A stretch of DNA of 64,000 nucleotides, from the NCBI RefSeq assembly GCF_001889405.1, contig NZ_CP017921.1, positions 124,001 to 188,000 of the forward strand, in the 5' to 3' direction. Both the position numbers and the translations under genes were made by a program. Of this stretch, positions 1 through 64,000 are shown one piece after another; the first letter of the stretch is position 1; every line of letters starts with the position of its first letter. The notes below the pieces were generated by a model that did not search any database, was not told where the DNA came from, and saw only the letters and a list, made by a program, of their open reading frames with translations. The DNA is from Methanohalophilus halophilus. Its GTDB lineage: Archaea; Halobacteriota; Methanosarcinia; Methanosarcinales; Methanosarcinaceae.

Positions 1-2
1 AA

Positions 3-563
3 ACTGCAGACCCGGATTTCATCGCATCTGACATGCTGGCACAGGCTGAACATGACCCTAACGCAATCTGTGTATTAGCAACTACCTCTGAGAATATTGC
101 AGCGAATACACAACAACGCTTAGGAGAACTTGCAGATACTACACCCAGGTCAGAAATAGTGAAAGAAGCCCTGCAAAATGCGGCCATCCTTATAGGCGAT
201 TCCCTTGATGAGTGTATTGGATTATCCAATAATTTCGGACCCGAACATCTTGAGATAGTGACAGCAGATGATGATGCAGTCCTGGACAGGATCGATAGTG
301 CCGGATCGATTTTCATGGGAAAATATGCTCCCGTTTCAACCGGGGATTATGCGTCAGGAACAAATCATGTTCTCCCTACAGCCGGCTATACAAAACTCTA
401 CTCAGGATTAAACATCAATCATTTCCTGAAATATTCCACAATACAACAGCTGGACAGGAAAGGCTTGCAATCCCTGAGTGATACAATAATCACACTTGCA
501 GAAGAAGAAGGGTTGTACGCCCATGCTGATGCCGTAAGGTTGCGTTTGAAGAAAAATGAATGA
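3..563 (+). CDS. hisD: Histidinol dehydrogenase, C-terminal part
   Basis: HisD oxidises histidinol to histidine in two NAD-dependent steps in the cytoplasm. The reading frame is open from the left window edge, so only the last ~187 residues are present and the start lies outside. The GPEHLEI segment, which carries a conserved histidine, and the NHVLPT segment that follows are the family signatures I can see. The frame ends with TGA. The truncation is caused by the window edge, not by a lesion. The next gene on the same strand begins about 90 bases downstream. Confidence 0.93.
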
Positions 564-649
564 TCCTCTCACTCGATAATTATTTAAGAGGTCAGACTTA
601 ATAATAATTTATTGAGTTGTACATCGAGCTTAATATCAGGAGTGGAATC

Positions 650-1048
650 ATGAAAATCAGAGTTGTCAGCAAAAGGAAAGAAATTGAAACACTCGATGAA
701 GGGGAAAGAGTGATTCATCTGGCTTTCCGTCCGTCCAACAAGGACATATTTGATCTCGTTAAAAGATGTAAGAATGTGGAAGTGATCCAGATACCTTCAT
801 CTTATAGGAAAACTGTATCAAAATCCATTGAAATGTTCCTTGAGATGGAAGGAATCAGACTTATAGAGGGAGATGTATGGGGACACCGGAAAGACATAAA
901 TGAATATTACAGCATCTCGCCTTCTGTTAATGAAAGGATAAAGGAATTGAAATCTGAGGGCATGTCAGACGAAGAAGTTGCCAGAAAGATAGAAAGAGAG
1001 GGAAAGCTCAACAAGGACATTTTATTATATATACTCGATAATCAATGA
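650..1048 (+). CDS. DUF1699 family protein
   Basis: A 132-residue protein that I recognise as the archaeal DUF1699 family, whose function is not known to me. Typical features are the N-terminal MKIRVVS strand, the AFRPSNKDIF segment, GDVWGHRKDIN in the middle and a charged, helical C-terminus that looks like a small helix-turn-helix. I chose the ATG at 650 because an AGGAG Shine-Dalgarno (SD) motif lies just upstream; an upstream TTG at 617 would add 11 unconserved residues. It ends in TGA and stands alone between hisD and the heme genes. Confidence 0.8.
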   Translation: MKIRVVSKRKEIETLDEGERVIHLAFRPSNKDIFDLVKRCKNVEVIQIPSSYRKTVSKSIEMFLEMEGIRLIEGDVWGHRKDINEYYSISPSVNERIKELKSEGMSDEEVARKIEREGKLNKDILLYILDNQ

Positions 1049-1154
1049 GTATATTTTTCACTTTTTCTTCCCTCCAATTTCTATCCAGTACATATAACCT
1101 TTTTAACCAATCAAATCCTTAGTTCCTCAAACACGTCAATAGAGGATTAATATC

Positions 1155-1919
1155 ATGAATAGCGGATACGGGAAAGTATATCTTGTTGGGTCCGGCCCCG
1201 GAGATCCGGAACTGCTCACAATAAAAGCAAGAAAGTTGATAGACAACGCAGAGGTCATCGTCTATGACCAGTTGCCAGGAGAAGCAATCCTGCAGAGTAT
1301 GCCTGAAACGGCAGAAAAAATAGATGCAGGAAAGTATGCAGGCAACCATAAACTAACCCAGACAGAAATCAACGATCTGATAGTGAAAAAGGCAGAAGAA
1401 GGAAAAAGTGTCGTTCGATTAAAGGGAGGGGACCCCTATATGTTCGGCAGGGGCGGCGAAGAGGCTGAAAAACTTGTGCAGGCAGGAATCGATTTTGAGG
1501 TTGTACCAGGTATCACCTCTGCAATTGCAGTACCTGCTTATGCCGGAATCCCTGTAACCCACAGGGACCATGCATCGATGGTTACATTCATTACCGGCCA
1601 TGAAGACCCGACCAAAACAAAAACCGGCCTTGATTGGGAAAACCTGGCCCGCTTCCCGGGTACCCTGGTCATTTTTATGGGAGTGAAAAGGCTGGAGCAG
1701 AATATGAATGCACTGAAAAAATATGGCAAGCTGCCGACAACTCCGGTAGCAATTGTTGAAAAAGGAACCCGGCCCGATCAGAGGATCACCACAGGAAATA
1801 TTGAGAACATAGCAGAAAAAGCAAAGGAAGCCGGTGTAAAGGCCCCTGCAATAACAGTTGTGGGTGATGTGGTTTCCGTACATGATATCCTGGGTATGCA
1901 AAAGGTCGTATGGGGATAA
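1155..1919 (+). CDS. cobA: Uroporphyrinogen-III C-methyltransferase (SUMT)
   Basis: Transfers two methyl groups from SAM to uroporphyrinogen III, giving precorrin-2 for siroheme, corrinoids, F430 and archaeal heme. The 254-residue protein has the SUMT GSGPGDPELLT motif near residue 12, the GGDPYMFGRGGEE motif near residue 92 and the VVPGITSA and PVTHRDHAS segments, and is of normal family length. hemD starts two bases after its TAA stop, and ahbC overlaps hemD, so the three form one tetrapyrrole operon. Corrinoid supply is central here because the methylamine methyltransferases at the other end of the window use a corrinoid protein. Confidence 0.95.
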   Translation: MNSGYGKVYLVGSGPGDPELLTIKARKLIDNAEVIVYDQLPGEAILQSMPETAEKIDAGKYAGNHKLTQTEINDLIVKKAEEGKSVVRLKGGDPYMFGRGGEEAEKLVQAGIDFEVVPGITSAIAVPAYAGIPVTHRDHASMVTFITGHEDPTKTKTGLDWENLARFPGTLVIFMGVKRLEQNMNALKKYGKLPTTPVAIVEKGTRPDQRITTGNIENIAEKAKEAGVKAPAITVVGDVVSVHDILGMQKVVWG

Positions 1920-1920
1920 T

Positions 1921-2709
1921 ATGGACAAAAAGAGTAATACAATAGCAATAATGAGGCCACACAATTACCTCGCAAAATCCCGTGAGATGGCACAATCCAT
2001 GGGATATGAGGTATTCGAGGCACCAATGATCGAGTTGAAGGACATGGAAGATGACATGTTCGACACATTCACAGACCATGTCCTTTCTGGAAAAAGTGAC
2101 TATGTGATATTTACCAGTGCCAATGGTATAGACCATACCTTGGACAAGGTAGATGACAGGAATGAATTCACAAATTCCCTGAACAGGACAAAAGTAATAG
2201 CCATCGGACCAAATACCAAAAAAAGACTGGAAGAACTTGATATTGGAGTTCTTGGTATACCTGGTGTCTACAGCTCAGAAGGACTGGTTGAATATCTGTG
2301 TCCTGATGTGAAGGGAAAGATAGTGGATACCGCACGCAGTGCCTATGGTTCAATCCTGCTTATAGAAGGGCTTGAAAAGTGTGGTGCATCTGTTCTGGAA
2401 ACACAGGTATATACACTCGTGCGACCCGAAGGAGACAAGCAGAGAGAACTTATTAAAAGGGCAGCATCCGGGGATATTGCCATTTTTGCCTTCACAAGTT
2501 CCATGATGGTACGCAATTTCTTCAGCCTGGCAGAAGAGATGGGAAAAACCGATGATATAAAGGAAGTAATGAAAAAGTCTATTGTGGCTGCAATTGGTAC
2601 TCCTACAGCAAATACCATTCAGGAATATGGCGTGGAAACAACTATAAAACCCTGCAAGTACACCTTCGATGAAATGCTAAAAACCATTAAAGACGAATAC
2701 TTTGACTGA
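1921..2709 (+). CDS. hemD: Uroporphyrinogen-III synthase
   Basis: Closes and inverts ring D of hydroxymethylbilane to form uroporphyrinogen III, the substrate of the preceding cobA product. The predicted protein is 262 residues from the ATG at 1921, which lies two bases after the cobA stop; a longer frame reaches back into cobA but is not needed. The segments IFTSANGIDH, AIGPNTKKRLEE and AFTSSMMVRNFF match the two-lobed HemD fold. HemD sequences diverge strongly, so operon position adds much of the confidence. The 3' end overlaps the upstream part of the ahbC frame. Confidence 0.9.
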   Translation: MDKKSNTIAIMRPHNYLAKSREMAQSMGYEVFEAPMIELKDMEDDMFDTFTDHVLSGKSDYVIFTSANGIDHTLDKVDDRNEFTNSLNRTKVIAIGPNTKKRLEELDIGVLGIPGVYSSEGLVEYLCPDVKGKIVDTARSAYGSILLIEGLEKCGASVLETQVYTLVRPEGDKQRELIKRAASGDIAIFAFTSSMMVRNFFSLAEEMGKTDDIKEVMKKSIVAAIGTPTANTIQEYGVETTIKPCKYTFDEMLKTIKDEYFD

Positions 2710-2722
2710 AGAAGGTTTAGAA

Positions 2723-3916
2723 ATGATCGGTATTTCAAAGCTCTATTGCGGAACTGTCGAACCATCGGATGCCCTGAGATATGGACGGCACTCCTCCAGA
2801 TTACCTTCCCACCTACTCCAGTTCTCAAAGGACAAGAAACCTGTTGTGGTTTGGAATATCACCCGCAAATGTAACCTCAAATGCATTCACTGTTATGCCC
2901 AGGCAGACGATAAAGATTTTGAGGATGAACTATCCACAGAAGAAGGAAAAAGACTCATCGATGACCTTGCAGAGTTCAAAACACCTGTCATACTTTTTTC
3001 CGGAGGGGAACCTCTTGTCAGGAAAGATCTGCCAGAATTGGCCGAATATGCAGTCTCAAAGGGCCTAAGAGCAGTAATTTCCACAAATGGCACACTAATA
3101 GACATGGATATGGCAAAAAAACTAAAGGAAATCGGCCTGTCCTACGTTGGAATTTCTATTGACGGCACAGAAGAGACAAATGATAGGTTCCGGGGACAAC
3201 AGGGAGCTTTCAAAAAGGCGCTTGAAGGTGTCCACAACTGCATGAAAGCAGGGATCAAGGTTGGCCTGCGTTTTACAATCAATAAAAGTAATTTCCGGGA
3301 AATTCCTGCAATATTCGACCTGCTGGAAGAAGAAGGAATTCCACGGATTTGTTTCTATCATCTTGTATATGCAGGCAGGGGCAGCGACCTCATAAAACAA
3401 GACCTGACACATGAAGAAAGCCGGGAAACATTAGACCTGATTATGGATCGTACAAAACAGCTTTATGAAAAAGGGATTAAACCAGAGGTACTTACAGTGG
3501 ACAATCATTGTGATGCCCCCTACCTCTACATGAAATTAAAGGACGAAGAGCCCGAGCGTGCGGCCGAGGTCCTCGATCTTATGAAAATGAACGGAGGCAA
3601 TTCCACCGGTGTAGGAATTGGTTGTGTGTCCTGGGATGGAACAGTGCACCCTGATCAGTTCTGGCGCCACTATACCATAGGGAATATCAGGGATAGGCCT
3701 TTCAGCGAGATATGGACAGATCTCAGCGACAATTTACTGGCGGGCCTGAAAGATCGCAAGCCTCTATTGAAGGAACATGCAAAAAGATGTGGCCAGTGCA
3801 AGTGGCTGGACATCTGTAACGGAAATTTCCGTGTACGTGCAGAAGCTGTTTATGGCAATGCCTGGGCAGATGACCCGGCCTGTTATCTTACAGATGAAGA
3901 GATCGGGCTGGAATAA
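2723..3916 (+). CDS. ahbC: Radical SAM protein, 12,18-didecarboxysiroheme deacetylase (AhbC)
   Basis: A 397-residue radical SAM enzyme closely matching AhbC of Methanosarcina, which removes acetate side chains from 12,18-didecarboxysiroheme in the alternative archaeal heme pathway. Cysteines 50, 54 and 57 form the CxxxCxxC [4Fe-4S] motif, followed by the SGGEPL SAM-binding segment. A SPASM-like C-terminal cysteine cluster (CGQCKWLDIC, then C in DPACYL) is present. I chose the ATG at 2723, whose N-terminus MIGISKLYCGTVEPSD is typical; the frame can be extended seven codons upstream into hemD. Context with cobA and hemD supports the assignment. Confidence 0.88.
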   Translation: MIGISKLYCGTVEPSDALRYGRHSSRLPSHLLQFSKDKKPVVVWNITRKCNLKCIHCYAQADDKDFEDELSTEEGKRLIDDLAEFKTPVILFSGGEPLVRKDLPELAEYAVSKGLRAVISTNGTLIDMDMAKKLKEIGLSYVGISIDGTEETNDRFRGQQGAFKKALEGVHNCMKAGIKVGLRFTINKSNFREIPAIFDLLEEEGIPRICFYHLVYAGRGSDLIKQDLTHEESRETLDLIMDRTKQLYEKGIKPEVLTVDNHCDAPYLYMKLKDEEPERAAEVLDLMKMNGGNSTGVGIGCVSWDGTVHPDQFWRHYTIGNIRDRPFSEIWTDLSDNLLAGLKDRKPLLKEHAKRCGQCKWLDICNGNFRVRAEAVYGNAWADDPACYLTDEEIGLE

Positions 3917-4141
3917 TTATTTTTTTGCGGTATTGATACCCAGATAATGGTAGGGCGTACAGTGCCTTGTCATTGCCGTAAATAATCCGGCCAAAGCCAC
4001 AAGTGCAACCAGCCAGTTCCAGGGAGAGGTTTCCACAAGGTCCATGGCCAGGGCAATCGTTGCCACTGAACCAATGAGGGCCCTGAAAACCAGGTCAAAC
4101 CCGCCAACATTTTCCTCGAGCAATATATCTTTGAAAGTCAT
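3917..4141 (-). CDS. DUF2892 family small membrane protein
   Basis: A 74-residue protein with two hydrophobic segments (about residues 20-37 and 43-60) of the DUF2892/YgaP-type family, often found near rhodanese or redox genes; its precise role is unknown. The cysteine in RHCTPYHYLG follows the second helix. An AGGTGA SD motif precedes the ATG. It ends directly against the ahbC stop from the other strand. It lies downstream of a terminator hairpin that follows the peroxiredoxin gene, so it may be expressed by readthrough or from its own promoter. Confidence 0.75.
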   Translation of the reverse strand: MTFKDILLEENVGGFDLVFRALIGSVATIALAMDLVETSPWNWLVALVALAGLFTAMTRHCTPYHYLGINTAKK

Positions 4142-4156
4142 TGTTCACCTAAAAAA

Positions 4157-4174
4157 AGCAGGTCAAGACCTGCT
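4157..4174 (-). terminator. Intrinsic terminator after the peroxiredoxin gene
   Basis: A perfect 8-bp stem AGCAGGTC/GACCTGCT with a 2-base loop is followed, on the minus strand, by seven T residues. It overlaps the last base of the peroxiredoxin stop codon. Confidence 0.75.
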
Positions 4175-4854
4175 TACTCCTTACTTTTCTTGAAGCACAT
4201 GAACCAGTCGAGACAATACTTATCGTCTTCTTTGGCCTCAACCCGTTCCTTTGCCATACCACATGAACCCGGTGGAGGAATAATTACGTCATCACCTGGT
4301 TGCCAGTTTGCCGGAGTGGCAATCTGTTCGGCATCCGATTTCTGCATGGCAATTACAAGTCTTTTGACCTCATCCATGTTCCGTCCGTTACTGAGGGGGT
4401 AATAGAGGATTGCACGTACCTTGTTCTTCGGGTCGATAATGAATACTGCACGTACGGCTTGAGTATCCGATGCACCCAGTTGGACCATACCGAATTTCTT
4501 TGCTACTTCCATCTTGATATCCGCAATTACAGGGAAATTAACCTCTACATCTTTCATACCCTTATATTCGATTTTCTCTTTAATGGTACGCAGCCAAGCA
4601 ATATGTGCATGGATACCATCAATGGAAAGTCCGATGAGTTCGGTATTCAATTCCCTGAATTCATCCTCCATTGTAGCAAAGGTCATGAATTCGGTAGTAC
4701 AGACCGGTGTAAAATCTGCCGGATGACTGAACAGAACTACCCATTTGCCTTTGTAATCTTTAGGGAAGTTTATTTCTCCCTGTGTAGTTGTTGCTTTAAA
4801 ACTCGGTGCTTCATCGCCTATAAGAGGCATTCTTGTAGTTTCAGTTTCTTCCAT
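4174..4854 (-). CDS. Peroxiredoxin, Prx6/1-Cys-like
   Basis: Reduces hydrogen peroxide and organic peroxides with a thiol. The 226-residue length and C-terminal extension fit the archaeal Prx6-type family. The peroxidatic cysteine is C52 in HPADFTPVCTTEF, followed by the conserved arginine region (SDTQAVRAVFIID). More cysteines occur in PPGSCGMAK and in the last 15 residues (YCLDWFMCF), as in archaeal members that use extra C-terminal thiols. It is the second-to-last gene of an oxidative-stress and iron run (ferritin, superoxide reductase, AhpD-like), where it would remove the peroxide made by superoxide reductase. Confidence 0.93.
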   Translation of the reverse strand: MEETETTRMPLIGDEAPSFKATTTQGEINFPKDYKGKWVVLFSHPADFTPVCTTEFMTFATMEDEFRELNTELIGLSIDGIHAHIAWLRTIKEKIEYKGMKDVEVNFPVIADIKMEVAKKFGMVQLGASDTQAVRAVFIIDPKNKVRAILYYPLSNGRNMDEVKRLVIAMQKSDAEQIATPANWQPGDDVIIPPPGSCGMAKERVEAKEDDKYCLDWFMCFKKSKE

Positions 4855-4873
4855 AATTAATCCCCACTTTATT

Positions 4874-5233
4874 TCAAAATTCCAATTTATCCATCTGCTT
4901 TAATACCTGTCTGCTGAAATCAGTGAAATTCTGGATACCACCTGTCCAGGCAGCAATCATCATACAATCCGTGATCTCAGTACGGGTCGCTCCAAATTTC
5001 TTGAGTCTTTCAAGAATTTTCACAGCGCTTTCACTGTTATTATTTGAACAGGCAATGGAAAAGACAAGAAGGTGTTTCTCCTTCATGGAGAGACCATCTT
5101 CCCTGTCTTCCCACACAGCAGCATAAAATGATGCAAGAGCTTCAGAGAAGTCTTCATTTATGTCCTGGGCATACCTTATGGAGCGTGGCAGGAAACCTTT
5201 GACTTCCTTCACCTTATCTGCATTTGTGCTCAT
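4874..5233 (-). CDS. Carboxymuconolactone decarboxylase / AhpD-like protein
   Basis: A 119-residue all-helical protein that looks like the AhpD/CMD superfamily (MKEKHLLVFSIACSNNN, then ATRTEITDCMMIAAWTGG). Most peroxidase-linked AhpD proteins carry a CxxC motif followed by histidine. Here only the single cysteine of SIACSNNN is present at that place, so a classical disulfide reductase role is doubtful. I chose the ATG at 5233 (MSTNADKVKE) with GGTGA upstream; a longer frame would overlap the superoxide reductase gene. Position next to peroxiredoxin suggests a partner role, which is inference. Confidence 0.75.
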   Translation of the reverse strand: MSTNADKVKEVKGFLPRSIRYAQDINEDFSEALASFYAAVWEDREDGLSMKEKHLLVFSIACSNNNSESAVKILERLKKFGATRTEITDCMMIAAWTGGIQNFTDFSRQVLKQMDKLEF

Positions 5234-5247
5234 GAATTCACCAAATT

Positions 5248-5634
5248 TTAAAGTTCGATGATATTTTGCCAAAGGCCATGCACATTGCAATAGGATATAG
5301 CAAACACAGCTTTGAAATCGGCAACATTCACCTTAAACCTTGCAAGGGGTTCGGTAAATGAAGGACCGAATTCTGCACGTCCCAAGTCCACGATCTGGCC
5401 ATATTTATCCCCACCGTAATTCGAGCCTGCAGCAGGTTCTCCCTTTTTCACACCATACAACTCAAGCCATACAATATGATGCTCAATAGTATTGGGGTGG
5501 GCAACTTCCTTTCCCACATGGACCGTCACCAGGTCATCCACATCTGAACCATGGGACTTGCCTATTGAAATGTCAGGTACATGTTTCTCTTTGCCTTCAG
5601 ATACTTTTCCTTTAATTAATTCCTCAATATCCAT
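5248..5634 (-). CDS. Superoxide reductase (neelaredoxin type)
   Basis: Reduces superoxide to hydrogen peroxide at a non-heme iron centre. The 128-residue protein lacks the N-terminal desulforedoxin domain, so it is the one-iron class. Visible iron ligands are H46 and H52/H53 (VAHPNTIEHH), C116 and H119 (CNVHG), with E16 and H18 in EGKEKHVPDI as the sixth-ligand region. It lies between ferritin and the peroxidase genes, giving a plausible superoxide to peroxide to water route with iron storage. Confidence 0.93.
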   Translation of the reverse strand: MDIEELIKGKVSEGKEKHVPDISIGKSHGSDVDDLVTVHVGKEVAHPNTIEHHIVWLELYGVKKGEPAAGSNYGGDKYGQIVDLGRAEFGPSFTEPLARFKVNVADFKAVFAISYCNVHGLWQNIIEL

Positions 5635-5655
5635 ACTAAATCCTCCTTTAACTGA

Positions 5656-6171
5656 TTATTGTCCTTCCTGTGCCGGCGGGGTAAAAGCCCTTGCACCAAG
5701 TTCCTTGTCAATCATGAACAGGCCATTTCCCTCTTCACCTGCAAGCTGGAGTTTGCTGATTATCTCATTATCATTGCTCTCTTCTTCGATCTGTTCGGTG
5801 ACAAACCATTGGAGGAAAATGTTTGTTGCATAATCCTTCTCCTCATTTGCAAGAGTTACCAGTTCATTGATTGATCTTGTGATAAACTGTTCATGTTCAA
5901 GGGTAGCTTTGAACATCTCAAGAGGAGTACCAAATTCCTTTGGTGGCTGCTCTATTGCCTTAAGCTGGATCTGTGCTCCCTGTTCATTCAAGTAATCATA
6001 TATGCGCATAGCATGAGTCATTTCTTCCTGATACTGTACCATGAACCAGTTCGAAAAGCCGTCAAGTCCTTTATAGGAACTTGCAGCTGACATTGCCATA
6101 TAAAGATAGGCAGAATACATCTCCCTGTTTATCTGCTCATTTAATGCTTCGGTCATCTTTTCACTTAACAT
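5656..6171 (-). CDS. ftnA: Ferritin (non-heme)
   Basis: Forms an iron-storage shell with a ferroxidase centre. The 171-residue protein shows the FtnA-type helices: EQINREMYSAYLYMAM with the first glutamates, then EEMTHAMRIYDYL, and the third-helix glutamates in LEHEQFITRSINELV, with FLQWFVTEQIEEE towards helix D. A GGAGGT SD motif lies upstream of the ATG. It is the first gene of the minus-strand stress cluster and faces a perfect inverted repeat in the divergent promoter region, which suggests shared control by iron or redox state. Confidence 0.95.
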   Translation of the reverse strand: MLSEKMTEALNEQINREMYSAYLYMAMSAASSYKGLDGFSNWFMVQYQEEMTHAMRIYDYLNEQGAQIQLKAIEQPPKEFGTPLEMFKATLEHEQFITRSINELVTLANEEKDYATNIFLQWFVTEQIEEESNDNEIISKLQLAGEEGNGLFMIDKELGARAFTPPAQEGQ

Positions 6172-6286
6172 ATATTACCTCCAAATATTAAACCAAAAAA
6201 GACAACGACAGTTAAATCTGCACCCACCTGTTCTCCATCTGTCAAACTCCCGTTATCCATATAAGAGAAGATCGATAACTATAAAT

Positions 6287-6338
6287 TTTTATCGTTAGAC
6301 AGTTTTATGTTTATTTCTATTATAAAATAACGATAAAA
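6287..6338. promoter_or_regulatory. Perfect 11-bp inverted repeat in the ferritin/cca divergent promoter region
   Basis: TTTTATCGTTA (6287-6297) and TAACGATAAAA (6328-6338) are exact reverse complements separated by 30 bases. TATA-like sequences lie at or between the arms: TATAAATTTT near 6281 (reads as a box A on the minus strand) and TATAAAAT near 6321. The arms are well placed to bind a dimeric regulator and block or activate the ferritin-stress operon. The regulator is unknown. Confidence 0.6.
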
Positions 6339-6436
6339 GAAACAGTATATAGCTTCAAACAATATATAGCAAAAGACGACTGAAACCCCATACATAACAG
6401 AACATAACTAAAAACACAGAAATCAAAAGGATTTAC

Positions 6437-7774
6437 ATGCTGCCTCTTGAACAAAAAGTGCTGGAACGTATAAAGCCTTCATTGGAAGAGAAAGAAAAAC
6501 TGGAACAAACTGCCAGTTATCTGATGAGAAGAGCGATTCAGATAGCCAAAAAAGAACATATTACCGATGTGAAGGTCCAGCTGGTAGGCTCAGCTGCTCG
6601 CAATACATGGATTACCGGCACACATGATCTTGATATATTCATAAGTTTTGACCCATCCCTCCCACGGGAAAAACTTGAAGAGTATGGTTTGTTCATAGGG
6701 CACGAACTTGCAAAAGAAGGCCGGTTCTGGGAAGAAGGTTATGCAGAACACCCTTACACCAAAATGAACTATGCGGGATTTGATGTAGATATTGTCCCCT
6801 GCTACCGTGTAACCGATGCTTCCAGAATAATCTCAGCTGTTGACAGGACACCTTTTCACAACCGCTTCATAAAAGAAAAAATCGAGGGTCTGGAGGATGA
6901 AGTGCTTTTACTCAAACAGTTCATGAAAGCCGGAGGGACATATGGCTCAGAACTGAAAACCCGGGGTTTCTCAGGATATCTCACCGAACTTCTCATAATC
7001 CATTACGGCTCTTTCAAAAACGTGCTTGAAGCCGCAGCAGTGTGGGAGCCGAATCAGAAAATAGAGTTCCTGAAACCCACAAAGGAATTTATCGAACCTC
7101 TTCAGGTGATTGATCCCACAGATGCAGGAAGAAACGTAGCCGCTGCTCTATCACTTGACAAGTTTTGTCTTTTCATTGATCTCTGCCGCCAATACCTGGA
7201 AGAGCCAAAGGAATCCTGCTTTTCAAAGAAAATCACAACCCCCCTATCTGATGGTGAAATAATCCAGAGAATGAATAAAAGAACAAGCTCCATAATTGCG
7301 CTGAAGTTCCAGACCCCCGAAGTTGTAGAAGATATACTGTATCCCCAGCTTTTCAAAATGCAAAAGTCAGTGGAAGCATTACTTGAAAAACAGGACTTCC
7401 GACCCATTAAAAGTGATATATGGGTAGGCAAGGACGTCGTACTTATCATTGAACTTGAAAATGCCCAAATTGCAACTGTAAAAAAACACAGAGGGCCTCC
7501 GGTATGGGTTAAACAACATGCTGAGATGTTCAGGAAGAAATACACCGACCGGAGAGATGTTTTTGCATTCTACATAGAAGACGGGAAATATGTAGTTGAA
7601 GTTCCACGCAAATATACAACTGCCTCTTCATTACTTGAAAATGAAATTCACAACTGTTCCCTGGGAAAACAGGTTTCAAAGAGCCTTAAAGACGAATATG
7701 AAATCCTGTCCGGAAAAAATATCCTGCAAATAAAGGATACCAACTACCGGGCTTTTCTCAATGAATTCCTTTAA
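6437..7774 (+). CDS. cca: CCA-adding tRNA nucleotidyltransferase (archaeal class I)
   Basis: Adds or repairs the 3' CCA of tRNAs, needed here because the two tRNA genes in this window do not encode CCA. The 445-residue protein is of normal archaeal class I length. The nucleotidyltransferase motif is QLVGSAARNTWITGTHDLDIF (G-S then DxD) near residues 49-69, with the third carboxylate in DVDIVPCYR. The central and tail domains follow. Its TAA stop overlaps the stop of the convergent glycosylase gene at a shared TTAA. Confidence 0.95.
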   Translation: MLPLEQKVLERIKPSLEEKEKLEQTASYLMRRAIQIAKKEHITDVKVQLVGSAARNTWITGTHDLDIFISFDPSLPREKLEEYGLFIGHELAKEGRFWEEGYAEHPYTKMNYAGFDVDIVPCYRVTDASRIISAVDRTPFHNRFIKEKIEGLEDEVLLLKQFMKAGGTYGSELKTRGFSGYLTELLIIHYGSFKNVLEAAAVWEPNQKIEFLKPTKEFIEPLQVIDPTDAGRNVAAALSLDKFCLFIDLCRQYLEEPKESCFSKKITTPLSDGEIIQRMNKRTSSIIALKFQTPEVVEDILYPQLFKMQKSVEALLEKQDFRPIKSDIWVGKDVVLIIELENAQIATVKKHRGPPVWVKQHAEMFRKKYTDRRDVFAFYIEDGKYVVEVPRKYTTASSLLENEIHNCSLGKQVSKSLKDEYEILSGKNILQIKDTNYRAFLNEFL

Positions 7775-8619
7775 TCCATTCCACTGCCCAGTTTACCTTC
7801 AAGCCTGTGCTGATAGAAAAGATACTGCTGGGCATAACCACAGTAATGTCCAAAATAGGATCTTGCCCATTCAGCCATTTTGGGTTTGGTATAAGGTCCT
7901 TCAAAACTATCGGAATAATAATTTCTGATAACCTTGTCAACATGGGTATCCACAGGAAAAGCTTCCATTTTTCCATAGGAGAAAAGGAGGATACAATCAG
8001 CCACCTTATCCCCGATGCCTTCTATAGTCATCAATTGCTGTTTGGCCTGGAAATAATCCATATCATACAGCCCATACAGATCTAACTCTCCTGATTCTAT
8101 CATCCGGGCAGCTTTGACAAGTCGGCGTGCCCTGAAACCCAGACTGCAGTCACAAAGATCCTCACCACAACAAGCTGCAAGGGCAGATATTTCAGGAAAG
8201 GCATAGATCCCATCAACAATTTCCTCCCCCAGCAGCCGGGAAAGTTTCTCGATGGATTTCATTATACGGGGGATATTCGAAGCGGTTGCTATCATATAAG
8301 ATACAAGACATTCCCAGGGATCCTGCATAACCAGTCGCAAACCCCTGTATTTTGATATTGCTTCATGTAAGTATGAATCATGATCAATTGAGGAAAAGAT
8401 ATAGGGCAGGTCATCGTCCAGCCTGAAATATTTCACAAAAAACTCAACCGGGAGACGGGAATCAATGTAAAGGGTCCACGCCTCCTTTTCATAGAAGGCA
8501 TGTACATAATCTCCCTGTACCACACCGTGCCACCAGTCATCTTCTTTTGACCAGCGAAATACCTGACCACAATCCAGAGTGTAGTCAAGATCAAAACATG
8601 AAGTCGGTATACTGTACAT
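7771..8619 (-). CDS. ogg: 8-oxoguanine DNA glycosylase/AP lyase, OGG1 type
   Basis: Excises oxidised guanine from DNA and nicks the abasic site. The 282-residue protein has an N-terminal OGG-like domain (CFDLDYTLDCGQVFRW) and a helix-hairpin-helix (HhH-GPD) domain with the catalytic lysine in IEGIGDKVADC and the catalytic aspartate in PVDTHVDKVI. I chose the ATG at 8619 (MYSIPTS), 10 bases after the iorB stop; a longer frame overlaps iorB. It is convergent with cca and overlaps it by four bases. Confidence 0.88.
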   Translation of the reverse strand: MYSIPTSCFDLDYTLDCGQVFRWSKEDDWWHGVVQGDYVHAFYEKEAWTLYIDSRLPVEFFVKYFRLDDDLPYIFSSIDHDSYLHEAISKYRGLRLVMQDPWECLVSYMIATASNIPRIMKSIEKLSRLLGEEIVDGIYAFPEISALAACCGEDLCDCSLGFRARRLVKAARMIESGELDLYGLYDMDYFQAKQQLMTIEGIGDKVADCILLFSYGKMEAFPVDTHVDKVIRNYYSDSFEGPYTKPKMAEWARSYFGHYCGYAQQYLFYQHRLEGKLGSGMD

Positions 8620-8629
8620 GCTAATGTTG

Positions 8630-9223
8630 TTACTGTCTTGTTGTTTCCCTGCCCAGCCGGAATGCACTCAGGTTGGTCTCGATGGTCTTTGGAGGTACCA
8701 TATTCCTTATACATTCCACCAGTGTTTCCTCGGGGATCGGGAGATAAGAGGAAATTGCGCCCAGCATCACGACATTCAGGGTTTTCATATTCCCGGCCTG
8801 TCTGGCAAGGGCCACAGCATCAAAGGCCACAACCCTGTAATCCTTTTCAAGGCTGGCAACAATTTCCTGTGGGTCAGGGTAGGTGCATTGTCCTGATGTA
8901 ACGGTTACCGGATAAATCGGGGAGGTATTCATCACCACAATTCCATCTTTTGCCACATCACTGATATAGCGCATTGCCTCTACCGGCTCCAGTGCCAGCA
9001 TCCCCTGGGCACTGCCGCAGGGAATGAGGGAACCGAGATCGCAACCAACCCTTACATAATTCACAACAGAACCACCACGTTGGGCCATCCCGTGGGTCTC
9101 TGCTGCCCGGACATCCATTCCTTCAGAAACCGCTGCCTTGCCTATTATATCGGAAACCTTGACAGCACCCTGGCCTCCCACACCGGCTATCACAAGATCA
9201 AAATTTGATAAATTGGAAGTCAT
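8630..9223 (-). CDS. iorB: Indolepyruvate ferredoxin oxidoreductase, beta subunit
   Basis: Small subunit of the enzyme that oxidatively decarboxylates aryl pyruvates (indolepyruvate, phenylpyruvate) to aryl-acetyl-CoA with ferredoxin reduction. The 197-residue protein has the gamma/beta-type VIAGVGGQGAVK motif at the N-terminus, TAETHGMAQRGGSV-like sequence (AAETHGMAQRGGSVVNYVR) and typical length. The start at 9223 overlaps the iorA stop as ATGA, implying translational coupling. A longer frame that begins at 9256 lies inside iorA and is unnecessary. Confidence 0.93.
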   Translation of the reverse strand: MTSNLSNFDLVIAGVGGQGAVKVSDIIGKAAVSEGMDVRAAETHGMAQRGGSVVNYVRVGCDLGSLIPCGSAQGMLALEPVEAMRYISDVAKDGIVVMNTSPIYPVTVTSGQCTYPDPQEIVASLEKDYRVVAFDAVALARQAGNMKTLNVVMLGAISSYLPIPEETLVECIRNMVPPKTIETNLSAFRLGRETTRQ

Positions 9224-11025
9224 TTTTTCACCTCCATGATAGCATTGAAATTGCATATTTCAACACACAATCCACAACCACTGCACATTGTATTAATGGA
9301 GGCTTTTTTGGACACCTCATCAAATTCAATTGCAGGGCAGCCAAATTTCAAGCATTTCCGGCAACCTTTACAGAGATCTGTATCAACCATAAACGGAGTG
9401 TATCTTATGCCTTCCCTTGCTGCGGAAATTACACAGGCACGTTTGGCTATTACAACTGAAACCCCTTCATAGGCTTTTGCCCGCTCCAGTACATCCTCCG
9501 TGGCATCCATGTCGTAGGGGTCAACCACCTCCACGAATTCCGCACCCATTGCACTGCACAATTTATCAAATTCAACCTCTACTGTTGGTTCACGGGTTGC
9601 CGTCTTACCCATACCCGGATTGGGCTGGTGACCGGTCATTGCCGTAGTCCTGTTATCAAGTATCAGTACAGTAATATCAGATTTATTGTAGATAGCATTC
9701 ATTAAACTGTTAATCCCAGTATGAAAAAAGGTAGAATCACCGATCGTACAACATATGGGTTTTTTCTCACCGGCGTCATAGATTCCCGAAGCAACACTGA
9801 TACTTGCTCCCATACATAGAGTGGTATCCACCGTACCGTGCTGGATACCGAGAGTGTAACAACCGATATCACTGGGAAATACCGCATCTTCACCAAATAC
9901 TTTTTTCATGACATGGAAAGTACCACGGTGGGAGCAACCCGGACACATTGCAGGCGGTCTGACAGGCAGTTCCATATCCTGCTTTGCAGGTTTACATTCA
10001 CATGAATCAATTCCAAAAGCTTTAGCAATTCCATCCATGCAAATATCAACATTGAATTCACCTGTACGGGGAAGAAGCCCATCTGCTTTCCCAAAGATTT
10101 CAGTCTCAAAGCCTACATCTCTTGCAATTACCTTGCACTGATCCTCAATAACAGGTTCAAGTTCCTCTATCACAATTACCTGTTCTGTTTTAGCGAGAAG
10201 TTGACGAATACTGTCTTCTGGAATTGGATACGTCCCTATCTCCAAAAAAGAAGCGGTAATACCAAGCCTGTCAAGCGCTTCTTTTGTATAAACTGCAGCT
10301 GTTCCACAAGCAATGATACCAACAGTACTCTCTGCTTCTATGGTAAGTTCATTCCAGCCGGAAACTTCAAGCTCACCGCGAATGTCCTGCTGTATCGAAA
10401 GCAGATGAGGATGACGTATTCTCGCATTTTTAGGAACCATTACCCAGCGGTCAGGGTTCTTTTCAAATTTAATTTCACCTGTCTTCTGCCTGACTGGAGC
10501 CAGTTTTATATCCGATTTCCCGTGGGATATACGTGTTGTGGAGCGAAAGATTACCGGTATTTCATATTTTTCAGATAATTCAAAGGCATAAGGAATCATG
10601 TCCTTGGCCTGCTGGGGGGTTGATGGCTCAAGGCAGGGAATCTGTGAGAACACGGAATACCTGCGGGTATCCTGCTCGTTCTGGGAAGAATGGCAGGAAG
10701 GGTCATCGGCCACTATAATAACCATGCCTCCCTTGACACCCATGTATGCCAGAGTCATCAGGGGATCAGCAGCTACGTTCAGACCTACATGTTTCATGGT
10801 AACCACGGAACGGGCTCCTGCCATAGAGGCACCGGCAGCCACTTCCATTGCAACCTTTTCATTTACGGACCATTCAATATAGAAGTCCCTTTCTTTCATA
10901 GAAGCCAGAGTATCCACTATTTCAGAAGAAGGGGTCCCTGGGTAACCGGACACAACGTCCACAGCCCCTTCTACAATACCGCGGGCAATGGCAACGTTGC
11001 CTAGCATATATTCACGACCGCTCAT
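9220..11025 (-). CDS. iorA: Indolepyruvate ferredoxin oxidoreductase, alpha subunit
   Basis: Large catalytic subunit, 601 residues. An N-terminal pyrimidine-binding region (GYPGTPSSEIVDTLA) is followed by a thiamine diphosphate domain (CPGCSHRG, then IGDSTFFHTGINSL with downstream ILDNRTTAMTGHQPNPG). A C-terminal 2x[4Fe-4S] ferredoxin domain contains CKGCRKCLKFGCP and CSGCGLCVEIC. This order matches IorA and differs from pyruvate or 2-oxoglutarate enzymes. It is first in the iorAB operon. In methanogens the enzyme often works in reverse for aryl amino-acid synthesis; direction here is inference. Confidence 0.95.
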   Translation of the reverse strand: MSGREYMLGNVAIARGIVEGAVDVVSGYPGTPSSEIVDTLASMKERDFYIEWSVNEKVAMEVAAGASMAGARSVVTMKHVGLNVAADPLMTLAYMGVKGGMVIIVADDPSCHSSQNEQDTRRYSVFSQIPCLEPSTPQQAKDMIPYAFELSEKYEIPVIFRSTTRISHGKSDIKLAPVRQKTGEIKFEKNPDRWVMVPKNARIRHPHLLSIQQDIRGELEVSGWNELTIEAESTVGIIACGTAAVYTKEALDRLGITASFLEIGTYPIPEDSIRQLLAKTEQVIVIEELEPVIEDQCKVIARDVGFETEIFGKADGLLPRTGEFNVDICMDGIAKAFGIDSCECKPAKQDMELPVRPPAMCPGCSHRGTFHVMKKVFGEDAVFPSDIGCYTLGIQHGTVDTTLCMGASISVASGIYDAGEKKPICCTIGDSTFFHTGINSLMNAIYNKSDITVLILDNRTTAMTGHQPNPGMGKTATREPTVEVEFDKLCSAMGAEFVEVVDPYDMDATEDVLERAKAYEGVSVVIAKRACVISAAREGIRYTPFMVDTDLCKGCRKCLKFGCPAIEFDEVSKKASINTMCSGCGLCVEICNFNAIMEVKK

Positions 11026-11180
11026 GGTAATCGCCTGCTAATTCATAATATACATTATTGATAAATATATCTCGTAATATCATGAGTACTGCTATTTTTT
11101 GGCAACAGGTGACAGTTGTTAAAAGCATTTATATATGCTGTGAGTTATAGACAGTACTGCAATTTATAAGAGGTATTGGA

Positions 11181-11528
11181 ATGATAGACTTTGCCTGCAA
11201 AGAATTCCGTTTAAACGATGTCATCAAATGTGCCCTGAACCTTACAAGAGCCGATATGAAGGTCATCGGGTTATTCTTTGATACTCCGGAAAAATGGGTA
11301 AATACTGAAGATATAGCAAATGATACCGGGCTTGACCTTTCAACTGTCCAGAGATCCGTTAAAAAATTACATGAAAAAGAAATCCTTACCAAATCCCAAA
11401 CAAACCTGGATCGTGGAGGATACACCTATATCTATAAACTGAAGGAAAAAAACGAAATAAAGGAAATTATTATGCAAATTGTACATAAATGGGTAAACAA
11501 AGTCGATAATGAACTGGAGGCATGGTGA
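11181..11528 (+). CDS. Winged-helix transcriptional regulator (TrmB/ArsR-like)
   Basis: A 115-residue single-domain DNA-binding protein. The segment EKWVNTEDIANDTGLDLSTVQRSVKKLHEKEIL is a clear winged helix, followed by a wing (LDRGGYTYIYKL) and a short C-terminal helix likely used for dimerisation. Cysteines near residues 6 and 17 could sense redox state, but this is speculation. The stop overlaps the start of the following Fe-S membrane protein (ATGGTGA), so the two are co-translated, and the regulator may control its partner. Confidence 0.8.
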   Translation: MIDFACKEFRLNDVIKCALNLTRADMKVIGLFFDTPEKWVNTEDIANDTGLDLSTVQRSVKKLHEKEILTKSQTNLDRGGYTYIYKLKEKNEIKEIIMQIVHKWVNKVDNELEAW

Positions 11529-12148
11529 AAATGCTGAAGATTACACGTTATCTGTGGCTGCTTGTCCTGGTAGTCTCATTGGGTGGATTGTGGTATCCTT
11601 ATCTTGGATATCTGATGGCAGTTGTAATGATCACCCTGTTGGCTACGTCTGTAGTAAGAGGACGCTGGTTCTGCGGCAACCTATGTCCGCGTGGAAGCCT
11701 CTATGATTTCGTGCTGAGCAAAGTCTCAAGAAAACAGGATATACCGGAGAGCCTCAAAAGTTTCTGGTTGCGAATACCTCTCCTGGTACTTATGATGACA
11801 GTAATGATATACAGGGTATCAGTGGTATTTGCCACACAGAATATGTTCGAAAAAATCGGAGTCGTACTAGTGTCAATGTGTATTGTTACAACTTCACTGG
11901 CAATCATGCTGGGAGGATTTTACAATTCCAGGACCTGGTGTACGGTATGCCCGATGGGAACTGCACAAAGAATAATCGGAGGAGACCGATACCAGCTTAA
12001 AATGGCACATGAACTTTGCATAGATTGCAAGAAATGTGAAAAAGTGTGCCCAATGGAACTTACGGTCAGGGACATAGGCAATAATCCCGACTGCATAAAA
12101 TGTGGCCGCTGTGTGGAAGCCTGTCCAAAAGATGCCCTGTACTTTTAA
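11522..12148 (+). CDS. Membrane-anchored 4Fe-4S protein (NapH/CcoG-like)
   Basis: A 208-residue protein with about four hydrophobic segments in the first 140 residues, two CxxxCP motifs facing the membrane edge (WFCGNLCPRGSLYDF and TWCTVCPMGTAQ), and a C-terminal two-cluster ferredoxin domain (CIDCKKCEKVCP and CIKCGRCVEACP). This layout is typical of NapH/CcoG-type electron carriers that pass electrons between a membrane donor and soluble partners. The partner here is unknown. It is coupled to the upstream regulator by a four-base overlap. Confidence 0.82.
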   Translation: MVKMLKITRYLWLLVLVVSLGGLWYPYLGYLMAVVMITLLATSVVRGRWFCGNLCPRGSLYDFVLSKVSRKQDIPESLKSFWLRIPLLVLMMTVMIYRVSVVFATQNMFEKIGVVLVSMCIVTTSLAIMLGGFYNSRTWCTVCPMGTAQRIIGGDRYQLKMAHELCIDCKKCEKVCPMELTVRDIGNNPDCIKCGRCVEACPKDALYF

Positions 12149-12152
12149 ATAA

Positions 12153-14177
12153 TCAAAACAACAGGCTTTCCAATTCCCGGCGGTCGTTGACCGGAGGAGT
12201 GCAGCTCTGTCCTTTGCAGACATAAGCTGTAGTTCTCCCTTCTTTTACATCCATATCAAAAGTATAAGGGGCAATCCTGGACAGGTCTCTGGCAGATTCG
12301 GGATTTTTCAATAACAATATTGTTTGGGGAAGATAATTTTTCCTTACAACATCCATCATTTCCTTAAGCCCGATTTTTTCAGAATCTGTAACTATTACCA
12401 CAAGGGTTGCCTCTACTCCAAGCATAAGACCGGTTAACATATAACTATAAGCCGGTGGAGAACGCTTCAGCATTCCACCAAAAGCCGACAGGGTTGTACG
12501 GGCTAAATCACGGTAACCCACATTACCGGTAATATGGAATAGGCAGAAGAGATCCCATACAGCCACTGAATTCCCGCTTGGATAAGGGCCATCAAAGACT
12601 TTTTTTGTCCTGTGGGGGATGTCAGATACATCCGATGCAGAGAAGAAAAAGCCACCTTGATCTTCATCATAGAACATATCAACCATTATATCCACAATTT
12701 CAATTGCTGTTTCCAGATATTTTGTCTCAAATGTAGCTTCATAAAGTTCGATCAAGCCCCATGCCAGAAAAGCATAGTCATCCAGAAAGCCATCAATTCC
12801 AGAATTGCCTTCATGGAAACGGTGATACAGCCTTCCATCATCTCTGCGCATGTAGGAGAGAATAAAAGAAGCAGCTTCTTTGCCTTTTTCAAGAGTGGAA
12901 TTAACCCCGGATATTCTGGAAGCCATTGAAAGAGCAGCTATTGCAAGGCCGTTCCAGTCTGTAAGAATCTTATTATCAAGAGACGGCCTGATCCTTTCAC
13001 TACGAAGGGAGAACAGGTGTGCTTTTATTTCTTTTAATTTTGCAGCTGAAGTGTCACTTATAGCATATTCATTACGGCGCAATACTCCTACATTTTCAGA
13101 CCCCCCATCCAGGGGAATTATATCGTAGAACTGCAGAATAAAATCACTATCCTCTTTCCCGACAGAGTCCTCTATTTGACCTCTGGACCATAGATAGAAT
13201 AAACCTTCCTGACCCTCACTGTCAGCATCTTCCCCACAATAGAATCCACCTTCTGGATGGCGTAGTACTGTACTCATATAGGAAATTGTTGAATCTGCCA
13301 CGTCCCTGTAATGCACATTCCCTGTTGCCTGATAAGCCATGAGATAAACGACCACAAGCATTGCCTGGTCATAGAGCATTTTCTCGAAATGAGGAATATT
13401 CCAGCTGGCATCTGTAGAGTAGCGATGGAAACCTCCACCCAGATGATCGAATATTCCACCACTTGCCATTGAAGACAGAGTATTTTCGATCATCGTGAGG
13501 GACTGCGGTCGCTCATCCGTTTTCCACCGGTTGAGCAAAAATATAAGAATCGAAGGAGAAGGGAATTTGGGAGCCGGGCCAAACCCACCATTTTTCCAGT
13601 CAAACATACCGAAAAGTGCGGAAAAAGCATCCTCCAGAATGGACAGGTTTACCGGCTCCTTTTCGGCAGGTATATTATTGATTTCTGAAACCAATTGTGA
13701 TGCCTGCTGCCTTATCTCAGCTCTTTTATTGTCCCAGATATTTGTAACCTGCATCAACAGGTCTGATAATCCCATCTGCCCCATTGCCGCTTCTTTTGGT
13801 ATATAAGTGGCTGCAAAAAAAGGCTTTTTTTCAGGTGTCATAATTATGGTCAGCGGCCAGCCACCGCTGCCATTCATTGCCTGGCAGACTTCCATGTAGA
13901 ACTCATCGACATCCGGCCTCTCTTCCCTGTCTACTTTTACAGGAATGAAATTAGAATTCAAAAGATTGGCAATGTGAGCATCTTCAAAAGATTCCTCTGC
14001 CATTACGTGACACCAGTGACAGGTTGAATACCCAATGGAAAGGAAGACTGGAAGATTTTTCCTTTTTGCCTGTTCAAAAGCTTCTTCTGACCATGGATAC
14101 CAATCAACAGGATTTGTGGAATGCTGTCTCAGGTAGGGACTGTTTTCCCCGGCAAGCCTGTTGTTTTTGGAATTCAT
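12153..14177 (-). CDS. Thioredoxin-domain / glycosidase-like protein (YyaL, DUF255)
   Basis: A 674-residue protein of the YyaL/SPATA20 family: an N-terminal thioredoxin-like DUF255 domain with a CHWC redox motif ([16 protein letters not shown], about residues 50-66) followed by an alpha/alpha toroid glycosidase-like region ([35 protein letters not shown]). The biochemical role is not established. It lies nine bases downstream of the korB stop region on the same strand and is convergent with the Fe-S membrane protein gene. Confidence 0.88.
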
Positions 14178-14185
14178 GATTACCC

Positions 14186-15040
14186 TCAGGAAAAATTCTC
14201 AAATACACTGTCCAACTTTGCTGAATCGTATTGTTTTGCTATAAGTGGCCCGCTTTTCAGTACATCCAGTTTAGACTCGAATGTCTCTGAATCCCTCTTA
14301 TAGAACACACCCGTGGGAATCCGATCACCCCATTCAAGAGCTTTCTCAAAGGCTGCTGTCCTTTTTGCAGGATCATGCCCATTGTCTTCCATTTTGTAAA
14401 CTCTGTCCCGGTACCATTTGTATGTATTGAGTTTATTGAAGGTAACGCATGGCTGGAGAATATCCACAAGGGAAAATCCCTGATGGGAAATAGCCTGTGA
14501 GATTAGTGATGAAAGGTGCTCGACATCTCCGGCAAAACCTCTTGCTACGAAGGGACAATCCAGGGATATGGCAACTGCCAGAGGATTGAAAGGAGTGTGG
14601 AGAACGCCGTGAGTCTGTACCTTGGTCTTCATTCCGATCTCACTTGTAGGTGATGCCTGACCCTTGGTCAAACCATATATCTGGTTATCATGTGCTATCA
14701 AGGTAATATCGGGATTGCGGCGTATGGCATGTATAAAATGGTTTCCTCCCTCACCATAGGAATCCCCGTCACCACCTACCGCAATCACAGTGAGTTCAGG
14801 ATTGGCAACCTTTGCTCCCATAGCCGGAGGCAGGGTCCTGCCATGAAGACTGTTGAATGTATTGCATTTCAGGTAGTGTGGTAATTTACCCGACTGGCCG
14901 ATTCCTGACACCATCAAAACTTCATGGGGCTCTTTACCAAGGTCCACAAGAGAGCGTTTCACAGCCTCAAGTATTTTGAAATTGCCACACCCGGGACACC
15001 ATTCAGTTTCACCGTCTTTATAGTCGTCCATTGTTACCAT
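14186..15040 (-). CDS. korB: 2-oxoacid:ferredoxin oxidoreductase, beta subunit
   Basis: Thiamine-diphosphate subunit, 284 residues. [13 protein letters not shown] near residue 16 and the diphosphate site [17 protein letters not shown] near residue 96 are diagnostic. It would bind ThDP and transfer electrons from the 2-oxoacid to ferredoxin together with the fused alpha/gamma subunit encoded just upstream. The ATG at 15040 is two bases after the korA stop and has GGGGTGA ahead of it. The 2-oxoacid used (2-oxoglutarate is likely) cannot be fixed from sequence. Confidence 0.9.
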
Positions 15041-15041
15041 T

Positions 15042-16754
15042 TCAGATCACCCCCATTCCTTCAAGCTCCCTTATTACCGATTGTGGTGTAAAGGGCAAGC
15101 CATCATATCTTAATATCTTTTTTGAAACTTCAAATCCTAATTCAGCCCGTAAAAGGCGTGCAAATTGACCTGTTGCATTATTTTCCACGCATATAGTGGT
15201 GTTCAACCCATCCAGTAAACTGAAAGTATCATGAGAAAACGGATAAATATCACTGAAATGAATCAAATTTATGGATACTTCGTCACGATTCAGGATGTCA
15301 ACTGCCTCAGCAAGGGGACCATAGGTAGATCCCCAGCCTATCAGGGAAATATCTGCTCCGTCTATACCATGAATAGCTGGCATTTGCATTTCATCCGTAA
15401 GTCCATCTACTTTGCGCAAACGTTTTTCGTTCATACGGATGCGATTATCAGTAGTCTGGTCAATATGACCTTCTTCATTGTGTTCATCACTGTCTGCAAC
15501 CACAAGTGCACCATTCTGCCCGGGTATAGCCCTCGGCGATATGCCGGATTCGGTGATTGCATATCTCTGGTAGTCACTGCTCACAGCCCGGTCTTCCAGA
15601 AGATGCCTGTTAATCTTCAGGCCGGATGTATCGAACCTCTCATAGGTAAAAAGACCATCTGCAAGATGCTGGTCACTCAATATCAGGACCGGAACCTGGT
15701 ATTTTTCAGCTATGTCAAATGCCCGTCTTGTCTGGTTGAAGGCGTCCTTTGCCGTACGAGGGGCAAGCACACAACGGGGAAATTCCCCCTGTGCCGCATG
15801 AAGCACAAAATTAAGGTCCCCCTGTTCGGTCATTGTGGGAAGGCCGGTAGCAGGTCCGGGACGCTGGCCCAGAAAGATGACAACCGGTGTCTCAGTGATG
15901 CCGGAGAGCCCCAGTCCTTCTGTCATCAGGCAGAAACCTCCACCAGAGGTAGTGGTCATGGCACGCACCCCTGCAAAGGATGCTCCGATGGCCATATTTA
16001 TGGCAGCGATCTCATCTTCGGCCTGCTCCACAACAGCATTGAAATCATCTGCATGTGCTGCCACACGAGTCATGACACCCGTTGAAGGGGTCATGGGATA
16101 TGCCGAAAGGAATTGCACTCCTGCAGCAAGGGCACCCACCCCCACACTGTCATTACCATTTATCAAAATCCTCCTGTTAGTCGGTTGTGGGTTGAGATTA
16201 TAGTTACAAACCCCCTCAAATTTACCATTTTTTACATAATCATAACCTGCTTGTGCTGCCTTTATGTTTTTTTCTACAACCTCATCACCTTTCCCTTTGA
16301 AAGTCTCAGAAAGGAATCTATTAAGTGTTGCAAGATCATAGCAAAGCAGGCCAAATACAGCTCCTACAGCAACGGTATTTGAAAATAATTTTTTACCACT
16401 TATATCCTTTGCAATTTCTGTGAAAGGAACAGATACTATATTCTCATTTACATTGTCCCCGACAATGGATTCATCGGCTAGCACGAATCCTTCTTTAACC
16501 TCTTCAATATGCTCAGGAATTGTCTGGTTGTCAAGAGCCACCAATATGTCTATCTTTTCATCCAGTGCATATATAGGATGATCACTCATCCTTATGTGGA
16601 AATAGTTGTGTCCGCCCCTTACTCTGGAAAGATAGAACTGGTTTCCATAAACATAGAAACCATCCCTTACAAATGTCCTTGAAAGAACCGATCCTATGGT
16701 TTGTATGCCCTGACCGGCTTCTCCACCTATTTTTATGTTTATATCGACGATAAT
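15042..16754 (-). CDS. korA: 2-oxoacid:ferredoxin oxidoreductase, fused gamma-alpha subunit
   Basis: About 570 residues. An N-terminal gamma domain (NIKIGGEAGQGIQTIG, then SRVRGGHNYFHIR) is fused to an alpha (pyrimidine-binding) domain (INGNDSVGVGALAAGVQFLSAYPMTPSTG cut into NGNDSVGVGALAAG and SAYPMTPSTG). The start is odd. The frame is open to an ATG at 16847, but that lies in or before a likely TATA element and adds residues unlike the family. The family start VDINIKIGG follows an AGGGGGA motif with no ATG, GTG or TTG at normal spacing; ATT at 16754 or ATC at 16751 are the nearest candidates. A TTG farther upstream (leucine 22 of the long frame) is possible. Confidence 0.85.
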   Translation of the reverse strand: MIVDINIKIGGEAGQGIQTIGSVLSRTFVRDGFYVYGNQFYLSRVRGGHNYFHIRMSDHPIYALDEKIDILVALDNQTIPEHIEEVKEGFVLADESIVGDNVNENIVSVPFTEIAKDISGKKLFSNTVAVGAVFGLLCYDLATLNRFLSETFKGKGDEVVEKNIKAAQAGYDYVKNGKFEGVCNYNLNPQPTNRRILINGNDSVGVGALAAGVQFLSAYPMTPSTGVMTRVAAHADDFNAVVEQAEDEIAAINMAIGASFAGVRAMTTTSGGGFCLMTEGLGLSGITETPVVIFLGQRPGPATGLPTMTEQGDLNFVLHAAQGEFPRCVLAPRTAKDAFNQTRRAFDIAEKYQVPVLILSDQHLADGLFTYERFDTSGLKINRHLLEDRAVSSDYQRYAITESGISPRAIPGQNGALVVADSDEHNEEGHIDQTTDNRIRMNEKRLRKVDGLTDEMQMPAIHGIDGADISLIGWGSTYGPLAEAVDILNRDEVSINLIHFSDIYPFSHDTFSLLDGLNTTICVENNATGQFARLLRAELGFEVSKKILRYDGLPFTPQSVIRELEGMGVI

Positions 16755-16847
16755 GATTCCCCCTGAAATAGCACGATTTAACAAAAAGCCATTATAATAA
16801 TGTTGAAACCTGAAATATAAATAATGATGGTTAAAGGAGACTTTCAT

Positions 16848-17348
16848 CTATAGCAATGTTCAAATTACACAAAATCAATACCTAAATATCCTATATAGAC
16901 ACGTTTATTTTGAGATTCCCTAAAGACTTCCATTTAATCTTCTATATATATAATTAAAAGGAACCAAGCTACTAATCAGCTTAATTGTGTTTAAGTAGCC
17001 GGGATGAAATATGGATATATATTTAATTGTAGTAATAATTTTAACAATAATTGTCAGCATTCTTTGTACAAAAGTGATTTATGACACATACCGTATACTT
17101 AGACCTAAAAGTTACGCAGCTGATGAAGAATCAGATGAAAGTAAATAAATATATCCTTTATTAATAATACAATATATTATGCATTTATAATATGAACAAC
17201 TAAAGTAAAAGGCAGATTTGTTACCCAGAAAGCAAATCGGGCTTCAAAACAGTAAGATTTATGTGCTTTTCCCTGATTGAGTTAAGAAATACTTATACTG
17301 CATAAAATACAAACCTCACATAAAGAAAAAAAAGAACGAGGTAACAAT
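16848..17348. other. Mostly non-coding gap with one small gene
   Basis: AT-rich stretch between divergent korA and the gene at 17349. It holds the small membrane-protein frame at 17011-17148. TATA-like sequences suitable for the gene at 17349 occur near 17300 (ATACTTATACTGCATAAAAT region). I see no RNA gene or repeat. Confidence 0.6.
17011..17148 (+). CDS. Small single-pass membrane protein, 45 residues
   Basis: The frame MDIYLIVVIILTIIVSILC is almost entirely hydrophobic and is followed by a basic stop-transfer region (KVIYDTYRILRPK) and an acidic tail (ADEESDESK), a sensible layout for a one-helix membrane protein. GGGATGAAAT precedes the ATG as a weak ribosome-binding site. The stop is TAA. 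I do not recognise a family, and the gene could be missed by standard callers because of its length. The downstream gene follows after 200 bases. Confidence 0.5.
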   Translation: MDIYLIVVIILTIIVSILCTKVIYDTYRILRPKSYAADEESDESK

Positions 17349-17750
17349 ATGGAAGAAATTGACCTTTATCTGAATAAAATCAATGATTGCACAATAACTC
17401 CTTCTGATATAGATCTGGTTATCAAAATGCTCAAAGAAGATACCAAGAAGGGAAGGATAAAAGCCACCAAGGAAGATATTCAATGGTTTGAAATATACAA
17501 ATTTGGCCTGGAAGAAATGGAACTTGAAAAAAGTGGCGAATCCAAGATGCAGGTTGGGGACTGGAGACAGGATCTCGATTACAGCAAAGCCAGATTCTTT
17601 GTAGATGAAATGGACGAGTTGGGACTGATTGAAAACGTATCATGGCATACTCAGGGAGTGGTCATATTTGACATCAAGAATATAGATGTCTACAGGATTC
17701 ATCTTTTCAAGAAAATAAAAAATGCCCTCTGTGAACTGTACAGCCTGTAA
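17349..17750 (+). CDS. Hypothetical protein, 133 residues
   Basis: Not recognised. The ATG has an excellent GAGGTAACAAT leader, and the stop lies inside a terminator hairpin, so this is a real single-gene unit. The protein is soluble, rich in charged residues (K, E, D), with a predicted helical N-terminal half (DLVIKMLKEDTKKGRIKATKED) and a mixed C-terminal half (KARFFVDEMDELGLIENVSWHTQG). DELGLIENVSW could be a winged-helix recognition region, but that is weak. No cysteines form motifs. Confidence 0.7.
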   Translation: MEEIDLYLNKINDCTITPSDIDLVIKMLKEDTKKGRIKATKEDIQWFEIYKFGLEEMELEKSGESKMQVGDWRQDLDYSKARFFVDEMDELGLIENVSWHTQGVVIFDIKNIDVYRIHLFKKIKNALCELYSL

Positions 17751-17770
17751 AAAACAGGCAACTTTTTTTT
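17743..17770 (+). terminator. Intrinsic terminator of the 17349 gene
   Basis: GCCTG (17743-17747) and CAGGC (17755-17759) form a stem with an A-rich loop, followed by eight T residues at 17763-17770. It overlaps the TAA stop. Confidence 0.75.
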
Positions 17771-17771
17771 A

Positions 17772-17843
17772 AGGACCTGCCGGGAATCGAACCCGGGTTC
17801 TAAGCTCCGGAGGCTAAAGTGATATCCTCTACACTACAGGTCC
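17772..17843 (-). tRNA. tRNA-Arg (CCG anticodon)
   Basis: On the minus strand the acceptor GGACCTG pairs with CAGGTCC. The T arm is CCGGG-TTCGATT-CCCGG, and the loop CTCCGGA gives anticodon CCG, reading arginine codon CGG. The anticodon stem has one T-T mismatch by my alignment. No 3' CCA is encoded, so the cca product is required. The following T-run on the opposite strand belongs to the neighbouring gene. Confidence 0.88.
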
Positions 17844-17959
17844 ACAGGATTTGCTTTTATTGAATAAAGATGGATATAAAGTTTATCCTGATAAATAGAT
17901 GGATTTATATGGAATCTGAATAATAATTCTAATATACAATATCTGGCAAGGAAGATAGA

Positions 17960-19585
17960 GTGAGGGGGTTCTTTTTGGTCGAAGTGATGACTAAAGGAGA
18001 TGGTTTTTCCAGAACAAAGAGCAAAATAGAAGAATCTGGTGGAGAAAATATAGATTTATTAAAGCAGCGTATACTTGATCTGGAAAAAGAAGTCTCAAAA
18101 AAAGATGATCTATTCAATAAATTTGTCGAAAACCAGAACGAAGTCATCTTTTCCGTAAATACCAGGGGAGACTTCACATACCTGAACCCGGCAATCGAAA
18201 GAATGACCGGGTATAAAGTAGAGGAAGTCATCGGCAAATCCTATACACAATACATTTATCCCGAGGACCTGCCTGGCCTACAGAGAGATCTGGAAAAAAC
18301 CATTCAAGGAATCCACAATCCCTACATGTTTCGTATAATTGACAAAGGGGGCAACATAAAATACGTACACACATCCTCAAAACCTATTTTCGAGAAAGGT
18401 GAACTTGTAGGTATAAGCGGAGTAATGGTCGACATCCAGAAACTCAAGCAGGTTGAGAAAAAACTAAAAAGTGAAAAAGACAAGGTCCGCCAGTATCTTG
18501 ATGTCGCCGGAATAATTATACTTGTAGCAGACAGGGATCTCAAAATCAGTCTGGCTAACAAGAAAGCCTCCGAATGTACCGGGATTAAAAAGGATGAAAT
18601 TAACGGCAGGAACCTGATAGAAACCTTTGTTCCCGAAAAGGAAAAAGATCATGTCAGGCAAATATGCAAAAACCTGCTTGACAGGAAGATAAATGAAAAA
18701 CACTGTGAATTTAATCTTCTTGATTACCGGGGAAACCTGAGAAACTACATCTGGAATTTCTCATATTTCTCAGATGAAAATGAAAATATAGAGGGGATAA
18801 TCCTTGCAGGTGAAGACATAACCAATCAGAAAAAGACAGAAGAAACCCTGATAAAAGCAAGACTCCTTGCAGAATCATCCAACCGTACAAAAAGTGAATT
18901 CATAGCCAACATGAGTCATGAACTCAGGACCCCATTAAATTCAGTGATTGGTTTTACAGATGTTGTTCTCACGGAAAGGCATGGACTTCTTAATGAAAAA
19001 CAGAAAAGATATATGACAAACGTATCAAAAAACGGACATCACCTGCTTGATCTGATTAATAATTTACTTGATATTTCAAGAATCGAAACCTGCAAGATGG
19101 AAATGAAGGTTCAGAAGGTCGAATTTGTGCCCTTCATGAAAGAAATCCGGGAAAAAATCAAGCATATGGAAGCCAAAAGAGGGGCAATTATCAATTTCAC
19201 CATCGAGAATGAAAAAGATATTATGTACGTAGATACGGATAAAATTGAGGAAATAATTTATAATCTCGTGGATAATGCTTTTAAGTTTACACCAAAAGGA
19301 AAAACAATCACTGTCAAATCCGCACTCAACCCGCTTGAACTTTAGATAGATGTCATCGACACAGGTATCGGTATCAATGAAAATGATATTGACAGGATTT
19401 TTGAACCCTTCACACAGGTGGATTCTTCAAGCACCAGAAAGTACCAGGGCACAGGACTTGGACTTGCGCTGGTTAAAAAATTCACAGAAATGCACAATGG
19501 AAAAGTGGCCGTGAAAAGTCACCCTTCAATGGGAAGTACTTTTATGGTAAGAATTCCGAGAAAAGAAATGCGTTGGGAAAGCTAA
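17960..19585 (+). CDS. PAS-PAS sensor histidine kinase with an in-frame TAG (possible pyrrolysine) at codon 462
   Basis: A 541-residue soluble sensor kinase if TAG is read through. Order: short coiled region (31-52), PAS 1 (about 55-165), PAS 2 (about 175-290), dimerisation/phosphoacceptor domain with H320 in MSHELRTPLNS, and a HATPase domain with the N box (N439 in NLVDNAFKFTPKG). TAG at 19343-19345 is followed without frame change by IDVIDTGIGI (G1 box), EPFTQVDSSS (F box), GTGLGLALVK (G2 box) and a TAA stop. If TAG stopped translation, the protein would lack the G1, F and G2 boxes and be inactive. The start is GTG 17960 (AAGGAAG upstream); ATG 17987 is possible. No transmembrane segment and no adjacent response regulator are seen. 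Confidence 0.85.
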
Positions 19586-19786
19586 TCATTCCTCAGACAC
19601 AGCATAATAACACCTTTTTGGAGAACATACAAGTCCTTTTTTCTTAAGTTTGGTTATTGTATTGCTGACTACTTTCTTATCAATATCTGCAGCTTCGGCA
19701 ACTTCACCGGATCGCATTGGTTTGCCGCTTTCTTTTAATGCATTATAGACCTTATCTTCAGTTTCATCCTCTATATCTTCTGGCAT
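19586..19786 (-). CDS. Small winged-helix DNA-binding protein
   Basis: A 66-residue protein with a compact winged helix: DKVYNALKESGKPMRSGEVAEAADIDKKVVSN followed by TITKLKKKGLVCSPKRCYYAV. Two cysteines in the wing could bind a metal or sense redox state, which is speculation. I chose the ATG at 19786 because GAGTGA lies just upstream; a GTG nine bases farther out is an alternative. It converges on the histidine kinase gene, with its TGA directly against the kinase TAA, so no functional link follows from the position. Confidence 0.75.
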   Translation of the reverse strand: MPEDIEDETEDKVYNALKESGKPMRSGEVAEAADIDKKVVSNTITKLKKKGLVCSPKRCYYAVSEE

Positions 19787-19890
19787 ATAGATCACTCAGG
19801 ATAAGAAGTAAATATAATTAACGGTGTGAAACATGCAGAAATAGAGAATTGACAATTAATTAAAAACAAAAGAAGGAGAGGGAAATTCCC

Positions 19891-20202
19891 TCAATTCTGA
19901 AGAACGATTTCAATATTGATGTCCTTGGGCACCTGAATGCGCATTAGCTGCCTGAGAGCACGCTCATCTGCAGCTATGTCGATCAGGCGTTTGTGTACAC
20001 GCATTTCCCAGTGATCCCAGGAAGCGGTTCCGTCACCACTTGGGCTTTTGCGTGCTGGTACCACCATTTTTTTGGTGGGCAGCGGGACAGGCCCGGCTAT
20101 ACTTACACCTGTACGGTCAGCGATGGATTTTACCTGATCGCAGACACCATCCAGGTTCACCGGATCAATTCCCGACAGTCTTATTCTTGCTTTCTGTGCC
20201 AT
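19891..20202 (-). CDS. rps10: 30S ribosomal protein uS10
   Basis: A 103-residue uS10 of normal archaeal length, with RIRLSGIDP at the start, [18 protein letters not shown] in the loop region that contacts 16S rRNA, and [12 protein letters not shown] towards the end. It is the last gene of the str-type operon, 35 bases after tuf. The archaeal order fusA-tuf-rps10 supports it. Confidence 0.97.
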
Positions 20203-20237
20203 TATTCATTCCCCCTTAAAAAGGGTAAATTGAGTGT

Positions 20238-21506
20238 TTACTGTTTCTCTTTAACACTCATGCACATACCGGCAGCGATGGTCATACCCATATCACGGAT
20301 AGCAAATCTTCCGAGTTGTGGGATTTCCTTGACAGGTTCAATGACCATGGGCCTTGTTGGCTTGACTGTTATGATTGCTGCGTCACCAGCCTTGATGAAG
20401 GTTGGATTTTCTTCTTTGACCTGCCCGGATTTTGGATCCAGTTTCTTGTCAATGGACATCAATGTACAGGCAGTCTGGGTTGTGTGGCAGTGGAATACAG
20501 GTGTGTAGCCGATTGTAACTGCGGATGGGTGCTGGAGCACAACAACCTGACCTGTGAATTCATCTGCAACTGTTGGTGGATTCTTGGCGTCACCACAGAC
20601 ATCTCCACGCCTGACGTCGGCTTTACCGACACCTCTGACGTTCCATCCGATATTGTCACCGGGTCTGGCTTCGTTTGCTTCTTCGTGGTGCATCTCAATG
20701 GACTTTACTTCACCGCTTGCTCCACTTGGCATGAATGTGACCATCTGGCCTTTCTTCATTACACCGGTTTCTACACGACCTACAGGTACTGTACCGATAC
20801 CAGAAATTGTGTATGCGTCCTGTACAGGTACACGTAGAGGCAGATCGTCTGGTGCTTCTGGAAGTTTCAGACTATTCAGGCACTCGAGGATAGTTGGACC
20901 GTTGTACCATGGAGTGTTGGAACTGTTCTTGGATATATTGTCACCTTCAAAGGCAGAGGTTGGGATGAATGGAACATCTGCAGCCTTGAAACCAACCATA
21001 CCCAGAAGTTCGGATACATCCTTTTTGACCTGGTTGTACTTGTCCTCACTGTAGTCAGTTGCATCCATCTTATTGACAGCGATAATGAGCTGGTTGATAC
21101 CGAGGGTCCTGGAAAGGAATACGTGTTCCTTTGTCTGTGCCATTACGCCGTCTGGTGCTGCTACCACAAGAATTGCGGCATCTGCCTGGGATGCACCGGT
21201 GATCATGTTCTTAACGAAGTCACGGTGACCGGGGCAGTCAACGATCGTAAAGTAGTACTTGTCGGTGTCAAACCTTTTGTGGGCGATATCAATTGTGATA
21301 CCCCTCTCACGTTCTTCTTTGAGAGAGTCCATTACCCATGCGAAGGCAAAGGATTCTTTTCCTTTCTCTTTTGCTTCTTCCCTGAATTTGTCGATAATGT
21401 GCTGTGGGATAGCACCGGTTTCGTACATAAGCCTACCGACAAGAGTGGACTTTCCGTGGTCGATGTGACCGATAACTGCTAAGTTCATATGTGGTTTGTC
21501 TGCCAT
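20238..21506 (-). CDS. tuf: Translation elongation factor EF-1 alpha
   Basis: GTPase delivering aminoacyl-tRNA to the ribosome, 422 residues. G1 is [10 protein letters not shown]3 is DCPGHRDF, and G4 is NKMDA, with normal domain 2 and 3 sequences after. It lies between fusA and rps10. The fusA stop region upstream contains a short AGAAGG/CCTTCT hairpin, and a TTTAAA/TATA-like stretch at about 21540-21600 could give tuf its own promoter. Confidence 0.98.
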
Positions 21507-21617
21507 ATATCGATTCTCCTTCTAATTTGATGTTATTATAGGGTTTTTTTCTGTAATAGTCGTTAATAGGTTTAAATCTTTCTAACGACACTATAAAGTA
21601 AGAAGGAAATTCCCTTC

Positions 21618-23810
21618 TCACATACTTATGAAATCTTCAGGCTGCGGAACGCCTGCCTTGAGACCTTTCCTTTCTCTTATCTCATTTACTATCTCTGCAA
21701 CCATATTGGCAGGCAGAGAGTCAAATCCTGCAAATTCAGTACTCCACATGGCACGACCTTCGGTTGCAGAACGTATGTCACCTGCAAAACCGAAAAGTTC
21801 TGATACCGGAGCCTTGGATTCGATCACTGTAGTGTCACCTTCAGATGTCATATTCAATATGATTCCACGGCGACCCTGTATTTCTTTGGTTCCGCCGCCC
21901 ATCTGTTCCTGTGGCACCTGGATAAATACTTTCTGGTACGGTTCAAAGAGAACATCTTCTGCCAGAAGCATTGCCGCCTGGATAGCCTGTCTTGATGCAG
22001 GAATAACCTGTGCAGGACCACGGTGAACAGCATCTTCGTGGAGTTTGGCATCCATGAGTTTGACTTTTACACCCATGCATGGTTCCCTGGCAAGAGGACC
22101 TTCTTTCATAACCTCTGTGAAACCTTCAAGAATCAATTCCATTGTTTCGTTCAGGTACTGAATACCCTTGGTCATGTCAAGGAAGATATTGCTCTCATAA
22201 ATATCTACAAGGCCTTTGGCCTCTTCCTTGCTCATACCGGCATTCATAAGCAGTTCCCTTCTTTCAAGCTCAGGCATCCTCATGTTGATTTCGCCATCCT
22301 TGATGAGCTTGATTATTTCAGGGTCAAGTGGCTCAATCTCGATATAGAACCTGTTATGCCTGTTAGGGGACTTTCCTTCAACCGGACCTGCATGAGATTT
22401 TACAGATTCACGGTAAACGACGATAGGAGGAGTGGTAGTGATTTCTACACCCTTATCACGTTCAATCCTGTGGCCTATGACTTCAAGGTGTAATTCACCC
22501 ATTCCTGCCAGAAGATGCTCACCAGTTTCTTCATCAAGTTTGATTTGAAGGGTTGGGTCCTCTTTAGCTACCTGACGCAGGACTTCTACCAATTTTGGAA
22601 GATCCTTCATATGTTTGGCTTCAACAGCCACTGTTACCACAGGTTCACTTGCATGCTGGATGCTTTCAAAGGGCATCATATCTTCCAGGGTTGTGACAGT
22701 AGAACCTACGATAGCATCTTTGAGACCAGTGACAGCAGCGATGTTGCCGGCAGGAATCTTTTCCACTTCCAGCCTTTCAGGACCCATAAACACACCAACC
22801 TGCTGGATTCTGTTTTTGGTGGTTGTTCCTGAAACGTTAACTTCCATACCCCTGGTTAAGGAGCCACTGAAGAGTCTTCCTGTAGCAACTTCACCTGCAT
22901 GTGGATCCATTGCAATATCGGTAACCATGAATGCAAGATCTCCCTTTGAATCGGCGTCTTTCATTGACTTACCGATTTCAGAGGTCTTATCCCCATGCCA
23001 GATGGCACCGACACGTCCTTCCTGTGCCTCGATTGGACTTGGAAGGTGCCTGATTACCATATCGTTGACTGCTTCATGGAGAGGACATTTTTCCGCAAGT
23101 GTCTTCATATCTTCATTGCGGCAGTATTCATAAACGTCATTGAAACTTACACCGGTCTTCTGCATCATTGGAACACTTATTGCCCAGTTATAAAGAGCTG
23201 AACCGAATGCAACAGTACCACCTGCAGCATCGACTTTCCAGCCGGCCTTATAACGTTCCTCATTCATACCTTTGATGAGTTTGTTAACAAGATCAATAAG
23301 TTTCCCGAGACGCATCTGCATTTCCTGTCCGCCTTCCTGAAGTTCATTAATCAGGCGATCAACTTTGTTAATGAAAAGTACAGGTCTTACGTGTTCCTTA
23401 AGTGCCTGTCTCAGAACAGTCTCAGTCTGTGGCATTGTGCCTTCAACAGCATCTATTACAACAACAGCACCATCCACTGCACGCATGGCACGTGTAACAT
23501 CACCACCGAAGTCAACGTGGCCCGGGGTGTCTATGAGGTTAATGAGATATTCATTGCCATCATATTCGTGCACCATTGAAACGTTAGCTGAATCAATGGT
23601 AATACCTCTTTCCTGTTCTTCCTCATCAGAGTCCATGAAAAGTTGCCTTCCGGCAAGGTCCTGGGAAATCATCCCTGCACCTGCCAGAAGATTATCTGAT
23701 AAAGTGGTTTTACCATGATCGATGTGTGCTACAATACCGATATTTCGGATCATATCGGGATTACTCATAAGCGCTTTAACACGCTCTACCATTTTTTTCC
23801 TTCGTCCCAT
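21618..23810 (-). CDS. fusA: Translation elongation factor EF-2
   Basis: Ribosomal translocase, 730 residues as usual in archaea. G1 is [10 protein letters not shown]3 is DTPGHVDF and G4 is NKVDRL. The C-terminal domains ([14 protein letters not shown], then [20 protein letters not shown]) include the loop where diphthamide is formed in archaea. It follows rps7 in the str-type operon and precedes tuf. Its TGA lies in a short inverted repeat. Confidence 0.98.
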
Positions 23811-23847
23811 AACTACAACCTACGCAGTAATTCACTATATTATAAGA

Positions 23848-24408
23848 TTAACGTGCAGCCTTTGCGACCCTTTCTTTTGCATCTTTCCTGTTCACAGAGA
23901 AGCACTTTGCATCCCCGTTTGATGCTGCGATAAGTTCTGTCGCAAGGCAGCTGGCAAATGAACGTTTGGATTTGAAAGCTGTCTGCTTGGTACCCATAGC
24001 AATATACCTCAGTGCAGAGTCAACTCTTCTCTGAGGAGCGGTATCCACCGCTTTTGGTACAGAAATTCCACCGTATTTAAGACGTACTACCTCTTCCCTT
24101 GGGCCAGTATGAGAAATTGCCTCGACAAGTACCTGAACAGGATTTTTGTCAGTTTTGGAATGGATAATATCAAAAGCTTCCTTTACAGCAGTCATTGTGC
24201 ACTGCTTCTGGCCTGTATTCTCTTCTCCGCGCATCAGATTGGTAATAAGCCTTTCAACAATAGAAAGATCGGACTTATTGAACTGCTGTCTTGCGTGCCT
24301 GCCACCTGTGTTAGGAATTGCAATTGGATCGACATTCACATATCTTCTGAGACCGGGATCGGCCACTTCAACATCAGTCATATCCCATTTACCGAATAAT
24401 TTATTCAT
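23848..24408 (-). CDS. rps7: 30S ribosomal protein uS7
   Basis: A 186-residue uS7. Recognisable parts are [27 protein letters not shown] and [24 protein letters not shown], which bind the 3' major domain of 16S rRNA. It starts five bases after the rps12 stop with AAGGAGA upstream of the ATG, so it is tightly co-transcribed. Length is normal for archaea. Confidence 0.97.
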
Positions 24409-24413
24409 AAGAA

Positions 24414-24842
24414 TTATCTCCTTGGCTTCTCCTTTTTGCCGATGACCATCTCATTCAAACTGACGTTATTAACAGCTGTGACCTTAAAGCGCACACCGGG
24501 AATATCACCCTTTGCACCACCCATGCGTCCACCAATCCTTTCCACTGTTATTTCGTCATGTTCATCAATGAAATTAATGGCACCGTCTCCGGGACAGAAA
24601 GCAGTTGCCTGCCTACCGTTCTTTATCAGTTGAATCCTTACACATTTCCTGATAGCAGAGTTGGGCTGTTTGGCCTCAATACCTACCTTTTCCAGCACGA
24701 TACCGCGCCCCTGGGGAGCTCCTGATAAAGGATCGGACTTTACATTCAGTCCAAGGGTTCGCCTGCTGTAGCGAGTGTCTTTCCACCTTGCATTTTTACG
24801 TGCCGCTTTAAGTTTATGAGCTGCATATTTTCCATTTGTCAT
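24414..24842 (-). CDS. rps12: 30S ribosomal protein uS12
   Basis: A 142-residue archaeal uS12, with the decoding-centre segments [18 protein letters not shown] and [18 protein letters not shown] and the C-terminal KEKPRR tail. It lies between nusA and rps7 in the RNA-polymerase/str operon. A GAGGATACT motif precedes the ATG. Confidence 0.97.
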
Positions 24843-24884
24843 TTAGTATCCTCCAATAGATGAGTTAAATATTTGAAACCCGGA

Positions 24885-25310
24885 TTATTGTAATATTAAA
24901 TCTTCGATATCATGATGACGGTTTACAATCCTTTTTATCTTATCAATATTTCGACCGCTTTTCCCGATGGCCAGGCCCTTATTCATACTGGAAACCTCAA
25001 CATAGGCAACCTTATTATCTTTTTTATCGCTAATTTCTACAGATTTTGTAGGAATCGTGCCAAATGCGTTCTTGATGAAGGTTACCGGATCATCGGAATA
25101 CTCTATTAAATCCACGTGCTTGTCGACTGCTTTTTTGAAACGGTTAATATTGTCTCCATGCTTCCCGATTGCAGCACCCATATCGCCATTGTTGACCACG
25201 CATATAATTCGATCATCGTCTATAAGACAATCCTTAATGGGTGCCCCGGTCATACTTTCAAACAGGGCTATATATCTGATAGCATCTGTTGAAAGTTTGA
25301 TATCACTCAA
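24885..25310 (-). CDS. nusA: NusA-like KH-domain transcription elongation factor
   Basis: Archaeal NusA-related protein, 141 residues, consisting of two KH RNA-binding domains without the bacterial N-terminal and S1 domains. The KH motifs are MGAAIGKHGDNINRFKKAV and KGLAIGKSGRNIDKIKRIV. It sits between rpl30e and rps12, which is the conserved archaeal position. A role in elongation or anti-termination is inferred from the family. Confidence 0.95.
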   Translation of the reverse strand: MSDIKLSTDAIRYIALFESMTGAPIKDCLIDDDRIICVVNNGDMGAAIGKHGDNINRFKKAVDKHVDLIEYSDDPVTFIKNAFGTIPTKSVEISDKKDNKVAYVEVSSMNKGLAIGKSGRNIDKIKRIVNRHHDIEDLILQ

Positions 25311-25329
25311 AAATAAAACACCCTCTATT

Positions 25330-25617
25330 TTAAACTAATCCTATAATATCAGATTCACCAGCATCAACAATTGCCATGGTGGTGATAGTGTACGGTTTAC
25401 CACAAACAGTGCCAAGATCCATACTTGAACCTGCGTATTTAAGTATTGGTAAATCTGTTTCCTCGATCTTTTCCCTGATGTATGCCGGACAGTTTGCAGA
25501 AACTACTACCATTTTTGCATCTCCGTTTGTAGCTACATCAATGGTCCTGTTTGCCCCGACCACAACATCTCCTGTCCTAATGACTTTCAGCAATGCCTTA
25601 TCAACATTAATATCCAT
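25330..25617 (-). CDS. rpl30e: 50S ribosomal protein eL30
   Basis: A 95-residue eL30: [25 protein letters not shown] with the L7Ae-like fold and the central segment [17 protein letters not shown] prefer the ATG at 25617, since AGGGTTGATC lies upstream, to a TTG nine bases earlier. It follows rpoA'' and precedes nusA, the usual archaeal gene order. Confidence 0.95.
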
Positions 25618-25691
25618 ATAGATCAACCCTTTTGAATTTAAGATTGGTACTTTAATACCTGATTCCTTATATCTAGTTTCTGGTTACAGTT

Positions 25692-26849
25692 TCATCCCTG
25701 TAGAGGATTTCTGGAAACGAGATGAACATCTCCTGTTCCGAGTTTGATTGGCTGCCCGACAATAATATTCTCAGTAACACCACTCAATTCATCAACCTCT
25801 CCACGCAAACCTGCATCAAGCAAATGATTTACGGTTACTTCGAAAGCCGCACGTGCAAACACACTGGCTTTTTCACCGGATATTCCATGACGACCTATCT
25901 GTTTTACTTCACCATCACAGGACATTATATCCGCCACCAGCATAATATGCCTCACATCAACTTCAAGACCCTGTTCACGCAGGGTATCTGTAGCCTCTTT
26001 GATTATTGCATTTCTGGCAGCTTCGATTCCAAAGACCTCATAGATTTCCCCGATATTATTGGTGCTTGTCCTTGTGGGATCTATACCATCAATTTCAAGG
26101 ACTTTCTTGAGTTCGGAACCTTCTGTATAGAGCCTGTATTCACCATCCTCTTTTCTGACAACTACTCTCTTGATGCCATCAATACCCTTCAATGTAATGG
26201 TATTGATCTTCTTTGCAAGTTGTAATAGCTCACGATACGAGGGTTCTTTCAGTTTTATAAGAAGCTGGTTGGAAACTTCACTGGCCTGAACAACGGAAAC
26301 ACCAAGACCATGCTCAAGTTTCTCCATTACCGATTCAATACCTACTTCCCTTTTATTCATAGCCTTTTCATTCAAATCAATAACAAGTTGCATGTTAGGA
26401 AGATCAGTAGTGACATCGGCAAGATGCTCAACATGTGTAGCTTCAATCATCCAGGCAATCTTGTTTGCAAAATCCCTGTCTTCGAGATGTTCTTTGTCAA
26501 GATGGACGGTCATCATTGGTGTACTGGGACGTTTACGTGCATCAACAATCTCAATCAACCTGGGCAAACCCAGTGTAACATTGATCTCAGCCACACCAGC
26601 ATAGTGGAAAGTACGCATTGTCATCTGTGTACCTGGCTCACCAATCGATTGTGCAGAAATAACACCTACAGCTTCACAGGGTTCCACGCAGGATTTATCA
26701 TAAGTTTCCAGGAGTTTTTCAATAATCTCCTCCATCTGTTTCTTATTTACACTTGCTTTCACCGAATCACTAATAAGAGTCAACTTTACATCACTGGGAA
26801 GAGGTAAGTCTTTGACCATACCTTCAATTGTTGCTTCTTGAAGTACCAT
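25692..26849 (-). CDS. rpoA2: DNA-directed RNA polymerase subunit A''
   Basis: C-terminal part of the largest polymerase subunit, separately encoded in Euryarchaeota; 385 residues. It contains the bridge-helix-distal and trigger-loop region ([30 protein letters not shown] split as [13 protein letters not shown] and [10 protein letters not shown]) and the jaw/cleft C-terminus ([20 protein letters not shown]). The start codon follows the rpoA' stop directly. The stop is TGA. Confidence 0.98.
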
Positions 26850-29495
26850 TTATTTCACCTCCTTACCAGTAACAGAACTTACTATGTTATGTACCGTATC
26901 CTCACTGTTGTAATCGCTCTTGGTGGAATCTATACCATCCTCTCCGTACTTGAATTGTACAATAACACCACGTGTTTCACGTACCGATCGATCATATTGT
27001 ACTTCGAGATCCTGCAACGCATTTACAAGACGACGCTGCAGATAACCGGACTGGGATGTACGCACCGCAGTATCAACAAGACCTTCCCTACCTCCCACTG
27101 CATGGAAGAAGTATTCCGTAGGGTTTAAGCCGCTCTTATAGCTGGACTTTACGAAACCATGAGCATCAGCGCCAAGGTCACCTCTATCAAAGTGTGGCAG
27201 TGTACGACCTTCATAGCCTCTCCTGATACGTTCACCACGCACAGCCTGCTGGCCTACACAGGCTGCCATCTGTGTCAGGTTCAGCATAGACCCACGTGCA
27301 CCGGATTTTGCCATAATCACAGCAGAATTTTCCAGACCCAGGTGGTTTCCTGCAATGGTACCGGTATGATCCCTTGCCTTACCCAGAGACTGCATGATCT
27401 TAAGCTCGATGGTTTCAGCAAGAGTTCGGCCCGGAAGGGGTTCAAGTTCTTTTGCTTCATAAGCTTGAATCAGTTCTGCAACTTCTTTTTCAGCACGCTC
27501 AAGTTCCTCATCGATATTCAGTCTTGCTTCACGAGGAATGTCCTCATCACTGATACCAAAGCTAAGGCCAGTACGCATCACACCACGAATCGCAAGCCTG
27601 GTCACATCGTCCACAAACTGAGCAGCCTCCGTTGCACCATATCTTTTCACAATGGAGTCAAGGATCTTGCCCTTAAAGGCACCGATTGCTTTCTCATCGA
27701 TAGTCCCGGCTACCAATTCACCATTTTCAACCACCACATAAGAATCATACTCACAATCCCTACCCTTGCATACATCACACTTGAAACATACATTGGCTTT
27801 AAATTCAAGATTGAGATCGTTTGGAAGAATCTGGCTGAAAATCTGTTTACCCGTCCAGAAAGGATCCCCTGCATCATTATAACCTGCAGGCTCCGGAAGC
27901 TCACGTACTTCAGATTTACGTAAAAGTTCCAGAGCATCGTTCTTACTGATCGTCTTTTCATTACGCGTCAGCAGGAACATACCTGAAATATGGTCATGAA
28001 TACCACCTATGATAGGACCGCCAAAACGAGGAGACAGGATGTTTTCCTGAACCTGCATCAAAATGCTTGCTTCTGCGCGGGATTCTTCCGTTTGCAGAAC
28101 GTGCATATTCATTTCATCGCCGTCAAAGTCCGCATTGTAAGGAGGACAGACAGATGGATTAAGTTTGAAGGTCTTATTTGGCAAAACCTTGACCTTATGT
28201 GCCATTATACTCATTTTATGGAGAGAAGGCTGCCTGTTAAAGAGAACAATATCCCCATCCTGCATCTGCCTTTCAACTGTCCAGCCAGGTTCAAGCTTTT
28301 CAGCAAGTTCTTCCTTATTGGCTTCGGTGATCTTGAGCCTGCGCCCATCTTCACGGAATACATAATTAGCACCGGGATGAGTTTCTCCCCCTCTTGCAAC
28401 ATATGCACGCATCATTTCAAGGTTTCTGGAGATAATCCTTACAGGAATTGTCATTTGCTTGGCAATTGCATAGGGTACACCCACCTCATTGATACTAAGG
28501 TTGGGGTCCGGAGATACAACCGTACGTGCAGAGAAATTCACACGTTTCCCGGAAAGACTTCCCCTGAAACGACCTTCCTTTCCTTTAAGACGCTGTGTAA
28601 GAGTCTTTAGGGGACGACCAGACCTGTGTCTTGCCGGCGGGACACCTGAAACTTCGTTGTCAAAGAATGTAGTAAGGTGATACTGCAACAGTTCCCAGAG
28701 ATCTTCTATAATAAGTTGTGGTGCACCTGCATCACGATTTTCCTGGAAACGCTGGTTTATACGAATAATATCCACAAGTTTGTGAGTTAAATCATCTTCA
28801 CTGCGCTGACCTGATTCCAGAGTAATAGAAGGACGAACTGTTACAGGAGGAACTGCAAGCACTGTAAGAACCATCCATTCGGGTCTTGCAGAAACAGGAT
28901 CCATACCCATGACCTTCAGGTCATCATCCGGGATATGTTCAAGACGATCACGGATTTCAGTCGGTGTCAACTTGTAATCATTCTCTATATAATCCGAGGG
29001 TTTTTCGAATTTTATCTCAAGTTGCTCTTCACCACAATAAGGGCATATCTTGGTCTTTCGTGCTTCTTTGAATACGTTATTAATCAGATCATCAGGCAGA
29101 TGACTCATTACATCCAGTTTAGCAAACTGACCAAGATAGGCCTTCTTCTGTTTGTCCTCAAGAAGAAGATGACTGCAGTTACGACAGGTAGAACGTAGTA
29201 CTTTTCTTATTATCTTATTAAATCCTACGTGAAGTACCGGTGCCACAAGTTCAATATGACCGAAGTGTCCCGGACACTCACCGGCTCTGCCTCCACAGGT
29301 CTTGCACCTCAGACCCGGGTCTATAACACCCAGTCTCAGGTCCATTAAACCCATGTCAATTGGATAACCATCGTCGTCATATGTGTCTGCAGTAATAATA
29401 GAAGTAACACTCATTTTACGGATTTCCCGTGGAGACAGGAGACCGAATCTGATTGCACCAATTCTCTGGGGAATAGAGGGTATAGTATTATCCAT
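26850..29495 (-). CDS. rpoA1: DNA-directed RNA polymerase subunit A'
   Basis: N-terminal part of the largest subunit, 881 residues. It has the clamp zinc motif (CKTCGGRAGECPGHFGHI), a second zinc site (CPYCGEEQ), the catalytic NADFDGDEMNMH loop that binds the two Mg ions, and bridge-helix sequence near GFVKSSYKSGLNPTEYFFHA. I chose the ATG at 29495 (MDNTIPSIPQRIG) with GGTGATATTA ahead of it; an upstream start overlapping rpoB' is less likely. Confidence 0.98.
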   Translation of the reverse strand: MDNTIPSIPQRIGAIRFGLLSPREIRKMSVTSIITADTYDDDGYPIDMGLMDLRLGVIDPGLRCKTCGGRAGECPGHFGHIELVAPVLHVGFNKIIRKVLRSTCRNCSHLLLEDKQKKAYLGQFAKLDVMSHLPDDLINNVFKEARKTKICPYCGEEQLEIKFEKPSDYIENDYKLTPTEIRDRLEHIPDDDLKVMGMDPVSARPEWMVLTVLAVPPVTVRPSITLESGQRSEDDLTHKLVDIIRINQRFQENRDAGAPQLIIEDLWELLQYHLTTFFDNEVSGVPPARHRSGRPLKTLTQRLKGKEGRFRGSLSGKRVNFSARTVVSPDPNLSINEVGVPYAIAKQMTIPVRIISRNLEMMRAYVARGGETHPGANYVFREDGRRLKITEANKEELAEKLEPGWTVERQMQDGDIVLFNRQPSLHKMSIMAHKVKVLPNKTFKLNPSVCPPYNADFDGDEMNMHVLQTEESRAEASILMQVQENILSPRFGGPIIGGIHDHISGMFLLTRNEKTISKNDALELLRKSEVRELPEPAGYNDAGDPFWTGKQIFSQILPNDLNLEFKANVCFKCDVCKGRDCEYDSYVVVENGELVAGTIDEKAIGAFKGKILDSIVKRYGATEAAQFVDDVTRLAIRGVMRTGLSFGISDEDIPREARLNIDEELERAEKEVAELIQAYEAKELEPLPGRTLAETIELKIMQSLGKARDHTGTIAGNHLGLENSAVIMAKSGARGSMLNLTQMAACVGQQAVRGERIRRGYEGRTLPHFDRGDLGADAHGFVKSSYKSGLNPTEYFFHAVGGREGLVDTAVRTSQSGYLQRRLVNALQDLEVQYDRSVRETRGVIVQFKYGEDGIDSTKSDYNSEDTVHNIVSSVTGKEVK

Positions 29496-29506
29496 TAATA
29501 TCACCA

Positions 29507-31324
29507 TCACACAGCATCATCAAGTCTGAGCCTCGGAGCTACTCCAAGGGATTTGATTTCATCCAGCAAAAGCTTGAATGCATAGCTCATTTCTACACGG
29601 TGGATGTCCGTTTCCGATCCACAGTTTGAACAGTACCTCACATTACGCCTGCGGTCAAAGGTCGCAATCATGCCACAATTACTACAGACAAGCTCTTCAA
29701 CTTTATCAGATTCATCAAGCAACCTTTCCTTAAGGGTCATCGCTGCACCATGGCCAATAAGTACATCCCTTTCCATTTCACCAAATCGCAGACCACCTTC
29801 ACGTGCACGTCCTTCGGTTGGCTGGCGGGTGAGAACCTGAACTGGACCACGGGACCTTGCATGCATCTTGGATGCTACCATGTGGTGCAGTTTCTGATAA
29901 AGGATAACACCAACAAAAATATCGGCCTGAACCTTTTTACCGGTCACACCATCATAAAAGACTTCTTTACCGGTATGCGAAAATCCATGTTTCTGTAAAC
30001 CTGCACGAAGGTCATCTTCCTTTTCTCCGGAAAAAGCAGTTGCATTGATACGTCTTCCTTCAACAGATCCTACTTTACCACCGATCATTTCCAGAACATG
30101 TGCAACTGTCATACGTGAAGGGATTGCATGAGGATTGATTACCAGATCCGGAACCATTCCGGATTCTGTGAAAGGCATATCGTGATATGGAACTATAAGT
30201 CCGATAACTCCTTTCTGGCCGTGTCTTGAAGCAAACTTGTCACCAATCTCAGGAATCCTCTGATCCCTGACCTTTACCTTGGTGAGTCTGGTACCATTAA
30301 TGGATTCAGTGAGCAGGACAGTATCAACCACACCCCTTTCATTGGAACGCATGGTGATTGCACTTTCCCTTCTCTGTTCTACGGTGATACCGAAATCCGT
30401 TTGTTCTTCAAGGAAACGCGGAGGACTGGTCTTACCGATCAATACTGAATTAGGCCCAACTGTGGTCTCAGGATTGACAAGGCCGTCAACATCCAGGTTT
30501 GCATAAGCTTCCGCACTACGTGCACCCCTGTATTCCGAATCGGGAATTTCAAATTTATCTTCCTGCCCACCTGGATAACGACGTTCTTCGCCCTCAAAAG
30601 TCCTGAGGAAATGGCTTCTACCAAGACCTCTTTCAATGGATCCTTTGTTAAAAACCAGTGCGTCTTCAATATTGTAACCTTCATAGGACATTACAGCTAC
30701 AACGAAGTTCTGACCCGCAGGCCTTTCATCAAAGTGAATTGATTCGCATGTCTGTGTGCGTGTGAGTGCTTTCTGTGGATAATGTAACACGTGTGCACGA
30801 GTATCAGGCCTGAGTTTAAGATTAGAAGTGGACACACCAATACATTGTTTGATCATAGCCGACCCCATGGTAATCCTGGGGGATGCATTATGTTCCGGAT
30901 ACGGCACCATGCCTGCACAGATACCCAGAATCAGAGAGGGATCTATTTCAAGATGTGTGTGTTTGGGAGTGATGTCACTCTCATAGAGTGCCACATATGA
31001 ATTTTCTTCTTCTTCGGCATCCAAGTATTCAATACGGCCCTGCCTGATGAGGTCTGCACTCATCAAGTCTCCGCTTTTGAGTTTATCAATATGCTCTTCA
31101 GTAACAAGAGGTAAGCCGTTTTCCACTACTACAAGTGCCCTTCTTGCCCTCCCTATATCGGAATTGATTATTACTTCATGAATATCTTCATAAAGGGCTA
31201 CATTTACCTGTCTGGAAAGCATACCGGCCCTTCTCTGCTTGCGAATATCTTCCACAAGATTGACAGGATCAGGATGTGTGCCTATTAATTCACCATTCAG
31301 GAATACTTTGGCATCAGTCACCAA
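29507..31324 (-). CDS. rpoB1: DNA-directed RNA polymerase subunit B'
   Basis: C-terminal half of the second-largest subunit, 605 residues. It includes the hybrid-binding domain ([17 protein letters not shown]), the [14 protein letters not shown] segment near the active site, and the C-terminal clamp with a zinc motif ([23 protein letters not shown], two CxxC pairs). The start overlaps the rpoB'' stop by 11 bases, which suggests coupled translation. This split is normal in methanogens. Confidence 0.98.
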
Positions 31325-32954
31325 GAATCACCCCCCCATTACCGGGAGATTTCTTACCACTATCATCAGTAATATCCTGATAACCAGGGGATTTGATTAA
31401 ATCATCTACTGGCATTTCATGTTCCTCTGCATCAGTTCCTATCTCATTGGAATACTTAAGGATCTTTTCAGGCACATGAAGCTGCGCCGGTGCCACACCA
31501 AGACCATAAAGCACATTTTTCACTTTATCGAAATCATCCGCCCCTGTGGAAAGTTCCACCATCTGGGCAAAATTTTTCACCAAACCACAATTGGGACCTT
31601 CTGGTGTTTCTGAAGGACACAATCTGCCCCACTGAGTAGAGTGAAGGTCACGGGCTTCAAAGTGAGGTTGTGCCCTGGAGAGAGGAGATATTACTCGCCT
31701 CAGATGGGAAAGTGTAGAAATATAATCAGTACGATCAAGCAACTGAGATACTCCACTTCTTCCTCCAACCCAATTACCTGTTGCAAGTGGATGCTGGAGA
31801 CGGTCTGTAAGGACATCTGCCCTGACCAATGTGGAAACATTCAATTCCCTGTTCCTCATGTTTGCTCTTTCAAGCTGGTATTTGACATCACGTGTCAGGC
31901 GGTTGAAAGCCACCCTGAAAAGATCTTCCAGCAAATCACCTGTTAGTTTCAGGCGCTTGTTGGAATAGTGATCCTTGTCATCAGCACTACGACGTTCAAG
32001 AGCCAGTTCAAAACATGATTCGGCCATGCGACCCAGGAAATGGGCTTTTGCCACCCTGTCCTCCGGTTCATTACCAAGATGAGGAAGCAGATACCTGTCA
32101 ATAACATAATTTGCCCTCTTGATCTGATACTCGCTTGCCTGACCGGAGGCCACCCTCATACCGATCTTCTCAACCGCTTCCTCTACCGTATCGACTTCCG
32201 ACTCTTCAAGGTTTTCGAACATGAACTTCATTATTTCCGGATCTGTTGAAACCGTCTTGACGACATCTTCATCAGTTTCAATACCAAGAGCCCTGAGAAG
32301 AGTTATGAAATTTATCCTTCCAGAGATAGAAGGGAAAGAAACTTCCAGCAGGGCTTTCCTGCCCCTTTCAACCACCACAAGTGCCCTGTAGCCTCTCCTC
32401 TGGGAGAAAACCTTTGCAACTTCTATGCGATCCCCGTAACGCTCTCCGATTTCGGCCAATATCTTGTTGGGTGCAAGATCCTCAAGGGTCATAACTACCC
32501 TTTCGGTACCATTAACGATAAAGTAGCCTCCCGGATCAAGCGGATCCTCGCCGTGTTCGATCATTTCCTCATCATCGATTCCAACAAGATTACATATCTC
32601 GGATTTGATCATAACCGGCAGTTGTCCAATTTTGGCTTCCCTTGGTTCGGATTCTTCTCCACCTTTGACCACGGACATTTCGAGGAAGAGAGGAGCAGAA
32701 TAAGAAAGGTTTCGGAGTCTGGCCTCATTGGGGTAGAGGTTTTCAATTGCACCATCTGCCTCCTTGACAACCGGTTTTTCAACTCTGATGCGGCCTAACT
32801 TGACGTATATATCCTCAATGTCAGTCTCGATGAGATGTTGTTCATCGATAACTTTCTGAAGACCGCTGTTTAAGAACTTGTTATATGAATCGATATGGTG
32901 TTGTACGATTTTATCCCTTGTAAAATAGGCTTCCGACAGAAAATTGGTATCCAA
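31314..32954 (-). CDS. rpoB2: DNA-directed RNA polymerase subunit B''
   Basis: N-terminal half of the second-largest subunit, 546 residues, covering the protrusion, lobe and fork ([64 protein letters not shown] cut as [16 protein letters not shown] and [16 protein letters not shown]). The start appears to be TTG at 32954, with AAGAAGGTG about ten bases ahead; no ATG is available near the family N-terminus. It follows rpoH after about 130 bases. Confidence 0.97.
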
Positions 32955-33081
32955 AGCGATGCTAGCACCTTCTTTTAAGTTAATATAGAATATTCAGGCA
33001 AACAACGTAGCGCATGCGAATGTAAGCGTAAGAACAAAATCAATGAACGGGACAGAACCCGGCGAATATGAGTCATGCATG

Positions 33082-33318
33082 TCATTCAATTACATACCGG
33101 TAATAGGGGGCCTCTCCTGCAGTCTGGCTTTTGCGGGTAATTTTTACTACGTCTCCCACTTCTGCACCAATTTCTTTAATAACAGGATCTTCTATCTTGA
33201 TTTTAGGTAGCTGTTCCCTACCAATATTATACTCTTTAAGAACAGATTTTATTTCATCCTCATCAATAATTTCATGGCGGGGAATGAATTCATGATCAAG
33301 CAGGCTGAACTTACTCAA
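33082..33318 (-). CDS. rpoH: DNA-directed RNA polymerase subunit H
   Basis: A 78-residue subunit H (RPB5-like) of normal archaeal size: FSLLDHEFIPRHEII at the N-terminus and VGDVVKITRKSQTAGEAPYYRYV at the end. The start is TTG at 33318, seven bases after a GGAGG motif. The open frame continues upstream but runs straight through the tRNA-Lys gene, so it is not coding there. It is the first protein gene of the polymerase operon. Confidence 0.95.
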   Translation of the reverse strand: MSKFSLLDHEFIPRHEIIDEDEIKSVLKEYNIGREQLPKIKIEDPVIKEIGAEVGDVVKITRKSQTAGEAPYYRYVIE

Positions 33319-33369
33319 ATAATATCCTCCTATAAAATCTGCAGGTAAATATTTCCCATAAATTTGTGG

Positions 33370-33443
<74 letters not shown>

Positions 33444-33504
33444 ACAATGTTTGCTGCATACACCATTCATGCCACCCTTAGGCAGCGGCAATACATGAGC
33501 GGCA

Positions 33505-33516
33505 TTGTATATAAGG
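33505..33516 (-). promoter_or_regulatory. TATA box for tRNA-Lys / RNA polymerase operon
   Basis: The minus strand reads CCTTATATAC, a good archaeal box A, about 65 bases upstream of the tRNA-Lys 5' end. Transcription would start about 25 bases downstream of it. No other strong TATA lies between the tRNA and rpoH. Confidence 0.5.
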
Positions 33517-33662
33517 TTTGTTGTATAGGGCGCGTTTAACGAAAATCAAATGTTTCTAACGCATAAAAATGAACCCTAATTCCGGAAAATAAGGAAGCAG
33601 TAGAACACTACTACAAACAAGATATATATAGCATCATTTTCCGACTTTACAAAGTTATCTGT

Positions 33663-34898
33663 TTATGTGCCACATTTCCAGCCACCCATATATTCTGCCT
33701 GTTTGGGAGAATACGAATCTATTTCGACACCAAGGGTTTCCAGTTTGAGCCTTGCCACACGCACATCCAGATCTTGAGGTACCGCATGCACCCCTACATT
33801 GAGTTCATTCTCGGCAATATAACGCACACATTGGGCCTGGTTAGCAAAACTCATATCCATCACTTCAGCCGGATGACCATCACCTGCAGCAAGGTTTACC
33901 AATCTGCCATCGGCAAGAACATTAATGTGATTACCGCCTACCGTATATTCTTTGATATTTTTCCTGACATCCCTTACTGAAGAAGACAATGCAACAAGAT
34001 CTTCCAGATTTATTTCCACATTGAAGTGTCCGGAATTGGCAAGTATTGCACCATCTTTCATCAACTCAAAATGGTCCCTGTTAAGTACATCAGTGTTTCC
34101 GGTAGTCATCACAAAGATGTCACCATAAAGAGCGGCCTTTTGCATAGGCATGACCCTGAAACCATCCATTTTTGCTTCAAGAGCACGTATTGGATCCACT
34201 TCTGTCACAATGAGATTTGCACCCAGACCTGAGGCCCGCATGGCAGCACCACGACCACACCAGCCATAGCCGCCAATGACAACGGTCTTACCCGCCACTA
34301 ACAGGTTGGTAGTCCTCATGATCCCATCCCAGGAAGACTGCCCCGTACCATAACGATTATCGAAAAGGAATTTGGTCATAGCATCGTTTACGGCAATTAC
34401 CGGCATCTTCAGGGCCCCTTCAGCTTCCATTGCCTTGAGACGATGGACCCCCGTAGTAGTTTCCTCACACCCTCCCAGGATTGAGTCCAGAAGTTCGGTC
34501 CTTTCCGTATGAATCTTAAAAATCAGGTCCGCACCGTCATCGATGGTTATATCCGGACCAATATCAAGTACTCTGTCAATAGAGCCGTAATATTCCTTGC
34601 TGGAACAATCATATTTTGCAAAACAATCGATATTATTTTTCTTGTCCAGAGCCACAGCCACATCATCCTGAGTACTCAGGGGATTGCAGCCAGTAATAGC
34701 AATCTCGGCACCTCCTGCGGCAAGAGTTTCTACCAATACGGCAGTCTTTGCCTCTACATGAAGTGCCATTGCTATCCTGTGACCTTTCAGAGGTTTTTCA
34801 TCTTCGAATTCCTTCCTGATTATAGAAAGAACAGGCATATGATTCCTGGCCCACTCAATCTTTTGTTCACCAGATTCAATAAGTTCCTCATCGATCAT
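33663..34898 (-). CDS. Adenosylhomocysteinase family protein, short archaeal form (possibly S-inosylhomocysteine hydrolase)
   Basis: A 411-residue NAD-dependent hydrolase of the SAH hydrolase family. NAD-binding motif: GYGWCGRGAAMRASGLGA; substrate segment: [15 protein letters not shown], plus LFDNRYGTGQSSWDG. It lacks the roughly 40-residue insertion found in the second copy at 38087 and resembles the methanogen form shown in Methanocaldococcus to act on S-inosylhomocysteine after deamination of SAH. The DadD-like deaminase at 41346 would supply that substrate. Start: ATG 34898, preceded by GAGGT. Substrate preference is inferred. Confidence 0.82.
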   Translation of the reverse strand: MIDEELIESGEQKIEWARNHMPVLSIIRKEFEDEKPLKGHRIAMALHVEAKTAVLVETLAAGGAEIAITGCNPLSTQDDVAVALDKKNNIDCFAKYDCSSKEYYGSIDRVLDIGPDITIDDGADLIFKIHTERTELLDSILGGCEETTTGVHRLKAMEAEGALKMPVIAVNDAMTKFLFDNRYGTGQSSWDGIMRTTNLLVAGKTVVIGGYGWCGRGAAMRASGLGANLIVTEVDPIRALEAKMDGFRVMPMQKAALYGDIFVMTTGNTDVLNRDHFELMKDGAILANSGHFNVEINLEDLVALSSSVRDVRKNIKEYTVGGNHINVLADGRLVNLAAGDGHPAEVMDMSFANQAQCVRYIAENELNVGVHAVPQDLDVRVARLKLETLGVEIDSYSPKQAEYMGGWKCGT

Positions 34899-34910
34899 AC
34901 AATACCTCAT

Positions 34911-35255
34911 TTGATAATGGCCCTATAGAAAAACTATTTACAACTTCTAATTCCCCATAATCCCACAAGAGGAAAGCACCTGTAATAGTTGAAAAAACAC
35001 AGATTGATGAATAGACAAGGTTTGTCTTAAAATACTTAAACTTTGTTGATACAGCCACAGGAAATTATGAAAATCCAATCTGCACCTATAATATTCCAAC
35101 CAAAAATATATGCAACACCCACATCTGACCTTAGTTCTATTGGAAAGACATTGGAATAAATATTAAACATGACTCCCAAATAAATAAAATAAGAAGAGGT
35201 TGCGGTGAGTTACCAGAACTTCTTCTTTGTTTAAAATCAGATATTACCACCTAAT
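34911..35255. other. Non-coding gap
   Basis: AT-rich region between the kinase stop and the hydrolase start, both genes on the minus strand. It contains the hairpin at 35192-35226 next to the kinase and TATA-like runs (TTTAAGTATTTTAAGAC region near 35030 on the minus strand) that could start the hydrolase transcript. I see no gene. Confidence 0.55.
35192..35226 (-). terminator. Probable terminator of the GSMT-SDMT-kinase unit
   Basis: AGAAGAGGTT (35192-35201) pairs with AACTTCTTCT (35217-35226), one G-T wobble. On the minus strand it is followed by TATTTTATTTATTT. It lies 30 bases after the kinase stop codon. Confidence 0.6.
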
Positions 35256-36191
35256 TTAAAAGACCGTACCAAAGGATTCCTTGAACCGCCTCTTGAAATC
35301 CGCTAGCTTAAAGTGATGGTTCTGTGTACCCTGGTGTTCAATTTTTATAGCACCCATCAAAGATGCAATACGCCCCGTAGTTTCCCAATCCAGGTCATTT
35401 GTTAGACCATAGAGCAAGCCAGCACGATATGCGTCCCCACAACCCGTAGGATCCTGCAAAGCAGCTGGTTTGGCAGCAGGAATCTGGATTACCTCACCGT
35501 CTTTATAGATCAATGAACCTTCCGGACCTTTTGTAACTATAAGAGCTTTGAGCTTTGCAGAGATCTCCTCCTGACTCTTGCCAGTGCGCTCTTGAATCAA
35601 TTGCCACTCATAGTCGTTAACTGTCAACCATGTAGCTTGATCTATGAATTTCATTAATTCATCACCATCAAACATAGGCAGACCCTGGCCGGGATCAAAT
35701 ATGAAAGGTATACCCGCACTAGCAAATTCCCGGGCGTGCTGAATCATACCTTCTTTACCATCAGGTGCAACAATACCCACTGCATGATCACCTACATCAA
35801 GTACTGAATAATTATGGGAATAATCCATTGCACCGGGATGGAAGGCAGTTATCTGATTGTCATCCATATCTGTTGTAATAAAAGCCTGTGCTGTAAATGT
35901 GTCATCTACCACATTCACATGTTCCCGATTGATACCTTTCTCATCCATCCATTTTGCATAATGCTCAAAATCTGTACCAACCGTCCCCATCGGGAGGGGA
36001 TCTCCACCAAGTAACTTGAGATTATAGGCTATATTTCCCGCACAGCCACCAAACTCACGACGCAATTGAGGGACAAGGAAAGATACATTCAATATATGCA
36101 CCTTATCTGGAAGAATATGATTCTTAAACTTGTCATTAAATACCATGATATTGTCAAAGGCAAATGAGCCACAAATTAAAGCTTTGTCCAT
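35256..36191 (-). CDS. PfkB-family kinase, probably adenosine kinase
   Basis: A 311-residue ribokinase-family sugar/nucleoside kinase. It has the substrate-binding glycine motif (FGGCAGNIAYNLKLLGG, residues about 50-66) and the catalytic DPTGCGDAYRAG with the general-base aspartate. Archaeal enzymes of this type often phosphorylate adenosine, cytidine or inosine. As it follows SDMT and GSMT in one unit, the best inference is removal of the adenosine released by SAH hydrolysis during betaine synthesis. I used the ATG at 36191, which has TAGGAG upstream, rather than a longer frame. Confidence 0.82.
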   Translation of the reverse strand: MDKALICGSFAFDNIMVFNDKFKNHILPDKVHILNVSFLVPQLRREFGGCAGNIAYNLKLLGGDPLPMGTVGTDFEHYAKWMDEKGINREHVNVVDDTFTAQAFITTDMDDNQITAFHPGAMDYSHNYSVLDVGDHAVGIVAPDGKEGMIQHAREFASAGIPFIFDPGQGLPMFDGDELMKFIDQATWLTVNDYEWQLIQERTGKSQEEISAKLKALIVTKGPEGSLIYKDGEVIQIPAAKPAALQDPTGCGDAYRAGLLYGLTNDLDWETTGRIASLMGAIKIEHQGTQNHHFKLADFKRRFKESFGTVF

Positions 36192-36272
36192 AATATATAC
36201 TCCTAAGTTATGATTATAGTTTGAAATATAGATCATCTATCCGAAAAATAAATAAAAAGGGTAGTATCCCAA

Positions 36273-37109
36273 TTATTCTTTACGTAAATGGAATATACCC
36301 CAGGTGAGATGTTCGTTATTACCACCGTTCACCCAGTGTTTGAGACCCTGTTTCATATTATTGATGTAGTTCTGACTGACTACCTTGGAGAGCTCATCTT
36401 CCTGCTTCTCAGTTTCTTTCAACACCCTTCCATAATGGGTCGGCAGCTGGGAAGCATGTTCTTCAAATTCAATTTCCTTCATACCATACTTTTTGGCAGA
36501 TTCCCGATAAAACCCGGGTGAGCCGAGGGATTCCAAATGGATACGGTCCAGTATTGGTTGCAATACCCCTTCCGGACAATCATCAGTCTGCATCGGATCA
36601 GTAAATACAAAATCTCCGCCACTTTTCAGCACACGAGCAGCTTCTTTGATAACCTGTTCACGATTACCACTATGAAGGATTGCATCCTGGGACCACACCA
36701 CATCAAAAGAGAAATCAGGATATGGAATTTCTTCAAAGCTACCATCCACAACTGTTATAAGATGGTCGAGACCCTGATCCTCATTCATTTTTCGGTCGCG
36801 TTCATTTTCTACTTCACTCAAATTAAGAGCAACTACCTGACACCCATATTTTTTGGCTAGATACCTGGCAGCGCCACCATAACCGGCTCCGATATCCAGA
36901 ATTTTACTCTCCTTATCCAGATTGCTTATTTTTGACGCCATCCTTTCAATCGTACGTCGACTGGCGTCAAATATTGGTTCATCTTCTGAATTATAGAGAC
37001 CGACATGGATATCCTCGCCGCCCCAGATGGTAAAGTAAAAATTGTCGGCGTCATCGCTATTGTAATATTCCTGTGCTTTATCTACTGCGGTTTTTTGGTT
37101 TTCAGACAT
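36273..37109 (-). CDS. sdmt: Sarcosine/dimethylglycine N-methyltransferase
   Basis: A 278-residue SAM-dependent methyltransferase catalysing sarcosine to dimethylglycine to betaine in halophilic methanogens. Rossmann motif I is KILDIGAGYGGAARYLAKKYG (about residues 66-85), motif II/III SFDVVWSQDAILHSGNR, and VLKSGGDFVFTDPM follows; these match SDMT proteins. It lies 24 bases downstream of the glycine methyltransferase gene and before the kinase. High-salt expression is expected from the known Methanohalophilus system; no operator can be assigned from sequence. Confidence 0.93.
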   Translation of the reverse strand: MSENQKTAVDKAQEYYNSDDADNFYFTIWGGEDIHVGLYNSEDEPIFDASRRTIERMASKISNLDKESKILDIGAGYGGAARYLAKKYGCQVVALNLSEVENERDRKMNEDQGLDHLITVVDGSFEEIPYPDFSFDVVWSQDAILHSGNREQVIKEAARVLKSGGDFVFTDPMQTDDCPEGVLQPILDRIHLESLGSPGFYRESAKKYGMKEIEFEEHASQLPTHYGRVLKETEKQEDELSKVVSQNYINNMKQGLKHWVNGGNNEHLTWGIFHLRKE

Positions 37110-37133
37110 GTTGATTTCATCTTCCCATATTTT

Positions 37134-37925
37134 TTAATTTTTTTCTGCAACATGGAGGAAGAAATCAGGCTCATCCTCTTTGTAGGTCTCTTTAAAGTCC
37201 CCCAGGGTATTTATTTCCTGGAAACCAACTTCATGCAGAAGTTGCCTGGTGTAATCTTTTCTCAAGGGGAACATATTGAGATTGTAGACTGAACCATCCG
37301 AGAATTCATATTTGAAGCGGGCAAGCCCCTCATCAACATGTTCCGGAAAGACTGATACAGTATCGCCACAGTAATAATGGGCATGCTTGCTGGAATAACC
37401 ATCATCCAGTATGGCATCATAGTTACGCTGGTCAAGAAGCAATACACCATCATGTTTCAGCAACGCATAGAACTCAGCCAGAGCTTTTCTGCGGTCGCCT
37501 TCATCGAAAAGGTGTGTAAATGAATTACCCAGACATACAATAGCATCGAATTTGTCATGGATATCTTTATTCATCCATCTCCAATCAGCCTGAACGGTCC
37601 TCATCAAATATCCATGATCACGGGCATTATCAAAGGCTTTGACAAGCATTTCGGCACTGCCATCTGCACTTACGACATCAAAACCTGCCTGAAGTAAACG
37701 AACAGAATTAAAACCGGTACCTGTTGCCACATCGAGTACTTTCTTAACGCCCCTTTCTTTCAGGATGTTTATAATAGTATCCCCTTCGCTCTTGGCACGG
37801 CTTTCCCAATCGATGAGTTCGTCCCATTTATCAACAAATCCAGGAACATACTCTTCCTCATAATGGTCAGATTCCCTTACTTCTATTGGATTATCTCCAA
37901 AATCCTGTTTTTCATATTGGTTCAT
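37134..37925 (-). CDS. gsmt: Glycine/sarcosine N-methyltransferase
   Basis: A 263-residue SAM-dependent methyltransferase that converts glycine to sarcosine and dimethylglycine, the first steps of betaine synthesis; length equals what I recall for the Methanohalophilus portucalensis enzyme. Motif I is VLDVATGTGFNSVRLLQAGF, then VVSADGSAEML and DAIVCLGNSFTHL, and the LLDQRNYDAILD segment is typical of glycine methyltransferases. A strong TAGGAGGATCTAC leader precedes the ATG, and AAATATACTAC (near 37960) could be its TATA box. A terminator upstream separates it from ahcY. Confidence 0.95.
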   Translation of the reverse strand: MNQYEKQDFGDNPIEVRESDHYEEEYVPGFVDKWDELIDWESRAKSEGDTIINILKERGVKKVLDVATGTGFNSVRLLQAGFDVVSADGSAEMLVKAFDNARDHGYLMRTVQADWRWMNKDIHDKFDAIVCLGNSFTHLFDEGDRRKALAEFYALLKHDGVLLLDQRNYDAILDDGYSSKHAHYYCGDTVSVFPEHVDEGLARFKYEFSDGSVYNLNMFPLRKDYTRQLLHEVGFQEINTLGDFKETYKEDEPDFFLHVAEKN

Positions 37926-38038
37926 GTAGATCCTCCTATTGTTATTTAATGTAGTATATTTACAAATACAGTCGATTGTTGCTATTCGTCTGGCTCATGC
38001 TACCATGAATCCAGAATGGATTAAGTGAAATTAAATAA

Positions 38039-38058
38039 GGACTCCCACCCCGGGAGCC
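38039..38058 (-). terminator. Terminator after ahcY
   Basis: GGACTCCC and GGGAGCCC form a stem (one mismatch) around ACC(C); on the minus strand it is followed by TTATTTAATTT. It lies about 30 bases after the ahcY stop and upstream of the GSMT promoter, so the betaine methyltransferases form a separate transcription unit. Confidence 0.6.
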
Positions 38059-38086
38059 CTCCTCAGAACATCCATAACTTAATTGT

Positions 38087-39493
38087 TTAGTAACGGTAGT
38101 GTTCTGGTTTGTACGGCCCTTCAACAGGGAAACCGATGTATTCAGCCTGTTCCTGTGACATCTTGGTCAATTTAGCACCCAGTTTTTCGAGGTGCAATCT
38201 TGCGACCTCTTCATCCAGCACTTTTGACAATCGATAAACACCAACTTCCTTTGGACTCTCCCAGAGATCGATCTGTGCGAGTGTCTGGTTTGTGAAACTG
38301 TTTGACATGACAAAACTTGGGTGACCGGTTGCAAGACCCAGATTGACAAGTCTGCCTTCTGCCAGCACATATATAGAATGCCCATCAGGGAACTGGTATT
38401 CATCTACCTGTGGCTTGATGTTGACCTTTTTCACATTATCCATCTTGTTAAGTGCATCAACCTGAATCTCATTATCAAAATGACCTATGTTACAGACAAT
38501 TGCCTGGTCTTTCATGTTAGACATGTGTTCGGTCGTAAGTACATCACAGTTTCCTGTTGTGGTCACATAAATATCCCCATAGGGCAGTGCATCCTCAACA
38601 GTCATAACATCATAGCCTTCCATCAATGCCTGCAGTGCGCAGATTGGATCGGTTTCTGTAATAATCACTCTTGCCTTGTGATTAGCCAGTGCTGCTGCTG
38701 AGCCTTTACCGACATCACCATAGCCACAAACCACTGCAACCTTACCTGCAATCATCACATCAGTACCACGCTTTATGGCATCTACAAGGGATTCCCTGCA
38801 TCCGTAGACATTATCAAATTTACTCTTGGTTACAGAGTCATTGACATTTATAGCAGGTGTAAGAAGTTCTCCCTTCCTCTCCCAGTGATACAATCTGTGC
38901 ACACCGGTGGTTGTCTCCTCGGACACACCCTTCCAATCAGCAACTGCTTTATGCCAGAATTGAGGGTCTTCCTTCAGGGATTTTTTAAGCACTTCGTTCT
39001 GGGCTATAAGTTCCTTGTTCTCTGTAGGTTCATCAAGGATGGAAGGGTCATCTTCTGCTGCATACCCGCGATGCATCATCAGGGTGGCATCTCCACCATC
39101 ATCCACAATGAGATTTGGTCCTTTACCATCTGGCCAGGTCAATGCCTGTTTGGTGCACCACCAGTAATCATCAAGTGTTTCACCCTTCCATGCAAAAACC
39201 GGGACACCTGTATCTGCTATTGCGGCTGCTGCTTCATCCTGGGTCGAGAAAATATTACATGATGCCCAGCGCACATCTGCACCGAGTTCAACCAGTGTTT
39301 CAATAAGAACTGCAGTTTGAACAGTCATATGAAGACTGCCACTTATACGTGCTCCTTTAAGTGGTTTCATAGGCCCGTACTTTTCACGTGTGGCCATAAG
39401 ACCCGGCATTTCCTGTTCAGCTATATTTAACTGCTTGCGACCGGAGTCAGCAAGTCCAATATCCTTAACTTTATAATCCTTATTTGTAACCAT
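38087..39493 (-). CDS. ahcY: Adenosylhomocysteinase, long bacterial/eukaryal form
   Basis: Hydrolyses SAH to adenosine and homocysteine, relieving product inhibition of GSMT and SDMT. At 468 residues it carries the extra insertion (about residues 150-190, [20 protein letters not shown] region) typical of bacterial and eukaryal enzymes and absent from the other copy at 33663. NAD motif: [13 protein letters not shown]; substrate motif [13 protein letters not shown]-terminal KPEHYRY is the canonical end. It lies between metK and GSMT. A second form of the enzyme in one archaeon suggests acquisition by transfer. Confidence 0.95.
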
Positions 39494-39566
39494 GTTTTCA
39501 CCAATAATTAATCATCTTCTTAGCAACGCTAAGATTCCAAATATACTTCTAAATACCTAGTACCAA

Positions 39567-39593
39567 TCTAAATAGTGACTATTGTGATTTAGA
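39567..39593. promoter_or_regulatory. Inverted repeat between metK and ahcY
   Basis: TCTAAAT (39567-39573) and ATTTAGA (39587-39593) are inverted copies, and AATAGTGACTATT (39571-39583) is itself a palindrome. It lies directly after the metK stop and upstream of an AGTATATTT element (near 39540, minus strand) that could be the ahcY TATA box. It may be an operator or an RNA hairpin; I cannot tell which. Confidence 0.35.
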
Positions 39594-39599
39594 CAAAAA

Positions 39600-40799
39600 T
39601 CATTTCACTACGTTGAGATTGAATTTTCCTTTGAGGCTATCCACCTTGTCAAGTTGTTCCCAGGGGAAAATATTCCTTCCAAAATGACCATAAGAAGATG
39701 CCTGCCTGTATGACCAACCTTTAGGATGCAATAAATTCAGATCTTCTATCAGGGCTGCTGGTCTGAAATCAAATATTTCACCGGATTCCAATACATCCTG
39801 GATTTCCTGATCTTCTATTACACCTGTACCATAGGTATCAACATTGATACTGAGAGGCTTTGCGACACCAATGGCATAGGCCACCTGGATTTCACATTTA
39901 TCGGCAAGACCTGCTGCAACTATGTTTTTGGCGACATATCTTGCATAGTATGCTGCTGAGCGATCAACCTTGGAAGGATCTTTACCCGAAAAAGCTCCTC
40001 CACCATGGCTGCCTACTCCTCCATAGGTATCCACGATGATCTTACGTCCGGTCAGTCCTGCATCTGCATAGGGACCTCCTAGAACGAATCCTCCTGTTGG
40101 GTTTATGAAATACTCGGTATCTGACCTCAACATACCGGTTGGTTCAAGGACTTCATTGATAAATCCTACCATGTCATTACGAACTGTTTCAAGGGGGATA
40201 TCATCAGTCTGCTGGGATACCACTACAGCTGTTATGTGGTCAGGTTTTCCATTTACATATTTCACTGAAACCTGTGATTTGGCATCCGGTCTTAAGTAGG
40301 ATACCTTACCTTCCTGACGGATAGAGTCCAGGTACCGGAGTAACCTGTGGCTAAATGCAATTGGAGCAGGCATGTATTCATCTGTTTCATTGGTAGCATA
40401 ACCAAACATCATACCCTGATCCCCTGCACCCTGTTCTTCATATAATCCTGTGCCTTCGGTAACTCCCATAGATATGTCAGGGGATTGTTCATGGATTTTC
40501 GAGATATATTCAAAGGATTTATCCCAGAAAAGTAGGTCCTTATGATCATATCCTATATCACGGACTACTTCACGTGCTATATTCTCTGTATCAATCTGTT
40601 CCATACCTTTACAGGTAATTTCACCTGCATTTACCACAAGGTCATGGGCTACAAGTGTTTCACATGCCACACGACTGTTAGGATCAGCTTCCAGGCATGC
40701 ATCCAGAACTGCATCAGATACCTGATCACATATCTTATCTGGATGTCCTGCACCGACCGCTTCTGAAGTAAATACGTGGTCATATTTGAGTTTGCTCAT
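39600..40799 (-). CDS. metK: S-adenosylmethionine synthetase, bacterial type
   Basis: Makes SAM from methionine and ATP. The 399-residue protein is of the bacterial/eukaryal MetK family, not the distinct archaeal MAT family: [55 protein letters not shown]-type ([19 protein letters not shown]) motifs are all present. The start is ATG 40799, seven bases after AGGAG; GTG 40805 is less likely. It heads the SAM/betaine region and is preceded by a 25-bp tandem repeat in the leader. Bacterial type plus betaine context suggests horizontal origin. Confidence 0.95.
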
Positions 40800-40819
40800 C
40801 TTCACACTCCTGTTTTATC

Positions 40820-40970
40820 TTAAAGGTCCGATTGAACGGATACGTTAAAGGTCCGATTGAACGGATACGTTAAAGGTCCGATTGAACGGATACGTTAAAG
40901 GTCCGATTGAACGGATACGTTAAAGGTCCGATTGAACGGATACGTTAAAGGCCCGGATGAACGGACATAC
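40820..40970. repeat. Tandem 25-bp repeat, five exact copies plus one degenerate, in the metK leader
   Basis: The unit TTAAAGGTCCGATTGAACGG plus ATACG occurs five times without a single change (starts 40820, 40845, 40870, 40895, 40920), followed by a changed sixth copy (to 40970). Each unit contains TCCG-N6-CGGA, able to form a small hairpin. The array begins 20 bases upstream of the metK start codon, on the 5' side of the SD motif. It has no spacers and is not a CRISPR array. Confidence 0.95.
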
Positions 40971-41345
40971 ATTTCGATTTGAATTCGCAATCAAATGTCA
41001 AGAATGGATAATTCCAAACTCTAACATCCCTATAGCATAATATAGTGGGAAGTTCTGGAATCAATGAAAATCATTGTTTCCCACGAACATAATAATTCCA
41101 CCATAATTGTAATCGTTACTGATTGACATCACCTACTACGCCATACTATATATGTGTTTTCAAATTGAAGGTTTTTAAATTATTTTTGCAGTATATAAGA
41201 AAGCAAATATATATTTCACTTCAAAAATAATAAATAGAATCTATTTTTGTGTATTTATGGACAGATATTGCGAGTGGATACTGAAAGAGAGTTACATGGT
41301 TGTGGTTTCAGGCAGTCAATATTAAAACCAATATTGTAGATGAAA
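40971..41345. other. Non-coding promoter region between dadD and metK
   Basis: AT-rich with several TATA-like elements. On the minus strand, CACTATATTATGC (about 41034-41046) and CATATATAGTATGG (about 41143-41156) could drive metK. ATTTGA/TCAAAT at 40977-40996 is a weak inverted repeat. On the plus strand GTATATAAG (near 41192) is followed by a 22-codon frame at 41257-41325 without an SD motif, which I do not call as a gene. Confidence 0.5.
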
Positions 41346-42680
41346 TTATTGATCAGCTGAAGGATCATTCAAACCCAGAACATCAATCAGGTGTTGACTG
41401 TCAGTTTTTTTTGCAGCTTTAGAAGCTTCAACCATAATTTCATATTCATCCATACATAGAACCTGACCATTTTCCATGAGCACTTTTCCGTCCACCAACA
41501 CTGTTGTGACATCACTACCACGAGCCGAATAGACAAGATGAGAATCAACATCATACAATGGCGTGAGATGCGGACGTTTCATATCCACAACAATTAAGTC
41601 GCCATAGTAGCCCTCCTTGATCATACCGGCCTCTATTCCAAGTGCCTTTGCCCCGTTTACAGTGGCCATCTCAAGTACTTTCCGGGCATCAATGACAGTT
41701 AAGTCCATACTGTTTACCTTATGGAGCAAAGCAGCCGTTTTCATTACCCCGAACATATCAAGATTATTGTTTGAAGCACATCCATCGGTACTCAGAGACA
41801 CATTCACACCCTTTTCAAGCAGTTGTGGCACCGGTGCTATACCTGCTGCCGTTTTCATATTACTCACAGGATCATGGCTCACATGAACCCCGGTTTCAGC
41901 CAAAATATCCATATCACCCTCTGAAAGCCAGATACAATGAGCAGCAAGTACATCACTGTCAAAAAAACCAATGTCATGAAGCATGTTAACCGAACACTTG
42001 CCATATTTCTCTTTCATCTGGTTAAGTTCAGCTTCGGTTTCAAGAACATGGATGTGAACTTTTACATCATCCTTGCGAGCCTGCTCACGCACATCCTGCA
42101 GGAATTGCTGAGAGCAAGTATGAGGGGCATGAGGGCCATACATGACAGATATGCGCCCATTGGCTGCACCATTGAAATCCTTTACAAAATTCCTGCCTTT
42201 TAAAAGGGAAGATTCTGCCCTTTCTGGATCTCCAAAATCAATCATACCATAGGAAAGGGCTGCACGCATACCACAATCCTCAACTGCACGGGCAGCTGCC
42301 TGCTCATGAATATACATGTCAGCAAAGGTGGTTGTTCCTGATTTTATCATCTCCAGACATGCCAGCCTAACCCCTGCATAGATTTCTTCCGGACCCAATT
42401 TTGCTTCCACGGGCCAGATATAATCCTCAAGCCATTCTGCAAGGGGCAGATCATCGGCATAACCCCTTAAAAGTGTCATACCTGCATGATTATGGGTATT
42501 TACCAGTCCGGGCATGACAACCGAACCGCTTGCATCTATTATTTTGTCTGCCTTGCCATTATAAGAAAGACCCACATAGATGATTCTGCCATTTTCAATG
42601 GCAACCTCCCCTTTTTTGAGATCCCCTGTGTCAGGATCCATAGTAAGGATGTAACCGTTCTTGATCAAAATATCAGCCAT
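41346..42680 (-). CDS. dadD: 5'-deoxyadenosine / SAH deaminase (DadD/MtaD family amidohydrolase)
   Basis: A 444-residue metal-dependent amidohydrolase. Metal ligands are in MPGLVNTHNHAGMTLLRG (HxH near residue 61), HIHVLETEAE, HCIWLSEGD and the aspartate of LSTDGCASNN. The family deaminates 5'-methylthioadenosine, 5'-deoxyadenosine and SAH; the methanogen DadD enzyme converts SAH to S-inosylhomocysteine. With the short hydrolase at 33663 this gives a second SAH disposal route. The HD-domain gene ends 15 bases upstream on the same strand. Confidence 0.85.
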   Translation of the reverse strand: MADILIKNGYILTMDPDTGDLKKGEVAIENGRIIYVGLSYNGKADKIIDASGSVVMPGLVNTHNHAGMTLLRGYADDLPLAEWLEDYIWPVEAKLGPEEIYAGVRLACLEMIKSGTTTFADMYIHEQAAARAVEDCGMRAALSYGMIDFGDPERAESSLLKGRNFVKDFNGAANGRISVMYGPHAPHTCSQQFLQDVREQARKDDVKVHIHVLETEAELNQMKEKYGKCSVNMLHDIGFFDSDVLAAHCIWLSEGDMDILAETGVHVSHDPVSNMKTAAGIAPVPQLLEKGVNVSLSTDGCASNNNLDMFGVMKTAALLHKVNSMDLTVIDARKVLEMATVNGAKALGIEAGMIKEGYYGDLIVVDMKRPHLTPLYDVDSHLVYSARGSDVTTVLVDGKVLMENGQVLCMDEYEIMVEASKAAKKTDSQHLIDVLGLNDPSADQ

Positions 42681-42695
42681 AAAACCCCTCCAATA

Positions 42696-43343
42696 TCAAT
42701 AAACTTCCTTTTTGAGCTGTTCAAGGAAAGTTTCCATTATTCTCAGCCTATCTGTTGCAATATCCCTGGAAGTACGTGTGTTCAGACGATCCATGATCTT
42801 AAAAGGCTTCCTTTCCATATATTCTTCAAAACCTTCAAAAGGGTTTTGTGCATAGGCATTCATGGAACTTTCCTTCACAATACCATTGGCATGTTTTAAG
42901 CCTCGCAAAGCCCCCATTGAAACCAGTGACCTGAAAATACCTACCGCACCAAGGGCATCAATCCTATCCGCATCCTGTAAAATTTGCCCTTCGATTGATT
43001 CGGGAACCATACCCCGGCTGAATCTGTGAGTACGTATGCAGGATACAACATGTTCAATGGTTTTTTCATCAACTCCTTTATCAGCCAGAAAAGAATCTGC
43101 GATATCAGCACCATACAGTGCATGATCACCGCCTTCCTCATGTTCGCGAGCAACACCCACATCATGCAACAGGGCAGCAAGCCTCAATACATCAGGATTT
43201 CCCCCTTCCTTTTCCCCTATATACATGCAAATGGATTCGACCCTCTCCACGTGACCCATATCGTGACTACTGGGTTCATCGGAGAGTACACCTGACACGT
43301 AATTTCTTGTTATTTCAATAATGTCCAGAATGATCACCTTCAC
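42696..43343 (-). CDS. HD-domain phosphohydrolase
   Basis: A 215-residue HD-superfamily protein. Visible metal-binding residues: H in SSHDMGHVERV, the HD pair in AALLHDVGVAREHEEGGDHALYG, and the later D in QDADRIDALGAVG. This arrangement matches YedJ/uncharacterised nucleotide phosphohydrolases; the substrate is unknown. The GTG start overlaps the stop of the phosphopantothenate synthetase gene (GTGA), so the two are translationally coupled, and dadD follows. A nucleotide-related role would fit the deaminase neighbour. Confidence 0.82.
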   Translation of the reverse strand: MKVIILDIIEITRNYVSGVLSDEPSSHDMGHVERVESICMYIGEKEGGNPDVLRLAALLHDVGVAREHEEGGDHALYGADIADSFLADKGVDEKTIEHVVSCIRTHRFSRGMVPESIEGQILQDADRIDALGAVGIFRSLVSMGALRGLKHANGIVKESSMNAYAQNPFEGFEEYMERKPFKIMDRLNTRTSRDIATDRLRIMETFLEQLKKEVY

Positions 43344-44083
43344 TGATTCTTAAGATTCTCCATAAGTTCTCCAACAGCTTCGCTGAGAAAGGTAGAGTTA
43401 TCAAAATGATCTGCAATTTCCTCAAGCTCTTCCTGACTATATTTCTCAAACTGCTGTGAATAACTGATCATATTTGCCATCGCACGGCTCACATTGTCCA
43501 CAATCGTAAGAGTGGCTGTCTTTGATGTGCGCGAGAAGGGATTCAAATCGATTGCAATAACAGTTTTACCCATCTCCACCAATTTCTGGCATCTATCCCC
43601 GTCCTCCAGGGGAACAAGAACCACATCTGCACTGTAGATTCCTTCCTGGTCCACAATAGCCCGGGCATGTTCAAGATCAAGCCTGCCATCCCCTCGTGCC
43701 CCAAGCACACGGGTCGCACCAAAGGATTCCAGATGAGAGATGATACGAGATACTCTCTCCTCAGTACGGTGAAAAAGATTGACTTCAAGAGATGCTCCTG
43801 TGACAGATGCAAGTTCAACCATTTTTTCAGGGACAAGGGCAGATGTATTGCCGTTTACCGAAATGACCGGCCTATCTGCCAGAAGAAGCAATGCAGAAGT
43901 TATCTTTTCTGCAAGTAAGGCCGAAGGGACAGTCCTTTCACCAAGCAGATAGTCAAAACATTCACCTCTGCCCTGAGCCACAAGACCCTGCATACTAGTA
44001 ATACCTTTATTCACACCTTCAACAATATTTTCCCTTGCAATCAGGGAATGATAACGAGGATGTGTTTTTGGAATCCCGGTCAA
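43340..44083 (-). CDS. 4-phosphopantoate--beta-alanine ligase (archaeal phosphopantothenate synthetase)
   Basis: Condenses 4-phosphopantoate with beta-alanine using ATP, the archaeal replacement for PanC/CoaA chemistry. The 247-residue protein has the family pattern GIPKTHPRYHSLIARE at the N-terminus, ISVNGNTSALVPEKM, LGARGDGRLDLEHARAIV and AIDLNPFSRTSKTATLTIVDNVSRA (as DLNPFSRTSKTATLTIVDN). The start is TTG 44083, seven bases after GAGGTG; no ATG is near. The partner pantoate kinase and coaBC genes are within 3 kb. Confidence 0.92.
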   Translation of the reverse strand: MTGIPKTHPRYHSLIARENIVEGVNKGITSMQGLVAQGRGECFDYLLGERTVPSALLAEKITSALLLLADRPVISVNGNTSALVPEKMVELASVTGASLEVNLFHRTEERVSRIISHLESFGATRVLGARGDGRLDLEHARAIVDQEGIYSADVVLVPLEDGDRCQKLVEMGKTVIAIDLNPFSRTSKTATLTIVDNVSRAMANMISYSQQFEKYSQEELEEIADHFDNSTFLSEAVGELMENLKNQ

Positions 44084-44166
44084 ATTTTTACACCTCAATA
44101 ATCAGAACATACATAAATAGCTCAATAAATCGTTGTTTCAAAAGAAAAACAGGTATTTGTACCTTC

Positions 44167-45207
44167 TTATAACTCAGGATTTAAACCCTTATAGTACTCG
44201 TCCCTTGCTTCCACAAAAGCCTTCAGGTTTTCAAGCGAAGTATATGGAGCAAGTCCACAACCAGGGGCAAGAATATCCACACCGTCTTCAATACACATCT
44301 TAGCCTGTCTTTTAACTTCTTCTGCAGGACTCGAAAGGAGGATATCTACAGGCGAAACGTTGCCTATCAAACAAGCCCTGTCCCCAATTATCCTTTTGGC
44401 ATATTTGGCATCCACTTTTTCTTCAATGCTCAACCCCTCAAATCCAGAACGTGCCATAGGTTCGAGGATTGCGGTGGCATCCCCGCATATGTGCAAAATC
44501 ATTGGTCCATCAGTGCCGGAACAGATTTTGTCATATTCCGGAAGAACCAGAGATTCAAAATATTCAGGAGGTAACAGGTCCGGCCCTGCTTCGGAATCAG
44601 GTATACAGATTGCATCCACACCCCTTTCGAAAAGGGCATTGGAATATTCAACACATACTTCTACACCCATACCGAGCAGTTCACGCATAGTTTCCGGCTC
44701 AGTAAGGGACCACATAAGGTAATTCTTTGCACCCACAAGAGAAATTGCAATTGCAGCAGGACCAAGCATCCCTGCAACAACAGGAATATCTTCCCCAACC
44801 CTTTCCCGGACAATTTCCGTGGCATCCAGTATAGTGGATATACGTTCACTTTCCAGGAAATTATCCGGGAGATTGAACTTCCCGACATCCTCCTTATTGC
44901 TACATGGATTGTCAAGAACAGATGGCTGTGAATCAAAAGTTCCTTCCTTTATCGTGCACCCCAGAGTCTGGGCTATAGCCGTACCGTCAAAAGGATAACG
45001 TACGGCTTCCATGCCAGCGACCTCATACCCGCCTATAGCCAGTGTAGCCATTTTTTCAGCATCATAATGTGTCTCTGGCCAATAGCTGCCCGTGGCTTCC
45101 ATCAGTTCAATTGTTCCTGTCTGGGTTACCGAACAGACCGGTACCTTGTCAACATCTTTTCCTGCAAGGGAATCCAAAAATCTTTGTTTAAGTGTGATGC
45201 CTGTCAT
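44167..45207 (-). CDS. Methylcobamide:CoM methyltransferase (MtaA/MtbA family)
   Basis: A 346-residue zinc enzyme of the uroporphyrinogen-decarboxylase-like MtaA/MtbA/CmuA family, which transfers a methyl group from a methylated corrinoid protein to coenzyme M. The zinc ligands are the H and C of LHICGDATAIL and the C of LAPGCGLAPYT. The N-terminal VPVCSVTQTGTIELM and SYWPETHYDAEKMATLA are family-like. It is not next to mtbCB (15 kb away), so whether it serves dimethylamine, methanol or another substrate is open. Start: ATG 45207 with CGGAGG upstream. Confidence 0.85.
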   Translation of the reverse strand: MTGITLKQRFLDSLAGKDVDKVPVCSVTQTGTIELMEATGSYWPETHYDAEKMATLAIGGYEVAGMEAVRYPFDGTAIAQTLGCTIKEGTFDSQPSVLDNPCSNKEDVGKFNLPDNFLESERISTILDATEIVRERVGEDIPVVAGMLGPAAIAISLVGAKNYLMWSLTEPETMRELLGMGVEVCVEYSNALFERGVDAICIPDSEAGPDLLPPEYFESLVLPEYDKICSGTDGPMILHICGDATAILEPMARSGFEGLSIEEKVDAKYAKRIIGDRACLIGNVSPVDILLSSPAEEVKRQAKMCIEDGVDILAPGCGLAPYTSLENLKAFVEARDEYYKGLNPEL

Positions 45208-45406
45208 TAAATGCCTCCGGATAAAAATATCAAATTGCAATCCTGCAAGGAAATCCAGATATGAGGTTCAGACGTGGTTATCTGCAGCTAATTTTATGAA
45301 ATAATCTCACCTGAAGACTACTTCAATCTATCGACTAAAGCACAGATTTAACATCAAATACACCAATCAGCCAATGAGAATCACAAAATGAACCGGAGAA
45401 TCCAAA

Positions 45407-46258
45407 ATGATCCCTGTTGAGCTTATGGCAATCTTTTTTGGCCTTGCATCTGCCGTTTCCTGGGGAGCGGGTGATTTTACCGGCGGCTGTGCTTCAAGAC
45501 GCACTAACGTATATTCAGTAGTTTTGGTAACCCAGATTGTAGGAGTTATACTTTTTCCAATACTCGCATTTGTTTTCTCAGAAAACCTGCCCCCATTAAG
45601 TAAATTGTTATGGGGATGTCTTGCAGGTTTTTTTGGAACATCCGGATTGTTAGCCCTTTATCAGGGATTGGTTGAAGGAAAAATGGGTATAGTTGCCCCG
45701 GTGGCTGCAGTTATATCGGCAATTGTCCCGGTAATTTACTCTGCGTTTTATGAAGGATTTCCGGAAATCCTGCGAATTGCAGGATTCATTTTTGCTTTTA
45801 TAGCAGTGTGGCTTATTGTCAGTATGGATAATGGGCCAAAAATCAAAATAAATGACCTGAAGTATCCTTTTCTAGCGGGAATGGGCTTTGGACTCTTTTT
45901 TATATCCATAGATAATTTCAGTGAAACTGCCATATTCTGGCCACTGGCCTTTGCCAGAGGAACAGCCCTATTGATGTTTGTGGGTTTTGTCACACTAACA
46001 GGATCAGTGAAAGTGAAGCCCTCTTCCATTGACGTACTGCCCGTAATTGTTCTTGCAGGACTTTTCAATACCGGAGGAGGTACGTTCTTTACACTGGCTT
46101 CAGAAGCAGGCAGACTGGATATTACCACAATTCTATCCTCATTAAGCCCGGGAGTCACGGTACTGCTTGCATATTTTATACTAAAAGAAAAACTTGCCCC
46201 CAGACAGTGGTTAGGGGTGGGATGCGCCCTTTTTGCAATAATTCTTATGTCAATATGA
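45407..46258 (+). CDS. EamA/DMT-family transporter
   Basis: A 283-residue membrane protein with about ten hydrophobic helices in two EamA repeats, ending with the typical sequence VLLAYFILKEKLAPRQWLGVGCALFAIILM. The substrate cannot be inferred. GGAG lies eight bases before the ATG. It is the only plus-strand gene among minus-strand genes from 33 to 48 kb, splitting the CoA biosynthesis genes into two groups, and may be a late insertion in the gene order. Confidence 0.88.
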   Translation: MIPVELMAIFFGLASAVSWGAGDFTGGCASRRTNVYSVVLVTQIVGVILFPILAFVFSENLPPLSKLLWGCLAGFFGTSGLLALYQGLVEGKMGIVAPVAAVISAIVPVIYSAFYEGFPEILRIAGFIFAFIAVWLIVSMDNGPKIKINDLKYPFLAGMGFGLFFISIDNFSETAIFWPLAFARGTALLMFVGFVTLTGSVKVKPSSIDVLPVIVLAGLFNTGGGTFFTLASEAGRLDITTILSSLSPGVTVLLAYFILKEKLAPRQWLGVGCALFAIILMSI

Positions 46259-46284
46259 AAGAGAAGATAGGTTTTGCAGAGATG

Positions 46285-47160
46285 TCAATCAGTACCTGCA
46301 ACCGTGCTGCTAAATACCGTTCCGAATTCACTCATCACTTCCCTGAGGACAGTATCAGTACACTCCGGGCCAGCAATCGCAAAAACCGCATCCCCAAGCA
46401 TAGCCTGTGAAGCAAATCCACCGACATTTTCCACAGCCTCTATAATGTCTTTTGTCCCCTTGCTCAAAAGGCCCAGTTCAAAACTAAAGCTGCGGGACTG
46501 AAGCATAAACTCTTCAATGGTCGGATTCAGTAGCAAGTTTTTCATTGCGGTTTTGCCTGCAATATTGATCTTTCCAGTCACAGAGGAATCGGAAAGGGTC
46601 TTTTTTGTAGACAACTTACCCAGAGCCACGCAGTGTACACTAAAAGAGGGAGAAACGATGCGATCCAGCAGGCCCCCTTTTGTTACCGGAGCAGGTCTTT
46701 TCCTGATAACTATGCCACCGTGTGCCTGGGCTTCCACATCACCCAGTCCACCTCCTCCTACAACTTCGGCAACATGGGCGGCTTCCACGAGTTCATTTTG
46801 AGTCAGGCCCAAGGAGAAAAGATCATTTAAGCAATAGGAAGTTGCCATTGCCCCTGCACCGGAAGCACCAAAACCACAGCCTACAGGAATATCAGCATGG
46901 GATTCTATCCTTACAGGTTCACAGGAGAGAGAGGCGACCAGATGGGAAGTTACTGGTGCTTGCTTCTTTGAACCATTCAGGAAAATTTCTGTCTCTGTAA
47001 TATCGGGGCTTGAACATACTTTTACAGTGACACCCCTGTTAAGGACTAGGCCGCAACCTGTGGTGCCCTTTAAAGATGGATAATCGTTTTCATGGATTGT
47101 AAAAAAACCTGTGATATGGCCCGGAGCAAAGCATGTTACAAATTTTTGTTTTGTATCCAT
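46285..47160 (-). CDS. Pantoate kinase (archaeal, GHMP family)
   Basis: Phosphorylates pantoate, the first archaeal-specific step to CoA. The 291-residue protein has a GHMP-kinase ATP motif (PVGCGFGASGAGAMATSYCLNDL split as PVGCGFGASGAGAMA), FAPGHITGFFTIH at the N-terminus and GGGGLGDVEAQAHGGIVIR. I chose ATG 47160 with GAGGG ahead; a GTG at 47172 would overlap the coaBC stop. coaBC is immediately upstream and co-transcribed. Start choice is uncertain by four residues. Confidence 0.9.
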   Translation of the reverse strand: MDTKQKFVTCFAPGHITGFFTIHENDYPSLKGTTGCGLVLNRGVTVKVCSSPDITETEIFLNGSKKQAPVTSHLVASLSCEPVRIESHADIPVGCGFGASGAGAMATSYCLNDLFSLGLTQNELVEAAHVAEVVGGGGLGDVEAQAHGGIVIRKRPAPVTKGGLLDRIVSPSFSVHCVALGKLSTKKTLSDSSVTGKINIAGKTAMKNLLLNPTIEEFMLQSRSFSFELGLLSKGTKDIIEAVENVGGFASQAMLGDAVFAIAGPECTDTVLREVMSEFGTVFSSTVAGTD

Positions 47161-47168
47161 AGAAACCC

Positions 47169-48377
47169 TCACAACAGGATTTGCTCAAGCCGGTCCATTA
47201 TAATAGATGCAAGATAACGTTTGGAACCACTATAATGAGATGGTGAAGGCCCCTCCTGCAGGATATATACGGAATTGTCAGATGTACCCATTCCGCCTGC
47301 CCCCACATCATTGGCAACAACCATGTCAAGCCCGTATTCCTCAAGCATACGGGTCGCACTTCCCACAAGCTCTTTTTCACCAACACCGGTTTCGGCTTTA
47401 AATCCCACAATAACTATTCCGGGATGCTTGCCCCTCACCTGTGGCAAAATTTTTTCAGTAGGATGCATCTCTAGAACAAGCTTTGCACCTGATTTGATTT
47501 TGGAACCCGAGGATTCAGGTGTATAATCCGAAATCGCAGCCGAACTTATGAATACATCGCATTCCCTGTCTATTTCTTCCATGCACCTATCCAGCATACT
47601 GGCTGCACTTTCTGCATAAACCTCATTTATACCATCCACATTCATTTCATTCCTGTGGATTATTGTAACATCCCCGCCCCGCCGGAAAGCCTCCTTTGCC
47701 AATTCCTGACCTGTTTTGCCGGAAGCCCGGTTTGTGAGTATACGTATAGGATCAATGATTTCAGCAGTTGCACCGGATGTCAGCACTATTTTCTTGCCTG
47801 CAAGTTTTTTTCCCATAAGTTCCCTTTCAACTGCCAGGACAATATCATCATTGGGAGATATCTTGGCAATCCCTTCCTCTACACGGGGGCCAACCAAACT
47901 GATACCATAACTCTCAAGTTTTTCGAGATTGGAATTCACTGCAGGATGATCATGCATGGATTGATGCATTGCAGGTACAATTATTGTGGGCATCCCGCTA
48001 CCAATAGCGGTGGTTGCAAAAGTCGTTACAGGTGTATCATCAATTCCCATTGCGATTTTGCTTATCGTATTCGCAGTTGCCGGCGCTATCAATAAAAGGT
48101 CTGCCATACCCTGTATCCCGCACATCCCCACATGCTCCACCCCCCCGGTTATATCCGTAATCACTTCATGACCGGTAGCATAATGTAATGCATCAGGATG
48201 GAGAATACGCGTGGCCGCTTCACTCATGACAGCATAGACATTTGCACCGTTGCGTATTAATTCACGTGCCAGTTCCACAACCCTTACAGCTGCAATACTA
48301 CCAGTAACTGCCAGCACAACGGTCTTACCCTCAAGGGATTTACTTTTAGTTCCTTTGATCCATAGTGTAGAATGCAT
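47169..48377 (-). CDS. coaBC: Phosphopantothenoylcysteine synthetase/decarboxylase
   Basis: Bifunctional 402-residue enzyme: an N-terminal flavoprotein CoaC domain (VVLAVTGSIAAVRVVELARELI; PAMHQSMHDHP with the active-site histidine region) and a C-terminal CoaB domain (KKIVLTSGATAEIIDPIRILTNRASGKTG, cut here as LTSGATAEIIDPIRILTN; then FISSAAISDYTPE and VANDVGAGGMG). It adds cysteine to 4'-phosphopantothenate and decarboxylates the product. With pantoate kinase and phosphopantothenate synthetase, most of the archaeal CoA pathway is in this window. Confidence 0.95.
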   Translation of the reverse strand: MHSTLWIKGTKSKSLEGKTVVLAVTGSIAAVRVVELARELIRNGANVYAVMSEAATRILHPDALHYATGHEVITDITGGVEHVGMCGIQGMADLLLIAPATANTISKIAMGIDDTPVTTFATTAIGSGMPTIIVPAMHQSMHDHPAVNSNLEKLESYGISLVGPRVEEGIAKISPNDDIVLAVERELMGKKLAGKKIVLTSGATAEIIDPIRILTNRASGKTGQELAKEAFRRGGDVTIIHRNEMNVDGINEVYAESAASMLDRCMEEIDRECDVFISSAAISDYTPESSGSKIKSGAKLVLEMHPTEKILPQVRGKHPGIVIVGFKAETGVGEKELVGSATRMLEEYGLDMVVANDVGAGGMGTSDNSVYILQEGPSPSHYSGSKRYLASIIMDRLEQILL

Positions 48378-48496
48378 GATTTTTCGCCTGTGTTATGGAA
48401 GAGTGTAAGCCTCTAATTATTTAAAAATAGTCGGATAAACACATTGAGTTTCGCGGGCATGACATTATTAAGCCATAAAATGATACAGAAATAATC

Positions 48497-49054
48497 ATGA
48501 TTTCAATCGAAGAACTTTCCGGGATAATTGATGTACTGGGAGCAGCCACCGTACATGAGATTACCTGCACTGCCCAGGAAATTACCTATGCAAGGGATGA
48601 TGAACCTCCTACAGAAGAAGATATACTCAAGATGTGCGAAAAGGCCTGTTCCAGACATTTTCTGGAAAACGTAACCTGTGAAGAAATAATAGGGATGGAA
48701 AACACAGAGGAGACAGAATATTTTATTCTGGGACCAGACGCGTTTCCTGAATATCCACAGGAATTGAGTGATGCACTTGATATGCTAGGGTTAGAAAAAA
48801 GAGAACTGGACATGGGAAAAGTAGCAGCACGTTTTAAAAGAAGATTGAAGATGCGGACCACACATCTGGAGAACATGATCAATGAAGTTCAGACCCCTGC
48901 AGAACCTGAATACATACAGGATCTGGAGCAAAAATACATGGACCTTGTAAATATTTACTATGATTTTGATACATGGGTCCCTGATGCACTCACCGAGATA
49001 GAAGAAAATATATTCTCATTGAGTGCGCGGATAGAGGAACTTAAAGAGGCATAA
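48497..49054 (+). CDS. Hypothetical protein, 185 residues, acidic and coiled-coil rich
   Basis: Not recognised. The protein is strongly acidic. The N-terminal half (MISIEELSGIIDVLGAATVHEITCTAQEI) has a helix-turn-helix-like look with three scattered cysteines (CTAQ, CEKAC). The C-terminal half (KVAARFKRRLKMRTTHLENMINEV and beyond) is long-helical and likely coiled coil. It is 34 bases upstream of rlmE on the same strand, so the two may be co-transcribed, which hints at an RNA or ribosome role without proving it. Confidence 0.72.
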   Translation: MISIEELSGIIDVLGAATVHEITCTAQEITYARDDEPPTEEDILKMCEKACSRHFLENVTCEEIIGMENTEETEYFILGPDAFPEYPQELSDALDMLGLEKRELDMGKVAARFKRRLKMRTTHLENMINEVQTPAEPEYIQDLEQKYMDLVNIYYDFDTWVPDALTEIEENIFSLSARIEELKEA

Positions 49055-49088
49055 CCTTTTATACTTACATAATGAAGGAAGCAATCCA

Positions 49089-49880
49089 ATGGCAAGGCAT
49101 AGAAGAGATAGATATTACTGGCGTGCAAAAGCCGAAGGTTATCGCTCAAGAGCAGCGTACAAACTCCAGCAGATTAATAAGAAATTTAACGTAATCAGGG
49201 AAGACAGTGATGTCGTAGATCTCGGAGCCGCTCCCGGTGGGTGGCTTGAAGTCGCAAGAGAGTTGACAAAAAGGAAAGTTGTCGGTGTAGACATATTGCG
49301 TATCAAGCCAATGGACAGAATAACCATCATACGCGGTGATATAACCCGGGAAGAGACTGCAAATCAGATCAAGGAAGCAGTAGGAGAAGAAGGAGCTGAT
49401 ACTGTTATATGTGACGCTGCACCCAATCTTTCAGGAAACTGGAACCTGGATCATGCACGTTCCATCGCTTTGGCCGAATCAGCACTTGAATGTGCAACTC
49501 GTATCCTTAAACCCCAGGGAAATTTTGTTGTAAAAGTATTCCAGGGAGATATGTTCAAGGAATACCTGGATAGAGTAAGAGGCGAATTTACCTATGTCCG
49601 GGCCCATTCTCCAGAGGCTTCAAGGTCAGAAAGTGCCGAAATATACGTCGTAGGCAAAAAATTCCTTACCGCGCCAATCAGAAAAGGGGAGGAATACGAC
49701 GTTGCCATCGAAAGAATGGGATCCGGCGGCGACGGTACTGCTTTTGTGGAAGGGTTTGTAGTATTCATCGGTGACACTGAAAAAGGAGAAAAAGTGCGCA
49801 TAAAAGTAAGAGATGTAAAACCCAATTTTGCTTTTGCAGATGTTATACAGAGACTGGAAAGTCCTGAAGAAGAAAAATGA
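49089..49880 (+). CDS. rlmE: 23S rRNA 2'-O-methyltransferase RlmE with C-terminal TRAM domain
   Basis: FtsJ-family SAM-dependent methyltransferase that modifies a uridine of the 23S rRNA A loop, 263 residues. N-terminal signature: DRYYWRAKAEGYRSRAAYKL; SAM motif VVDLGAAPGGWLEVA; the K-D-K-E residues include K in SRAAYKLQQ, D in VICDAAP, and K in NFVVKVFQG. A C-terminal TRAM RNA-binding domain (about residues 195-260) is typical of archaeal forms and absent in E. coli. It is convergent with the DUF211 gene, four bases apart. Confidence 0.95.
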   Translation: MARHRRDRYYWRAKAEGYRSRAAYKLQQINKKFNVIREDSDVVDLGAAPGGWLEVARELTKRKVVGVDILRIKPMDRITIIRGDITREETANQIKEAVGEEGADTVICDAAPNLSGNWNLDHARSIALAESALECATRILKPQGNFVVKVFQGDMFKEYLDRVRGEFTYVRAHSPEASRSESAEIYVVGKKFLTAPIRKGEEYDVAIERMGSGGDGTAFVEGFVVFIGDTEKGEKVRIKVRDVKPNFAFADVIQRLESPEEEK

Positions 49881-49883
49881 GAA

Positions 49884-50186
49884 TCACCTGTCCTGGTGAG
49901 TCTCCACTTCTTCGATGATTTTTTTACCGGCTGCAATCTCATCTACGCTATGGACCACCGCACCCATGTTCTCTATTTCCTGGCGGATAAGTTCATAATC
50001 AAGATCCAGCCCTTCCAGGGTGATCTTTACATTTTCGGTTTTCTGATCCATTTCATAAAGACTAAGATTGACACCATCAACTCCTTCCACATCACCCAAC
50101 ACACCTGCAAGCTCAACTATGGAAGGATTATGTGGCTTCAGAACATCCAGAACCAACCTGCGAATCCCTGACTTATTATTCATCAT
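49884..50186 (-). CDS. DUF211 domain protein
   Basis: A 100-residue archaeal DUF211 protein with a ferredoxin-like fold: [21 protein letters not shown], then [15 protein letters not shown] and [22 protein letters not shown]. The family is found almost only in archaea and has no assigned function that I know. It may start at either of two adjacent ATG codons. The gene is alone on its strand here. Confidence 0.88.
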
Positions 50187-50319
50187 TCATTATCTCCAAT
50201 ATGAAGAATTATTTAGATATCCATTCCATGCATATGATATAAAAATATGGACATCTATCACAGAAGATATTATCAATGCAAACAATAAATACTTTATACA
50301 AAACACAACAGGAATTATC

Positions 50320-50955
50320 ATGATAGATCTGCATACACATACAATATTCAGCGATGGAGAACTTATTCCAAGTGAGCAGGTCCGCAGGGCAAAAACCCTC
50401 GGATATGAGGCAATCGGACTTACAGACCATGCCGATTTCACCAATGTAGAACACATCCTCAACTGTGTTACCAAAGCAAAATACCTGGAAGAGCTAATGG
50501 ACATAAAGGTGCTTCCCGGAATTGAGATCACACATGTGCCCCCTGAAAAAATAGCATCCCTTGCAAAACTTGCAAGAGAACTGGGAGCCGAAATTGTGGT
50601 TGTACACGGAGAAAGTCCGGTTGAACCTGTTTTGCCCGGCACAAACCGTGCCGCTGTGGAATGTCAGGATGTGGATATCCTGGCACACCCCGGTTTTATC
50701 ACCCTAGAGGAAGCCGAAATTGCAGCAGACAACAATGTATGTCTGGAAATTACAGCAAGAGGTGGACATAACAGCACCAATGGGCATGTTGCCAAAATCG
50801 CAAAACTTAGCGGTGCGACAATGGTCGTGGATACCGATTCACACCATCCTTCTGACCTGATTACAAAAAGCACTGCATTGAAAGTGGCAATGGGAGCAGG
50901 TCTTGAAAAGGATGAAGCAAAGCAGGTGCTGGAAAATTCAAGAGGCCTTATCTGA
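50320..50955 (+). CDS. PHP-domain phosphoesterase (histidinol-phosphatase-like)
   Basis: A 211-residue PHP-fold metal phosphoesterase. Metal ligands are visible in IDLHTHTIFSDGEL (HxH), LTDHADF, GIEITHV, VVHGES, LAHPGF and DTDSHHPSD. The ATG at 50320 follows AGGAA and begins at the first conserved strand; a longer frame would overlap DUF211 on the other strand. It might be the histidinol phosphatase of the histidine pathway, or act on DNA or nucleotides. Two bases separate its stop from the start of the cyclase gene, so they form an operon. Confidence 0.85.
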   Translation: MIDLHTHTIFSDGELIPSEQVRRAKTLGYEAIGLTDHADFTNVEHILNCVTKAKYLEELMDIKVLPGIEITHVPPEKIASLAKLARELGAEIVVVHGESPVEPVLPGTNRAAVECQDVDILAHPGFITLEEAEIAADNNVCLEITARGGHNSTNGHVAKIAKLSGATMVVDTDSHHPSDLITKSTALKVAMGAGLEKDEAKQVLENSRGLI

Positions 50956-50957
50956 AA

Positions 50958-51569
50958 ATGACATAGGAAATTATTGATATTACACGATCCATCGCTCCTG
51001 AAACCAGAGTTTATCCGGGAGATCCAAAAGTTACCGTTGAAAGGATTGCTTCTATAGAATCCTGCGGATACAGTGTCTCAAAACTTGAAATGGGAAGCCA
51101 CACTGCCACCCATATCGATGCTCCCGCCCATATATTAGAGGGCGGGGCCACGGTGGATGAAGTGGACTTGTCCTCTCTTGTGGGCAGGGCTTATCTGATC
51201 GATCTTTCCGGGAAAAACGAAATCGGAAATGACGAAATAGAAAAAGCCTTTCCCTTCAAAGAAAAAGGCAGATGTGAAATCGTATTGCTGAAAACTGAAT
51301 CATCAGACCAAAATTTTGCAAGAATACTTCCCGACACCGCAGAATGGATTGCCAAAAAAGGATACCTGACAGTTGGAATCGATTCAGAGTCGGTGGATTC
51401 CGGAGAAGAATTGGACAACCACATGATATTGCTTGGAAAAGGAATCAATATCATTGAGAACCTGGACCTTAAAAATGTTGAACCGGGTTATTATGGATTT
51501 GTCTGTCTGCCACTAAAAATAAAAGAATGTGATGGGGCACCGGCGCGGGCAATACTTCTCCAGTCATAA
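50958..51569 (+). CDS. Cyclase-family (kynurenine formamidase-like) metal hydrolase with TAG as codon 3
   Basis: A 203-residue protein of the cyclase family, which includes kynurenine formamidase and isatin hydrolase. The metal-binding motif is SHTATHIDAPAHIL (H-x-x-x-H-x-D). The conserved N-terminal strand and PGDP turn (EIIDITRSIAP, then VYPGDPKV) are encoded upstream of the first uninterrupted ATG at 51090. The only standard start ahead of them is ATG 50958, two bases after the PHP stop, which gives ATG-ACA-TAG-GAA. Full-length protein therefore needs decoding of TAG at 50964-50966 (as pyrrolysine or by suppression) or a non-standard start such as ATT. Starting at 51090 would remove about 44 conserved residues. 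Confidence 0.8.
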
Positions 51570-52118
51570 GTTTGAGTCAATCCATTCCACAAACTTGTCC
51601 ACGGCACGTCTTCTGTGGGATACTTTATTCTTTTCCTCATCTCCCATCTCACCAAATGTCCGGCCACCATACAAAAATATAGGGTCATAGCCAAAGCCGC
51701 CTTCCCCTTTTTCTTCATAAGCGATGTTGCCTTCAACCGTACCGGTAAACGTCAGGGGTTCTTTTCCAGGCTCACAGTAGCCAATAACGGATTTAAAATA
51801 AGCACTGCGATTTTCTTCATCCTCCATCAATTTCAGGACTTTAGGATTGCCAAGATGATCCTCCACAAAGGCGGAATACGGACCAGGAAAACCATTCAGG
51901 GCATCGATGAAAAGCCCAGAATCATCAACTATCACGGGCAATCCCAGCTTTTCACAGACCCGACGAGCACCATCGGCTGCGATTGGTTCCAGGTCATCTT
52001 CCTGTAATTCAGGGTAACCATCGGTGTTCTGGAGGACCTCAATTCCCCTCTGTCCCAGGATTTCCTTTATTTCTCTGAATTTGCCACTGTTGCCGGTAAC
52101 GAATATAATTTTGCGCAT
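51564..52118 (-). CDS. rdgB: XTP/dITP pyrophosphatase
   Basis: House-cleaning nucleotide pyrophosphatase (HAM1/RdgB) that removes inosine and xanthosine triphosphates. The 184-residue protein has IIFVTGNSGKFREI at the N-terminus, the catalytic VVDDSGLFIDALNGFPGPYSAFV, and GGFGYDPIFL and SHRRRA at the end. It overlaps the convergent cyclase gene by six bases. Normal archaeal length. Confidence 0.95.
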   Translation of the reverse strand: MRKIIFVTGNSGKFREIKEILGQRGIEVLQNTDGYPELQEDDLEPIAADGARRVCEKLGLPVIVDDSGLFIDALNGFPGPYSAFVEDHLGNPKVLKLMEDEENRSAYFKSVIGYCEPGKEPLTFTGTVEGNIAYEEKGEGGFGYDPIFLYGGRTFGEMGDEEKNKVSHRRRAVDKFVEWIDSNL

Positions 52119-52189
52119 GATATCACACTATGAGTTGTTAATTGATTATATCTGGCTGTACAAGAACAAAAATGTATGATGAAAATTAC

Positions 52190-52780
52190 TCAGGCGTACC
52201 TTCCCCTCGTTTCAATTTCAACAACCCTTTCCAGTACATCTTTCGCAGCTTCAAGGGTGCGATTATAACCCCTGCAGAAGGCATCTATGAGTGCCTCGTG
52301 GTTGGGATGTGAGCTTTGAAGGGTCTGGAAGAGCACATGAACATCTACACCGCGGGATTCAAGGTCCTCTGCACTGAAAGCAAGGCCGAAATCGATAAGC
52401 CACATCTTGCTTCCATCCCAGATGATATTCGAGGTTGTAAGGTCTCCGTGAATTATACCTGCAGCATGGAGCCTGCCCACAAGTTCCCCGAGTTTTTCAC
52501 ACAAATCTTCAGAAATGACGTGTTTCAATGGCTTACCTTCAATGTAATCCATCTCAATAGTGGAATTATAAATATCATAGATAACAGGTGTAGCCACACC
52601 GGCCCGGCGGGCTTGCGAGATCAAACGGGCCTCTGCACGGGTGCGTTCCCTGCGTATCCGCTCATCCAGTTCCCACACACGATAACGTTTAGGGATACGA
52701 CTCTTGACCAGACGATTATTCCTCCGGATGACCTTTGCCTCTGCACCATCCCTGATCATTTCATTTACTCCTTCAGCCAT
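52190..52780 (-). CDS. bud32: KEOPS complex kinase/ATPase Bud32
   Basis: Small atypical protein kinase/ATPase of the KEOPS complex, which makes the t6A modification of tRNAs. The 196-residue protein has EAKVIRRNNRLVKSRIPKRYR, then AGIIHGDLTTSNIIW (HGDL-N) and LIDFGLAFSAEDLESRGVDVHVL (DFG). Its start overlaps the 3' end of the kae1 gene by 16 bases, and in several archaea the two are fused, so their products act together. Confidence 0.95.
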   Translation of the reverse strand: MAEGVNEMIRDGAEAKVIRRNNRLVKSRIPKRYRVWELDERIRRERTRAEARLISQARRAGVATPVIYDIYNSTIEMDYIEGKPLKHVISEDLCEKLGELVGRLHAAGIIHGDLTTSNIIWDGSKMWLIDFGLAFSAEDLESRGVDVHVLFQTLQSSHPNHEALIDAFCRGYNRTLEAAKDVLERVVEIETRGRYA

Positions 52781-53757
52781 GTCACATCCACCATGTCAGG
52801 ACGGTAATTGGGATTTACATGAGAATCCTCGACCCTGATTGTATCGCCTGCCTTATACATAAGAAGACCGAGCCAGGCGATCATAGCACCATTATCCCCC
52901 ATGAAACGTTTTTCAGGAACATAAAAGGATGCACCACGGTCATCACACATGATATCAAGCATCTCCCGCAGGCGCATGTTCGCACCGACACCACCACCGA
53001 GCAACACCTCATTTTTACCGGTATGTGCCAGAGCCCGTTCGGTTACCTCCACAAGCATTGCAAAAGCATTTTCCTGCAAGGAATAACAAACATCCTCCAG
53101 CGTATGTTTTTGCAGGGCATCGGTGGCTGCAGTTGAAAGCCCGGAGAAGGAGAAATCCATACCCTTCACCACATAGGGCAGGTTTACGTAGTTCACTGAG
53201 TCCTTCGCATACATCTCTATCTGCGGACCACCGGGATGAGACAGGTGGCCACTGCGGGCAAACTTATCAAGGGCATTTCCTACACCAATATCCAGGGTCT
53301 CCCCGAATACGCGATATTTACCACGCCTGTAGGCCAGTACCTGGGTATTGGCCCCACTTGCATAAAGCACCACAGGATCCTTTGCAGGTGTTTTCCACCT
53401 GCCGATCTCCACATGGGCTACGCAATGGTTCACCCCCACCAGAGGAATTTCAAGGGAAAGGGAAAGGGCCCTGGCAGCAGTTGCCACGGTCCTCAGACAG
53501 GCACCCAGACCCGGACCCTGTGAAAAAGAGATTGCATCAATATCACCGGGACTTATGTTTTTCTCTGCAATTTCGTCGAAAAGATTGGAAATTACCCAAA
53601 AAGCAAACTGGGCATGATGTTGAGCAGCTTCGCGGGGATGAATGCCCCCGGTTGCCGGTTTGTAGGTATGCGTCACCTCACAGACCACTTCATCTTCGTT
53701 AACAACAGCCGCACTCAGATTCCATGCGGTGCCCTCTATGCCAAGAACCAGCGTCAC
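52765..53757 (-). CDS. kae1: tRNA threonylcarbamoyladenosine synthase subunit Kae1
   Basis: Catalytic KEOPS subunit that transfers threonylcarbamoyl to A37 of ANN-decoding tRNAs. The 330-residue ASKHA protein has GIEGTAWNLSAAVV, FSQGPGLGACLRT, the metal-binding NHCVAHVEIGR (HxxxH), YASGANTQVLAYR and GGVGANMRLREML. I chose GTG 53757, nine bases after GGAG, over TTG 53763. It precedes and overlaps bud32. Confidence 0.95.
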   Translation of the reverse strand: MTLVLGIEGTAWNLSAAVVNEDEVVCEVTHTYKPATGGIHPREAAQHHAQFAFWVISNLFDEIAEKNISPGDIDAISFSQGPGLGACLRTVATAARALSLSLEIPLVGVNHCVAHVEIGRWKTPAKDPVVLYASGANTQVLAYRRGKYRVFGETLDIGVGNALDKFARSGHLSHPGGPQIEMYAKDSVNYVNLPYVVKGMDFSFSGLSTAATDALQKHTLEDVCYSLQENAFAMLVEVTERALAHTGKNEVLLGGGVGANMRLREMLDIMCDDRGASFYVPEKRFMGDNGAMIAWLGLLMYKAGDTIRVEDSHVNPNYRPDMVDVTWLKE

Positions 53758-53858
53758 TTGCAATAACTCCTCTGCGGTAATGGGAAGTGGGGAATATTAA
53801 GTTTACTGATGCAAACTCAGGTAAGTTATATATTCAGGGAAATGCAAAAAGGGATTCC

Positions 53859-54107
53859 ATGTCAGAAGAGAAAACCGAGCAAACAAAAACAGAGGCACAG
53901 GCATCCGTAAAAGAATGGAAGATAGGGGAAATGGGATTTTCCGACCGCTTGGCCACACCTGATGAAGGTATTAGTTATATCCCCCATAAAACAAGCGGCC
54001 TTCAGAGTGCAGCTGATATGTGGATTGACAGGGACAGGATGCTGGAAGGCCTCCAAACAAAAAAGAGTGTTGAGGACCTGCTGCAACGCACAAAATTCTT
54101 CAAATGA
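53859..54107 (+). CDS. Hypothetical protein, 82 residues
   Basis: Not recognised. From ATG 53859, preceded by AAAGGGATT, the protein has a charged, low-complexity N-terminus (SEEKTEQTKTEAQASVKE) followed by a more ordered part (WKIGEMGFSDRLATPDEGISYI, then DMWIDRDRMLEGL). No cysteine motif, signal or membrane segment is seen. It faces top6A convergently with a five-base gap and diverges from kae1. Likely soluble; function unknown. Confidence 0.65.
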   Translation: MSEEKTEQTKTEAQASVKEWKIGEMGFSDRLATPDEGISYIPHKTSGLQSAADMWIDRDRMLEGLQTKKSVEDLLQRTKFFK

Positions 54108-54112
54108 CTATT

Positions 54113-55216
54113 TTAAATTATATCCATATCTGAAAGCCTGTCGGGCAGGTATGTCTTTGTGACAAAGTCCAGACCCTTGCCCGCAAAGGCCTGCTGTTCT
54201 GCCTTTTTCCCTATATCAAGCTGCAGGTTAATCTGTTCTTTCCAGTAATCGGTTTCAAACCTGGGGTCTGTAAGTTCACTGCGCAGGGCATCGACATCCT
54301 TATCAGTCAATTTATCGGTGGACAATTCATACTCCACGATATCCGAAGGCTGCACTCCGACAAACTTGGCCGCAGGAGTTGCCATGAACTCAGAAAGGTG
54401 GGCACTCTTGATGGCACCGTATGCAACTGAAGCATAGATACGATAGGACCATGGGTCACCGTCAGTAAAGACCACAACCGGGATACCCAGTTCTTCATTC
54501 ATCCTTTTGATCATACGCCGGGTCGAGCGAGCAGGCTGGCCTTTGAGATGTACAAGTATAGCATCATTTAGTTCATCAAAACCATTCTCAATCAAACGGG
54601 CATACATACCACCGGTCTCAATCGCTATTATAAATTTGGCATCATGACCTATGAAATCGATATTCTCCACATTAAAAGGGATCTGATAGCCACTTTCACC
54701 TACGTCCTCCTGACAATGGATATCACGATCGCCTCTCTTGGTCTCTTCCCTAAGCTGCAGAGGACCAAAAAGTGTAGCACCGTCTTCTTCGGGGCGCATG
54801 TGGAAATATTCCCTCTGTAAACTGGAAATTATCTCAAGATCCTCAATCAGGCGATCACTTTCGGGTTGTTCCTTGAATTTGGCAATATTCCAGTTCTCTG
54901 AAATATAGTATAATTCCCTCAAAGTTGAACCACGATTATTCCCTATATGGTTATTTAAAAGAAAATCAAGCACATGAGAGGTTTTCAATAACTGGAATGC
55001 GCCTTTGACGGTCTTGGCACTCCTTTCACTCTCCCGGCCACCATACACCCATACATCACTGTTTTCATTAAACTCAATATTGTTCTTGGTTCTGCTGGGC
55101 ATATTCACATAAGGGATCTTTCCATCCACAAAATGCGAATACAACTCCGATGCAAGACCCGTCAACCTTTGCTCTGCAAGCCTGTCATGCTCCTTACGGT
55201 GTTCATTCTTAGCCAT
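54113..55216 (-). CDS. top6A: DNA topoisomerase VI subunit A
   Basis: DNA-cleaving subunit of type IIB topoisomerase, related to Spo11; 367 residues. The catalytic tyrosine lies in [13 protein letters not shown] (Y103 or Y104) of the CAP domain, and the Toprim domain has the [13 protein letters not shown] glutamate and [14 protein letters not shown] (DxD) motifs. It starts at the TAATG overlap with the top6B stop, so the two are coupled and made in equal amounts. Confidence 0.97.
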
Positions 55217-57069
55217 TATACAACCCCTTTTATCGCTCTGGCACCTGTAACAATCTCTTCCTCAACCCCTTCTACAATAGGAGGTTCTTTTATAGAATCC
55301 AAATCCGATGGGTCAGGTAACTGGTAATTCACGGCAAAAGCCTCACCTGGCTTGAGAACAATTTTCCATATGTAATCATAATCATTGCCCATACTGACCA
55401 CTTTGGGTGCTGGGGTTGCCTCGACCTGGAAAGGCAATATCTCATGTAATTTGAATTCTACTTTCTTACTCCCAAAATTCTTTGTCCTGAGGGATACACT
55501 GGCATTACCATCATCTAATTGCCTGTCAACAAGCAGGTTGCCCATCACCCTGGCAACAACAGGATTGATATCCGGTACTTCCCTATCAAGCGTTTCTGCC
55601 AGTTTTTCAGCCATCCTGGGCAATACCTTGTTAATAATAACTTCCTTTTCCTTGCGTTTTTTAAGGGAACCTTTCTTTTTAAGAAAGCGGTTTAGTTTCC
55701 TTCCCACTTCTTTGAGAGCCAGTTCCACCTCATCCTGAATCTCAGGGATATCCGCAATAGCGTCCTTGGATTCAGATGTAAAAGGTACATTTGTGGAGGC
55801 CACATGTATAAGCAATACCAAAGGACCAATAGGCAGCCCTCCGCCCGGCTGGTTAATGCCGTATTGTTTCCATTTGATACCTTCCACACCATGTGTGGTC
55901 ACACAGCCGCCCTGCTGATAAAGAAGAGGGACCCTGTTGGCAAACCGCATTATATTGACCCTGTCATCCTTTTGCAGATTGCCGCCATATGCAATTCCAA
56001 CTTCCACGACAAAGGGATTACCGGAATATACGGAGGGAGTACGCGTGGTAGTTGCAATAAAATCTACTTTGAATTCTTTCTCCAGACCTTTATAGATCAA
56101 TTCTTCACCTATTGGGGACAGACAATCTGTCGGAGGGGACATGATTTTTACTTTCTGGAAGGCATCAAGAAGGCGTTTGGCATCTTCCCTTTCAATGGTG
56201 TGCGGGTCCATATCCACATCAAGTCCACTGGCACTACAGATTTCTTCTGCTGTGAGCAAACCTATCTTGGAAAAAGAATATCTCAGAAAGGGAGCAAGTC
56301 TTTGCCTTCCAGTATAACGCAGCATTTTCATAAGAGTACCCAGCTCGATACCATGAGGATGCGGCAAAATCTCGCTTGCAGGTTCGGGTATCTTATCAGT
56401 GGCCCTGTCAAATATTCTCTCATCACCTTCTGGATCAATGAGTTTTAGGCGGGCATGGGGGTTTACAATGGCTGTGGCTTTGAGATATTCCTCTACCGAT
56501 TGGCGGCGCCCCTTTACATAGGTGGCCTCCATTTCCATCTCCACCCGGGTTCCATGGGGACGATCCCATTCGGTTATTTCATCTTTCAATATCTCAGGGT
56601 CATTGGTGCGGGTATTGATCATCAGTTCATAATAGTGAGCCGGGGACTGGGAGCCTATCTTTGAAATAATCCTGGTAGCATGGCCTGCTGTAAGCTGGGA
56701 ATAGAGGACCGCTGCAGAGATACCGATGCCCTGCTGTCCCCTGCTCTGCTTGAGCGCATGAAAACGAGAACCATAAAGCAGTTTGGCAAAAACCCTCGGG
56801 ATCTGATCTTTCACAATACCTGGACCATTGTCCTCAATAATCACAACAACTCCGCTTTTACCCGAGCGTTTAATATGAAGCATAATATCGGGTAGTATCC
56901 CCGATTCCTCACAGGCATCCAGAGAGTTATCCACAGCTTCCTTTATCGTAGTAATAAGACTTCTGGGGGCCGAATCAAAACCCAGTATCTGTCTGTTCTT
57001 TTCAAAAAATTCGGCGACACTTATTGACTGTTGTTTTTTTGCAAGTTCTTCTGCAATTGGTGCTGGCAT
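55216..57069 (-). CDS. top6B: DNA topoisomerase VI subunit B
   Basis: GHKL ATPase subunit, 617 residues. N box: [17 protein letters not shown]1: IIEDNGPGI; lid: [17 protein letters not shown]; transducer domain with the switch lysine near [24 protein letters not shown] (cut as [16 protein letters not shown]). It drives the ATP-dependent strand-passage gate for the A subunit. It is the first gene of the pair; a TATA-like run lies at about 57130-57150. Confidence 0.97.
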
Positions 57070-57158
57070 TGAACCTTCATCCCCTTAAAAACAAATTTCC
57101 TGCAAAATTAAGACCACAGGAGACGCTACAATATAGTCAGCATATATTTATATATTTG

Positions 57159-57602
57159 TTAGTATGGCTCACTTTCTCCTATATCCTCATTCCAGAGCTC
57201 AGGGTATTCCCGAATGAATTCCTTCATCAACATTTTACATTCAGATATATCCAGATCAACCACCACAACTCCTTTGCTACGCAGGAAATCCTGTGCGCCT
57301 TCAAAAGTTTCTGATTCCCCGGCAACCACTTTCTTTATGCCAAATTGCACCACGGCACCGGCACACAGGTAGCAGGGCATAAGGGTGGAATACAACACCG
57401 TATCCGCATAACTTCCAATTCTGCCCGCATCCCTCATACAGGAAATTTCCGCATGTGCTAGCGGGTCGTCTTCCTGGACCCTGAGATTATGCCCCCTTCC
57501 AATAACTTTTCCATTCCTTACAAGGACAGAGCCTATGGGGATACCACCGCTATCGCGACCAGCCATAGCTTCATTTATCGCTTCTTTCATGAATTGATCC
57601 AT
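57159..57602 (-). CDS. Cytosine/nucleoside deaminase resembling yeast cytosine deaminase
   Basis: A 147-residue zinc deaminase. Zinc ligands: HAEIS (H and catalytic E) and PCYLC. The protein follows fungal cytosine deaminase along its whole length: GGIPIGSVLVRNGKVIGRGHN near the N-terminus and CKMLMKEFIREYPELWNEDIGE at the C-terminus (cut as KEFIREYPELWNEDIGE), which I recognise from the yeast enzyme. It may deaminate cytosine to uracil for salvage. Start: ATG 57602, preceded by GGAGTGA; it overlaps the end of the U32 gene's downstream sequence closely (one base apart). Confidence 0.85.
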   Translation of the reverse strand: MDQFMKEAINEAMAGRDSGGIPIGSVLVRNGKVIGRGHNLRVQEDDPLAHAEISCMRDAGRIGSYADTVLYSTLMPCYLCAGAVVQFGIKKVVAGESETFEGAQDFLRSKGVVVVDLDISECKMLMKEFIREYPELWNEDIGESEPY

Positions 57603-57603
57603 T

Positions 57604-58830
57604 TCACTCACTCCCGGATGTGCCAGGATATACTATCCTGAATACCTTATCATTGGGCCTGACCCTACCATCTACGGCAAGTCCTACATCCATACCTTTT
57701 TCAGCTGATTTAATATTATTACCTTCCACCTGCATGGAAGATACCTGCTGTTCAAGATGAGTATTCTCCCCTTCAATCAGAATAGTATCACCTATATTAA
57801 GGCCAGAATCAGTCAGCCTCACATATGCAGCACTCTGGTTTTTATAATAATTTACAACCTCACCTACAAGTTCTTTGAGGATTTGCGATGCATTCATGTC
57901 TTTTTCCACAATGAAACCTTCCCGTGAAGGGATCCCGAAATAGAAACCTGTGGAAAAACCTCTGTTATAAACAGCATAAAGCTGTTGATTCCATTCAAGT
58001 ATCCTGTTGTTTTCAAATTCCCCGCTTCTGCAGGCCTCCAGAGCCTCTGAATAACATCGGGATACAGTGGAAATATACCTTGAGTCACGTAATCGTCCCT
58101 CAATCTTGAAGGCATCTATCCCGACTTCTACGAGTTGGGGAATATGTTCAATCATGCACAGGTCCCTGGCACTTAGCAAGTATTTCCCCCCCACCTGCAC
58201 CTTTGACCCATCATCCGCATTGAGTGTCCATTCCCATCTACAAGGCTGGGTACATTGACCGCAGTTGCCGGATTTACCCAGAAGATATGCCGACAGGTAG
58301 CACCTACCGGAAATCGCCTGACACATAGCCCCGTGAACGAAAACCTCCAGTTCCATATCAGTATGTTGCCTGATTTGTTTTATTTGATCAAGACTTAGCT
58401 CGCGCGATAGAATAATACGACTTGCACCAAGAGAACCATAAAATTCTGCCGTCGTTGCATTGGAAACATTAGCCTGTGTGGAAATATGTATATCAAGTCC
58501 CATAGAGGATGCCTGTGATATCACAGCGGGATCCCAGGCCACGATTGCATCCACTTTTGCTCCCCTGGCGGCTTTGAGGATAGCCGATAAATCAGCAGTG
58601 TCTTCAGGATATATGACAGAATTGACAACAAGATAAGCTTTCAACCCTTTTTCTCGTACCGATTTTACAAAATCTGAAAGATTATCCACAGTGATAGCCT
58701 TTGCGCGGGAACGCAGGCTCAGCCGATCTACGGAAAAATACACAGCATCTGCATACTGTGAACATGCGTACAGGGTACCTTCATCCCTTACACCTACTAC
58801 AAGTTCAGGCAGCGGGTAATTAGAATCCAT
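57604..58830 (-). CDS. U32 family protein (RNA-modification or collagenase-like peptidase)
   Basis: A 408-residue U32-family protein: PELVVGVRDEGTLYACSQYADAVYF N-terminal barrel start (as LVVGVRDEG), MELEVFVHGAMCQAISGRCYLSAYLLG, and the cysteine set GNCGQCTQPCRWEW, likely binding an Fe-S cluster as in TrhP/RlhA, which hydroxylate RNA. A protease role was assigned historically to the family. Which activity it has here is unknown. It precedes the deaminase gene, with translational coupling likely. Confidence 0.85.
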   Translation of the reverse strand: MDSNYPLPELVVGVRDEGTLYACSQYADAVYFSVDRLSLRSRAKAITVDNLSDFVKSVREKGLKAYLVVNSVIYPEDTADLSAILKAARGAKVDAIVAWDPAVISQASSMGLDIHISTQANVSNATTAEFYGSLGASRIILSRELSLDQIKQIRQHTDMELEVFVHGAMCQAISGRCYLSAYLLGKSGNCGQCTQPCRWEWTLNADDGSKVQVGGKYLLSARDLCMIEHIPQLVEVGIDAFKIEGRLRDSRYISTVSRCYSEALEACRSGEFENNRILEWNQQLYAVYNRGFSTGFYFGIPSREGFIVEKDMNASQILKELVGEVVNYYKNQSAAYVRLTDSGLNIGDTILIEGENTHLEQQVSSMQVEGNNIKSAEKGMDVGLAVDGRVRPNDKVFRIVYPGTSGSE

Positions 58831-58875
58831 GGGTAGAAAAGGTATTAGGCATGATATAGAGATTTTGTCTTTATA

Positions 58876-59055
58876 TCAGGGAGCCCGCAGGAAATTGTTA
58901 TAACCGGTTGCTACAAAAACAAGAACCATTCCCATCATTACCTTTTCCATCCGTGGAATATAAAGTTGCGAGCCGGATGTTACAAGATAAAGGCCAAGTG
59001 CAACTGTGAAACTTGTGAGAAGTAGCCCGATAATCATATCCTCAATATCTGGCAT
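58876..59055 (-). CDS. Small two-helix membrane protein, 59 residues
   Basis: Frame MPDIEDMIIGLLLTSF has an acidic N-terminus, then two hydrophobic segments (about residues 8-26 and 38-51) joined by a polar loop (SGSQLYIPRMEK), and a short tail FLRAP, ending in TGA. The composition and length argue for a real membrane peptide. The SD is weak and I do not recognise a family. It precedes the U32 gene on the same strand by 45 bases and may share its transcript. Confidence 0.5.
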   Translation of the reverse strand: MPDIEDMIIGLLLTSFTVALGLYLVTSGSQLYIPRMEKVMMGMVLVFVATGYNNFLRAP

Positions 59056-59179
59056 GTTTTTCGCTCTGATTCAGTTTTGGTATGAATACAAAGTGAAAAC
59101 GATATGACATGTATATGTATTTTTGCAGGGAGAATTAAATAAAAAATAGTGTATAAAAATGAACAAAAAATTAAAAGAA

Positions 59180-59259
59180 TGGGATTTTAGACAGCTAGAA
59201 AATATAGGAGTGAGCATTTCCGGTTAGGAGAAACCCGGAAATGCTTTAGACAAATCCCA
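59180..59259 (-). terminator. Nested stem-loop after the permease gene
   Basis: An inner 11-bp stem AGCATTTCCGG (59213-59223) with CCGGAAATGCT (59235-59245) is enclosed by an outer 8-bp pair TGGGATTT (59180-59187) with AAATCCCA (59252-59259). The structure starts at the permease stop codon. On the minus strand T-rich sequence (CTAAAATCCC...TTTTTTAATTTTT region near 59155-59175) follows, so a terminator or a stable 3' UTR structure is likely. Confidence 0.6.
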
Positions 59260-59260
59260 C

Positions 59261-60778
59261 TCACTTCTTTTTACTGGAGGAGATACTTGAAACAAGGCTG
59301 ACAGCACTGATTGTTTCTTTTTCCTTATGTGCCTCGTTTCTAGAGTAGAACCACATTGGCAGGTAAAGTGCCAGTACTATGAATCCTACCCAGGTTGAAG
59401 TCCATCCGACTTCAAGACTGTTAAGATAGACTACACCCACAAGACAGAGAGGAATGTTAAACACACCAAAGAGCAATGCAATGTTCTTCCAGCCTGTTGG
59501 TGCCTTGAATGGCCTGTCGAGTGCGGCCATTTCCGGGTCTAATTTGGCTTTTACATAGGCAAATAGACTGATACCGTTTGCACATGTGTAACCAATGGCA
59601 GATGCTGCAAGGATTGCAGTCGGTGTACCCATGGATATCAACAGGAGGTTGAAAAGACCGATCACTACCATTGCCACAACAGGGGTACCGGAGGAATTTA
59701 GTTTACCGAAAATTTTTGGCAGATTTCCTTCAGTAGCCATCGAGTGCATTGCCCTGGCAGAACCAAGGTAAGCAGTCTGGATGATAAGCACCATTGCTGC
59801 TATCAACATGACGATTGCAACCACTGCACCGGCAGACCCAAAAGCAGCCTGTGCTACAGGAATCATTGGGGATATTGGTTGTGCAATTGTACCTTCAACA
59901 CCGAGAACTCCTATTACTGCTGCCTGTACAAGTACGAAAGAGAAGAAACATACTACACCACAGACAAACAGAGCTTTTGGTACGTCAGATCCCGGATTCT
60001 TGTATTCAGGACCATAGATAGCCGCTGTTTCCCAGGCACAGGCACTCCACTGAGCCATTGCAAACAGACCAAACAGTATCAAGATATGATGAGCATCCCA
60101 CGCCCAATCTGCTGGAAGCCACTGGCTTGTGATATTAGACATTACTACATCACCGGTTGCAAAGGGTGCCAGAGTAATTACAATAAGGGGCAACAGCGAA
60201 ATAGCCGCAAGTATATAGCCGGCAAGTGCACCACCTTCAAGACCACGGTAATTGACCAAGATAAGTCCACCGAATATTACAATTCCCGCAACCAGAGAAA
60301 GCTGGTATTCAGTAAATGTTTCTGCAAGTATGGGGAAGAGATTGTACATATAGCCACCGACAAGAATGGCAAATATCGCAAGTACAGGATTCCATGCAAA
60401 CCAGTAACTCCAGGCACTGAAACCGCCTATCAGTTTACTTTTATCAAATTTTCCCGTGTAATCTTTTGTTTTAAACACATTTTGTGCAAATCCGGGAAGA
60501 CCCGATGCATGGGGAAAGGCGGTTGCAAGTTCACCATAAGCAAGGTTTTGCATAAAACCCTGGAATACAGAAAGACCCCAAACGATTATTGCAGCTGATG
60601 ATACCCAAAGAGGGAAATATCCCAGAGAAGGCAGGATCAACAGCGGGACACCAAGTGCGATGGCAAGTCCCTGTTTCCAGTCAATAGTACGTTCCAGTTC
60701 ACTGGCATCGCACACGACTTTACTACATTGTTCCGCATGATGCAGATCGATTCCTGCATCACCTTTTTCTTCGCTCAT
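59261..60778 (-). CDS. APC-superfamily permease, probably dimethylamine permease
   Basis: About 505 residues with roughly 12 transmembrane helices and the amino-acid-permease pattern (GVPLLILPSLGYFPLW, WSYWFAWNPVLAIFAIL, AQWSACAWETAAIYGPEYKNPGSDVPKAL cut as WSACAWETAAIYGPEYKNPG). The N-terminal ~40 residues are cytoplasmic and acidic. Methanosarcina monomethylamine and dimethylamine permeases are of this superfamily and lie beside methyltransferase genes; it follows mtbB, so dimethylamine is the likely substrate. The start is uncertain (ATG 60778 or GTG 60787/60790 near GGAG). Confidence 0.82.
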   Translation of the reverse strand: MSEEKGDAGIDLHHAEQCSKVVCDASELERTIDWKQGLAIALGVPLLILPSLGYFPLWVSSAAIIVWGLSVFQGFMQNLAYGELATAFPHASGLPGFAQNVFKTKDYTGKFDKSKLIGGFSAWSYWFAWNPVLAIFAILVGGYMYNLFPILAETFTEYQLSLVAGIVIFGGLILVNYRGLEGGALAGYILAAISLLPLIVITLAPFATGDVVMSNITSQWLPADWAWDAHHILILFGLFAMAQWSACAWETAAIYGPEYKNPGSDVPKALFVCGVVCFFSFVLVQAAVIGVLGVEGTIAQPISPMIPVAQAAFGSAGAVVAIVMLIAAMVLIIQTAYLGSARAMHSMATEGNLPKIFGKLNSSGTPVVAMVVIGLFNLLLISMGTPTAILAASAIGYTCANGISLFAYVKAKLDPEMAALDRPFKAPTGWKNIALLFGVFNIPLCLVGVVYLNSLEVGWTSTWVGFIVLALYLPMWFYSRNEAHKEKETISAVSLVSSISSSKKK

Positions 60779-60833
60779 AAGAAACACCACGCTCCTTTTT
60801 ATTGAAATGTATTATAAAGATAATAAATTAAAA

Positions 60834-60847
60834 CCGGGAAACCCCGG
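60834..60847 (-). terminator. Terminator after mtbB
   Basis: CCGGG (60834-60838) and CCCGG (60843-60847) form a GC-rich hairpin, followed on the minus strand by TTTTAATTTATTATC. It lies 10 bases after the mtbB stop, so permease expression would be reduced compared with mtbCB. Confidence 0.6.
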
Positions 60848-60856
60848 CCTTTAAAT

Positions 60857-62260
60857 TTAGCCTGTGATTTCCCTGAATTTGTCACAGCAGTTGATGTCAA
60901 TATCGAGAAGTTTCTCAATATTCATCTTGGATGCGATACCCTTGGCACATCCTGGAACGGATGTAAGTACGCCAATGTCAAGGTCTTCACGGATTTCCCT
61001 CATGACATGCTCGTCACCCAGGTCAAGTGCTTCAACCCCGAGTTTCTTGGCAACATAGTCCTTGGCTTCATTTATGCGCATGTCCTTGGAGAACTGCATC
61101 CTGGCAACAAGGTCACCGGCTGCACGCATACCTGTAAGACCGGATGCCATGATGTGTGAGATTGGCATACCTATTGGGTCGCCAACTCCGATCTATATAC
61201 CATCGACACCTGCAACTTCAACCATTGCCTTGCTGGCACGGGTTACTGCATCGATCGGTGGAGTCTCGAACATTGGAATACCGCCGACACCCATACCCAT
61301 ATCAACATGACAGGGGATGTTTGAAGCTTCAACTGCAGCTTTGGTGAAGGTGACTGAGCGGGCAAGATTCCATGCGGAAGACTTGCTGGTATTGGTGTTA
61401 CAAACCGGACCGAACACGTTTGCACCAGCCTTTTCTGCAAGTGGTGCCTGTTCATGTGGCCACAGACCAGCAAGAACATTACCTTCAAACTCAAGTTCGC
61501 CGTGCATACCAAGAGTCAATTCACCGGCCATACCTGCTTCGATGTAGATGTTGGGGAATTCTTCCCTGAGTGCCTTGATAGAATAAAGGGAAGCATAAAA
61601 ATCACCATCTCCGGCTGCACCGATAGTATCGAAGTTGACACCGTCACAACCTACTTTCTGAAGGTGCTGCATGATCCAGGTCATGTCACGGGTTGCATGA
61701 TCACCGGCATGCTCGATGGATTCACGGGCTTCTTTGATCTTGAAAGCCTTCATGAGGTCACCAGGGTTTTCGAATGGACCATCTGGTGTATAATAGAGAC
61801 CAAGGTTTGGCATTGCACCGTAGAGAAGGGGGACAGTCATGTTCTGCTGACAGACTTCCATTGCCTGCTGTTCCTGGGCAATTACTGGTTTGACAGGTTT
61901 GAAACTGTAGTCGATATGACCCAATTCCATTGTGTCAGCACCGAAACCTCTCTCGTGCATCATACAGCCAGTAAGACGGCTGGATGGGATGCCTACTCCG
62001 CTGTTACCCTGGTCACCATCGATCCTGAGAGTTCCAATGTCGTGGGTAACCGGGATTTCCATACCTGGTTCGACACTGACAAGGCGGTTGGGATTCATTA
62101 TGATGTCTGCGAGTTTGTCAATTTGGTCCCCGGAAAGTTCAGGAATGTTACCAAGGTCTGCTGCATCTGCACTACCTTCCTGCAGGTCTGCAATTATCTG
62201 CTCCTTGGTCATGGAGATTCTTTCACCGTCTCCCATTCTTAAGAAATATTCATTTGCCAT
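60857..62260 (-). CDS. mtbB: Dimethylamine:corrinoid methyltransferase with pyrrolysine codon 356
   Basis: Transfers a methyl group from dimethylamine to the corrinoid protein MtbC. The full frame is 467 residues, the usual MtbB length, if TAG at 61193-61195 (codon 356) is read as pyrrolysine; the flanking [21 protein letters not shown] matches the known Pyl site of MtbB. The N-terminus [15 protein letters not shown] and the central segment [12 protein letters not shown] are characteristic. The last 111 residues after TAG complete the barrel. A gap of 11 bases separates it from mtbC, with AAGGTGATT as its SD. Automated calling would report it as two broken frames. Confidence 0.96.
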
Positions 62261-62271
62261 AAATAATCACC

Positions 62272-62910
62272 TTATAAGAGAAGTTCCTTTGCTTTGTTGA
62301 CAGCTTCAGTTGCATTTTCTGCATAGCAATCTGCACCGATCTTTTTGGCCCAGGAGTTGGTTGCAGGTGCGCCGCCTACCATGACTTTTACCTTGTCACG
62401 GAGACCTTCTTCTTCAAGGGCTTCGATTACTTCCTTTTGGCCCTGGAGAGTGGTAGTCATAAGTGCGGAAATACCGACCATGTTTGCACCAGTTTCCTTG
62501 ATCTTGGCAATGAAATCTGATACAGGTGCATCACGGCCAATGTCATGGACTTCGAATCCTGATGTCTGGAGCATGGTTGATACAATCGATTTGCCAATGT
62601 CATGGACATCTCCCTCTACTGTACCGTTGACAATTACGCTGGCAGCTTTTTCGGATGATTCAGGCATATCATCTTTAAGTTCATCCACACCGGCCTGCAT
62701 GGCTTCTGCAGCCATCATGACATGTGGAAGGAATAACTTACCCCTTTCAAAAAGGGTACCGACTTCGTTCATACCTGCTGCAAGACCATTCTCAATGATG
62801 TCGGGAGCCTCGAGTTCACCACGGGCTTTTTCGACAGCAGCAAGAACCTGGTCTTTCTTGCAACTTACAATTGCATCAGACAGTTCTTTGTATAATTCTT
62901 CTTTTGACGT
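62272..62910 (-). CDS. mtbC: Dimethylamine corrinoid protein MtbC (apparent ACG start)
   Basis: Cobalamin-binding methyl carrier, about 212 residues. N-terminal helical domain KEELYKELSDAIVSCKKDQ, B12-binding domain with EGDVHDIGKSIVSTML (the DxHxxG cobalt-ligand histidine), LMTTTLQGQKEVI and VMVGGAPATNSWAKKIGADCY. The family N-terminus (M-x-S-K-E-E) falls at ACG 62910, eight bases after a perfect AAAGGAGG. No ATG, GTG or TTG occurs there; the open frame runs back to TTG 63057 with no SD and no family similarity. ACG may be a genuine weak start or a changed ATG. Confidence 0.92.
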   Translation of the reverse strand, partial: TSKEELYKELSDAIVSCKKDQVLAAVEKARGELEAPDIIENGLAAGMNEVGTLFERGKLFLPHVMMAAEAMQAGVDELKDDMPESSEKAASVIVNGTVEGDVHDIGKSIVSTMLQTSGFEVHDIGRDAPVSDFIAKIKETGANMVGISALMTTTLQGQKEVIEALEEEGLRDKVKVMVGGAPATNSWAKKIGADCYAENATEAVNKAKELLL

Positions 62911-63197
62911 AGTTACAACCTCCTTTCCATAGAGATTTGAGACCACCGATTTAATCGGCTTACTCTCAAGAAAAAGAGGATATGAATTGTATATAGCCTG
63001 AATTGCATCGAATTTGCGAAAGATAAAAGAATGATCAAACCCTAAGAGGTTTGTCAAGGGGTATGAGCAATTACCAGTGGTATGGGAAATTATAACGGTT
63101 TTAAAATAAATAACCTCGTTTTAATGGACCCTTTTCTGAAATGGTATAAATAATATAAAAAAAAGAAGTTTAACCCCCGTTACTAAAAGGTGAATGT
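62911..63197 (-). promoter_or_regulatory. mtbCB promoter and long leader, divergent from the Msr gene
   Basis: If MtbC starts at 62910, the leader from the probable TATA elements (TTATAATTT near 63090 and AATAAATAACC region near 63105 on the minus strand) is about 150 bases. Long 5' leaders are common on methanol and methylamine methyltransferase operons in Methanosarcina. On the plus strand, TATAAATAATATAAA (near 63143) is a good TATA box for the regulator gene. Confidence 0.45.
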
Positions 63198-63977
63198 ATG
63201 CAATCATCATTGAGTGATACTATCTGGCTCTCTGAAAAAAGAAAAAGACTTCTTTTACTACTAATGGAAGGACCCAGAAATATAGACCAGATCAAAACAT
63301 CCCTTAATGTTACATCCAAAGCAATGATGCCCCAGATAAAAATACTCAGGGAGCAAAACCTAATCATCGAAGAGGACAGGGTCTATCTGCTTTCGGATAT
63401 AGGGGAAATTATAGTAAAAAATATGGTCCCACTGTTGAAAACCCTGGGGGTAATAGAGGAAAATAATGACTACTGGGCAACCCGGGATTTAAGTTCAATC
63501 CCGGAAGAACTTGATTCACGGCTGGGTGATATAGGGGAATGTATGGTAATCGAACCGGATATGAACCATCTTTTTGACCTGCCCGAAGAGTTCAGCAAGA
63601 ATCTGATCAAATCTAATAAAGTAATGACAATAATGGCCTATTTCCATCCTCTTTATCCCGATCTATATTATGAACTGGCAAACGACGGGGTTCAAATAGA
63701 CCTTATCCTTACTGAGCCAATTTACAAGCGGATGAAAGAAGAATACACTGATAGATTCCGCCACATTGTTGAACGGGAACATACAAATCTCTATATTTGC
63801 AACGAAGTCAATCTTACATCCGTTGTAACAGATAGGTTCATTTATCTCTGCCTCTTCAATAAGAATGATATGTACGATCACAAGAAAATAATGAGTTTTG
63901 ATGCAAGTGCACTTCAATGGGGTACTGAATTATATGAACACTTTCGCCAGAAATCAACTCTGATAGAATGGGATTGA
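63198..63977 (+). CDS. Msr-type (methyltransferase-specific) transcriptional regulator
   Basis: A 259-residue regulator with an N-terminal winged helix (KRLLLLLMEGPRNIDQIKTSLNVTSKAMMPQIKILRE, cut as GPRNIDQIKTSLNVT and AMMPQIKIL) and a C-terminal DUF1724-like effector domain, the layout of Methanosarcina Msr regulators that control methyltransferase operons. It is divergent from mtbC across a 140- to 290-base promoter region, so dimethylamine genes are its likely target. The known Msr regulators act on methanol and methylsulfide genes, so control of a methylamine operon would be a variation. Start ATG 63198 with AAAGGTGA upstream. Confidence 0.85.
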   Translation: MQSSLSDTIWLSEKRKRLLLLLMEGPRNIDQIKTSLNVTSKAMMPQIKILREQNLIIEEDRVYLLSDIGEIIVKNMVPLLKTLGVIEENNDYWATRDLSSIPEELDSRLGDIGECMVIEPDMNHLFDLPEEFSKNLIKSNKVMTIMAYFHPLYPDLYYELANDGVQIDLILTEPIYKRMKEEYTDRFRHIVEREHTNLYICNEVNLTSVVTDRFIYLCLFNKNDMYDHKKIMSFDASALQWGTELYEHFRQKSTLIEWD

Positions 63978-64000
63978 CCCCGACTGAATGATTGAAATGA

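Follow-up and report, generated by a model that had tools for sequence, protein, structure and literature searches.

We identified in Methanohalophilus halophilus, a member of a genus of halophilic methanogenic archaea, a functional gene for a small, kynurenine-formamidase-like metal-dependent hydrolase (PF04199) that is very probably translated through a TAG at its third codon, presumably as pyrrolysine (Pyl). Read-through at this codon, as an earlier note made from the sequence alone had proposed, is strongly supported by a start column shared with orthologs, the constraint on codons 4-44, the lack of a fallback start in M. mahii, a complete pyl cassette in the genome and the rarity of TAG as a stop. 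The window, that is, the whole stretch of DNA analysed, is 64,000 nucleotides long, and all coordinates given without a further label refer to it.

The full-length cyclase-family gene (50958-51569, + strand) consists of 203 codons plus TAA and reads ATG ACA TAG GAA ATT ATT GAT ATT from its start codon (50958-50960), with the TAG at 50964-50966 and an open frame past it until the TAA at 51567-51569. Directly upstream on the same strand lies a PHP-domain gene (50320-50955; NF004981, histidinol phosphate phosphatase domain, assigned by profile), whose TGA at 50953-50955 precedes the cyclase ATG by two bases, the spacing that the note had given along with the TAG at codon 3. Downstream, the convergent Ham1/XTP pyrophosphatase gene (51564-52118, - strand) overlaps the cyclase stop with its last bases. 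This TAA is GAA in the congeneric genome G034 and TAC in G036, with a TGA two codons beyond. After the TAG, the earliest ATG, GTG or TTG is the ATG at codon 45 (51090-51092). ORF calling with table 11 chooses this false start and returns a protein of 159 aa, short by 44 residues, which bears out the anticipated loss of about 44 conserved residues in standard annotation. The codons dropped in this way, 4-44 (50967-51089), encode the first β-strand and the PGDP turn, both located as claimed between the two ATGs.

The encoded protein contains a full PF04199 domain, matching profile positions 1-141 of 142 with 82.5 bits against a cut-off of 23.1. From its second residue onward, the 203-residue read-through product matches PDB structures of bacterial kynurenine formamidases, and its AlphaFold2 model (mean pLDDT 81) adopts the same fold, with a strand at residues 4-7 right after residue 3. 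In the ortholog alignment, invariant residues among the first 44 are D7, I8, I12, Y19, G21, D22, P23, G37 and V40, and the conserved His/Asp motif corresponds to H48/H52/D54/H58. The arylformamidase equivalog TIGR03035 gave 132.5 bits, below its curated cut-off of 223.05; we infer an amidase or a hydrolase of another type.

We compared the locus across eight genomes of the genus Methanohalophilus. The cyclase gene was present in six, including M. euhalobius WG-1MB, Methanohalophilus sp. RSK and M. mahii (G033), and all six carried ATG-ACA-TAG at the identical place. The congeneric orthologs shared 84-86% protein identity and had an intact frame after the TAG; finding the same triplets and an intact ortholog in six genomes rules out both a sequencing error and a frame that is open by chance. 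In the other two congeners Ham1 comes straight after the PHP gene; the cyclase gene is cleanly absent, and no decayed copy was seen. Pairwise comparison of codons 4-44 among the six species gave dN/dS values of 0.07-0.24 at dS of approximately 0.1-0.6, a constraint equal to that elsewhere in the gene. M. mahii has ATA in place of the ATG at codon 45, and its earliest standard start past the TAG is a GTG at codon 75, which falls beyond the H48/H52/D54/H58 motif. Fourfold-degenerate sites were invariant across the six species at 39 of 67 positions, a proportion that when cubed gives a chance of about 0.2 that a neutral triplet would remain unchanged. Genus-wide conservation of the TAG is thus by itself no proof of selection for Pyl, and its retention across six species is suggestive, no more.

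Outside the genus, 26 of the 35 orthologs examined had an ATG exactly four codons ahead of the IIDIT strand and a sense codon at position 3. The ATG at 50958 therefore lies in the column that most orthologs in other genera use for initiation, the opposite of the later start for which a check of homologs had been suggested. Codon 3 in these orthologs was AAG, AAA, AGG, GGC or TTC, among others (AAG or AAA in genera g14, g11 and g9), and the encoded residue was K, R, G, F, S, T, E or V. Since the codon differs so widely among relatives, comparison of the sequences indicates that position 3 is variable and tolerant. In the ortholog tree Methanohalophilus sits on its own long branch with an unsupported sister, which makes any ancestral codon 3 a guess.

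The genome contains the means to decode TAG. A tRNA-Pyl(CUA) was detected with ARAGORN and pylS by profile, and the pylTSBCD genes lie together in one cassette, pylB, pylC and pylD having been assigned from ORF order and sequence without a profile; PylS was found in 8/8 congeners. We counted the stop codons used in the window and in a further 400 kb of genome stretches. Within the window, 60 of the 62 non-overlapping ORFs of at least 80 aa end in TAA or TGA, and the two 'ending' in TAG belong to MtbB and a PAS-histidine kinase, both of which continue past the TAG. Were TAG used as a stop as often as its 0.17 share of the three triplets predicts, zero TAG ends among 61 ORFs would be expected with p ~1e-5. 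In the further 400 kb, TAG ends 9 of 372 ORFs; at least three of the nine TAGs lie within a gene (TYW2/Trm5, AMP-binding and MtmB), a fourth belongs to an AAA-ATPase gene, and several of the remainder are in short ORFs that may be spurious. TAG thus hardly ever serves as a terminator in this genome. The TAG of the AAA-ATPase gene (L096:7104-8894, + strand), at 8460-8462, is followed by 144 further open codons and may be either stop or sense. A 2025 Science paper by Kivenson and colleagues reportedly describes an archaeal code in which all TAG codons are read as Pyl. The scarcity of TAG stops agrees with the amber depletion reported for Pyl archaea (PMC3941956, PMC4153887) and with mass spectrometry that demonstrated UAG-directed Pyl insertion in the MttB protein of M. 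portucalensis (PMC4928046). In E. coli Pyl incorporation needs no cis element (PMC8211752).

TAG also occurs within other genes of the genus. The window encodes on its - strand the dimethylamine methyltransferase MtbB (60860-62260), with the usual Pyl codon at 61193-61195, and on its + strand the PAS-histidine kinase (17960-19582), with a TAG in the ATPase domain (19343-19345). The ortholog of the kinase in G034, 93% identical, has GAG at this position, and the TAG is so read as a recent change from Glu. A TYW2/Trm5-type methyltransferase gene (L091:14771-15589, - strand) has a TAG at 15284-15286 in this genome only, where five congeners have a Ser codon, TCG or TCA. Similarly, an AMP-binding enzyme gene (L100:4418-6031, - strand) has a private TAG at 4916-4918, where four congeners have a Gln codon, CAG or CAA. 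The TAG of the M. mahii citrate synthase gene (L079 in G033; PMC3017947) corresponds to GAA (Glu) in G034; this gene is intact without TAG in G034 and G032, and only C-terminal pieces were matched in G000, G031, G035 and G036. Each of these four non-methyltransferase TAGs is private to one species, whereas the cyclase TAG is common to six. The four look as if point mutations had recently turned Ser, Gln or Glu codons into TAG, and their scattered occurrence suggests that TAG acts as an ordinary sense codon, drifting as such in Methanohalophilus.

Two readings would leave the TAG untranslated. Translation might begin past it, at the ATT codons at 50970 or 50973 or at the ATG at 51090 that table 11 selects, which would place the TAG in the leader. 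ATT is a rare start codon in some bacterial genes. However, codons 4-44 are under selection at the protein level, the ancestral ATG column has been kept, M. mahii has ATA at codon 45, and G036 has ATA in place of the second ATT and AGAA in place of the AGGA preceding the first. The selection on codons 4-44 together with the M. mahii sequence argues against these starts, and we regard initiation beyond the TAG as very improbable. The gene could otherwise be a pseudogene, or be dying by nonsense mutation, and its absence from two congeners does indicate that it is dispensable. Against this, the frame after the TAG is free of further stops and frameshifts and dN/dS is low across all six species, which argues against decay and leaves this reading with next to no probability.

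A different possibility accepts read-through and gives it a function. The TAG may have been selectively kept as a start-proximal translational checkpoint that ties the hydrolase to the supply of Pyl-tRNA. Production of the enzyme would then be confined to times when Pyl-tRNA is at hand, during growth on methylamines, and translation would otherwise terminate after a dipeptide. Retention in 6/6 species, set against other non-methyltransferase TAGs confined to single species, would fit such a switch, as would the presumably negligible cost of terminating at codon 3, and organism-dependent handling of the Pyl cassette has been discussed (PMC4153887). However, the variability of position 3 in relatives is consistent with simple tolerance, and the near-absence of TAG stops and the presence of TAG in other genes point to steady decoding. 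A neutral triplet would have been retained with a probability of about 0.2, and the immediate neighbours, PHP and Ham1, are without known link to methylamine metabolism. Folding of the RNA flanking the TAG was no better than chance against shuffled sequences (z 0.65 to 1.39), and this analysis found no read-through element. The simple gate envisaged in the earlier note thus gained no positive support from the variable codon, the unremarkable RNA structure or the scattered private TAGs, and we consider selection for a checkpoint unlikely. If true, it would represent a class of regulation invisible to current searches for Pyl genes.

We therefore favour plain translation through the TAG. Ribosomes would initiate at the ATG at 50958, probably by coupling to termination on the PHP gene, which ends two bases earlier, and Pyl-tRNA(CUA) supplied by the pylTSBCD cassette would decode the TAG to give Met-Thr-Pyl-Glu-Ile-Ile-Asp and onwards, yielding the full 203-residue enzyme. 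We infer that residue 3 is Pyl itself and that decoding is efficient; near-cognate insertion, or a restart of translation at a non-standard codon, would also be compatible with the sequence. The most likely origin of the TAG is a single substitution in a sense codon, most simply AAG (Lys), at a tolerant site right before the first β-strand. Because TAG in effect functions as a sense codon in Methanohalophilus, this one would then have persisted while the six species radiated.

The cyclase would add to the Pyl proteins outside methylamine metabolism one conserved over most of a genus. Among the papers that a literature search found, none names the gene as encoding a Pyl protein. Its novelty is modest, and lies in the start-proximal TAG, the retention in six species and the likely invisibility to annotation. 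With a TAG among its first few codons, a gene looks shortened and not interrupted, and the cyclase TAG should escape screens in which a TAG-interrupted CDS is joined to its 3' part. This is a blind spot in which such Pyl proteins are probably undercounted and their N-termini misannotated.

Among known systems, the closest are the Pyl proteins that are not methyltransferases: those listed for Ca. Methanomethylophilus alvus (PMC4153887), Thg1 of M. acetivorans (PMC2933860) and the citrate synthase of M. mahii (PMC3017947). As in these cases, the cyclase gene has an in-frame TAG with no known need of Pyl chemistry, homologs with ordinary residues at this position, and a host genome that encodes pylTSBCD and seldom uses TAG as a stop. 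It differs in that only two codons precede the TAG, and in that the TAG is retained across six species, theirs being found in one. The methylamine methyltransferases MtmB, MtbB and MttB share the TAG decoding machinery with the cyclase, and MtbB is encoded in the same window. However, they carry a catalytic Pyl far within the protein, whereas that of the cyclase would be N-terminal and at a variable position. In fold and sequence the cyclase matches, over residues 2-202 and including the His/Asp motif, kynurenine formamidase (PDB 4co9, 4cog) and the PF04199 hydrolases 1r61, 8hmo and 2b0a (MJ0783), and it is set apart from these enzymes by the TAG, putatively Pyl, at residue 3.
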